Shown piece after piece: positions 1-48,227 of a stretch of DNA of 48,227 bases (positions are counted from its first letter, which is position 1; each line of letters begins with the position of its first letter). The notes beneath the pieces are model-generated. The model ran no database searches. It was given only the letters and a program-made list of their open reading frames with translations, and was not told where the DNA came from. Both the position numbers and the translations under genes were made by a program. The stretch is from a bacterium (GTDB taxonomy: Bacteria; SZUA-79; Acidulodesulfobacterales; Acidulodesulfobacteraceae): positions 1 to 48,227 of the forward strand of contig JAKAQK010000002.1 of assembly GCA_021822625.1 (NCBI GenBank), in the 5' to 3' direction.

Positions 1-341
1 GTCTGATTCAATTTATATCATAATTATTTTATTTAATTTATTTTAGTTATTTTTTATTTATTTTTTTAATTTATATTGCAGTAGATAATTTAATATATAA
101 TAAATATTAGTATCGTAATTTTTTTTAAGAAAAATATATAAAATATTATATTAATATTATCAAATTTATTTCATTTTCTCAATATATTATAAATAAAAAA
201 TTGCTATATTTGCGGTATTATTATAAAAATATTCTGTAATTTTTATTATATATTTAGTATACTATAAATATTATAATGGAAATAATAAATAATTTAGAAA
301 TAATTCTCATAACTATATATTTTTGATACGTTATAAATATT

Positions 342-1370
342 ATGACAATAATAATAAATAACTTGACAGATAACGATAAAATAAACGCAGTAAATAATTC
401 CGACAACAGCGGCGAAGCAAATACCGCACGCGTTAAAAATACAGCCTCCTCTAAAACGGCGGACGGTCCCGACAAAATTAAAATAAATACAAAAAACACC
501 GGCGATATAACGTCTGCCGAGATGAGCGAGATAAAACTCGTTGCATCAAAATTTGAATCGATTTTTTTAAATATACTCTTTGATTCTATGTCTAAAGAAA
601 ATAGCGGAGGCACATTCGTAAATCACGGCAGCGCCTATAAAATTTTTAATTCTATGCTGTACCAGTCTATTGCAAATAATGAATCATACGGCAGAGGTAT
701 AGGAATAGCAAGAATGATAGTTAATTATTTTAAAGAAAATCCTTCATTGATAAAAAATAGTTTAAATATTTCAAAACTAAAATCAGAAACAAGCGAACTG
801 TCTAACTCCAACGATTTTATGGAAGCCGTAAATACTTCAGAAAAATATCTGGGTAATGCGGCTATTTTAAATAATTATAAAAAATTAAGCTCTTTAAATA
901 ATCAAGCGAACGGCGGCGGCAATAACGGCAATATTTCCGATAATTCAGTTTCAGGTTATCCTTCCGGCGGATACACATCGATAGACAGTTTAGCTAAGGC
1001 AGCTTCTAAAACGTACAATCTGCCTTATAATTTAATTAAGGCGGTTATAAAAACCGAATCCGGTTTTAATCCTTACGCAGTCTCGCCTAAAGGAGCAGTC
1101 GGATTAATGCAGGTAATGCCCCAAACAGCCGAAGAAATGGGTGTGGATGACGTATCAAATCCTGCGGCTAACGTGTTTTGCGGAAGCCTTTACTTAAAAA
1201 AAATGATAGACCGCAATAACGGCAATATAGAACTGGCTCTTGCCGCCTATAACTCAGGACAGGGCAATGTAGATAAGTACGGCGGAATACCGCCTTTTGC
1301 AGAAACGCAAAATTATGTAAAAAAAGTTTTAAATTATTATAATGAATACAACGAAAACGCCGGCGGATGA
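342..1370 (+). CDS. FlgJ-like protein: N-terminal rod-binding domain plus C-terminal SLT (lytic transglycosylase) domain
   Basis: N-terminal KFESIFLNILFDSMSKEN...GSAYKIFNSMLYQSIA resembles the FlgJ rod-binding domain; C-terminal IKAVIKTESGFNPYAVSPKGAVGLMQVMPQTAEEMG...LALAAYNSGQGNVDKYGGIPPFAETQNYV is a typical SLT domain. Confidence 0.85.
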   Translation: MTIIINNLTDNDKINAVNNSDNSGEANTARVKNTASSKTADGPDKIKINTKNTGDITSAEMSEIKLVASKFESIFLNILFDSMSKENSGGTFVNHGSAYKIFNSMLYQSIANNESYGRGIGIARMIVNYFKENPSLIKNSLNISKLKSETSELSNSNDFMEAVNTSEKYLGNAAILNNYKKLSSLNNQANGGGNNGNISDNSVSGYPSGGYTSIDSLAKAASKTYNLPYNLIKAVIKTESGFNPYAVSPKGAVGLMQVMPQTAEEMGVDDVSNPAANVFCGSLYLKKMIDRNNGNIELALAAYNSGQGNVDKYGGIPPFAETQNYVKKVLNYYNEYNENAGG

Positions 1371-1497
1371 GATGACTGCAATAGATAACAAAATACGGCA
1401 GCACATCAACAACATAACGAAATAATGACATAATAATATAGCAACATAATAACAGTGCGGCAGTACAGCAAAATAATTTTAAAAAGGAAATTCAATA

Positions 1498-2256
1498 ATG
1501 TCTATTCTTAGAAGAAATAAAGCGGCGGTAATTAATTTTTCCGGAGCTATAACATCGCAAAGTATCGCACCTTATATTTCTTTAATAAAAAAAATTGAGA
1601 AGACCGATTCCATAAAAGGCGTTCTTTTTACTATTGACAGCCCGGGCGGCAGCGCTATACATTCGGAACTTTTATACTTTGCAATAGAAAGATTAAAGAA
1701 AAAAGGCAAAAGAGTATACGGATATCTTGAACTTGCCGCATCAGGCGGATACTTAGTCGCTTCGTCATTAGAAAGGCTTTATGCTCCTCCGTCAGGAATA
1801 ATAGGTTCAATAGGAGTAATAAGTATGAAGCCCGTATTAAAGGAAATATTAGGTAAAATCGGCGTCGATTACGAGATATTAAAAAAAGGCAAATATAAAG
1901 ACATGTGGTCTTTTACCAGACATTACACGGATGAAGAAAGAGCGAGCATAGAAGAACTTCAGGAAGACATTTATCTAAGATTTATAGAAATAGTTTCGGA
2001 AGGAAGAAAAATTTCTAAAGACGATGTTTTAAAACTTGCTACGGGAGAATTATTTTCTTCTAAAAAATCGTTATCTAATAAACTTATCGACGAGATTTCT
2101 GATTTAGATAAAGCAATAGAAGATTTATGTAAAGAAATAAACGCAAATCCTGAAAAGGTTATCTATATGCAGATTAAAAAACCTTTTTTCCAAAAAATAA
2201 TTAACAGGTCAATGGTCGGAATAATCGAAGATATATATTACAATTTAATGTTTTAG
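1498..2256 (+). CDS. SppA-like S49 family serine peptidase (no obvious N-terminal TM segment)
   Basis: FTIDSPGGSAIHSE, ELAASGGYLVAS, GSIGVI and KKGKYKDMWS are S49/SppA motifs; AAGGAA RBS just upstream. Confidence 0.85.
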   Translation: MSILRRNKAAVINFSGAITSQSIAPYISLIKKIEKTDSIKGVLFTIDSPGGSAIHSELLYFAIERLKKKGKRVYGYLELAASGGYLVASSLERLYAPPSGIIGSIGVISMKPVLKEILGKIGVDYEILKKGKYKDMWSFTRHYTDEERASIEELQEDIYLRFIEIVSEGRKISKDDVLKLATGELFSSKKSLSNKLIDEISDLDKAIEDLCKEINANPEKVIYMQIKKPFFQKIINRSMVGIIEDIYYNLMF

Positions 2257-2359
2257 CTTAATTATACACGAATATACATACACTAGCACAATAACTTAAT
2301 ATAAGTATTGTTTGTTATATATTTATAATACACTTTAAATTTTAAATTCTATATATATT

Positions 2360-2570
2360 TTCATGTCCGCTATTTACCGATAATTGCCGTAAAGCCCGCA
2401 AGCTTATAGCAATGGGGATATAAGGCAATAAGTTTTTATTTTTATTCAGAGAAGGGACATCTTCTCTTGGAGTAGGCAGAGTTAGACGGAGTTATCCAGC
2501 ATCTGCCGTCGATACCAGAATCCTCTGTTATTTAGGCATGGGGAGTATGTCAAAAAATGCTTTAAATTCT
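2360..2570 (+). other. Candidate structured RNA or cis-regulatory leader upstream of fliI-like gene (family not recognised)
   Basis: Locally GC-richer non-coding segment with nested complementary arms: ATTGC..[CTTATA..TATAAG]GCAAT, GAGAAG..CTTCTC, GGCAGA..TCTGCC (alternative GACGG..CCGTC), closing CAGAG..CTCTG. No ORF >=60 aa. Confidence 0.35.
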
Positions 2571-2587
2571 ATTTATATTATTAAGTT

Positions 2588-3931
2588 ATGGGTAAAATTA
2601 TAAATTTAAAAGAATATTTTGATGCGCTGGATAATACCGAAACCTGTATTGTAAACGGAAATATTACAAAAGCAGTCGGTCTTGCTATTGAAACCACGCA
2701 TCCTTATTTGTCGGTCGGTAAAATATGCAAAATAATTAACAATAATAACGGTAATAATACTAAAACCGGCGGCGGCAATGACGGGTTTATCACTGCAGAG
2801 GTTATAGGCTTTAAAGACGGCAAGGCTATTCTAATGCCTTACGGCGATATTTCAGGAATAAATCAAAACAGCAAAATAATATTATTAGACGAAGAAGAGA
2901 AATTTCCCGTTGGAGATAATCTGAGAGGCAGAGTGCTTGACGCCTTCGGAAATCCCATGGATGATAAAGGCAAAATAGTCTGTTCTGATTATGCAAAAAT
3001 TGTTAACGAGCCTCCTTCGCCATTATCGCGAAGCAGAATAAAAGAAGTTATGGATGTAGGGGTAAGGGCGATTAATGCGCTCTTTACTATAGGCAAAGGG
3101 CAGAGAATAGGTATTTTTGCCGGTTCGGGCGTCGGAAAAAGCACTCTTATGGGTATGACCGCAAAATATACCTCTGCAAGCGTGAATGTTATAGCTTTAA
3201 TAGGTGAAAGAGGAAGAGAAGTCAGAGAATTTATAGAAAAAAGCCTTGGAGAAGATGGGTTAAAAAAATCCATTATTATTGTAGCAACCTCCGATAAATC
3301 ACCGCTTGTAAGGATGAGAGCGGCGTTTGCCGCAACCTCTGTGGCAGAATATTTTAGAGACAGGGGCGAGAATGTTTTATTAATGATGGATTCTCTGACA
3401 AGATTTGCTATGGCTGCCAGAGAAATAGGCCTGGCAGCGGGAGAGCCTCCTACGATGAGAGGATATACGCCTTCTGTTTTTTCGGTTTTGCCAAAACTTT
3501 TAGAGAGGGCGGCAATATCCGAAAAAGGAAGCATTACAGGTATCTATACCGTTTTAGTAGAAGGAGACGATTTAAACGAACCTATATCAGATACCGCAAG
3601 GTCCATATTAGACGGACATATCGTATTATCAAGGAAAATAGCCGAGGAAGGGACTTTTCCCGCTATAGACCCTCTTTCAAGTATTTCAAGAGTTATGCCC
3701 GATATCGTCTCTAAAGAGCACCTTGTTAAAGCAAGAGAGGTTTTAAAAACTATTTCTGATTACAGAACTAATGAAGACCTTATAAATATCGGGGCATATT
3801 CAAAAGGCTCTAATAAAAACATCGATTTTGCAATTGACAGCATAGATAAAATAAAAAATTTTATAAAGCAAAATTTTGACGAAGAATGCTCTTACGATGA
3901 AAGTGTGATTCAGCTGCAGAAACTTATTTAA
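2588..3931 (+). CDS. fliI: FliI/YscN-family flagellar/type III export ATPase
   Basis: Walker A GIFAGSGVGKST, GERGREVREF, DSLTRFAMAAREIGLAAGEPPTMRGYTPSVF, GSITGIYTVLVEGDD; classic FliI/YscN family. Confidence 0.9.
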   Translation: MGKIINLKEYFDALDNTETCIVNGNITKAVGLAIETTHPYLSVGKICKIINNNNGNNTKTGGGNDGFITAEVIGFKDGKAILMPYGDISGINQNSKIILLDEEEKFPVGDNLRGRVLDAFGNPMDDKGKIVCSDYAKIVNEPPSPLSRSRIKEVMDVGVRAINALFTIGKGQRIGIFAGSGVGKSTLMGMTAKYTSASVNVIALIGERGREVREFIEKSLGEDGLKKSIIIVATSDKSPLVRMRAAFAATSVAEYFRDRGENVLLMMDSLTRFAMAAREIGLAAGEPPTMRGYTPSVFSVLPKLLERAAISEKGSITGIYTVLVEGDDLNEPISDTARSILDGHIVLSRKIAEEGTFPAIDPLSSISRVMPDIVSKEHLVKAREVLKTISDYRTNEDLINIGAYSKGSNKNIDFAIDSIDKIKNFIKQNFDEECSYDESVIQLQKLI

Positions 3932-4012
3932 CTTACATAATAACATACATATAACAAAAAGTAACATAACACATACAGCATATATTAAAATAAAACATAG
4001 GAATATAACATT

Positions 4013-5074
4013 ATGACGCCGTTAAATATTGATAATATTCATAAAAAGAGAATTGACAGGGATGAAGCGCTTAATTTGTTTAAAGATAATGATTTGCTTA
4101 AAATAGGAAAAATAGCCGATACGTTAAGAAAAGAAAAACATTCCGACGGCATCGTCACTTTCATAATAGATAGGAATATTAATTATACAAATGTATGTTC
4201 TTCCCAGTGTAAATTTTGCGCTTTTTATAAAAGTAAAAATGATGACGGCGCTTACATATTAAATCAACATGAAATATTTAAAAAAATTGAAGAGACTATA
4301 GAACTTGGCGGTACGCAAATATTAATACAGGGCGGGTTAAATAAAGATATAACATTTGATTATTATTTAGATTTATTATCCGCTATTAAACAAAATTTTG
4401 ATATTCATATCCATGGATTTTCTCCGCCTGAAATATATTTTATGGCCGAAAACAACAATTTAACCATTAGAGAAACTATTGCGCTTTTAAAAGAGGCGGG
4501 TTTAGAATCTATACCCGGCGGCGGAGCAGAGATTCTTGTCGACAGGGTTAGGACTAAAATCAGCCCCAATAAAATCGGCAGGGATAAATGGCTTGAGGTA
4601 ATGGAGACTGCGCACAATGAAGGATTAAATTCTTCCGCTACCATGATGTTCGGGACAATAGAAACCGACGAAGAGATAATAGAGCATCTTTTTAAATTGC
4701 GCGAACTGCAAGATAGAACCGGCGGATTCAGAGCATTCATCCCATGGAGTTTTCAGAGCAGAAATACAAAGTTGAATCCAAGAAACACGTACGGTCATTA
4801 TTATCTCAAGGTTCTGTCTATTTCAAGAATAGTTTTAGATAATTTTGATAACATACAGGCGTCTTGGGTAACCCAGGGAGCGAAAATGGCTCAGGCTGCA
4901 TTGAGTTTCGGCGCAAACGATTTAGGTTCAACCATGATTGAAGAAAATGTCGTCAAGGCTGCTGGCACATGCAACCCTATGGTAGAAGAAAATGAAATGG
5001 TGAATATGATAAAAGATGCCGGTTTTACGCCGGCTCAGAGATTAAATGACTATACAATAATTAAATATTACTAA
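4013..5074 (+). CDS. mqnC: Cyclic dehypoxanthinyl futalosine synthase (MqnC), radical SAM, futalosine menaquinone pathway
   Basis: RNINYTNVCSSQCKFCAFYK (radical SAM CxxxCxxC), IQGGLN, HGFSPPEI, SIPGGGAEILVDRVR, SSATMMFG, GGFRAFIPWSFQ. Confidence 0.88.
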   Translation: MTPLNIDNIHKKRIDRDEALNLFKDNDLLKIGKIADTLRKEKHSDGIVTFIIDRNINYTNVCSSQCKFCAFYKSKNDDGAYILNQHEIFKKIEETIELGGTQILIQGGLNKDITFDYYLDLLSAIKQNFDIHIHGFSPPEIYFMAENNNLTIRETIALLKEAGLESIPGGGAEILVDRVRTKISPNKIGRDKWLEVMETAHNEGLNSSATMMFGTIETDEEIIEHLFKLRELQDRTGGFRAFIPWSFQSRNTKLNPRNTYGHYYLKVLSISRIVLDNFDNIQASWVTQGAKMAQAALSFGANDLGSTMIEENVVKAAGTCNPMVEENEMVNMIKDAGFTPAQRLNDYTIIKYY

Positions 5075-5192
5075 GTATGAAACCAATGAAGATTATTTTT
5101 ACTTAAAATTTATAAATTATGTTATAATCTTATCACTTATAATTATTATTCAAATTTATAAAACAAAACTTCAAAAAATAATTAAAAAATTT

Positions 5193-5558
5193 ATGAATCA
5201 GGAACAATTAGAACATTTTAGAGGAATACTGAATAATAAACTTAATTATCTCTTAGGCGAAGCAGTCAAAACGGTAGATACAATGTCTAATACCGAAGAA
5301 GAAAATTTTCCAGACCCTACAGATAGGGCAACTATGGAATCGGACAGAAATTTTGAGCTCAGAATAAGAGACAGGGAAAGGAAACTTATTCCTAAAATAC
5401 AGCAGGCTATCGAAAGAATTAACGATGGGACTTACGGAATTTGCACAGAATGCGGAGAAGAAATATCCCTTAAAAGACTAGAATCCCGTCCTGAAACTGC
5501 AATGTGTATCCGGTGTAAAACAAAAGAAGAAGAATTTGAAAAAAAATATAATATATAA
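5193..5558 (+). CDS. dksA: DksA/TraR C4-type zinc-finger transcription factor
   Basis: DPTDRATMESDRNFELRIRDRERKLIPKIQQAIERINDGTYGICTECGEEISLKRLESRPETAMCIRCK. Confidence 0.88.
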   Translation: MNQEQLEHFRGILNNKLNYLLGEAVKTVDTMSNTEEENFPDPTDRATMESDRNFELRIRDRERKLIPKIQQAIERINDGTYGICTECGEEISLKRLESRPETAMCIRCKTKEEEFEKKYNI

Positions 5559-5657
5559 TAAAGCTTAATTAAATAATCATAAACTTATCTGAAACTTATT
5601 GATATTTAAACTCATCATTAAAAACTTAATTTTACTTAAAAAGGGTTATAACACACT

Positions 5658-7157
5658 ATGAATGTTCTTTTTATGACTGCGGAATATTATCCGTTTGCTA
5701 AAAGCGGCGGACTTGCAGAAGTTGCTGAAGCTATAACCGTTAATCTTGTCCGAAAAGGTTTAAATGTCACCGTCTGCGTGCCATATTACAAACAGGTAAG
5801 CCAGCAAAAATTCAGAATATCCGGAAAAATTTCCAAAATAGAAATAGAACCGCCTGAGGATTGTTTAAAATTTTTAAATATTGAAGGTTCTTCCAGAAAA
5901 AAAGTTATCAACGAATTGCGATTTTTCGATATTTTACCGTATAAATATAAGGGCGTTAATATCTTATTTATAAAAAACGATTACTTATTTAACCGCGATT
6001 TTTTATATTCAGACGGAAATACCGATTATGAAGATAATTTATTAAGATTTGCTTTATTTAATTATGCGTCTCTCGTCCATGTTTCCGATAATATGCTAAA
6101 ATTTGACGTTATCCATTGCAATGACTGGCAGACCTCGCTTGTTCCGGCTCTCGCCAAGTTTAAATTTAAATTGGCTTCAAAGATTTTACTGACCATTCAT
6201 AATTTAGGATATCAGGGTCTGTTTCCTTCAGAACAGTTTCAATGCACTTTCTTAAACAGATACTTACTAAATATTGAAGGATTTGAGTATTTTGGCAAAA
6301 TAAATCTTCTTAAAGGCGGTATCGAATTTGCCGACATTATAACTACCGTCAGTAAAAAATATGCTCTTGAAATTCAAACAAGCGAATACGGTTTTGGATT
6401 AGAAGGCGTGCTTAAAGCAGGTAACCAAAAATTATACGGCGTATTGAACGGGGTAGATTATGACGAATGGAACCCCGAAACCGATAAATATATAGCTAAA
6501 AATTTTACATCTAAAAATTATAAAACCGGAAAAAAATCATGCAAAAAAGATTTATTAAATAACTTTTTTGGAAAAGATTCCGCCGCAGATTTAATGGATA
6601 AGCCTATAATAGGCATTGTTGCAAGACTTGATGAACAAAAGGGCTTCGATATATTAATAGATGCGATGCCTGAAATAATAAAAAATAACGTTTTATTTAT
6701 AATTCTAGGAACAGGCAGTCCCGAGATAGAAAAAGAACTTAAAAAAATAGCAGATAAATATCCGCAAAATATAGGATTAAAAATAGAATATAATAATCAA
6801 TTGGCACATAAAATTGAAGCCGGAAGCGATTTTTACATAATGCCTTCCAAATATGAACCATGCGGACTTAATCAGATGTATAGCATGGCATACGGCACTG
6901 TTCCTATTGTTAGAGGAACCGGCGGATTAGATGATACTATAATCAATTATAATGCTGAGACCGGCAGCATAGAAGAATCGAACGGTTTCAAATTTTATAA
7001 TTATAGCGCCGAAGATTTAAGTAAAACGGCTAATTATGCAATTTCATTATATTATAACGATAAAAATGCCATGTCAAAACTTATTCTTAACGGAATGAAG
7101 AGTAATTTTTCATGGGAAAAGGGCATAAACGAATATATTGAATTATACAATAAATAA
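5658..7157 (+). CDS. glgA: Glycogen/starch synthase, GT5
   Basis: MNVLFMTAEYYPFAKSGGLAEVAEAI, HCNDWQTSLVPAL, ARLDEQKGFDIL, PSKYEPCGLNQMYSMAYGTVPIVRGTGGLDDTI. Confidence 0.93.
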   Translation: MNVLFMTAEYYPFAKSGGLAEVAEAITVNLVRKGLNVTVCVPYYKQVSQQKFRISGKISKIEIEPPEDCLKFLNIEGSSRKKVINELRFFDILPYKYKGVNILFIKNDYLFNRDFLYSDGNTDYEDNLLRFALFNYASLVHVSDNMLKFDVIHCNDWQTSLVPALAKFKFKLASKILLTIHNLGYQGLFPSEQFQCTFLNRYLLNIEGFEYFGKINLLKGGIEFADIITTVSKKYALEIQTSEYGFGLEGVLKAGNQKLYGVLNGVDYDEWNPETDKYIAKNFTSKNYKTGKKSCKKDLLNNFFGKDSAADLMDKPIIGIVARLDEQKGFDILIDAMPEIIKNNVLFIILGTGSPEIEKELKKIADKYPQNIGLKIEYNNQLAHKIEAGSDFYIMPSKYEPCGLNQMYSMAYGTVPIVRGTGGLDDTIINYNAETGSIEESNGFKFYNYSAEDLSKTANYAISLYYNDKNAMSKLILNGMKSNFSWEKGINEYIELYNK

Positions 7158-7244
7158 AAAAATATAAATATAATATATACCGAATAACAGAATATAAAAC
7201 TATATACGCGATACAAAATTAATTTATTTTATTATTAACATGGA

Positions 7245-8606
7245 TTGCTCAAAATGCGAATATTGAAAAAAAATACCGATAATGTTAATGCTGGTAGTGT
7301 TGATACCGATGTTTTTTTATCAAATTATAATTTTCGGTGCAGCTGCTGCAAACCCGAAAATAATTACGTAGACGACATGCGCCCGCCGGTGAGTGTTAAC
7401 GGCGGTGAACAATCGTTAAATCATGCTGAATTTAACGGCGGCAGGCTGCAGTCAAATTCATCAAATGCTGCCGATATTTTAACCGGAAATGTTTCAAAAA
7501 CATTTAATCGACGGCATAATAAGAATAAAACCCGCAAAGACAATCTAATTGAAACCCCGTTTAATATTCTTATTGCCGAAGACAATGAAATAAATGCGGA
7601 GCTTATGAAGGCTATAATAGAATCGGAGGAACCTCAAAGACCAATTTCAAATTCTAATATAAATAATCCTTCCGATTTATTACCGTTTGCGCCGGCTTTA
7701 ACATTTAAAATTAATACTGTTATTGCGGAAAACGGAAAAAAAGCATTAGATATTATATTTTCCGATGCAAATATAGATTTAATCATTTTAGATTTAATGA
7801 TGCCGCTCATTAATGGATTCGACGTACTAAAGAAGATAAAATCAACCAGTTTTAACAGTCGTTTAGCTAATATTCCCATATTAATAGTCAGCGCGTTAAA
7901 CGAGTCTTCAACTATTTCTAAAGGCATTGAACTGGGAGCAAACGATTATATTACAAAACCTATCATAAAAAATATTTTCAAAGCAAAAGTAAATTCATTA
8001 ATAAATTTAAAAAAATTATACGACACGTTAGAAAATTCGGAAAATATAATAATGTCTTTGGCTCTGGCTATAGAAGCTAAAGACAAATATACAAGCGGAC
8101 ATTCTAAACGGGTGAGTATGCTTGCCTACAATTTTGGAAAATATTTAGGATTGAGCGAGGAAGACTGCCTCCTGCTTAAAAGAGCCGGATGCATACATGA
8201 CATAGGGAAAATAGGAATACCGAACAATATATTAAATAAAACCGGAAAGTTGTCGGATGAAGAATTCAAATTAATAAAAAATCATTCCGTAATGAGCAGC
8301 GATATTTGCAAACCTCTGATTTCACTCAAAAAAGAAGCGTATATTGCAAGATATCATCATGAAAGATTTGATGGAAACGGATATCCTGGTGAATTAAGCA
8401 GCAAAGATATTCCGCTTTTGTCCAGAATATTATCAGTTGTTGATTCTTATGACGCAATGACCAGCGACAGACCTTACAGAAAAGCGCTGAGTAAAGAGGA
8501 AGCTATCTCTATCTTTGAAGCAGAAAAAGAATCGGGACAGTGGGATATCGATATAGTCAATCAATTAATTAAATTTATAAATATTGGCGATTTTAAATAT
8601 AATTAA
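7245..8606 (+). CDS. Response regulator: REC domain plus HD-GYP c-di-GMP phosphodiesterase domain
   Basis: IAEDNEINAEL...DLIILDLMMPLINGFDVLKKIK (REC), then HSKRVSMLAYNFG, AGCIHDIGKIGIP, YHHERFDGNGYP (HD-GYP). Start likely ATG 7254; track start is TTG 7245. Confidence 0.88.
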   Translation: MLKMRILKKNTDNVNAGSVDTDVFLSNYNFRCSCCKPENNYVDDMRPPVSVNGGEQSLNHAEFNGGRLQSNSSNAADILTGNVSKTFNRRHNKNKTRKDNLIETPFNILIAEDNEINAELMKAIIESEEPQRPISNSNINNPSDLLPFAPALTFKINTVIAENGKKALDIIFSDANIDLIILDLMMPLINGFDVLKKIKSTSFNSRLANIPILIVSALNESSTISKGIELGANDYITKPIIKNIFKAKVNSLINLKKLYDTLENSENIIMSLALAIEAKDKYTSGHSKRVSMLAYNFGKYLGLSEEDCLLLKRAGCIHDIGKIGIPNNILNKTGKLSDEEFKLIKNHSVMSSDICKPLISLKKEAYIARYHHERFDGNGYPGELSSKDIPLLSRILSVVDSYDAMTSDRPYRKALSKEEAISIFEAEKESGQWDIDIVNQLIKFINIGDFKYN

Positions 8607-8610
8607 CCTG

Positions 8611-8670
8611 AAGTCGCCAATATAACTAAGCTAAAGTTGCCAATAGAACTAAGCTAAAGCCGCCTAAACT
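8611..8670. repeat. 23-bp imperfect tandem repeat (about 2.5 units) with inverted-repeat partner at end of HD-GYP CDS
   Basis: aagtcgccaatataactaagcta / aagttgccaatagaactaagcta / aagccgcctaaact; ATTGGCGA (8583-8590) is the exact inverse of TCGCCAAT (8614-8621). Confidence 0.6.
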
Positions 8671-8877
8671 TTACAGTTACGCTGCCAGGCATTTTTTTAC
8701 AGTATTATAGTAAGTTTTAATTAATATGTTAAAAATTAAAAAAAGTTTAAAATATAAAAATACAAAGAATATATAAAAATATAAAGAAGCTTTAATTTTA
8801 ATAATTAAAAAGTTTAAATAATTACAAAAATTATCTAAAGGAGAAGTAAAGTCGCCATCTAGACAATAATTTAAAAT

Positions 8878-11800
8878 ATGATTAAAAAAGCAAACTTTAT
8901 GAAAGAATTTATGGCTAAAATTTTAATTTACGGCGGCGGTAAAGCCGCGAAATCCGTTATCGAGCTGCTTCACGAAGACAAAAATATTGAAATTGCCGTA
9001 TTAGTCTCAAGAAATATTATGAAAGAAGGCGTTCAATATGCGAAGATGCTGAATATCAAATGCTTAAGTTCAATAAAAGAAGCTTTAGATAACAATTTGG
9101 ATTTTAATATTATTTTTAATCTCACCGGAGAGCCTTTTTATAGAATACCGGAGCTAAAAGATATATACGACGTCAATTTTACCCTGAATGCCGCCTATAA
9201 TCAAGAAGCTAATTACAATGACGCTGCGTACTGCAACGATAATAACAATAATGATAACAATAATAATAATAATAACAACAATGGCAGAAAATTTAACGTA
9301 GAAATAATAGACTCTACAAGTGCCAAATTAATATGGGATTTGCTTTACGACAGACACAAAGCGCATATGGATAAAGAATCTATAATAAATCAGCTCAGGA
9401 ACCAGAAAGACTATTTTAAAAATATTCTTGACGATTCATTTGATATGATAATAGTTACGGATAAAAACGGTAAAATAACAGAGTTTAATAAAGGCGGAGA
9501 GACAATCTTAGGATTTTCCAAAAAAGATATTATCGGTACGCCTGCTTCAGACCTCTATCCCAATAAAATCGAACATGATGAAATTTTAAACAGACTGAGC
9601 AGCGAGCATTTTGTTCAAAATTATGAAACCGTTCTGAAGAAGAAAGACGGAACTTTTGTAAATATTTCACTCACAATCTCTTCAATTTCAAATAATAAGG
9701 GAGAAGTCATAGGTACAATTGGAATTTCTAAAGATATAACGGAAAAAAAGAAATATGAAAAAGAATTGATGAATATGAATGAAAATCTTGAACAAAAGAT
9801 TATAGAGCGTACTAAACAATTAGAATTGACCAATAAAGAATTGATAAAGGCAAATGAATTAAAATCAAAGTTTATAGCCAATATGTCTCATGAATTAAGA
9901 ACTCCTCTAAATGCTATTATAGGATATTCTGATCTTATGCTTGATTCTTCGGATGTAAACGATAAACATAAAAAATATATCAACAACATACTGATTTCAG
10001 GCAAGCATCTTCTTCAATTAATAAACAATATATTAGATATAGCGAAGATTGAAGCCGGAAAATTTAATTTAGACTATTTAATTTTTTCCGTGAAAGAGGT
10101 TTTTGACGAGGTAAATACCGTTTTAAAATCTCTATTTGACCAGAAAATGCTTACGCTAAACATTATGTATAACGGCAATGAAAATTACAAACTGTACGGC
10201 GACAGAATAAAATTTAAGCAGGTCATTTATAATTTGCTCAGCAATGCCATAAAGTTTTCCTTTGAAAATTCGGCTATTAAGATTATTTGCAATAAAAATA
10301 TCCCTGAAATTAAACAGGGTATAACGCAGGAAGAGAAATACGCAGAACGCGGAGCTAAGAAAAATTCTATAGAATATCTGCAATTAGATATTATAAATAC
10401 GGGAATAGGCGTTCCCGAAAATAAGCTGAAAACTATTTTTGACGAATTTGTGCAGATAGACAACAGCTATTCAAGAAAATTTGAAGGGACAGGTCTCGGG
10501 CTGGCTCTGTCAAAAAAAATAGTTGAACTTCACGGCGGATATATTAATGTTCAGTCTGTAGAGAATGAAGAAACAATTTTTACGGTTATCATACCAAACG
10601 CAATCGATACGGAGAGTCTTCTGAATACTTCGGGAATATCCAAAAACCTTGAGTTCGGAACATCTGCAAAAAAAGGAGAAGATAAAATTGAAAATCGCTT
10701 TGATGATAATTCCGACAAAATACCATATAATAGCGCTTTTACAGCCGGCGTCGGTTCTATTTTAAATGAGCGAGAAAACATAAATTTTACGTTCAGGGAC
10801 GATTTCGGCAAAAAGAAAAAACCGGTCGTGTTAGTTGTTGAAGACGATTTGCCGACTTCGGAGCTATTTACGGTAAATCTTATAAAATCAGGCTATTCGG
10901 TAATTCATGCCTATGACGGAATTGAAGCGGTTGAAAAGGCAAAAGAGTATAAACCATTTGCAATTCTTTTAGATGTTATGATACCGAAAAAAGACGGATG
11001 GGAAGTATTAAGCGATTTAAAATCGGACGATATAACAAAAAGCATACCGGTCGTAATTACCAGTATGATTGATAATAAAGACTTAGGATATGCTCTTGGA
11101 GCTACCGATTATCTTGTCAAACCGATTGACAGGGAAACTCTCATAAAAACATTGTCGGAATTCACCCTTACTACGAAAAGAAAGAAGAGACAGGTAAACA
11201 TCTTATTAATAGACGATGAAGAAATAACACATGAAATGATTGCAAAGATCCTTGAGCCTGCGGGATTCAATCTTCTGCATGCCTATACAGGCGATGAAGG
11301 ATTAAAATCGGCAATAGAATATAAACCGGATTTAATACTGCTTGACCTTATCATGCCTGACGTTAACGGGTTTGAAGTGGCTGAAAACATTAAAAAACAT
11401 CCTGCTTCATCGCAAATACCTATTTTTATAATAACGTCCAAGGATTTAACGGTTGAAGAACGTATGCGGCTTTCAAATAATATAGACAGGGTAATAGGCA
11501 AAAAAATATTCTCGTCTGAAGAACTTACCAGGTCTATCAGGGAATTGGAACTTATCTATCCTCAAAAAGCCGGTTTATTTGACGATGTAACCGGTTTGTT
11601 AGACCATAACTATTTCAATATAAGACTTGCTCAGGAAATTAACAGGGCTAAACGATATCATATAGCTTTCAGCGTTATACTTATAGATGTAGATAATTTT
11701 AAAGAGTATAACGATTTAGTCGGCAATTTTCATTCGGACATTGCGCTTAAAAAAATTGCAGATATTTTTAAAAAATCTTTAAGGGGTTCTGATGTCGTCG

Positions 11801-12066
11801 TAAGATTTGGTTATGATGAATTTGCCATTATACTCAATAATACTTTAAAAGAACCGGCTTTATACGTGGCAAACCGATTTTTGTCATCAATACAGGAATA
11901 TCCATTTTATAAGGAGGAAGAACTTCCTTCCAAACTGCTGACGGCAACTTTTGTCGTGGCGTCTTATCCTGAAGACGGAGAAACTCCTGAAGAGATTATA
12001 TCCAAAATATTCAACAAATTATGCGAGCTTAAAAGCGCCGGCGGAAATATTGTTAAAGAAGTTTAA
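8878..12066 (+). CDS. Hybrid sensor protein: Rossmann-like N-domain, PAS, HisKA, HATPase_c, two REC domains, C-terminal GGDEF-like domain with GYDEF
   Basis: N-term KILIYGGGKAAKSVIELL; PAS ILDDSFDMIIVTDKNGKITEFNKGGETILGFSK; FIANMSHELRTPLNAIIGYSDLM; GTGLGLALSKKIVELHGG; REC VVEDDLPTSEL..LLDVMIPKKDGW and LIDDEEITHEM..LLDLIMPDVNGF; RGSDVVVRFGYDEF. Confidence 0.88.
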   Translation: MIKKANFMKEFMAKILIYGGGKAAKSVIELLHEDKNIEIAVLVSRNIMKEGVQYAKMLNIKCLSSIKEALDNNLDFNIIFNLTGEPFYRIPELKDIYDVNFTLNAAYNQEANYNDAAYCNDNNNNDNNNNNNNNNGRKFNVEIIDSTSAKLIWDLLYDRHKAHMDKESIINQLRNQKDYFKNILDDSFDMIIVTDKNGKITEFNKGGETILGFSKKDIIGTPASDLYPNKIEHDEILNRLSSEHFVQNYETVLKKKDGTFVNISLTISSISNNKGEVIGTIGISKDITEKKKYEKELMNMNENLEQKIIERTKQLELTNKELIKANELKSKFIANMSHELRTPLNAIIGYSDLMLDSSDVNDKHKKYINNILISGKHLLQLINNILDIAKIEAGKFNLDYLIFSVKEVFDEVNTVLKSLFDQKMLTLNIMYNGNENYKLYGDRIKFKQVIYNLLSNAIKFSFENSAIKIICNKNIPEIKQGITQEEKYAERGAKKNSIEYLQLDIINTGIGVPENKLKTIFDEFVQIDNSYSRKFEGTGLGLALSKKIVELHGGYINVQSVENEETIFTVIIPNAIDTESLLNTSGISKNLEFGTSAKKGEDKIENRFDDNSDKIPYNSAFTAGVGSILNERENINFTFRDDFGKKKKPVVLVVEDDLPTSELFTVNLIKSGYSVIHAYDGIEAVEKAKEYKPFAILLDVMIPKKDGWEVLSDLKSDDITKSIPVVITSMIDNKDLGYALGATDYLVKPIDRETLIKTLSEFTLTTKRKKRQVNILLIDDEEITHEMIAKILEPAGFNLLHAYTGDEGLKSAIEYKPDLILLDLIMPDVNGFEVAENIKKHPASSQIPIFIITSKDLTVEERMRLSNNIDRVIGKKIFSSEELTRSIRELELIYPQKAGLFDDVTGLLDHNYFNIRLAQEINRAKRYHIAFSVILIDVDNFKEYNDLVGNFHSDIALKKIADIFKKSLRGSDVVVRFGYDEFAIILNNTLKEPALYVANRFLSSIQEYPFYKEEELPSKLLTATFVVASYPEDGETPEEIISKIFNKLCELKSAGGNIVKEV

Positions 12067-12113
12067 AAAATTAATAAAAATAATAATAATAATAAAATAT
12101 AATAAGGTTTATT

Positions 12114-12500
12114 ATGAACCAAATGTCCGATAATAAAAAAATAATTATAGTAGAAGATAATGAAATTAATATGGATTTAATTCAGGCAATGCTTGAACCT
12201 TTTCATTTTAATATTATCGAAGCTTATGACGGATTTGAGGCTGTTGAAAAAATTAATAGCAACAGCGATGCGTTTCTGGTACTTTTAGACATTGGTCTTC
12301 CAGGAATAGACGGCATGGAAGTATTTGAAAGATTAAAACAATCGGAAAAAACAGCAAATATTCCGGTTATTGCCGTCACTGCGCATGCTATGAAAGGAAA
12401 TAAAGAACATTTGCTATCTCTCGGTTTTAATGATTTTATCGAAAAACCGGTCGATAGAAAGGTGCTATTCGAAAAAATTGAAAATTTTTTACATATATAA
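12114..12500 (+). CDS. Stand-alone CheY/DivK-like response regulator
   Basis: IIIVEDNEINMDLIQAML...LVLLDIGLPGIDGMEVFERLK...IPVIAVTAHAMKG..GFNDFIEKPVD. Confidence 0.88.
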   Translation: MNQMSDNKKIIIVEDNEINMDLIQAMLEPFHFNIIEAYDGFEAVEKINSNSDAFLVLLDIGLPGIDGMEVFERLKQSEKTANIPVIAVTAHAMKGNKEHLLSLGFNDFIEKPVDRKVLFEKIENFLHI

Positions 12501-12643
12501 AATTTGAATGTTTTGCGCTACATCGATATTATCCAATCTATATAATGTTCTGATCAATTCTTTTTTGTTTTTGAGTTATTAAATTAAATAAAATTAACAT
12601 AATTAACTAATACAAATTTGTAATAAATTGGAGAACTAAATTA

Positions 12644-13099
12644 ATGGGCTTAATTCCAGAAATTAAGAATTTTAAATTTTTCACTGAATTACAGGTAAGA
12701 TACGAAGAAACCGACTCCATGTCTGTCGTTTATTACGGAAAATATTTTGTTTTTTTTGAAGTTGCCAGGACAGAATATATTAAAAAAATAGGCTTTAACT
12801 ATATCGACGTCGAAAAAAACGGGCTATATTTTGTGGTTGCCGAATCGAACTGTACCTATATATCACCGGCAAGATTTGACGATACTATAAGAATATATAC
12901 AAAAGTAGAATATATGAAAAATTCAAGTTTTAATTTTGTATATCTTATTACAAAAATTAACGGCGATAATTCAGAAAGTACAATAGTTCACGGCTTTACT
13001 GTTCTTGTGTGCGTTAATAAAAACACCTTTAAACCTGAGAAAATACCGGCTTATCTCAGAAACGTCATTAATGATTTTGAGAAATTTACGGTTAATTAA
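12644..13099 (+). CDS. YbgC/4HBT-family acyl-CoA thioesterase
   Basis: LQVRYEETDSMSVVYYGKYFVFFEVARTEYIKKIGFNY; hot-dog thioesterase N-terminal pattern. Confidence 0.82.
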   Translation: MGLIPEIKNFKFFTELQVRYEETDSMSVVYYGKYFVFFEVARTEYIKKIGFNYIDVEKNGLYFVVAESNCTYISPARFDDTIRIYTKVEYMKNSSFNFVYLITKINGDNSESTIVHGFTVLVCVNKNTFKPEKIPAYLRNVINDFEKFTVN

Positions 13100-13104
13100 A
13101 AGTA

Positions 13105-14418
13105 TTAAAATAGCATTAATCCAATAAAAGACAGCGATATAATCAGTATTGCAGATGTTATCCGCATAATATTTAACGATTTTATAATATCTTCTGCATT
13201 TGCGCTATTATAGTATTTAAAACCGATAACAGGTCTGTTGCTCTCAATACCGCCGTAATAATTAGTGCCGCCTAAGCGTACTTTCAATGCGCCTGCCATT
13301 ATCGATTCCAACTGTCCGGCATTTGGACTTGGATGCATTTTCCTGAATTTTTTCCATGATTTTACGGCATTGTTCAAATTATTATAATAATAATTATTAT
13401 TATCCGATTTATTATCGTTATGCATGTTAGATGAATTATTTTTAATTAAATTATTATGCTGCTCATTTTTATAGGATTTTTTATTTTTATAAAAAAAATT
13501 AAGTATTATTAATGAAAAAAACATAAATAGGGCTGTTATTCTAAAAGGTATATAATTTAATACGTCATCTAATCTTGCAGAGAATTTTCCGAATTTTATA
13601 TATTTTTTATTTTTATATCCGACTAAAGAGTCCATAAGATTTGAAGTCTTATATATAACTGCGCCTATTATTCCGAAAATCAGCATACTTGTAAAAATAA
13701 TACCGCAACTATTGCCGTTATTACCGTTAAAATTTATAGCATGCAAATTAGCATGCGGCAAACCGGCGCCTGCTATTCTGTATGCAGGAGATATAAAATA
13801 ATAAAATAAATAAGATAATAAAGCGGAAAGAGCAGAGCAGTATTTCTCGAAAAAATCAAAAGAAACGAACAGACGTCCGGCTGCAAATCCGGCTGCGGTA
13901 TAAAAGAGCAGCGAACCTATTCCGTCTCCTGTATTTTCTGCGACAGATTCTACAACAGCCCTTGAAATTTCAGATTCATTCATATTTTTACTATCGCGTC
14001 CGGCAAGAGCCTTTAAATTGGTTCTTGCGCATAATATGCAATTATTTTTCAAATCATGATACACGGTAAAAGCTGCATGATTCAAACCCCCTGAAGAAAG
14101 AAACGAAGACAATATAAAAATAAAAAAAATAACTAACAGCCATATAGAAATTTTAGCCAGTATAACACATATAATTGCAGATAAAAACGCGGTTGTAAAA
14201 AGAGATAAAATTGAAAATAATATACCTCCGATATATTTATTAGAAAAATTATACATAATGCTTTCTAAAGATTTTACGATATAAGCAATAAGATTTAGAA
14301 TATGAAAACGATAGCGAATCTTTCCGGTAACATAATATTCTAACAAAAAAGATATAATCACAACAGAAAACAGCATGAGCCGGCAAAATGAAAACGGCAG
14401 TAAAATATTATGCGTCAT
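13105..14418 (-). CDS. cobD: Adenosylcobinamide-phosphate synthase CobD/CbiB
   Basis: [73 protein letters not shown]-like pattern, [24 protein letters not shown]; carries an Asn-rich insert. Confidence 0.87.
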   Translation of the reverse strand: [437 protein letters not shown]

Positions 14419-14514
14419 TTAATATCCTTATATATTAATATATTAGTCAAAAAAGGTATTAATAATCAAATTTTTAGATAAAACGTTATATGGCATTTAA
14501 AACACCTTTCATAG

Positions 14515-14553
14515 ATACTATATTATATAGTATTATCATTATATAGTATTATC
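14515..14553. repeat. 16-bp perfect tandem duplication overlapping an 8-bp inverted repeat in the cobD/dnaJ divergent intergenic region
   Basis: ATACTATA-tta-TATAGTAT (14515-14533) and 2x attatatagtattatc (14522-14537, 14538-14553). Confidence 0.6.
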
Positions 14554-14889
14554 AAATTCAGATTTAAGCGTGAATATTATGTTAAATGATTCAAACAATA
14601 AATACAATAATTTTTTAAGGTAACGCCCTGGAATATATTAAAAAATAGATTATAGTTGACAATCTGTTGTAATTATATTAAATTAAATTTTATGTAAAAA
14701 TATTTTTTTATGAATATCTTATAATACTAAGTCTCTTACAATCTCTTACAATATTGGCTTATTATTATAAATCCGATATCGTTTATCGTTTTGTATTGCC
14801 TTACATCATATTTATTATTTATTTTTACTTTTAACAGTTTTACTTATTTTACCGATAACCGTTTATAATTATATACATATAACATATAT

Positions 14890-15798
14890 ATGAAAGATTA
14901 TTATGAGATTCTTGAGCTGCCGGAAGATGCTGAAGATGACGCAATTAAACAACAATTCAGAAAATTGGCTAAGTTATATCATCCCGATAAAAATAATTTT
15001 TCTGAAAGTATAAGTCTTAATAAATTTATAGATATTAATGAAGCATATAAAGTTCTCAGCGATAGCAATAAAAGAAAACAGTATAACGAAAAATTATATG
15101 AATTAAAATTAATTAGCGAAGCAAAGACTGCCGCGTACAGGTCCAGAATCAGAGACGGCGGCGATATAAATTTAGAACTCTCTATAAGTCAGGAGGAAAT
15201 AACGCCGGACGGAGGGCAAAATTCCTCTGAAAATAAAACAATTTACAAAAAAGTAGAATATGTAAGATTTATTAAATGTTCTAATTGCAACGGATTAGGA
15301 AAAGAACCAGGTACTAAAATAATACTCTGTGATAATTGCGGCGGTTCAGGTCTAATTATAAATAAACAGACTAATGCTAAGGATATCTGTCAAAAATGCG
15401 ACGGCTACGGCGACATAATTTTATATAAATGTAAAAAATGCAAAGGAAATAGCCGCATTAGAGAATCATTTACCGTCAACCTAAGCTTTAATAAATTAGA
15501 TTTAAAAGACGGAAATAAAATAAAATTTCAAACTCTTGGTGATTTCGGAGCATTCGGGGGTACAACCGGAGATTTAATTGTAAATGTTAATATTACAAAA
15601 ATCGACAATAAGAAATTAAAAAAGAACAACGCAAGCACGGATAATAATGTCTTTGCTGCCGCTGTATTAGGCAATAAAGATGACAGTCCAGCCGCATCCG
15701 GTGATGATGATAATAATAACCGGAAAGAAAAAAATAAAGGCATAAAAAGTTTATTGTCAAATTTGTTTAATAATAATAAAAATAAAAAAAAATATTAA
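14890..15798 (+). CDS. DnaJ-like co-chaperone: J domain plus four CxxCxGxG-type zinc motifs, no G/F-rich linker and shortened C-terminal domain
   Basis: MKDYYEILELPEDAEDDAIKQQFRKLAKLYHPDKN; CSNCNGLG, CDNCGGSG, CQKCDGYG, CKKCKGNS; ends in DDDNNNRKEKNK..NNNKNKKK. Confidence 0.82.
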   Translation: MKDYYEILELPEDAEDDAIKQQFRKLAKLYHPDKNNFSESISLNKFIDINEAYKVLSDSNKRKQYNEKLYELKLISEAKTAAYRSRIRDGGDINLELSISQEEITPDGGQNSSENKTIYKKVEYVRFIKCSNCNGLGKEPGTKIILCDNCGGSGLIINKQTNAKDICQKCDGYGDIILYKCKKCKGNSRIRESFTVNLSFNKLDLKDGNKIKFQTLGDFGAFGGTTGDLIVNVNITKIDNKKLKKNNASTDNNVFAAAVLGNKDDSPAASGDDDNNNRKEKNKGIKSLLSNLFNNNKNKKKY

Positions 15799-16073
15799 TT
15801 ATAACTAATGACTTAAATCATCAATAAGAATAAAAAGAATTTTATTTATTAGAAATCTATTTTCTTAACTGCCTAATTATAAAAACATACATGGGCAATA
15901 AAAATGTTATTAAAAATTTATTTTATTAATCATTAATTATTATAATATAAACATGCAAGGATAAGTTTATGGCAATTAGAGGAGAAACAGCCATGAATAA
16001 ATTAGAAATTTGTTTTGATTTATTAATTAGTTTACATAATGTTCATTATGGGACATATTAATTATCTATCTAA

Positions 16074-16142
16074 CTGCTCTTCAAAATAGATTCTAATGCT
16101 AACTTTATCAATAGAATATTTTGGTTTTAAATAATCATCTAT
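16074..16142 (-). pseudogene. Out-of-gene duplicate of the AbiEii-like C-terminal coding segment
   Basis: 69-bp direct repeat of 16200-16268 (about 66/69 identical by eye), offset 126 bp = 42 codons; continues in frame after the TAA as NILNIDDYLKPKYSIDKVSIRIYFEEQLDR*. Confidence 0.75.
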
Positions 16143-16154
16143 ATTTAATATATT

Positions 16155-16823
16155 TTATTTAATAGATTTAATATAATTAGCGCTGATATAATTATCAACC
16201 TGCTCTTCAAAATAGATTCTAATGCTAAATCTATCAATGGAATATTTTGGTTTTAAATAATCATCTATGTAGATATCCGTTAATTTATCGTCCATCTCTA
16301 AGAGTCTTTTTATAAATAATTTAGTATTAAAATTAGAATCTGCCTTTAAGGAATTATCTATCATTTTCTTAAATCCGCATTTCCTCGATATAGCATATAA
16401 ATCATAGTAATCCCTTATTTTTTCTCTGCCTATCAATGCATCAACTTTCATTGCCGTTAAAATACTGAGGTCTGCAATCTTTATATTTTTGAACAATATT
16501 TTATTGTTTTCGTGCAATAAATACTCAAACTTTGAATAAGCGCAAAAGGTAATTTTTACATTGTCTATATAAAAATCTAACTGCTCTTCTTCATCCAGAG
16601 TATTTATAATTTTATAGTTTTTATTGCTTAATTTATCTATGAGTTTTCTTATATTTTTTTTGTCCAAAATATTAGATGATGCGGAATAAAAAAAATCAAG
16701 GTCTTCGGAAAATCTGTGCTTTAAATAGTAGGATAATGCAGAACCGCCTGTAAAAATAAATCCTTCAATCTCTTTATATTCAGAAAGTTCTAAAAGTAAT
16801 TTTTCTGTCTCTTTTAACCACAT
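16155..16823 (-). CDS. AbiEii/AbiGii-type nucleotidyltransferase toxin-like protein
   Basis: GFIFTGGSALSYYLKHRFSEDLDFFY (nucleotidyltransferase GGxA..R.S.DlDf motif), DLSILTAMKVDALIGREKIRDYYDLYAI. Confidence 0.8.
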   Translation of the reverse strand: MWLKETEKLLLELSEYKEIEGFIFTGGSALSYYLKHRFSEDLDFFYSASSNILDKKNIRKLIDKLSNKNYKIINTLDEEEQLDFYIDNVKITFCAYSKFEYLLHENNKILFKNIKIADLSILTAMKVDALIGREKIRDYYDLYAISRKCGFKKMIDNSLKADSNFNTKLFIKRLLEMDDKLTDIYIDDYLKPKYSIDRFSIRIYFEEQVDNYISANYIKSIK

Positions 16824-16870
16824 AAGTCGGCATTAATTAATTAATAATAATTAATAAATTATAAAATTAA

Positions 16871-17239
16871 TTATTTTTTCTGCGTCTTGATTTTGTACAT
16901 AGTAGGTAAAATAAGGTCAAAAAGTTTTAAAAGACCGGGGCTTCTGCTTAAATTTTTTTGTTTATATATCTTTTGCTCTTCTTTAGACAGCGAATTGCAA
17001 ATTAAGGCACTGCCTTTACCTTCGAATATCGGCCTTACGGTATTCCAATAAATATTCATAAATTCGTCGGTATCTATAAGATTAAAAAGCGTAAATATTT
17101 CTTCAAGCGTGCCGTATTTTAGAACCAGTTCAATTATAACAGACGCAGGCAATTCCGTTTTTTCTTTGTCGTAACTCCAGAAATGAGTTCTATTAATTTC
17201 ACGAGGCAAATTTTTAATTTTATACAACTTTTCTTTCAT
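16871..17239 (-). CDS. Conserved hypothetical immediately upstream of AbiEii-like gene; possible antitoxin partner
   Basis: 122 aa ORF, same strand, 47 bp upstream of the nucleotidyltransferase gene; sequence ..THFWSYDKEKTELPASVIIELVLKYGTLEEIFTLFNLI.. not a family I can name with confidence. Confidence 0.6.
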   Translation of the reverse strand: MKEKLYKIKNLPREINRTHFWSYDKEKTELPASVIIELVLKYGTLEEIFTLFNLIDTDEFMNIYWNTVRPIFEGKGSALICNSLSKEEQKIYKQKNLSRSPGLLKLFDLILPTMYKIKTQKK

Positions 17240-17297
17240 AATTATATTATACGATAATAAAAAACATTTTCAATGCTTATAAAATATATAAAAATAC

Positions 17298-19727
17298 CTA
17301 AACAATCCAATTTATTATTTCATAATTTTTATTGGGAATTGACTCGTCAAAATACCCTGCTACGGGAATGCGTTCTATTTCGTATAATGAATTATTCTGA
17401 AAAGAAAGATTTGCGTAAAATTGTATATTTTCATCGGCATTAATATTTAAATATGATAAAGGTACCGATAATTCTAAAACATAGGCAAAACTCCCCTGAA
17501 TCTCATGTTTATTTCCAAAATTATCAATCATATATGAATTTACGTTGGTAGAGTTATTGACCGACTTGAATTCATTTATTATTTTAAAATTATTCGGTTT
17601 TAAAAAATTGATTATAAATTCCTTATCTTTTAAATTTTCTATACGCTTCTTAAAAAAATCTATTCTGAAAAACATATTGGATTTATTGAATCCATATCTT
17701 ATGCTTCTAATATAACGGTTTGAGTGCGCCATTGCCTTTCCTGATGTAAGGGCCGTAAAATAAACAGCGCTGCCGAGCCATTCAAAATAATTGTCTATAT
17801 AGCCGTTAATCGTAGGAGTTATAAAACATACCATTTGTATACTAGGTTTAACTGCCTGTTTTCCTTTAAATATCGGTATAAAATATTCATCGGGAATCGG
17901 TTTGTCTAACATTCTGTAAATATTAGATAGATGAATTCTGTATAAAGCGTCGTATTCGTCGTCAATTCCGGATGTTCTGTCGTCTCCGTACCACCAGTTA
18001 TAATCGCTTCCTTCGGCAATATATATCTGCTCCCAAGCTTTTTTAAAATCATTTTCTTTTATCGCTGCATCTTTCAGGTTAACAAGCCAGTCTCTAGTTT
18101 GTGAAAGCAAATCCCATGATTTGTTGTCCTCCTCATCGCCTATCCATATATTAAAATTATGGTCTATCCATGAGCCGGGGTATATTAGCGGAATATTATA
18201 CAACTTGTTAAAATCATAATCGTTTGCACTGTTCCATCTGATGTCTTCTATGTCTTCCGCATCGTAATTATTATTTTTGTTGCTTATATTGTTATTGCCG
18301 TTATTATTATTATTAGTTTCATTAATATTTTCGGCAGTTTTTATAACGGTAGCGTCACTATTATTATTGCTTTTATTAAAATTTTTATCGTTTATTATTT
18401 TATTATCAGAATTATTTTCAATATGTTCCAAATATTCGCTAATTGTTACCGTTTTTATAGATTTTTCTTTTGAAAGACCTTCGTATAAATAATTAAAAAA
18501 ATCCAATGCATTATTCCGATAGTATTCCCAGGCGTTTTCTCCGTCAAGGATTATGGGCACTATTCCATATCCTTTTTTATTTATATCTTGAATAGTTACA
18601 TGTATATTTTTAATGTAATTTATTAATTCTGAAGCTGCATTTTTCGGGTCATAATTGGCATATCTAAAACCTATAAGATCGGAAATTGACCTATCTCTAA
18701 AAAAAATATATAAAAATCCTCCGTTTCTTTTTATAATATAAGGTTTATATAAAAATTTTCTATTTTGAATATTGTTTAAATTAATGCCTATGGAATTTGC
18801 AAGAATGTCTTCATCGGTAGCAATCCATTTTAATTTATTGCCTATCATAATATTTACCGCATTTTCGCTAACGCTGCCTTCGGAAGGCCACATCCCCTTT
18901 AAGTTATAATTCAACTCATCTTTAAAATACTCTATGCTTTTTTTTATTTGAATTTCAGCATCTTCAGGGTGCCTGAAAGCATTTTTAGGCAGCGAAACTT
19001 TAGGATTGCTAAAATTTGCGACATTTGTATCGCATAATAGCGGAAGTATAGGGTGATAAAACGGACTGCCCGATAATTCAATCTGTTTATTGTTAATTAA
19101 TTCTTGAATAGCAGGAATAAACTTTTTTAAAATTTCCGGTATCTTGATATTTATTAACTCAGCTTTTTCTTCTTCGGTAAAATTATAATCCTTTACCTTT
19201 AGTCCGTTTAAAAATTTATCGTTTAATATTGACAGAGGGTCTATCCATAAAAGATTAAATAAAACTATAATATCGATATAATCCTGTTCGCTAAATGCAT
19301 TTATTTTGTCTATATCTTGAATTAAATCAGAATTTTGGTTCGAAAGAATCAATGATAATTCATAAAAATGTTTGCTCTTTTTTATAAAGTTATCGCTGCT
19401 TCTGCAAGCGGAAAAAAATTTATTTATTATAAATATTTTATCTTCAGCAGATAATTCTGCAACTTTAGTCTTTGATATTCTTAAAAATATATCAAGAGAA
19501 GCGTTTTCAAAGTTATCGGAATAGTCTTTAAGCTGCGTTAATAAGGAAGGGGAATAATTGAACGTACATTTAATATCGGGAAAATTCTTTACAAGCTGCG
19601 CCATATAAAGGTAATCCTTTGTGCCGTGCAGCCTTGCCCACGGCATAAGATATTCGTTCGCGTAATTATCTTTATAATAAGGCTGATGAAAATGCCAGAT
19701 AAAGGCTACATTTAAAGGATAATCCAT
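17298..19727 (-). CDS. Glycoside hydrolase family 57 (amylase/amylopullulanase-like)
   Basis: VAFIWHFHQPYYKD, PWARLHGTKDYLYMAQLVKNFP, CTFNYSPSLLTQL, GMWPSEGSVSENAV, VPIILDGENAWEYY; contains Asn-rich insert. Confidence 0.9.
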   Translation of the reverse strand: MDYPLNVAFIWHFHQPYYKDNYANEYLMPWARLHGTKDYLYMAQLVKNFPDIKCTFNYSPSLLTQLKDYSDNFENASLDIFLRISKTKVAELSAEDKIFIINKFFSACRSSDNFIKKSKHFYELSLILSNQNSDLIQDIDKINAFSEQDYIDIIVLFNLLWIDPLSILNDKFLNGLKVKDYNFTEEEKAELINIKIPEILKKFIPAIQELINNKQIELSGSPFYHPILPLLCDTNVANFSNPKVSLPKNAFRHPEDAEIQIKKSIEYFKDELNYNLKGMWPSEGSVSENAVNIMIGNKLKWIATDEDILANSIGINLNNIQNRKFLYKPYIIKRNGGFLYIFFRDRSISDLIGFRYANYDPKNAASELINYIKNIHVTIQDINKKGYGIVPIILDGENAWEYYRNNALDFFNYLYEGLSKEKSIKTVTISEYLEHIENNSDNKIINDKNFNKSNNNSDATVIKTAENINETNNNNNGNNNISNKNNNYDAEDIEDIRWNSANDYDFNKLYNIPLIYPGSWIDHNFNIWIGDEEDNKSWDLLSQTRDWLVNLKDAAIKENDFKKAWEQIYIAEGSDYNWWYGDDRTSGIDDEYDALYRIHLSNIYRMLDKPIPDEYFIPIFKGKQAVKPSIQMVCFITPTINGYIDNYFEWLGSAVYFTALTSGKAMAHSNRYIRSIRYGFNKSNMFFRIDFFKKRIENLKDKEFIINFLKPNNFKIINEFKSVNNSTNVNSYMIDNFGNKHEIQGSFAYVLELSVPLSYLNINADENIQFYANLSFQNNSLYEIERIPVAGYFDESIPNKNYEIINWIV

Positions 19728-19730
19728 TTT

Positions 19731-20378
19731 TTAACGTTTAGAATTCAGTTGAATAAGATTTTCAATATGACCGCGGCTTTTAGTCATAGCATCATTTTCA
19801 AGCATTTTTTTATAAACGGCGACAGCCTGCTTCGGTTTGCCCATCATCGTATAAATTGAAGCTTCTTCCAACATTGCATATTCTTTGAGTTTTACGTCAT
19901 TTATTTTAGCCATTTTCTTTAAATAATCAATGGCTTTTAAGTTATTTTTCTGATTTAGTTCAGCCGTTACCATATTACTGTATGCTAAATAGGTAATATT
20001 ATTTTTATGCGGAATAGGTTCATGAACGGTATATTTTCTAAAATATATTATAGCTTTTTTATAATTTCTTAACAAAAGCTCGTCAGAACCTAAATAGAAA
20101 TTTGCGATAATTTCGGCTTTAGTTCCGCTATATTTTGTCTTTAGCCCTCGCAGCACAATAATAGATTTCTTGACATTTTTGAGATTGCCTGTTTTTGAAT
20201 CTCCAACGGAAAGATATAATCTAACCCCTTTGCCTAATAAAGCATAAGCTCTGCCTTCCCTATATCCGTTATAATATTTATATCCTATTATGCCGCCTGC
20301 TATTATTACAATGCCTATACAGCAAAAAATAATTAATTTTTTGTTCTTCTTGAAAAATTCTTCTACGTCAATCGCCAT
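19731..20378 (-). CDS. TPR-like membrane-anchored protein (YfgM-like architecture)
   Basis: N-terminal KKLIIFCCIGIVIIAGGIIGYKYY TM segment followed by repeated helical TPR-like units. Confidence 0.65.
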   Translation of the reverse strand: MAIDVEEFFKKNKKLIIFCCIGIVIIAGGIIGYKYYNGYREGRAYALLGKGVRLYLSVGDSKTGNLKNVKKSIIVLRGLKTKYSGTKAEIIANFYLGSDELLLRNYKKAIIYFRKYTVHEPIPHKNNITYLAYSNMVTAELNQKNNLKAIDYLKKMAKINDVKLKEYAMLEEASIYTMMGKPKQAVAVYKKMLENDAMTKSRGHIENLIQLNSKR

Positions 20379-20554
20379 GTTTATCGTCCTTATTAGTTTA
20401 TTATCCTGATTAATTTATCGTCCTTATTATAGTATATTGTCCTAATTAATTTCTCGTCTTTATTAATTTATTGTTCTAATTTATTTATTTATTTTATATT
20501 TTAATTTCTATTTTATTTTTTAAAATTAAATTTTTCATATTAGAGCGTAATTTT

Positions 20555-21223
20555 TTAAGATTTGTATTTTTGCGACAGCTCATCGGCATTTTTCTTTATT
20601 TCTTTTAATTCGGAAATATTAAGTCCAGCGCCGAAAGCAATATTGTTGTAGATATTTTCTGTTAAAATATCATCGGGCGAATGAGCATCGCTTGAAATTA
20701 TTAATTTTGCCCCTGTGCGTTTTGCAATTTGGAAAACGATACCATTGGATAAGCAATGCCCCTTTCTGTAGGTCAGTTCAAGAAAAATATTTTTATTTTT
20801 AGCCAATAGAGCTTCTTCTTCGGTTAACAGTCCGGGATGGGCAAGAATATCGATATCCTCATTTAATGCAGCCAAATTAGTCCCTTTTTCAACCGGTTCG
20901 CTTAGCGTTTCTCCGTGAACTACAACTATTTTGGCGCCGGCCTTTCTTGCTAAATTTACCGCTTCGCCTATTAACGACGGCGGCACGTGGGTTATTTCTA
21001 CACCCGGCAATACTCGGAACTTATTATTGTTTTTAATATTTTCGGCATTAATTTTGTTACTTACCGCGATAATACCGGATAATATATATTCAATATTAGA
21101 GAAGTCGGCATGGTCTGTAATAGCAAGAGTTTCTATGCCGGAATAAGCTGCTCTTCTAATCAATTCGGAAGGCACCAGTTCGCCGTCTGAAAATAATGTG
21201 TGTGTGTGAAAATCTGATATCAA
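20555..21223 (-). CDS. PHP-domain phosphoesterase
   Basis: MISDFHTHTLFSDGELVPSELIRRAAYSGIETLAITDHADF, GVEITH, DILAHPG, LIISSDAHSPDD. Confidence 0.87.
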   Translation of the reverse strand: MISDFHTHTLFSDGELVPSELIRRAAYSGIETLAITDHADFSNIEYILSGIIAVSNKINAENIKNNNKFRVLPGVEITHVPPSLIGEAVNLARKAGAKIVVVHGETLSEPVEKGTNLAALNEDIDILAHPGLLTEEEALLAKNKNIFLELTYRKGHCLSNGIVFQIAKRTGAKLIISSDAHSPDDILTENIYNNIAFGAGLNISELKEIKKNADELSQKYKS

Positions 21224-21334
21224 AAATTTCTCCGTATATAAATTATAATTGCATAATGTCGATGCGTTCGCACATGTAATATTTATAGTTATATAATTTC
21301 AAAAGCAAAAAAATATGATGGCATTTATTTAATT

Positions 21335-21375
21335 ATTCATTTAAATTAATTATTTAATTAATTAATTAAATGAAT
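21335..21375. terminator. AT-only long inverted repeat between PHP gene and miaB (possible hairpin)
   Basis: attcatttaaattaatta...taattaattaaatgaat with one bulged base; no clear GC stem. Confidence 0.3.
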
Positions 21376-21409
21376 ATCGCTTTGCTGCATGCAAGCAGGA
21401 TATTGTTAG

Positions 21410-22915
21410 TTAAATAACTTCCCCATATAATTTATTGCTTACAACCTCTGTTATTTTAATATTAATTTTAATTAAATCGCTTTCGGATTTTTCGAAAGTT
21501 GAATTTAGTAAAAATTCAGACATTTTTTTCATATCAAAATTTTTTAGATATACAGTCCTTTCATTAGGAGTAATTCCTTTATAAAATATACCTTTATTGA
21601 TTATTTCGGAATTATAATCGTCATCCTCCGCTATTTTTTCTATTATAACATCATAATAATTTCCTATCAATTTATTTAAAGACGAAACAAAAATATTTTT
21701 TTGCAGGTTAAATAATTTGTTTAATCTTTCTTTCTTTATTTCTAACGGTACATCGTCTTTGTAATTTAAAGCTGCCGTAAAAGGTCTCGGCGAATATTGA
21801 AATCCGTAAATAGACTCGAACCCCGTTTCTTTTACCAAAGACAGTGTTTGCTCGAAATCCTCGTCAGTTTCTCCGGGAAAACCGACAATTATATCGGTTG
21901 ATAATAATATATCCGGACAATTTGATTTTAGCTTTTTTATGAGGTTTAGATAGTCTTCTCGATCATAACCCCTGTTCATCAATTTTAATATCTTGTCTGA
22001 ACCTGATTGAACGGGCAGATGCAAACTCTTAGATATTTTATTTTCTTTTCCGATAAGTTCGATTACTTCATCACTCATATCTTTAGGATGAGATGTTAAA
22101 AATTTTATTTTTTTTATATTTTTTATTTCTATAATTTTTTTAAGTAGATATGCAAAATTATAATCTGAGTTTTCCGGAGATTTATAAGAATTTACATTTT
22201 GCCCCAATAGAATAATTTCTTTTACATTTTTTTCCGCATATTTTTCTGCAGTTTGTAATAACATCTTTAAGGGTATATATTTTTCCGCCCCTCTGACATA
22301 CGGAACTATACAATAACTGCAAAAATTATTGCAGCCCTCCGTTATTTTTAAATATTGCGTGCTATTCAATAATCTTTTATTCTCGGACCTGAGGTTAAAA
22401 GATTTTTCCAATCTTTTATAATAATTTTCGGCATCATCCCCGCCGTTGCTATTATCCGCATTAACGGTATCAATATTTAATAAAGATTTAAATTCTTTTT
22501 CAAGTATATCCGGAATGGATAAAATATCTTCGGGGCTCACGTAATAATTTACCGGCAGTTCTTTATTTTCTGAATTTTTCGCAATTTTTATGACGTTATC
22601 TTCAATATTATTTCCATTTATATTTATATTTTTTATATTTGTATTTTGTCTGAGCTTTTGCTGGGCATAGCATCCCGCAAGTATTATTTTTTTATTTTTA
22701 TCTGCTATACGTCCAATATCGGATAATATTTTATGGTCTGCATTATCTCTGACGCTGCATGTATTTAAAATTATGATATCAGCGTCAATTAACGATGCTG
22801 CTTTTTTAAATCCTTTAAAGATTAGCCCTTCTTCGAGAAATTCGGAGTCGTGAAAATTCATCTGACATCCGTAGGTTTTAATATAAAAACTTATATCTTT
22901 CATAAAATTGGTCAA
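21410..22915 (-). CDS. miaB: tRNA-2-methylthio-N6-dimethylallyladenosine synthase MiaB
   Basis: FYIKTYGCQMNFHDSEFLEE, ILNTCSVRDNADHK, TEGCNNFCSYCIVPYVRG, LLGQNVNSY, HLPVQSGSDKILKLMNRGYDREDYL. Confidence 0.92.
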   Translation of the reverse strand: MTNFMKDISFYIKTYGCQMNFHDSEFLEEGLIFKGFKKAASLIDADIIILNTCSVRDNADHKILSDIGRIADKNKKIILAGCYAQQKLRQNTNIKNININGNNIEDNVIKIAKNSENKELPVNYYVSPEDILSIPDILEKEFKSLLNIDTVNADNSNGGDDAENYYKRLEKSFNLRSENKRLLNSTQYLKITEGCNNFCSYCIVPYVRGAEKYIPLKMLLQTAEKYAEKNVKEIILLGQNVNSYKSPENSDYNFAYLLKKIIEIKNIKKIKFLTSHPKDMSDEVIELIGKENKISKSLHLPVQSGSDKILKLMNRGYDREDYLNLIKKLKSNCPDILLSTDIIVGFPGETDEDFEQTLSLVKETGFESIYGFQYSPRPFTAALNYKDDVPLEIKKERLNKLFNLQKNIFVSSLNKLIGNYYDVIIEKIAEDDDYNSEIINKGIFYKGITPNERTVYLKNFDMKKMSEFLLNSTFEKSESDLIKINIKITEVVSNKLYGEVI

Positions 22916-23078
22916 TTTTATAATATTGCTCGGTAAATCGAATAATAATAATAATAATAATTAAATGATAATATTAAGAAAAAGCCAACAAATAAATAAA
23001 TGAATAAATTATAAATATAAAATACAAATGAGCTTTTTATAGATAAAGCGATAAAATCATGCCGGACGGATAATAATG

Positions 23079-23369
23079 CTAAACATTTTCTTTTATGAGG
23101 TTGTTTTTGCAGATTTTACTCATTTTGAAAAATGGAACTAATTTCTCTTTTACTTTAATATTTTCTCCTGTTTTAGGATTTCTACCTTCGTATGATTTGT
23201 ATTCTTTTATTTTAAAACTTCCGAAACCTCTTATTTCTATTCTTACATGTTGAGCAAGAGCGTTCACCATGGTATCTAATATAGAATTTACTATTGCTTC
23301 TGCTACCTTAACGGAAATTTTGTTCTGCTCCGCAAATAATTCTATAAATTCCGCTTTATTCATATTCAC
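23079..23369 (-). CDS. HU/IHF-family DNA-binding protein
   Basis: MNKAEFIELFAEQNKISVKVAEAIVNSILDTMVNAL...RIEIRGFGSFKIKEYKSYEGRNPKTGENIKVKEKLVPFFK. Confidence 0.93.
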   Translation of the reverse strand: MNMNKAEFIELFAEQNKISVKVAEAIVNSILDTMVNALAQHVRIEIRGFGSFKIKEYKSYEGRNPKTGENIKVKEKLVPFFKMSKICKNNLIKENV

Positions 23370-23423
23370 CTCTAAATATTAAAGAAGATATTGCTATAAT
23401 AATTTGCTAAGCTACATATATTA

Positions 23424-25661
23424 TCATATAAGAATATCCGGGTCAACATCTATAACTATTTTTCTGGCTGCAAAAAATTTATTTAGCCCATGTTCGTTTT
23501 TAATAATATGAATAAGATTATGCATATATGAAATATTTTTTTCTTTCGGCACAATGGGCGATTTTATAATTATTTGAAACCTGTAATAATTATTTAGTTT
23601 TGAAATAGGACACGGCGATGGACCAAGGACGGAAATTTTTTTAAATTCACTATTTATTGCAATTGTTTTAGTGATTATTGTTTTTAAAAAAAAAGCTCTT
23701 TCCTGTAATTTGTCAAAATCTTTATCTATTAATCTTAAGGCTATAATTTTGGAGTAAGGAGGATATAAATATTCCCTTCTTAAGCTTAGTTCTTTTTCAA
23801 AAAATCCTTCGATATCATGTTTTGAAGCATATTGAATAACATAATTTGAGCTGTTGAATGTTTGAAAAATTACATTTCCCGGCATATCTCCCCTTCCGGC
23901 TCTTCCAGACACCTGCGTCAACATTTGAAAAGTTTTTTCGGCGCTTCTGAAATCAGGCATATTTAAAAGGCTGTCCGCCGAAATAACTATAACTAAGCCG
24001 ACATTTGGAAAATCATGACCTTTTGCGACAATCTGCGTGCCGATTAAAATATCAATTTCTCCGGCATTCATTTTGTTAAATATTTCTGCGCCTGTTTTTT
24101 TATTTCTGCCTATATCGGAATCTATTCTCGCTATTTTAGACGTATTTCCAAATAATTCATTCACTTTGTCTTCTAACTTTTGTATTCCGACGCCATAAGG
24201 TTCTATATTATCGCTTAAACATTCGGGACAAAGCTTTGGAACTTCCTCCGTATAATTACAGTAGTGACATTTTAAAAAACTTTTTTCATTATTTTTCCCT
24301 TTATGATATACCATAGAAACGGCGCAATTTTTACAGATAAATTGATGACCGCATGTTTTGCATATAATAAAAGTTGAAAATCCGCGTCTATTTAAAAATA
24401 GCAATACCTGTCTTTTCTGTTCTATATTGGTCAAAATTTCTTTTTTTGAGAAATCAGAAAGCATTTCATCGCTAAAATTAATATTATTGTTAATGCCGGA
24501 GCCGTTTGACGAACCGTTTGATTTAAATTCATTTTTCAGATCTACAATTTTAATGTTCGGAAGAAATTTTCCTGAAACCCTTTCCTTTATGCTGATATAT
24601 TCATATTTTTTTGCTTCTTTAGCATTATAGTACGATTCCAATGATGGGGTTGCGGAACCTAAGACTGCAACCGAATTGTTTTTATTTGCCAGCATAACTG
24701 CTATATCCCTTGCGTTATATAAAAAATCAGATTCCTGTTTATACGAACTGTCATGCTCTTCATCTACGATAATAAGTCCGTATTTAACTAAAGGGGAGAA
24801 AATAGCAGACCTGGCGCCAAGAACTATTTTAATTTCTCCGGATAATATCTTAAACCAGTTAATTAATTTTTCTTTTTTGGCTATTTTACTGTGAAATATT
24901 GCAAATTCATGAGGATTTAACATTTTAGAAAATCTTTTTCTCATCACATCTATAAACTGATTAGTAATATATATTTCCGGTACTATAATAATAACTTGCT
25001 TATTTAAAATTAAAGCATATTCTAATAAATTGAGATATATTTCAGTTTTTCCGCTTGCGGTTACGCCATGAAGAAGATATGTTTTATAAGAATTGTCTTT
25101 AATAGGTTTTTTAATAAGTTCTATAGCTTTTAACTGGTCTTCCGTCAATTTTATATTATCCGCAGGGGTATTTTTTCCGCCATTGATATAGAACGAATCC
25201 GGTTTGCATATCGTATTGGACTCGCCGTTGTCTAAACAGGATATGGGATATGCAGAAACGGAAGATTTTTTACATTCTTTAGAATCTTTATTGTTTTTTT
25301 CGGCATAAACATCAAGCAGATGAAAACTTTTAACGTCTATCGAAGGCAAGGCAGCGTCCAATACGCGTGAAATACTTTCGTGGTAATATGAAGATAGCCA
25401 ATAATAAAAATTTAAGTGATTTTGATTAAATAATGAATTTTTAGCTATAGATAAAATTTCTTTGAGATTTGAAACATCAAGACTGCATGAGGAATTAACA
25501 GAAGTAATAAATCCGTATGTTTTTCTGTTTTTAAGGGTTACTAATACAGGCGCGCCTATCTGCAAAAAATCAATAAACCGTTCCGGCAGCAGGTAAGTTA
25601 AGGGATAATCCAAACCGCTTTTCGGCACAACTATTTCAACTTTAACCTCATTCATAACCAT
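23424..25661 (-). CDS. priA: Primosomal protein N' (PriA) helicase
   Basis: LLHGVTASGKTEIYLNLLEYAL, VDEEHDSSYKQ, ATPSLESYYNA, LLFLNRRGFSTFIICKTCGHQFICKNCAVSMVYHK zinc motifs, GTQIVAKGHDFPNVGLV, QVSGRAGRGDMPG. Confidence 0.93.
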   Translation of the reverse strand: MVMNEVKVEIVVPKSGLDYPLTYLLPERFIDFLQIGAPVLVTLKNRKTYGFITSVNSSCSLDVSNLKEILSIAKNSLFNQNHLNFYYWLSSYYHESISRVLDAALPSIDVKSFHLLDVYAEKNNKDSKECKKSSVSAYPISCLDNGESNTICKPDSFYINGGKNTPADNIKLTEDQLKAIELIKKPIKDNSYKTYLLHGVTASGKTEIYLNLLEYALILNKQVIIIVPEIYITNQFIDVMRKRFSKMLNPHEFAIFHSKIAKKEKLINWFKILSGEIKIVLGARSAIFSPLVKYGLIIVDEEHDSSYKQESDFLYNARDIAVMLANKNNSVAVLGSATPSLESYYNAKEAKKYEYISIKERVSGKFLPNIKIVDLKNEFKSNGSSNGSGINNNINFSDEMLSDFSKKEILTNIEQKRQVLLFLNRRGFSTFIICKTCGHQFICKNCAVSMVYHKGKNNEKSFLKCHYCNYTEEVPKLCPECLSDNIEPYGVGIQKLEDKVNELFGNTSKIARIDSDIGRNKKTGAEIFNKMNAGEIDILIGTQIVAKGHDFPNVGLVIVISADSLLNMPDFRSAEKTFQMLTQVSGRAGRGDMPGNVIFQTFNSSNYVIQYASKHDIEGFFEKELSLRREYLYPPYSKIIALRLIDKDFDKLQERAFFLKTIITKTIAINSEFKKISVLGPSPCPISKLNNYYRFQIIIKSPIVPKEKNISYMHNLIHIIKNEHGLNKFFAARKIVIDVDPDILI

Positions 25662-25807
25662 AATTATAATTTATTACATCAAAAAATCAAATAGAAAAAG
25701 TTATTAACTTTTATAATTATGGTTATAAATTGCGGTTATTTATTAATTATTAATCAAAAAAATTTTTAAAATTAATTATATTCATTGGTTATAATTATAT
25801 ATAAAAT

Positions 25808-27283
25808 TTAATGAGACACGGAAGCGGTTTTATTTTCTTGTTTTTTATTTTTTCCGCCTTCAAGAGGATAAAGCTGCCTTCTATAATATTCCTCTTCATT
25901 GAGCGCAAGTTTTTCCCCATTTTTTGCTATGATATATTCACCGTTTCCAAATTCTTCAGACCATGCTTTATCGGCTATTTCCGCATAAGATGAAGAGTAT
26001 TTATCCATATCTTCTTTCAAATCCGTTATGATAGACTCGCCGCCTTCCTGCGTTGCCTTTGCGTTGCCGTTTGCAACCACCTTTCTTAAAATTTTGGGAT
26101 GGTCAATTATCATACATGGACGCAGACGGTTCTTTATTCCCATTTGCTCGCTTCTTATAGCTTTAAAATATTTTGAATTTAATACTTCCTCTATAGTTTT
26201 ATCGAATACGCTATCTGCGGCAAATTGCGCAAATACACACGGTTCTACTCCTCCGTTGGCATTTATGTGCAGGTACACCCGTCCGCCGGAAAGACAACCG
26301 TGCGAAAGTACTCCGTCATTCCAGAAATCGGCAACCACAATCGGTTTAGTCTCTCTTATTTCTGCTACTCTCTTTCTTCTAAAATCTCTTTGAGCTGCAG
26401 TAGGCATAAGTTTAACATCAGGTTCTCTGCCTATCGGTATATAATTAAAATACCACCCTAAAAAGCAGCCCTGTTTAATATAAAAATCTATAAATTCATC
26501 GCTTACGATAGTTTCGTTATTAGACTTTGTCGCAGTGGCTGAAAAACCGAAGAGCACTCCGTTATCCTTAAGATAATTCATAGCCGACACTATTTTTTTA
26601 AAGTGACCTTTTCCGCGCCTTTCGTCGGTTTCAGCTTCAAAGCCTTCTACGCTTATAGCAGGAAAAACATTGCCGAGTTCAGAAAGCGTTTCCGCCATTT
26701 TTCCGTCGATTAAAGAAGCATTTGTATATACTTGAAAATAACAGTCGCTGTTTCTTTTAAAAATATCAATCAAATCTTTTCTGACAAACGGTTCTCCGCC
26801 GGATATAGTATAAAAAAATATACCGTAGCTTTTACCTTCGTCTATTATCTGATTTATTTTTTCATATGACAATTTATCTTTTTTTGTATAATTAGCTGAA
26901 TAGCAGCCGTAACATTTTAAATTACAGTGCATACTTGGGCTTATTACATAAAAAAGCGGCGGGTAATAGCCGTTCTTTTCAATAAATGCCTTCCGCCTGT
27001 CTCCGCTTAAAAGTAAAAAATTAGATATAAAATTATCCAATATTTTCTTTTTGACGTTTGTGGAGAGATAAGGCAGTTTTCTTTTTAAATTAACAAAAAT
27101 ATGGTCAAAAAATATTTTGCCCGCTGGAGCATTGAAATTATTGAGTTTATCCGAAAGTTTTGCTATCGTTTCGTCTTTCAGTCGCGGCACTATATAGCTG
27201 CCGGCAAGATATAAACTCTTCTTAATGATATAATTTTTTAACTGATTGTTTTTAGCTAAACCTGTTAAGCTCGGCTCTCCCAT
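25808..27283 (-). CDS. Radical SAM protein with Cys-containing C-terminal region
   Basis: PSMHCNLKCYGCYSANY (CxxxCxxC), YTISGGEPFVRKDLIDIF, SVEGFEAETDERRGKGHFKKI, GCLSGGRVYLHINANGGVEPCVFAQ. Confidence 0.85.
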   Translation of the reverse strand: MGEPSLTGLAKNNQLKNYIIKKSLYLAGSYIVPRLKDETIAKLSDKLNNFNAPAGKIFFDHIFVNLKRKLPYLSTNVKKKILDNFISNFLLLSGDRRKAFIEKNGYYPPLFYVISPSMHCNLKCYGCYSANYTKKDKLSYEKINQIIDEGKSYGIFFYTISGGEPFVRKDLIDIFKRNSDCYFQVYTNASLIDGKMAETLSELGNVFPAISVEGFEAETDERRGKGHFKKIVSAMNYLKDNGVLFGFSATATKSNNETIVSDEFIDFYIKQGCFLGWYFNYIPIGREPDVKLMPTAAQRDFRRKRVAEIRETKPIVVADFWNDGVLSHGCLSGGRVYLHINANGGVEPCVFAQFAADSVFDKTIEEVLNSKYFKAIRSEQMGIKNRLRPCMIIDHPKILRKVVANGNAKATQEGGESIITDLKEDMDKYSSSYAEIADKAWSEEFGNGEYIIAKNGEKLALNEEEYYRRQLYPLEGGKNKKQENKTASVSH

Positions 27284-27601
27284 GTTAATGTACCCTCCCC
27301 CGGTTATTTAAGTTTGCATAATTTTAATTTTTAATCATAGATAAATCGAAATAAACATTAAATTACATTAAATTAAGATAGTCACAGCAATAATAAATAA
27401 TATAGTTCTGCTCATATTTTAAGAAAAGTGCGCACTTATTTAAAGTATAACTCTTATTTTGCAAAATTTCAATTAACCGATAAAAATTTTATTATTTTTA
27501 TATAATCTTTAGTATTGATATAAAATTTATAATATAATATAATTTGTAAAAGTAAAGTTTATTAAATATGTTTACAATAATGAGTTTTCATTTTACTTTG
27601 T

Positions 27602-27642
27602 CTGCGCCTACGCACGGCGCAGTAAGTTAGTCGCTTTTTTTT
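27602..27642 (+). terminator. GC-rich hairpin followed by T-run, immediately upstream of tRNA-Ala
   Basis: CTGCGCC-tacgcac-GGCGCAG perfect 7-bp stem (27602-27622), T8 at 27635-27642 (12-nt gap, so not a textbook terminator). Confidence 0.4.
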
Positions 27643-27643
27643 G

Positions 27644-27719
27644 GGGGGGTTAGCTCAGATGGCAGAGTGGCGTCTTCGCATGGCGCAAGTCGTGGGTTCG
27701 ATTCCCATACCCTCCACCA
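27644..27719 (+). tRNA. tRNA-Ala(CGC), CCA encoded
   Basis: Manual cloverleaf: acceptor GGGGGGT/ACCCTCC with G3:U70, D-stem GCTC/GAGT, anticodon stem GCGTC/GGCGC with loop TTCGCAT (CGC), T-arm GTGGGTTCGATTCCCAT, discriminator A + CCA. Confidence 0.92.
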
Positions 27720-27829
27720 CTATAAAATTGCAGAAAGTTACGGCACTGCAAATTTGATAAAACACATTTATTTTTCCGCCTTTTCACTTCTGCTTGTCGA
27801 TATTTTGAAATAATGTGAATATTTTCTCT

Positions 27830-29185
27830 TTAGTTAAAAACTTGTTCTACCGCTTTTGTTATAACAATAATCGTTTGGTCTAAATCGTCTTTTGAATGCG
27901 CAGAACTTAAAAACATAGCTTCGTATTGCGATGGAGCTGTAAAAAGCCCTTTATTAATAATTATTCCGAAAAATTTTTTAAACTGTTCTGTATTTGTTTC
28001 CATTACGTCATGAAAATTATTGATGTTTCCTTTTTTGAAAAATATCGTTAAGAGAGATGATATGCTGTTTATCGTAATATTGTCCTGAAATTTTTTAAGT
28101 TCAACCGTTAAATTATTTACTAAATATCTTGCGGCTTCGTTCGCTTTGGAAACTGCATCGTCGTCTTCTATAGCTTTCAATGTTGCAATGCCCGCCGCAA
28201 CGCATATCGGATTACCGGACAGTGTTCCGGCCTGATAAACAGGACCTATAGGCGATAAATATTCCATAATATCTTTTTTTCCGCCGAATGCGCCGATTGG
28301 AAGTCCGCCACCTATGATTTTTCCTAGACATGTAATATCAGGTTTTAACTCAAATAATTCCTGCGCTCCCCCCATAGAAACTCTAAAGCCGGTTATTACT
28401 TCGTCAAATATTATCAAAGCGTTATTTCCATGCGTAAGTTCAAACAGCGATTTTAAAAATCCTTCATCAGGCAGCACAACCCCCATATTAGCGGCAACCG
28501 GCTCAATTATTACCGCTGCAATTCTGCCGTTATTTTTTAAAAAAAGATTTTTAACGGAGTCTATATCGTTATAACTTGCAACTAAAGTATCTTCAGAAGT
28601 GCATTTAGTAATGCCTGCGCTCGACGGAACAGATGTTGTAAGCGCTCCGGAACCGGCTTTTACAAGCATAGAATCGGAGTGACCGTGATAGCATCCTTCG
28701 AATTTGATAATTTTTTCTTTTCCGGTATAGCCCCGCGCAAGCCTTATAGCGCTCATAACGGCTTCAGTTCCCGAATTAACAAGTCTGAGCATTTCTATTG
28801 AAGGAAAATGCCTGTTTATTAATTTAGCCAGCACAATTTCGTTTTCCGTGGTAGCTCCAAAACTGAAGCCGTTTTCCGAAGCTTTCTTTACTGCATCGAC
28901 TACCCTTTTATCAGCATGTCCTAAAAGCATTGGACCGTAGGACATGACATAATCTATGTATTCCGTATTATTATAATCATAAATTTTACTTCCACTTGCC
29001 CTTTTTATAATTACGGGTTCCATATCAACAGCTCTGAAGGCTCTTACCGGGCTGTTAACGCCCCCCGGCATTATTTCTGCAGCCTGCCTTATTAATAACG
29101 ATTCTTCGCTTTTTTCGATATTGTTTTCATTGTTGTTTTTATTTCTGTTATTATTATTAGTCATTTTTAATTTAATCTCCAACAT
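27830..29185 (-). CDS. hemL: Glutamate-1-semialdehyde 2,1-aminomutase
   Basis: AAEIMPGGVNSPVRAFR, YVMSYGPMLLGHA, VNSGTEAVMSAIRLARGYTGKEKIIKFEGCYHGHSDSMLVKAGSG, IFDEVITGFRVS, GKIIGGGLPIGAFGG. Likely start at MTNNNN (about 29163). Confidence 0.94.
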   Translation of the reverse strand: MLEIKLKMTNNNNRNKNNNENNIEKSEESLLIRQAAEIMPGGVNSPVRAFRAVDMEPVIIKRASGSKIYDYNNTEYIDYVMSYGPMLLGHADKRVVDAVKKASENGFSFGATTENEIVLAKLINRHFPSIEMLRLVNSGTEAVMSAIRLARGYTGKEKIIKFEGCYHGHSDSMLVKAGSGALTTSVPSSAGITKCTSEDTLVASYNDIDSVKNLFLKNNGRIAAVIIEPVAANMGVVLPDEGFLKSLFELTHGNNALIIFDEVITGFRVSMGGAQELFELKPDITCLGKIIGGGLPIGAFGGKKDIMEYLSPIGPVYQAGTLSGNPICVAAGIATLKAIEDDDAVSKANEAARYLVNNLTVELKKFQDNITINSISSLLTIFFKKGNINNFHDVMETNTEQFKKFFGIIINKGLFTAPSQYEAMFLSSAHSKDDLDQTIIVITKAVEQVFN

Positions 29186-29204
29186 TAATTATATAAAGAT
29201 TTTT

Positions 29205-32045
29205 TTAATTTATAACTTTATTAGCTGCTGACAAATTAATATCTTTAAGCTTAAAATCACGTTCTACATTGATTATTTCCAAAATTTTTAATCCTTCCGG
29301 CAGTTTACTGTTCAGTTTAGCTTTAATTAATTCATTATAGTCTTTATCGCTGCTAATTTCTTCTGAATTATTTTTATCGTCTTTATAATTATCATCAAAT
29401 ATGTTTTTACTTTTACCTTTATTATCATAATTATCAATACGCGTATCTGCTGAGACGGCAGTTATGCCGATAATTTCATTCCAATTGCTCACGGTTGTCA
29501 AAATATACATAAAATCGCTTTCAGCCATAAATGGAATAGGATTTGAAAAACTTACCTTAGGCTTAGGACTGAATTTTGATTCTGAATAAGAAATTTTAAT
29601 ATTCAGCATCCTCAATGCCCGCAATAATATTTTAACCGTCTCCAGATGTCCTAAGTATTTAATGCCGCTTCTTTTTGAATAACGGATAAGTATCTTAGAA
29701 TCGTTTAACTTTGCCGAAATAGTTCCTGCCGTATCGTTAATAGCACATTTATTATTATCCGAATTGTTATCTGAAAAATTATATTTTTCACCGGCTGTTA
29801 AAGTTTTAGCGTCGTTATCATTTTTTATATATTGAACCTCGCCGGTGTTTTTATGATTTTTTGATTTAGTCGAATATATGGGCTGAACTATTTTAAAATC
29901 GCATACGCCGCAGAGATGACATACTTTTCTGCAGTTTTCTGTAATATAGCTATATGCTTTTTGATCTTTTTTATTATTTATTATGTTTATGTTCGCATTT
30001 AAATTTTTATTATAGTCACAATTATGGCTGCCGTTACCGTTATTAAAGTTTTCATTAAGGCTATAAATGCCTATATCGTTACTATTATTAAAATTGGAGC
30101 TTTCGCCGTAAATCGTTAATCTGTTGAATTCAAAAGATTTTTTAAATTCAGATTTCAAATATTCCTTTTCAACCATTATGTCTATAAAATCCCAAGGTAA
30201 GGTTTCTTCTAAGTCTTTTTGAATATAGAGATAATTATTTAATAATTCACTGTAAGTAAGATTTATTGCATCGAATGATTTTAAAGCATCTATCCATGCT
30301 TTAAAATTAAAATATTTTCTTTCGCTGTCTAATTTTGCGCCGTTTAAGTATGCCTGGTAAATTATCTTCGGAGTAAAAGCGTCCCCTCTTGAAATAAGTC
30401 CTTCAATAAAGCTTACCTTAGGGTCCTGATATTTAAAAATAACATTTAGAGGTTTCAATAACTGTTTAAGATAATTTATTTTAAAGTTAAGTTCTTCTTC
30501 CGTATTCATAGGATGCCACTGGAACGGCGTATGAGGTTTTGGGACAAAATTGTTTACGTTGACGGTAATATTTAACTGTTTTGATATTTTTTTAATTTTT
30601 AATATTAAATCTTTTATACCTTCTATATCGGATAGTCTTTCATACGGCAATCCGAGCATAAAATAAAGTTTTAATTTATTAAAACCTTTTGAAGCTAAAT
30701 GCTTCACCTCAAAGAGCAAATCTTCTTCGGAAATATTTTTATTTATTATTTTGCGGAGTCTTTCCGTGCCTGCTTCCGGCGCAAGCGTAAAATTAGTTTT
30801 TTTAATCTCGGATGTTTTTTGCAGTATATTTTCGCTTAAACTGCCGATTCTCATAGAAGGAAAAGAAAAAGAAATCAATTTTTCATTGGTATATTCCGAC
30901 AAATTGTTTATTAAAGATTCAATATCGGAATAATCTCCCGTCGAAAGCGAAGATAATGAAATCTCTTCAAATCCGGTTTTATCTATTCCGTTCTTTATAA
31001 TATCTACAATAGTTTCCTTTTTTCTTTCTCTTACCGGTCTATAAATATATCCTGCCTGACAGAATCTGCATCCGGACGAACAGCCCCTGGCAATTTCAAC
31101 CGAAAACCTGTTGTGCACGGTTTGAATTGCCGGAACTAAGGGATTATTAATGTAATTTATAGAATTTAAATCATATATTATCGATTTTTTTATTTTATTT
31201 GATATTCCAGGAACATAAACGCCGCTTATTTCAGAAATTTTTTCTTTTATATATTGTCTTAAATCTTTAGATTCTGCCAAATATTTATCGTCATTTTTAC
31301 CGATATATCGATTATTCCGATCAACATCATCATAATAATCATGAACATTGACATTGCTATTGTCATAAGAATGATAATATTCATCCTCGTTACTTTGAAC
31401 TTTATTACTTTGAACTTTTTGATTTTTTCTATTGTAAGTTGCTTTTTTAATAATATCGATATGTTGTTTTCTGACATCTATAACCGTTTTGCATATCTCC
31501 CTAACAACATTTTCTCCGTCGCCTATAATAAAAAAATCTATGAAATCATTTAACGGCAGCGGATTAAAAGCGCACGGACCGCCTGCTCCGACAAAAGGGT
31601 CGTCAATATCCCTCAAATTTGACATTACCGAAATATTGGACAATTCAAGCATATATAATATATTTGTATAAGACAATTCATATTGTAAAGAAAACCCTAT
31701 TATATCAAAATTTTTTACGGGTTCTTTCGATTCCAGCGAAAAAAGCGGGATTTTATGCTCGGCTAACTTGGCAATCATATCCGGATATGGCAGATAAACA
31801 CGCTCGCATACGATATTAGCCTGTGAATTTAATATGTCATATATTATCTCCATGCCTATATGGCTCATTCCCAATTCATAAAAATCGGGAAAGGCAATAG
31901 CATATTTAATCTCGGCAAGATTAAAATCTTTTTTTGAAATGTTGCTTTCAATTCCTATGTATCTTGAAGGTTTTTGAACATAAGGCAGAATTTTTTCTTC
32001 TAAAGTCTTTTTTATCAGGTAAGTATCGTTGAAAAATTTATTCAT
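29205..32045 (-). CDS. TIGR03960-type radical SAM protein fused to DUF2344 (TIGR03936)-like domain
   Basis: KPSRYIGIESNISKK, FPDFYELGMSHIGMEIIYDILN, EIARGCSSGCRFCQAGYIYRPVRER, LSSLSTGDYSDIESLI, APEAGTERLRKIINKN; C-terminal LIRYSKRSGIKYLGHLETVKILLRALRMLNIKISYSESKFSPKPKVSFSNPIP. Confidence 0.88.
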   Translation of the reverse strand: MNKFFNDTYLIKKTLEEKILPYVQKPSRYIGIESNISKKDFNLAEIKYAIAFPDFYELGMSHIGMEIIYDILNSQANIVCERVYLPYPDMIAKLAEHKIPLFSLESKEPVKNFDIIGFSLQYELSYTNILYMLELSNISVMSNLRDIDDPFVGAGGPCAFNPLPLNDFIDFFIIGDGENVVREICKTVIDVRKQHIDIIKKATYNRKNQKVQSNKVQSNEDEYYHSYDNSNVNVHDYYDDVDRNNRYIGKNDDKYLAESKDLRQYIKEKISEISGVYVPGISNKIKKSIIYDLNSINYINNPLVPAIQTVHNRFSVEIARGCSSGCRFCQAGYIYRPVRERKKETIVDIIKNGIDKTGFEEISLSSLSTGDYSDIESLINNLSEYTNEKLISFSFPSMRIGSLSENILQKTSEIKKTNFTLAPEAGTERLRKIINKNISEEDLLFEVKHLASKGFNKLKLYFMLGLPYERLSDIEGIKDLILKIKKISKQLNITVNVNNFVPKPHTPFQWHPMNTEEELNFKINYLKQLLKPLNVIFKYQDPKVSFIEGLISRGDAFTPKIIYQAYLNGAKLDSERKYFNFKAWIDALKSFDAINLTYSELLNNYLYIQKDLEETLPWDFIDIMVEKEYLKSEFKKSFEFNRLTIYGESSNFNNSNDIGIYSLNENFNNGNGSHNCDYNKNLNANINIINNKKDQKAYSYITENCRKVCHLCGVCDFKIVQPIYSTKSKNHKNTGEVQYIKNDNDAKTLTAGEKYNFSDNNSDNNKCAINDTAGTISAKLNDSKILIRYSKRSGIKYLGHLETVKILLRALRMLNIKISYSESKFSPKPKVSFSNPIPFMAESDFMYILTTVSNWNEIIGITAVSADTRIDNYDNKGKSKNIFDDNYKDDKNNSEEISSDKDYNELIKAKLNSKLPEGLKILEIINVERDFKLKDINLSAANKVIN

Positions 32046-32183
32046 ATAAAATAAAATTGTTTTATTAATTGATTAATCACACCCTAATATTATACAATAA
32101 AGAAATGTGTAAATATATATAAAAAAATTAGTGAACAAAAAAATAATTAAATCCATTTAAAATTAAAAAGGTTAGCTAAAGAT

Positions 32184-32897
32184 ATGAACAATACTATTCA
32201 GCTTATCGCAGTTGCGGCAATTCCCGTGCTTTTGGCTATTATCCTGCACGAAGTCTCTCACGGCTATGTAGCTCATTTATTCGGTGACGATACGGCAAAA
32301 AACGCAGGCAGACTCACTCTTAATCCAATAAAACATATTGACCCTTTTGGAACTATTTTGTTGCCTATTCTTCTAATTATAATAGGTTCTCCTTTTTTAT
32401 TCGGTTATGCAAAACCTGTTCCCGTAAATTTTAATGCTTTAAGAAACCCCAAAAAAGACACTGCTTTTGTTGCAGCGGCAGGTCCCGCAACAAATTTTAT
32501 TTTAGCTATTATTTCATTTATATTATTAAAAATAATTCTGTTTAATTATCCGGTAATGAAAAAGTATCTGCTGGAATTCTGGTATACGTTCAAATTTCAA
32601 AATGTTGCAAATACAGGCATTTTTTTTAAAGATTTTATCTATCCCGTCACGTTCATGCTTTTTATGAGTATTATAATTAATGTTATTTTAGGTATTTTTA
32701 ATTTAATACCTATTCCTCCTTTAGACGGCGGCAGAGTTGTCGTCAGCATACTTCCGGAACCGCTTTCTTCTTCGCTTAGTAAAATTGAACCGTTTGGAAT
32801 TTTTGTCATATTAATTTTATTATTAATCGACCCGTATAATTTTTTTATAACAGGATTTTACTTTATCGTGAATAATCTAATTTTAAGAAATATTTAA
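32184..32897 (+). CDS. M50 site-2 protease-like zinc metalloprotease
   Basis: LHEVSHGYVAHLFGDDTAKNAGRLTLNPIKHIDPFGTILLP, FGYAKPVPVNFNALRNPKKD, FNLIPIPPLDGGRV. Confidence 0.92.
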   Translation: MNNTIQLIAVAAIPVLLAIILHEVSHGYVAHLFGDDTAKNAGRLTLNPIKHIDPFGTILLPILLIIIGSPFLFGYAKPVPVNFNALRNPKKDTAFVAAAGPATNFILAIISFILLKIILFNYPVMKKYLLEFWYTFKFQNVANTGIFFKDFIYPVTFMLFMSIIINVILGIFNLIPIPPLDGGRVVVSILPEPLSSSLSKIEPFGIFVILILLLIDPYNFFITGFYFIVNNLILRNI

Positions 32898-32905
32898 ATT
32901 TAAAA

Positions 32906-34042
32906 TTGGAAAACAAAAAGTTTAATGACGGCAGTAGCAATATTGCAGAGGTAAAAAACAACGGCAGCGCCGATGATTGTATCGTTGCAGATAAAACAGA
33001 TAACCCTCTAAACGGCAGTAAAGCAGAAAAATACGTGCCAAACACCGTAAAACTGGAATTTTTTGAAGGGCCATTAGACCTCCTTTTATCTCTAATAAAG
33101 AAGAAAAAGATAAATATTTACGATATTCCCATAAAAGAGATAACCGAAGATTATCTTAATGCTATAGGAATAGATGAAAGCCGATTTAAATCCAATAATA
33201 ACGATAATAACGGGGCAGCGCTTAATTCTATTGGCGTTGTTAATATCGATATCGGAGGCGACTTTATCGTCATGGCAGCTCATCTCATATATATAAAATC
33301 ATTAATGCTGCTGCCTAAAGCTATTTTATCCGATGAATCTTCTTCCGAAAACGGAATAAACGCTTCAGACCCTAGAAATGAGCTGGCAAATATGCTTATT
33401 GAATATCAAAAAGTTAAGGAAATTGCATATTATCTTGATAATAAGCCTATCTTAGGCAGGGATGTGTTTAATATTAATATCAGTAATAATTTAGACGAAA
33501 ATATAAATAATAACGATAATAATAGCATTATTACTGATAAATCCGACGGTCTTTTATTTGAAGCGAATATATATGCGCTTTCTAAAGCATTTTACGATAT
33601 AGTTAGAGAAGCAGAAACAAGAATTGATTCTTATGAATTAAAAAAAACTAAATTTTCTATAAAAGAAAAAATAATTGAGATAGTAAATTTATTAAAGGAT
33701 TTAAAAATAATAAAATTTTCAGAACTTATATCCGTCTGCTGCAGCGATGGACTTGAAAACAATAACGACGGAGCCGGTAAAGCGCAATCAAAGCTAATTT
33801 CTAAAATCGGCTGCGATGACAACGAACAACATACTATTAATAATAGCGGCAGCATTAACGGCATCAGCGTTTACGGCAGGAATAAAGAATTGTTTATAAT
33901 ATATTTTCTATCGATATTAGAAATGTCAAGACTTGCAATAATAAGACTAGATCAGGAAGAATATTTCGGAGAAATTTACATATCGCTGTCTGATAAAGAT
34001 GAATTGTTAAACTATGAATTAAAAATTGAAAATATAAGCTGA
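32906..34042 (+). CDS. scpA: Segregation and condensation protein A with Asn-rich inserts (TTG start)
   Basis: VKLEFFEGPLDLLLSLIKKKKINIYDIPIKEITEDYL, GDFIVMAAHLIYIKSLMLLP, FLSILEMSRLAIIRLDQEEYFGEIYI. Confidence 0.9.
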   Translation: MENKKFNDGSSNIAEVKNNGSADDCIVADKTDNPLNGSKAEKYVPNTVKLEFFEGPLDLLLSLIKKKKINIYDIPIKEITEDYLNAIGIDESRFKSNNNDNNGAALNSIGVVNIDIGGDFIVMAAHLIYIKSLMLLPKAILSDESSSENGINASDPRNELANMLIEYQKVKEIAYYLDNKPILGRDVFNINISNNLDENINNNDNNSIITDKSDGLLFEANIYALSKAFYDIVREAETRIDSYELKKTKFSIKEKIIEIVNLLKDLKIIKFSELISVCCSDGLENNNDGAGKAQSKLISKIGCDDNEQHTINNSGSINGISVYGRNKELFIIYFLSILEMSRLAIIRLDQEEYFGEIYISLSDKDELLNYELKIENIS

Positions 34043-34086
34043 CGGTATTTTTATATTCTTCTAATTTATATATATTATCCTTTTTT

Positions 34087-34440
34087 TTATAATTTCAATC
34101 TGCCTATAATATCGTCTAATCTTCCCGGAACTCCCATTTTAGTGACAGGCGGATGCTTAGCATTTCGTTTTTGAAATGCGTGAAGAATTATCATAGTGCG
34201 ATTAATTACGACATATACAATTCTATGATTTCTTTTAAATCTGTCGGCTAATTTAATTTTCCAGAATTTATCCCTCATATGTTTGATTTTTACCGTTTTT
34301 ACTTCCGGAAATTCTTTTACAAACACATCTATAGAATCGTAAATTTGTTTTTTTGTAATCTCATCCAGCGATTCAATATATTTTAATACTGGACTTACAC
34401 CGTTTTCAGGAGAATAATATATCACCTTTTCTACTTTCAT
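34087..34440 (-). CDS. RelE/HigB-type (phage Gp49-like) toxin-like protein
   Basis: VLKYIESLDEITKKQIYDSIDVF...VKIKHMRDKFWKIKLADRFKRNHRIVYVVINRTMIILHAFQKRNAKHP; ATGA overlap with rluB stop. Confidence 0.8.
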   Translation of the reverse strand: MKVEKVIYYSPENGVSPVLKYIESLDEITKKQIYDSIDVFVKEFPEVKTVKIKHMRDKFWKIKLADRFKRNHRIVYVVINRTMIILHAFQKRNAKHPPVTKMGVPGRLDDIIGRLKL

Positions 34441-35456
34441 TTTGCGCCGACTGATTTATGTTTATTAGCAAAAATTATACCTCCGCGTTTTTTTTCATTA
34501 CCCGTGCGGCTCTTGCTTTTGCTATTTCTTATATCTTCTCTGTACCCGTCTTTATATTTATTTTGAAATTTTTTGCCGTTCTTAAACTCCTCCGGATTTT
34601 TATAATAGACCTTATTTTTTGTATTTGCAGATGCCAAACTTGCGGATGTTAAACCGGAAACTGCCTTTCTTTGTTTCGGTTCTGCCGCATCTAGAGTTTC
34701 AGTTTCTTTTTTAAACACAAGTTCCGCAATATTTTTTTTTATTATTTTAAATTCGCCTGAGCGCAAATCTCCCATTGGAAGACCGCCTATCTTAATTCTT
34801 CTCAATAAAATAATTTCTAAATTAAGAAATTCAAGAATTTTTCTTATTTCCCTATTTTTCCCATTTTTTAAATCGATTAATAAAATATATTTATTTAAAT
34901 TTTTCTTGACAACTTTTACGCTATGGGGTTTTAATAGACCGACATCTTTTAAAAATACCCCTTTTTTAATTTTACCCAATATTTCAGGTGTAATATCGCC
35001 TTTAACCTCGACTATATAGGATTTTATAACATTAAATTTTGGATGCGTCACTTTATATGCAAAATCTCCGTCATTAGTCATAAGCAGCAGACCTTCGCTC
35101 ATAAAATCCAATCTGCCTACAGGAAAAACAAACTTAGCTATCTCAGGTTTATCTATTAAATCCATAACCGTTCTAAAACCTTTTTCTGATTTTCTGGAAC
35201 TAAGGAACGCTTTCGGTTTATTAATCATCAGATAAATAAAATCTTTATTGGACGGTACTATGCGTTTTTCGTCAAGCAGTACTATATCTTCACCGGATAC
35301 GCTTGTTGCAAGCTGAGTAATTTTTTTACCGTTTACATTGGCTCTGCCTTCCCTGATTATTTCATCGGCTGCGCGTCTGGAAACACCGGTATGCATCGCT
35401 ATAAATTTATTTAATCTTATGCCCTGCTTCATGTCGTCGTCGTTATAACTTTTCAA
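34437..35456 (-). CDS. rluB: RluB/RsuA-family pseudouridine synthase with basic C-terminal tail
   Basis: RLNKFIAMHTGVSRRAADEIIREGRANVNGK (S4), PVGRLDFMSEGLLLMTNDGDFAYKVTHPKF, KNGKNREIRKILEFL. Confidence 0.9.
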   Translation of the reverse strand: MKSYNDDDMKQGIRLNKFIAMHTGVSRRAADEIIREGRANVNGKKITQLATSVSGEDIVLLDEKRIVPSNKDFIYLMINKPKAFLSSRKSEKGFRTVMDLIDKPEIAKFVFPVGRLDFMSEGLLLMTNDGDFAYKVTHPKFNVIKSYIVEVKGDITPEILGKIKKGVFLKDVGLLKPHSVKVVKKNLNKYILLIDLKNGKNREIRKILEFLNLEIILLRRIKIGGLPMGDLRSGEFKIIKKNIAELVFKKETETLDAAEPKQRKAVSGLTSASLASANTKNKVYYKNPEEFKNGKKFQNKYKDGYREDIRNSKSKSRTGNEKKRGGIIFANKHKSVGAK

Positions 35457-35508
35457 TTATTATATTCCTTTAACTTCGTTTAATTTCGTTGCTATTTTAT
35501 AATTCAAT

Positions 35509-36285
35509 TTATAGGCTTCCTATTAACATACATTTATTTTTATTATTATACACTAAAACTTTTGTAATTTTAACATGTAAAATATTATTCTTAGCCTTGA
35601 CTGGTTTATAGTAATATTCTAAAAAAACATTTCTATTGATATGTCCGAAATTTCCGGTCCTTGAATCTATGAATTGTTTAGCTTTGTTTTCATTTACTTT
35701 AATAAAATTAAAATTACCTGCATTAATATTGTCAATGGTCAAATTTTTAAATAAATAATAAATATTGCCGTGTATCGACCTTATAAAATCAATGTTTCTA
35801 TCAGTTTTCATACCATTTTGGATTTTTCGTTCCGAATTGTAATATCTCAAATAAAAACCGTGTTTTTTAAAATTATAATTGCCTATATCCGCCTTAATGT
35901 ATTCTTTAAAACAACCTACTTGCGAAATGTAATTCAATAATTTTTTAAATCTTATCTTGTCTTTATAATATAATTTTTGCCATAAAAAGGCGTTAAAGCG
36001 GTCATGTTTATATTTTGCAGGATTGACAATCTTAATATAATCGGTAATAATTTTTTTGGTCAAAGGTTCGTTGGAATATTTTACGTATAAGGCATAAATA
36101 ATAGGGTCTGAGGCATAAACAGCGCCTGAGTAATTTAGATTACCGCCGTATGCCTTTTGTTTAACGGCTTGGTAAGCAGCGGCATCGGCCGGCTGAGCAA
36201 AAGTTAGAGTAAAACCAGACAACAATGCAAAAAAACATAACCCCAAAATTAAAGAAATTGTATAAACCGAAAATTTATTATTCAT
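35509..36285 (-). CDS. Hypothetical exported protein at the edge of the T4SS-like cluster
   Basis: Signal peptide SVYTISLILGLCFFALLSGFTLTFAQPADA; no family assigned with confidence. Confidence 0.65.
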   Translation of the reverse strand: MNNKFSVYTISLILGLCFFALLSGFTLTFAQPADAAAYQAVKQKAYGGNLNYSGAVYASDPIIYALYVKYSNEPLTKKIITDYIKIVNPAKYKHDRFNAFLWQKLYYKDKIRFKKLLNYISQVGCFKEYIKADIGNYNFKKHGFYLRYYNSERKIQNGMKTDRNIDFIRSIHGNIYYLFKNLTIDNINAGNFNFIKVNENKAKQFIDSRTGNFGHINRNVFLEYYYKPVKAKNNILHVKITKVLVYNNKNKCMLIGSL

Positions 36286-36472
36286 AATTAAATACCTGCT
36301 TATTTTTACTAAAATTATATTGTTAAATTATATTATATTATATTATAAAATATATAAAACAAAATTATATTTCTTAGTTATATTATATGATTTTAATATA
36401 ATATAATTTTATCATAACATCAATAAAAAATTTATATAAATTTATATTTATATTAGATATTATATTTATATA

Positions 36473-37531
36473 TTATATATCGCCTATATTCAGCTTAAGC
36501 AATTTTTTATTAAATAAAATATGAACTGAAAATTTTAATCTGTTTAGCAGTTTTAATTTATATTTTTTACTTACTTCAAATACGGCAACATTTCTTATAA
36601 TTTTATACGGCATATATTGTTTATTATGCGGCTGCGTATTCATCATCATAATTTCCCGTATGCCTGTCGGTTTATATCCGCTAAAAAAATTTCCTCCAGT
36701 TTCTAAAAACAAATAAACATTTCTAATAAAAAATTTTCTGTCCGTCGTGTTTGTCAGCTGATATTGCAAATAATAAATTTTTCCTATACGGCTTAAAGAA
36801 TTAATTGTTAATACCATCCCTTTTTTTCTGATTTTTTTATTAATTTTAATTTTATTGACGGATAATACAATGTTTATAATTTCTTTTTTCTGTTTTTTTA
36901 TATCCAAGCGTTCTTTATTAAGCAGATTTAATTTTCTGATATATTTCTTTTTTATAATATCTTCGTCTTTTTTAATTTTAGTCTTTATATAATTAGCAAT
37001 AAAAACATTATTGACCCTCTGCGTCAGATTTAAATCATAAGTCACATATTTCGGCTTTGCGATCTTTAAAAGAATATTAATTAATCCATATTTAGTCAAT
37101 ATTTCAAGATTTGTATTAATTTTATTATTATAAGTCATCGGTTTAATAAAGATTTGCTTTCCTACAATCTGTTCAGAAAAATCCGATGCGCTGCCTATAG
37201 CAACATTAAGCGGAATGCACGGAAGCGTGATAATGCTTACATAGCCTAATGCGGTATTAAGCTTATAGATTATATCGGATTTTATGGCAAGCCTATGCGT
37301 ATACAGTCTATTTTTAAAGCTGTATTTTGTCAAACTTGAATAAGGCTGAGCGTTTGCCGCTTTACAACGCATCTGAAAATAAAAAATAGATGGAACCGAT
37401 AAAATAAATAGGAAAAAAGAAAAATTTAAAAATCGCCGCAGCGGCTGACAGGCATCGCAATTATTTTTAATTCTTTTAACTCTTCTAATTCTTTTATTTA
37501 TTGTAATTCTTGAGTTTTTTGAATTTTCCAA
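36473..37531 (-). CDS. VirB9/TraK-like outer-membrane complex protein (weak assignment)
   Basis: YKLNTALGYVSIITLPCIPLNVAIGSASDFSEQIVGKQIFIKPMTYNNKINTNLEILTKYGLINILLKI matches the VirB9/CagX N-terminal pattern; located in T4SS cluster. Confidence 0.6.
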   Translation of the reverse strand: MENSKNSRITINKRIRRVKRIKNNCDACQPLRRFLNFSFFLFILSVPSIFYFQMRCKAANAQPYSSLTKYSFKNRLYTHRLAIKSDIIYKLNTALGYVSIITLPCIPLNVAIGSASDFSEQIVGKQIFIKPMTYNNKINTNLEILTKYGLINILLKIAKPKYVTYDLNLTQRVNNVFIANYIKTKIKKDEDIIKKKYIRKLNLLNKERLDIKKQKKEIINIVLSVNKIKINKKIRKKGMVLTINSLSRIGKIYYLQYQLTNTTDRKFFIRNVYLFLETGGNFFSGYKPTGIREIMMMNTQPHNKQYMPYKIIRNVAVFEVSKKYKLKLLNRLKFSVHILFNKKLLKLNIGDI

Positions 37532-37532
37532 T

Positions 37533-37922
37533 TTAGTTATCCTCTCTATTATTATTGTTCTTTAAATTTTCTAATTTATCATGCATTTTAAGTTTTGCGC
37601 CTGTAACTTTTATTTCAAAAATTATTACATATAAACCGTAAATACCGCTGAAAAATAAATACAAATTAATTAAATATAAAACAGATACTGCCGTATAATG
37701 TTCAAATGCGTAACTTGCAAATATACAAAAACAATTTATGCAATATTTAAATTGAACGTTTGAAAAATAAAATAAAGCAAATAGACCCGTAAAACAAAGA
37801 AAAGCAGTTTCAAGTATATCAAGCTCATCGTCATTATTATATTTTCTGGAATTATTCATAAAAAATATATTAATAAATATATTAATCTGATTTTTATCGG
37901 TTGTATTAACAATTTGTATCAA
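37533..37922 (-). CDS. Small multi-pass membrane protein, unknown
   Basis: 129 aa with several hydrophobic stretches; overlaps T4CP 3' end by 17 bp, abuts VirB9-like start. Confidence 0.55.
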   Translation of the reverse strand: MIQIVNTTDKNQINIFINIFFMNNSRKYNNDDELDILETAFLCFTGLFALFYFSNVQFKYCINCFCIFASYAFEHYTAVSVLYLINLYLFFSGIYGLYVIIFEIKVTGAKLKMHDKLENLKNNNNREDN

Positions 37923-39690
37923 AATATCCCTTGTATTTAGAAAAATAATAAGGGTGAAGATACGTTACGCCGGGTCCTTTAATACCTTTATCGGAATAAA
38001 TTCTATATATTGCCTGATTTAGTTTAAGGTTTGCAAAGTCATCGGTATCAAATGCCGGCATTTTTTCCATTGTTTTGCTTGTACCCTGCGATAGAGTGTT
38101 ATCATCAGATAATAAACCGCCTATATAGGAGTTAAATCTTGCGCCGTCATCCTGTTCGGTTATATTTTCGGTAATTTTTGCTTTAAATTCTTTATCGCAT
38201 ATTTTTGAAGCTTTTTCCCGTGAATAATCGTCGCTTAAGGAGAGCCAAACGGTAGACCTGATATTTCCAATGAGGGAATTAAGCTTTTCTTCCGAGCCGA
38301 GTTTTAATTTTAATGAGCTGTAGCTTTGCGTTAACATTATATTAACGGCTTTAGACTGTCTACATCTTGCAAAAAATTCGCCGTCTGATTCAATATCGCC
38401 GGATGTCACGTAATTCTGATATTCATCGCATAAAAAAAGTACCGGTCTCGCCGTATTAATCTTATCGTCTATTACGGCATTATATACCCTGTTAAGCACG
38501 GTTCTGAAATAATCAAGCTTGAGCATAATTCCTATAGCGCGTCCCGTCAAACCGTAGTGAGATTCCGGCATCCTCAGAATAATTATTTTTCCTTTATTTA
38601 TCACTTCTTGAAAACCTGGAAAGTTTAAATCTTTTTCAGGAGCGCAGAATGTCTTCTTATACAACGGTTTTATAAAATCTGAGCAGACTCTTAACGATTC
38701 GCTTTTTATGATTCCTTTTGTCCTTTCATCAAGATTTTTATAATCGCTGCCTGAAAAATAATCTATATACATCTGCAGATTACCTTTATCGGATTCATTT
38801 ATTTTATTTAAATCAATTAATTTTTTTGAATAATTAATGATATTAAGCAGTTTTTCTTCGTCGGATATAATTTCATAAACGGCATCGAGCGTCACATATT
38901 TAAATGTTATTCTTAAAAGCCCTATTGAACTGGCTAATAAATTAATAGATTTATCTTTCCAGAAACTGTCCTGTCTTCCGTCGTTAGAATTTAAATTTTC
39001 TAAAACCGAATATAATCTTTCCGCAATTATAGAAACATCCAAATTTGGATAATGTATCGGATTGTAGAAATATCCGGAACCCGGTTCTATAATAATTATA
39101 TCCGTAGACCTCCCGTAATTTTTTATTATATCTGTTGCAGTTTTCCAAAAATCGCCTTTGACGTCCAAAATTAACGCGCCTATCCTTTTATCTTCTACGT
39201 TTTTGTTGCAATTAAGCAGCTGGTCTAAAAATGGGTATGCGCATGAACTTGTTTTGCCTGTACCTGTTGAACCTATTATTATAAGTCCCGTATATAATCC
39301 GTCCTCGTTTAGCGTAAGCCAGTCGTATTTTTCTTTTCTGCTTCCGTCTTTATTATGTATCTCACCGATTACTAATTTTAATTCATTTTCTTTGACAGGC
39401 CATAAATATGTATTATTATCTTGCGCAACTTTTTTTATTCTTTTCTTTTTTGCCGGTTTTAAATAAACATATTTATTATAGATTATGTTTGAAAAAGAAT
39501 AAGCGGAAAAAAACCACATAGTCAAAGGCAAAAATACCAGGACTAATTTTACGCCGTTAAAGTGATAAAAATAATAGGTTAAATTTTTGTTAGAAAAAAA
39601 CCCCGAAAATATAAATAAATATGAGATTTCTACAATAAATATAAAAAGTGAAATAATAAGTTTAAATGCTAAAATTTTATTTTTATTCAT
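37906..39690 (-). CDS. VirD4/TraD-family type IV coupling protein ATPase
   Basis: TM segments at N-term; Walker A GLIIIGSTGTGKTSSCAYPFLDQL; Walker B VLFLCDEYQNYV; ARCRQSKAVNIMLTQSYSSLKLKLG..LIGNIRSTVWLSLSDD. Confidence 0.88.
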   Translation of the reverse strand: MNKNKILAFKLIISLFIFIVEISYLFIFSGFFSNKNLTYYFYHFNGVKLVLVFLPLTMWFFSAYSFSNIIYNKYVYLKPAKKKRIKKVAQDNNTYLWPVKENELKLVIGEIHNKDGSRKEKYDWLTLNEDGLYTGLIIIGSTGTGKTSSCAYPFLDQLLNCNKNVEDKRIGALILDVKGDFWKTATDIIKNYGRSTDIIIIEPGSGYFYNPIHYPNLDVSIIAERLYSVLENLNSNDGRQDSFWKDKSINLLASSIGLLRITFKYVTLDAVYEIISDEEKLLNIINYSKKLIDLNKINESDKGNLQMYIDYFSGSDYKNLDERTKGIIKSESLRVCSDFIKPLYKKTFCAPEKDLNFPGFQEVINKGKIIILRMPESHYGLTGRAIGIMLKLDYFRTVLNRVYNAVIDDKINTARPVLFLCDEYQNYVTSGDIESDGEFFARCRQSKAVNIMLTQSYSSLKLKLGSEEKLNSLIGNIRSTVWLSLSDDYSREKASKICDKEFKAKITENITEQDDGARFNSYIGGLLSDDNTLSQGTSKTMEKMPAFDTDDFANLKLNQAIYRIYSDKGIKGPGVTYLHPYYFSKYKGYFDTNC

Positions 39691-39719
39691 CTGCTTGTTT
39701 GCGTTAATTAGTCAAAATG

Positions 39720-39761
39720 AATACCGGTTCCTTTTATTTTAATACCGGTTCCTTTTATTTT
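39720..39761. repeat. 2 x 21-bp perfect tandem repeat upstream of the coupling-protein gene
   Basis: aataccggttccttttatttt at 39720-39740 and 39741-39761; each contains the palindrome ACCGGT. Confidence 0.85.
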
Positions 39762-39791
39762 TTGTTTAAAAATAAATACTGCCCAGAGCAA

Positions 39792-40706
39792 CTAACGGAA
39801 AAAATTATACAGGTACTTATTAATTATGCTTTTAACTGTTCTTATATCCGAATAATATGTCCACATAGACGACTCTATAGTCCTTATATCGTTTTCAGAA
39901 ACATATAATCTATTTTCAAGCAGCGCTTTCGCTTTTATAATTTTCACGGTATCGCGCCATCTACGGTCGGAAACTATTACCTGTCTGTTTTTTAATTCTT
40001 CTCTGATGCTGAAAATTAAATTATAAATAGGTTCTCCTATATTTATTTTCCGTGAAGCTGCGATTATTTTATTTAGTTCTTCCAATGTTAAATTTATATT
40101 ATTAGATGAATATTCTTCGCCGAGTTTCAGCAAATTTTTAAAATTATCTTCGCCTGCAATCGGCAGCACTTCTTTTCTTAATAAAAATCTGTCGTATAAA
40201 GGCAATAAATTAGAAGAAACAGTCCTGTCCGGCTTTTCATTAGAAGTTGCAAATAAACTGATAAGCGGTATATTTACAGGTTCCGGATTATACAATATTC
40301 TTTCGTTCATGATTGATAATAGTGAATTAAGCGTCGAAGTTTTGCCCTTAAAAAATTCGTCGATGAGCACAATTTCGCATTTATCTATACCATTGCCTTT
40401 ATTTAACGGATTATAAGACAATAAATCATTTATTTCCGTGTGCGGGGTCATTTGATAATCAAACAATTTCAGTCCTTTTACATGTTTTATTAAAGCTTTT
40501 AATATTGCAGTTTTGGCAAGCCCCGGTTCGCCAATGAGAATCATATGCTGTTTGGCAATAATTGAGATTAAAATAGCTTCTATAAGTTCATATCTTTCAA
40601 AAAAATATGCATCAAGATTTCCTATTATAGAAATTATTCTTTTCCTCACACCGTCAATATCTTCGTAAATATCACCGTCAATATCCATATTTAAAAATTC
40701 GTTCAT
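39792..40706 (-). CDS. MoxR/RavA-family AAA+ ATPase within T4SS cluster
   Basis: Walker A LIGEPGLAKTAILKALIKHV, EINDLLSYNPL, Walker B CEIVLIDEFFKGKTSTLNSLLSIMNERI, PLISLFATSNEKPD (RavA-like). Confidence 0.88.
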   Translation of the reverse strand: MNEFLNMDIDGDIYEDIDGVRKRIISIIGNLDAYFFERYELIEAILISIIAKQHMILIGEPGLAKTAILKALIKHVKGLKLFDYQMTPHTEINDLLSYNPLNKGNGIDKCEIVLIDEFFKGKTSTLNSLLSIMNERILYNPEPVNIPLISLFATSNEKPDRTVSSNLLPLYDRFLLRKEVLPIAGEDNFKNLLKLGEEYSSNNINLTLEELNKIIAASRKINIGEPIYNLIFSIREELKNRQVIVSDRRWRDTVKIIKAKALLENRLYVSENDIRTIESSMWTYYSDIRTVKSIINKYLYNFFR

Positions 40707-40730
40707 AGTAATTTTATTAAAAAAAATAAA

Positions 40731-42167
40731 TTAATAATTAATACGCACTGCCCTCAAAAATATAATTTTTATCGGCGTTCCTTCCGGTAATGTAATGGTT
40801 GTCTGCTGCGCTGAAGATGCCATTGAATCTAAACCGTTTTGAGCCTGATTTAATTCATTCTGTGCAACATTTTGTCTTATCTGGTTTTGAAAGGTATAAG
40901 GATTTGAAGAATTTACGGCAGAACCTCCCCCCGCAAACATTGCGGCTGCTCCCACAACTCCCTGAGCTAACGACGTTAGCGCATTCGTTGCATAATGATG
41001 ATGAACATTCCCCCTTACGCCTCCCGAGCCGTTAGGCATCATAGCTATAGCGTCGATATTTAGCGATGAACCGTTTAATTTTATTATTCTGTTAAAATGT
41101 ATATTAAGTCTGTTTATAGAATGTTTTATGCTGACCATACCGAAAAATTTATCGCCTTTTTTTAAAAACTGTTTATTTTTGTAATAATATGTATTTGATA
41201 AAATTGCTATTACCGGAACCTCTGTGTTATATGAAAATATCTTATATTTTATATAGGCGTTAACGACTGTTCCTATGGGTATCGCCGCTTTTATCGAATT
41301 ATTCAGGGGATTTTTATAATTAATGTTTCCTTCTTCTTTTTTTTGATAAAAGTTAAAATTGCCGGTCGTTATATTATTTTTAAACCGTTTATTTTCTTTC
41401 AATCCTCTTTCGCTATTTAAAATTAATTTTTCATAACTTTGTTTAATAAAAACTACTATTTTTTTATTTATAGGCAATAAATTTTTTTTGCCTGCTTTAT
41501 TTTTATTTTGCCGATATTCATTATTTTTCAATTTTTTTAACATTTCCATTTCTCTATAAAATTTTTTATTGAATTTTCCGTTATGTTCAGCCGGTTTATT
41601 TGTTTTATTCCTTGAACCGTAATTAAAGATACGCGGAGAAAATCTTTTTTTATAATTGATAATTTTATTTTTATACTCGGTTGCTTTCCCTGTTTTATTA
41701 TTATGATTAACTTCATACTTGTTAAAATATAAAAATTTAAACATAATAAAAAGTACTATAATTATCCCTGCTACAATTATTATTCCATTAAATGATTTTA
41801 AAAATGTAAATTTGCCGCTTTTATTTTTTAAATCCGGCGTAGAATTATATATATTATTATCTTCCGTTTTAATTGTATCTTGAGCTGCCGAACCTTCAGG
41901 CATTTCTTCTGACGATATATATTGTTCATTAACCTCTGCGGCATCTTCGTCTGTTAAACCCCGAGCCCCCGATATATTATTACGTTTATTATTGATATTT
42001 TCTGAATTGACGTAATTATTGTACTCATCGTAATGATTGTCATAATTATTATCATTGCCGTCGTCATTATAATTATCGTCAAATTGCTTATTTTCTGTGT
42101 TCTGCTCCTCTTCATAATCTATCTGTTCCTCGGAGATAACGTGAGGGTTTTTTAATTCATTGTCCAT
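40731..42167 (-). CDS. VirB10/TraB/TrbI-like protein
   Basis: Single N-terminal TM (FNGIIIVAGIIIVLFIMFKFLYF) after acidic Asn-rich cytosolic tail; C-terminal IPIGTVVNAYI..VIAILSNTYYYKNKQFLKKGDKFFGMV..INRLNIHFNRIIKLNGSSLNIDAIAM...LPEGTPIKIIFLRAV. Confidence 0.83.
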   Translation of the reverse strand: MDNELKNPHVISEEQIDYEEEQNTENKQFDDNYNDDGNDNNYDNHYDEYNNYVNSENINNKRNNISGARGLTDEDAAEVNEQYISSEEMPEGSAAQDTIKTEDNNIYNSTPDLKNKSGKFTFLKSFNGIIIVAGIIIVLFIMFKFLYFNKYEVNHNNKTGKATEYKNKIINYKKRFSPRIFNYGSRNKTNKPAEHNGKFNKKFYREMEMLKKLKNNEYRQNKNKAGKKNLLPINKKIVVFIKQSYEKLILNSERGLKENKRFKNNITTGNFNFYQKKEEGNINYKNPLNNSIKAAIPIGTVVNAYIKYKIFSYNTEVPVIAILSNTYYYKNKQFLKKGDKFFGMVSIKHSINRLNIHFNRIIKLNGSSLNIDAIAMMPNGSGGVRGNVHHHYATNALTSLAQGVVGAAAMFAGGGSAVNSSNPYTFQNQIRQNVAQNELNQAQNGLDSMASSAQQTTITLPEGTPIKIIFLRAVRINY

Positions 42168-42175
42168 TTTTATTA

Positions 42176-42820
42176 TTATGCCCCGCCTAATTTTAAAGTA
42201 TTGAAATATACTACTTCTAAACCAAAAGGATATTGGATACTCCTTTTTACCCTTTGTAATATTAACTTATCTTCGTAAGCGGCTCTGCTTTCAACATTTG
42301 AGTTTGAATTGGATATTACCGTTCTTATTATGTAAAGCTTTAACTCATCGTGATTCACCGTCTGCCTTGTAAGTTTAATCTTCTTATATTTAATCACGGA
42401 AGAAACATTCGCCTTTTCCATATGTTGTATAAACTTTTCCCTTATAATCATTTTTAGCGTATTTTCTCCATAAGATTTGCTCATTTTATTTAATGCTCTT
42501 GAAAGCTGTGTTTTAATAGTTATAGAATTAAATCCGGTAAATTCTCTAATAAATGTTTTTGAAAAATAGACTATTTCACCCATGCCGACCCTGTTATTAA
42601 ACGGCAAATCTCTTAATATCTTTGCGCTGCCTGCTTCAGAAACCCTTATAACGACCGGAACTCTGTTTATTTTATAAGTAAAATAAGCAGTAAAAAGAGC
42701 AATAGAAGCAATTACGGTCATCAATACTATTACAATTTTTAAAGTAGTATTCTGGGCATTCAAATCGCCCCATATTTCATAAAATAATCTATTTTCGTTT
42801 TTTTTATTATCAAGATACAA
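42176..42820 (-). CDS. VirB8/TraE-like protein
   Basis: Short cytosolic N-term, single TM (IVIVLMTVIASIALFTAYFTY), VPVVIRVSEAGSA; position between VirB6- and VirB10-like genes. Confidence 0.6.
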   Translation of the reverse strand: MYLDNKKNENRLFYEIWGDLNAQNTTLKIVIVLMTVIASIALFTAYFTYKINRVPVVIRVSEAGSAKILRDLPFNNRVGMGEIVYFSKTFIREFTGFNSITIKTQLSRALNKMSKSYGENTLKMIIREKFIQHMEKANVSSVIKYKKIKLTRQTVNHDELKLYIIRTVISNSNSNVESRAAYEDKLILQRVKRSIQYPFGLEVVYFNTLKLGGA

Positions 42821-43940
42821 TTGCTTTCCCCGCCGCTGTTATAGTTTGTTTTATACTGGAATGGTACCTGTCGCCTAACCCGTCGAAAATTTTTCCTACT
42901 AAAAATGGCACTGAAACCGAAATTGATATCATTACTACAAAAATAACAATGTCTTCCGCAAAAGTAAATAATCCTAATATTTGACCTAATCCTGTTCCTG
43001 TCGATTCCATATTTACGGACATTATTTTTCCTAACATAGTAAAAAAGATTAATTGCTCAAGACCGGCCATTACACCCCAGAATGAAATCTCGACAAAGAG
43101 TTTTAACCATTTTGAAAAAACCCCTTTAGTATACGGTATTGTTTCAAATCCTATAATTATCGGAAATATTGAAAATAGCAATCCTAGTATAACAAGCTGT
43201 ATTAATGCCATAAAAAGCTGAATTCCAACATATAAGATATTAAAAATAAACCAAAATATTCCCATTAGAACTGCCCCCGTCAGCGCATGCAGCGCACCTG
43301 CAAACCACGACACCGGATTAAGATTCCATCCTTTTTGCACAGAAGCTGTTCCATTTGATGATATTGTAGGCAGCGATACCGAATGAAGACTTTTAACAAT
43401 TGATGAATTTATCTGCGACACATTTTGACCTATGCTGTATATATTTAATTTAATAATATAAAGCTGAATTTTATCGGCTAATGATAAAATATCCTGGGCA
43501 AAATTTGATAAACCGGCTGACTTCCAAGATAAAAAACCGGCAGCAATTAAAGCGGTTTTAAGGAATAGACCATAGTAATTTGCCGATTGTCCGGTTAATT
43601 CTAATTTATAAGATTCCCATAACGAAAATATAATACCGGAAGCAAATAAAAAATAGAAAAGATAAGTCGTAAGCTGTACAAGACTTGAGTTTTTATTCAG
43701 CGCATCGGGAATAGAATCTATCGATAGAATAGTTAAATCTTCACCGTTATTTAATTTTGAAATAGACAGCGATGACGAATTCAACTTGGAACTGTTTAAA
43801 TCAGAGTTAGAATTAGAAACCGAACCTGCCGTCGAACTGCCGCTTGCCGTCGAAGCCATTGCGCTTCCGATATTTAAAAAATCTGCCGCAAAAAGACATA
43901 CGGCGGCAAACATGAAAATTAAAATATATTTTTTTATCAT
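42810..43940 (-). CDS. VirB6/TrbL-like polytopic membrane protein
   Basis: Signal-like N-term, multiple TMs, amphipathic FDGLGDRYHSSIKQTITAAGKAI C-term; overlaps VirB8-like start by 11 bp. Confidence 0.7.
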   Translation of the reverse strand: MIKKYILIFMFAAVCLFAADFLNIGSAMASTASGSSTAGSVSNSNSDLNSSKLNSSSLSISKLNNGEDLTILSIDSIPDALNKNSSLVQLTTYLFYFLFASGIIFSLWESYKLELTGQSANYYGLFLKTALIAAGFLSWKSAGLSNFAQDILSLADKIQLYIIKLNIYSIGQNVSQINSSIVKSLHSVSLPTISSNGTASVQKGWNLNPVSWFAGALHALTGAVLMGIFWFIFNILYVGIQLFMALIQLVILGLLFSIFPIIIGFETIPYTKGVFSKWLKLFVEISFWGVMAGLEQLIFFTMLGKIMSVNMESTGTGLGQILGLFTFAEDIVIFVVMISISVSVPFLVGKIFDGLGDRYHSSIKQTITAAGKAIVS

Positions 43941-44114
43941 AATATTTTCTAATAGTTATTGTTTTGTTTATATTAATGCAGATATTAAATAATTCTATTC
44001 ACTCTTCAGCCGTATTAAATCTTAGATTGAAATTTTCATAAGTTTATTAATTTATTAAGTTATATTTCAAATTAATTCCGTTTCCGTATATCGGCAAAAT
44101 ATTTAATGTCAAAT

Positions 44115-44134
44115 TTCAAGAAACATGACTTGAA
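44115..44134. promoter_or_regulatory. Operator-like inverted repeat upstream of VirB6-like gene
   Basis: TTCAAG-aaacatga-CTTGAA, perfect 6-bp arms, in the approximately 285-bp gap between VirB5- and VirB6-like genes. Confidence 0.35.
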
Positions 44135-44225
44135 TTGCCGCTTATTGTTTATAATTTTAATATTTACGCGTTTTACTGCTTAGAGTTTTTATGTTCATTT
44201 TGAGATTTACAATTTTATAATAATT

Positions 44226-45383
44226 TTATAATGTAGTATCATCATAAAAATTTAAATTCGGATTATTGCTATTTTGCTCCGTAAGTGAAGCGCCTATATG
44301 CTCTTTTTTTATTTCCGAGGCGGATTTAGACAATTCAAGCTGCTTAAGCTGACTTTCAATGTATCCCATATTCTTCAAATTAGCCGCATTTTCCTCTGCT
44401 ATTAATGTCAGCACCGAACTTTGGTAAGTATAGTAATTGCTGCTGTTTCCCAGAGCGCCGCCGGCAATTTCGTTTTCAAATTCATCCCCTTCCAATTCGG
44501 CTTTGTGCGCTCTTGCAGATGATATACCGGCATTATAAATATCAGATGCGGCAACATTGCTTTCAAATCCGTTTACGTAATCCATGCAATTTTGAGCCGC
44601 CGTGCCATAATCAGCGCTGCCGGAAGCGCCTCCGCCGTTTGTTATTGTTAAATCCTGCCGGCAATTATAATTTATAGAATTATCCGGTACCGCAGCGGTT
44701 ACGCCGTTAGAATTTAATATTAATGAATTTGCAAGATTCTGCGCTTTTCCGGCTAAGTTTTCTTTGCTCTGTGATTCTCCGGAAACTATTTGCCGTATGC
44801 CGCCGTAAGACGTATTTTGTAATGAATCAAATGCGTTATCTTCTGAATTGATATTATCTTCTATTGAAGCGGCAGGTTCAGCATTAACCGAAACGTCATT
44901 TGTCGTTAATTCCTGGGGTATCTGGTTAAATGCGCTTTTAATCCGGCTGTTTAAACTATTTAAATTATTAATGGTATTTGGAACGGAATCGGCTATATGC
45001 GTTAATTTATCATAATTTATAATGATATTCTGCTCCGCTTCCTGCATTTCCGATTCCGCAGCTGTAAGAGATTCAAATGATTGAAGCGCCTGTCCTATTC
45101 CAATTCCGGGGGTTGCAACCGGCATACCTGCAGATTGAGCGGAAGACGCGGCATTTCCGACCGTAGTCATTACGCCTGAAGCGGCAGAAGCAACTGAATT
45201 AATCTGGCTTGTGATTAAACTCATATCGGGCAGCGGCAAACCTAACGCATAGGCTGTCTGGACACAGATATATCCCGACAAGACAATGACGGAAACCGAT
45301 AATGCAATCTTCTTAGAATTTGATTTTAAATTTTTAAAATTTCCGTTAAAAATTTTCTTATGATTTATAAAATCCGTAAACAT
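44226..45383 (-). CDS. VirB5/TrbJ-like exported protein (by position and architecture)
   Basis: Signal peptide KKIALSVSVIVLSGYICVQTAYA; Ala/Ser/Asn-rich helical; located between VirB4- and VirB6-like genes. Confidence 0.5.
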   Translation of the reverse strand: MFTDFINHKKIFNGNFKNLKSNSKKIALSVSVIVLSGYICVQTAYALGLPLPDMSLITSQINSVASAASGVMTTVGNAASSAQSAGMPVATPGIGIGQALQSFESLTAAESEMQEAEQNIIINYDKLTHIADSVPNTINNLNSLNSRIKSAFNQIPQELTTNDVSVNAEPAASIEDNINSEDNAFDSLQNTSYGGIRQIVSGESQSKENLAGKAQNLANSLILNSNGVTAAVPDNSINYNCRQDLTITNGGGASGSADYGTAAQNCMDYVNGFESNVAASDIYNAGISSARAHKAELEGDEFENEIAGGALGNSSNYYTYQSSVLTLIAEENAANLKNMGYIESQLKQLELSKSASEIKKEHIGASLTEQNSNNPNLNFYDDTTL

Positions 45384-45655
45384 AAACAGATACCTCCTAA
45401 TTTATATTAGTTGAGTTTTAGTTAGAATTTAACATTTAATCTAAAATTTTAAAATTTCCGTTAAAAATTTTCTTATGATTTATAAAATCCGTAAACATAA
45501 ACAGATACCTCCTAATTTATATTAGTTGAGTTTTAGTTAGAATTTAACATTTAATCTAAATTTTTAAAATTTCCGTTAAAAATTTTCTTATGATTTATAA
45601 ACTTTGCAAACATTACGTTAGTTAATAGATTAATAGATACCTGCAAATTTATTTT
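45331..45655. repeat. 115-bp tandem repeat array (2 full units plus third diverging unit) spanning the RBS and start of the VirB5-like gene
   Basis: ttccgttaaaaattttcttatgatttataaa recurs at 45341, 45456, 45571 (period 115). RBS tacctcct (AGGAGGTA on minus) in units 1 and 2; unit 3 diverges after 45600 but retains agatacct. Confidence 0.9.
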
Positions 45656-48216
45656 AAACTATACGGACCGTTTGGATATTCTGATGCTAAAATTTCTAGT
45701 TTTTCTCTTAAAGTTTTGTCCGGATATTGAGCCGATATTTTGTTTTCCAGCTCTTCATCTTCCGATGATTTACAATATAGCCAGTATTCAAAAGGGTCAG
45801 GCTTGTTCATTATAACCGCCGCATCTTTTCCAAACTTTAAAAAATATTCCGCATAATGTCCTTTAACCACTTTCAGATTTTTTACCGTTTCAATTTCTTT
45901 TTTACTTAATCCGCAAATCCTCAAATCATCCGGAGAAACTTCTGCGTCAAGTTGACAGAATATTTTAACGGTAGAATTTTCAATTATACTTTTACCGGCA
46001 TTTCCGGTCTTTAAAAGATCTGACGGTTCCTGAGTTATACTCCATACCAACGATCCCCATTTTGCCGAAGTTTTATATAAATGCATAATTAACTCCGCTA
46101 TTTTAGGATCATTCATAAATTCCCAGCATTCATCGTAAAAGAAAAATACCTTGGCATTTTTGTCATACATCTTTTTAAAAGATAAATTTTTTATTACGGC
46201 AAAGACTATTTTCTGTAAATCTTCATGTCCTTTTAGTTTTTGCAGGTCAAAAATAACTATTTTATTGTCAATGTTTAGACCGCCTTTTCTGTTTAGCAGG
46301 ATGCTATACGGAGAACTTATATCCGTCCATTGAAAAAGATTTTTACCCATTTCCATAGCCCTTCTTTTATCTTCTGCATCTCTTGCCTCATTATAATTAA
46401 ATAAAACATTATTAATATCGGAAATAATCGGCATGTCATTTTCATCTTTAATATAATCGTATGATGCCTGTATTGCCCTTGCTATAATAGTTTTATCATT
46501 TGGCGACAGGCTTTTGTCAGGTTCAGCCATAATACCTACTATACCTATTAAAAAAACCATAATATCCGGATTAAATATTTCCTCCCCGTTAATATGTTTA
46601 ATAACATGCTTTTTTGGAGGAAAAGGGTTTAAAGAGTATGTGCCGTCCATATCAATTTCAAAATAGTCTCCGTCAAAAAGCCTGCAAAATTTTTTGTATG
46701 TGCCTCCTATATCAACACCGATGATATGATAGTTATCGCCCGATAAAAAAAAGTTAGATAAAAATCCATTCAGCATAAACCCTTTGCCGCTTCTAGTTTT
46801 TCCAAAAATGACGCCATGTTTTGACGGCAATCTGTTATTATATAAATCTAAACTGACCGGCTCCGACCTGTTGTTTTTTAACGGTATGGAGCAATTTTCA
46901 GTTCCTCGAAATCCTTTATGCAGCGGAAAAAATGAAGCCGCCGCAGGGGAAAGCAGCGTTTTAAACCTTCTGTTAAAAAAAGACTGCCCGGGAAAAAATG
47001 ATAAAAATAGATTATGATGCTCCATATTGTCTATTATTCCTTCCATAAAATTAAAATCTTTAAAGGATTGCAGAATTTTCAAAGACATATAGTCCAATTC
47101 ACGTAAATTTTTAGATTTTATCCTAGCGCATAAAGATATATTGACGGCTTTTTTTTGGAGCTTTGATATTTCAACTAAAAAATCATCCATCTGGGACGTT
47201 ATATTTGTCCCTTTATGGTCAACATAGCCGCCGTTGACGGCATCCGTTAAACTTGCTTTAATATTTCTTTCAGACTGGATTTTATTAATTATTTTTTCCT
47301 GCTCGGGTATATTAAAAGAAACCTGAATGTCGTACGGAAAAAATTTTTTTATATCGTTAGATTCTAAATTAAGTATTTTTGCTATGCCGAATGAATCCGT
47401 CTGCGATGGAAGTTTATGCATATTAATAAATTTAAAGTAATAGCCGTCAACGTAAAAGTATTCTTTATTTATTTCTGCAGGCGAAAATATTAGAGAACTT
47501 CTGAACGTGGCTTCGTTTATTATATTGTTATAAAATGGAGCGTTAATATGCAGAGCTCTTTTAGGATTAAGTTCATTATAAAAATAATTAACCAATTCCT
47601 GATTGGACATTCTTTTTATTTTTATATTTAACCTTGCAGAGAAAAAACTTAAGTTATTTTCAATATTTTCCATTTTTTTCAACATATCTCCAAACTCCTT
47701 CTCTGCCCGGTCTCTTGAGTTTTTATTCAGCGCATCTTTTGGCTTAATCGTCATCAAATTGGCTGCAAATTGAGCTAATTTTGAAAATAAATTTATATTA
47801 TTGACGGTGCCCGGTCTGAAACCGGATATTGTGCAAAAAAGAAATATATCTATTTTTTTAATCAATTCTGTATGCAGGGATTTAATTTTTTTTTCTTTTA
47901 TAAATAAATATTTTTTCGGAGGATGCGAATTCTTTGTATAATTTGATATAAAATCTTCATCAGAATCTGATATTTTATATATCCATTGAAGCGAAATATC
48001 TTCGTTTAATAAATTTAATAAAATGTCGTTAATATAGGCGGTGTCGTTAATTATTTCATCGTTTGCAAGAAAATAATCAAATCCCTGTACGGCGAATCCT
48101 ACGGTCAACGAACCGTCTATGCCTACAATAGTATCTTTAAATATGCTTAATAGATTGATATAATTATTTAAAGAATCAGATTGATTTTGTTTTTTTAAAA
48201 TATTATTTATTAACAT
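45649..48216 (-). CDS. VirB4/TraC-family T4SS ATPase with variant Walker A (GKTRSGKG)
   Basis: HGVIFGKTRSGKGFMLNGFLSNFF, GVDIGGTYKKFCRLFDGDYFEIDMDGTYSLNPFP, Walker B KVFFFYDECWEFM, SLVWSITQEPSDLLKTGNAGKSIIENSTVKIFCQ. Confidence 0.87.
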   Translation of the reverse strand: MLINNILKKQNQSDSLNNYINLLSIFKDTIVGIDGSLTVGFAVQGFDYFLANDEIINDTAYINDILLNLLNEDISLQWIYKISDSDEDFISNYTKNSHPPKKYLFIKEKKIKSLHTELIKKIDIFLFCTISGFRPGTVNNINLFSKLAQFAANLMTIKPKDALNKNSRDRAEKEFGDMLKKMENIENNLSFFSARLNIKIKRMSNQELVNYFYNELNPKRALHINAPFYNNIINEATFRSSLIFSPAEINKEYFYVDGYYFKFINMHKLPSQTDSFGIAKILNLESNDIKKFFPYDIQVSFNIPEQEKIINKIQSERNIKASLTDAVNGGYVDHKGTNITSQMDDFLVEISKLQKKAVNISLCARIKSKNLRELDYMSLKILQSFKDFNFMEGIIDNMEHHNLFLSFFPGQSFFNRRFKTLLSPAAASFFPLHKGFRGTENCSIPLKNNRSEPVSLDLYNNRLPSKHGVIFGKTRSGKGFMLNGFLSNFFLSGDNYHIIGVDIGGTYKKFCRLFDGDYFEIDMDGTYSLNPFPPKKHVIKHINGEEIFNPDIMVFLIGIVGIMAEPDKSLSPNDKTIIARAIQASYDYIKDENDMPIISDINNVLFNYNEARDAEDKRRAMEMGKNLFQWTDISSPYSILLNRKGGLNIDNKIVIFDLQKLKGHEDLQKIVFAVIKNLSFKKMYDKNAKVFFFYDECWEFMNDPKIAELIMHLYKTSAKWGSLVWSITQEPSDLLKTGNAGKSIIENSTVKIFCQLDAEVSPDDLRICGLSKKEIETVKNLKVVKGHYAEYFLKFGKDAAVIMNKPDPFEYWLYCKSSEDEELENKISAQYPDKTLREKLEILASEYPNGPYSLK

Positions 48217-48227
48217 ATTTTATGCTT

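Follow-up and report, generated by a model that had tools for sequence, protein, structure and literature searches.

Tandem duplication of a gene head between virB4 and the following gene of a bacterial T4SS operon

The intergenic minisatellite or VNTR loci of bacteria, which are formed by slippage, consist of near-identical units of 40–120 bp arranged head to tail at gene junctions in a species-specific manner. The array described here, found in a 48,227-nt stretch of bacterial DNA (the window), resembles these loci in each of these respects but differs from them in that its unit is the head of a gene, complete with RBS and start codon, and in being known from one genome of its species. A second point of comparison is offered by the mycobacterial interspersed repetitive units (MIRUs), whose tandem units are about 100 bp long. 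MIRUs are described as repeat units that carry a small ORF and lie between the genes of an operon (Supply et al. 1997, as cited in PMC12548453); according to the account in the citing paper they are dispersed elements that appear to be mobile, with an ORF coupled to the following gene at a spacing of −4 nt (PMC12548453). The present units are likewise located within an operon and include a small ORF, but the array occupies one locus and its unit derives from the gene itself. Membership in the MIRUs was rejected because weak low-complexity matches were all that was found in place of a dispersed family, and a 52-nt gap stands where an overlap of about −4 nt would be expected. The locus has instead the attributes of a tandem gene-head duplication: adjacent, near-identical units taken from the head of the adjacent gene, which is present in single copy in relatives. 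Nothing was found in the literature on tandem duplication of an RBS and start codon with leader peptides.

The array and the gene that follows it

The array precedes a minus-strand gene for a 385-aa protein (44226..45383) with orthologues in 22 other genomes of the family. Directly upstream lies virB4 (45649..48216, minus strand), which encodes an 855-aa virB4/traC-type ATPase identified by the Pfam TraG P-loop and NCBIfam TraC/VirB4 families. The gene order is virB4, the 385-aa gene, a gene with a sub-threshold match to TrbL/VirB6 and, further on, TrbI/VirB10; the 385-aa gene, following virB4 and preceding the TrbL/VirB6-like gene, is therefore in the place expected of virB5. Its product has an N-terminal extension followed by a signal-like hydrophobic stretch, and its sequence is helical. 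No match of note was obtained in Pfam, NCBIfam, PHROG or PDB, a profile search of solved structures returned chance matches only, and a structure model built from six sequences had a pLDDT of 33. The VirB5-like label of the preliminary description is thus favored by gene order and by the helical, signal-bearing sequence, and received no confirmation from the searches of families and solved structures. The operon looks chromosomal, since homologues of the housekeeping genes priA and scpA lie on the same contig; this, together with the absence of relatives in plasmid and viral collections, led us to reject a plasmid or viral origin. Further along the operon, a MoxR-type AAA ATPase gene (39792-40706 of the window) is found between the TrbI/VirB10 gene and a VirD4-like gene, and the spacer separating it from the latter contains a perfect 21-bp tandem pair (39720-39761).

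Analysis of the whole window with TRF yielded a single array with a period of at least 40 bp: a 115-bp tandem array of 2.4 copies on the minus strand (45327..45601; score 543, 98% matches), in which a shift of 115 aligns runs of 40 and 114 nt exactly. The 115-bp repeat is thus confirmed as first described, and the 0 such arrays in shuffled sequence argue against a chance origin. Numbering the units from virB4, so that unit 1 adjoins virB4 and unit 3 abuts the 385-aa gene, units 2 and 3 share 114 nt without a difference, and units 1 and 2 share 155 nt with a single mismatch. Repeat identity ends at 45601, which is codon 5 of the upstream-most copy (unit 1). From there to the virB4 stop codon (45649) extends the diverged 5' edge of unit 1 (45602..45648, minus strand), which was defined from the sequence and its alignment with the genus relatives G001, G003, G004 and G005 and is only partially related to the other units. 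The span originally assigned to the array, 45331-45655, hence comprises the repeat itself and this edge, which falls outside the repeat identity.

The start codon is present three times and a working RBS twice, as AGGAGG occurs in units 2 and 3 only; of the RBS and start codon that had been reported as multiplied, the start codon is indeed tripled, and the RBS is found in two of the three units. In unit 1 the virB4 stop codon directly abuts the lost RBS, which reads GCAGG (45644-45640) and lies 26 nt before the ATG, with a ATCTATTA doublet between the two. The AGGAGG of unit 2 (45508..45513, minus strand) is positioned 9 nt before the ATG of the second mini-ORF, the normal spacing noted at the outset. 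That of unit 3 (45393..45398, minus strand) is the RBS of the 385-aa gene, and its GGAGG is conserved in relatives.

The source genome is a fragmented draft of 237 contigs, and short reads resolve repeats of such length poorly, which raises the question of whether the array is an artefact of assembly or a chimeric product of strain variants. We consider this very improbable: a duplicated k-mer overlap would not account for the single mismatch, the diverged edge and the missing RBS that distinguish the copies; the periods of arrays in this genome span 41-121 bp; and similar arrays occur in G003, a 5-contig assembly.

Origin of the unit

Each unit is derived from a gene head made up of about 36 nt of upstream sequence, the RBS, the ATG and about 24 codons, the join falling slightly past codon 24. 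In a DNA search against G001 the unit matched in two contiguous blocks, one of 71 nt from the ATG at 90% and one of 37 nt before it at 92%, indicating that it was formed by tandem copying of the ancestral gene head together with the tail upstream of it. The comparison with sibling genomes that the preliminary description had called for revealed a single head in all four genus relatives in which the head can be aligned (G001, G003, G004 and G005). GGAGG lies near the ATG in the alignment of these four, so that the loss of the RBS in unit 1 is a derived state. The two more distant members of the genus, G002 and G006, have unrelated N-terminal extensions in the protein, showing that the copied part belongs to a variable region; both the length and the sequence of the duplicated N-terminal part vary between relatives. 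A search of the genome for dispersed copies of the unit returned only weak low-complexity matches, and a dispersed repeat family was rejected on this basis.

These data have led us to favor, with some confidence, a short tandem duplication of the head of the gene after virB4, with mini-ORFs as its by-products. Slippage duplication had been named earlier as an alternative to a regulatory leader, and is well supported by the single-copy relatives, the 114-nt identity, the make-up of the unit as ancestral head plus 36-nt spacer, and the many similar arrays described below. According to the model that we propose, slippage or short-homology recombination would have produced a tandem duplicate of the stretch that begins about 36 nt ahead of the RBS and ends near codon 24, and one of the two duplicates would then have been copied a second time. 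The copy adjoining virB4 would have lost its RBS, and the copy abutting the gene would still drive it; the mini-ORFs would be remnants of the copied gene start, each open as far as the first stop codon that the AT-rich DNA provides. The array would be tolerated because of its location in a spacer, where it disrupts neither the gene nor the gene's own RBS, and any effect on expression is presumably small. The near identity of units 2 and 3 would indicate either that the second step was recent or that the array has been homogenised. The perfect RBS of unit 2 fits a recent copy and a functional copy equally well.

The junctions hold a further record of this history. In unit 1 the junction between the virB4 stop codon and the RBS is like that of G003, and units 2 and 3, for their part, have a spacer tail like that of G001 and G004. 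A tree of concatenated operon genes joins this genome to G003 and leaves G004 outside, with 98% support; a tree of virB4 only, which includes G001, gives an unsure grouping. Judged by these junctions, the duplication may have come first, with later loss of spacer before unit 1, or two alleles may have recombined. In its full form the latter proposal holds that a resident short junction, as in G003, acquired a second head from the long-spacer allele of a relative, and that slippage doubled the incoming unit. Such a hybrid would explain why unit 1 shares its junction with the tree sister of this genome, why the spacer tail of G001 and G004 appears in units 2 and 3, and why the differences of unit 1 are limited to its 5' edge. 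It is nevertheless an improbable history, as duplication gives the same pattern if the spacer in front of unit 1 was later deleted (and the extra unit lost in G003), independent deletions also explain it, and the tree that includes G001 is unsure. We regard the array as genuine and recent, and as a tandem gene-head duplication of a fairly ordinary kind.

The mini-ORFs and the leader proposal

Mini-ORF 1, MFAKFINHKKIFNGNFKNLD and stop, extends from the ATG at 45613 to the TAA at 45551 and has no RBS; mini-ORF 2, MFTDFINHKKIFNGNFKILD and stop, extends from the ATG at 45498 to the TAA at 45436. Both are 20 aa long and on the minus strand, and with the gene ATG at 45383 their positions, obtained from the ORFs and their translation, are exactly those first given. 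Head duplications simulated in the window produced a closed mini-ORF in 84% of cases, with a median length of 26 aa and the middle 80% between 18 and 35 aa. Mini-ORFs of 20 aa thus need no special explanation and are probably by-products of head duplication. To judge from its perfect RBS, mini-ORF 2 may well be translated, to some extent at the expense of the cell or of the gene.

The preliminary description had suggested that the array could be a tunable or phase-variable translation leader. In such a scheme mini-ORF 2 would divert ribosomes from the gene or feed re-initiation, and gain or loss of units would set the output of the secretion operon. It draws on the perfect AGGAGG 9 nt upstream of mini-ORF 2, on the 114-nt identical direct repeats, which are good substrates for recombination, and on recurrent head duplications at the adjoining virB4. 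The geometry is less favorable. The stop codon of each mini-ORF is separated from the next ATG by 52 nt, far from the overlaps or very short distances to which termination-reinitiation coupling is tied in the work of Huber et al. (2023), as cited in PMC12548453, and mini-ORF 1 has no RBS. Folding of the array RNA was no better than that of shuffled sequences (z = −0.47), and no promoter or terminator pattern was detected on the minus strand of the array. The array is missing from the other members of the genus, head duplications affect the probable housekeeping genes rimM and ruvB as well, and the repeated codons fall in an N-terminal extension that is itself variable. Taken together, these observations leave the tunable leader unsupported, and we hold it to be unlikely.

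Three more specific functions were rejected on the same data: duplication of a promoter, because the array has no promoter-like site on the minus strand; an RNA switch, because its folding is no better than that of shuffles; and an attenuator-type leader peptide, because no terminator and no supported alternative RNA structure follows the leader ORF. The broader implication of the locus is that leader mini-ORFs can arise in one step by duplication of a gene head; such ORFs should accordingly not be read as regulatory without a test.

Head duplication at virB4 and across the genomes

Recurrent duplication at virB4 stands as a counterpoint to the reading of the array as an ordinary duplication. 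A search of virB4 heads in seven genomes of the genus, in which G000 is the present genome, found a single head in G001, G002, G004 and G006 and more than one in G000, G003 and G005. The duplication in G003 has a 75-bp period and gives rise to MLINNILKKQNKSDSLLN and stop (L092:11930-12074). That in G005 is an exact 126-bp repeat with a 33-aa ORF (L009:2200-2451) and, being exact, may be a product of the assembly. In the present genome the contig that bears the window stops at the virB4 start (48216-48227), and the end of contig C121 (L196) carries a virB4 head of 33 codons followed by a second virB4 start at 103 bp. The ORF of this duplicated head, MLINNILKKQNQSDSLNNYINLLSIFKDTIVGIKYVNK and stop, terminates just past the second ATG, and inspection by eye places the gene normally found upstream of virB4 in the same end sequence. 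The junction differs between the two contig ends (GGCATA against AAGCATA), hinting at a third copy or at strain variants. These duplications share with the present array their operon and a truncated N-terminal mini-ORF before the gene, but they affect another gene, one without a clear RBS, and have other breakpoints (75, 126 and 103 bp).

The differences among these breakpoints argue for separate events. With about 0.2-0.4% of gene starts duplicated in the background, the finding of more than one virB4 head in 3 of 7 species has a probability of ~4e-7 to 2e-6, of 5e-5 at a five-fold rate that allows for arrays missed at contig ends, and of 1e-4 to 2.5e-3 for 2 of 7 with G005 left out, these values coming from a post hoc test with a sampled background rate. 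Since the frequency at virB4 exceeds the genome-wide rate, the operon may be under local pressure or contain a hotspot; the recurrence is in keeping with frequent mutation of the AT-rich head as well as with selection in favor of lower expression. A stronger proposal is that the T4SS operon of this genus repeatedly gains copies of the heads of virB4 and the next gene as selected, reversible decoy starts that lower secretion. We think it doubtful; if true, the virB4 duplications and the present array would be a case of convergent evolution of a mini-ORF rheostat. The virB4 recurrence is the notable part of the locus and raises its interest somewhat, as it provides a natural series across sibling species, with no extra head in some and one or more in others, that could show whether the extra starts lower the output of a costly secretion operon or are just the sign of a mutation hotspot.

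The genomic background was established by a census of arrays with a period of at least 40 bp and at least 85% matches, with dinucleotide-shuffled copies as control and rates drawn from genome samples. The present genome contains 32 arrays in 661 kb (4.8 per 100 kb; 0 in shuffled copies) and G003 contains 9 in 400 kb (2.3-2.5 per 100 kb across samples; 0 in shuffled copies), and a sample of G005 gave 6.3 per 100 kb. For T4SS regions from the family's other genera, which are less AT-rich, the rate is 0.8 per 100 kb. Most arrays are located at or between gene ends. Among 1358 ORFs of three genomes, 6 heads and 10 tails are duplicated, and starts are thus not favored over ends. Two of the duplicated heads in G005 belong to genes that we take, from their sequence, to be rimM (L162:3620, 105-bp period) and ruvB (L163:4067, 40-bp period), indicating that secretion genes are not the sole targets. 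Elsewhere in the present genome, the region in which two convergent genes end (L114:5244-5479, on G000:C202) contains a perfect 118-bp tandem duplication that covers both 3' ends.
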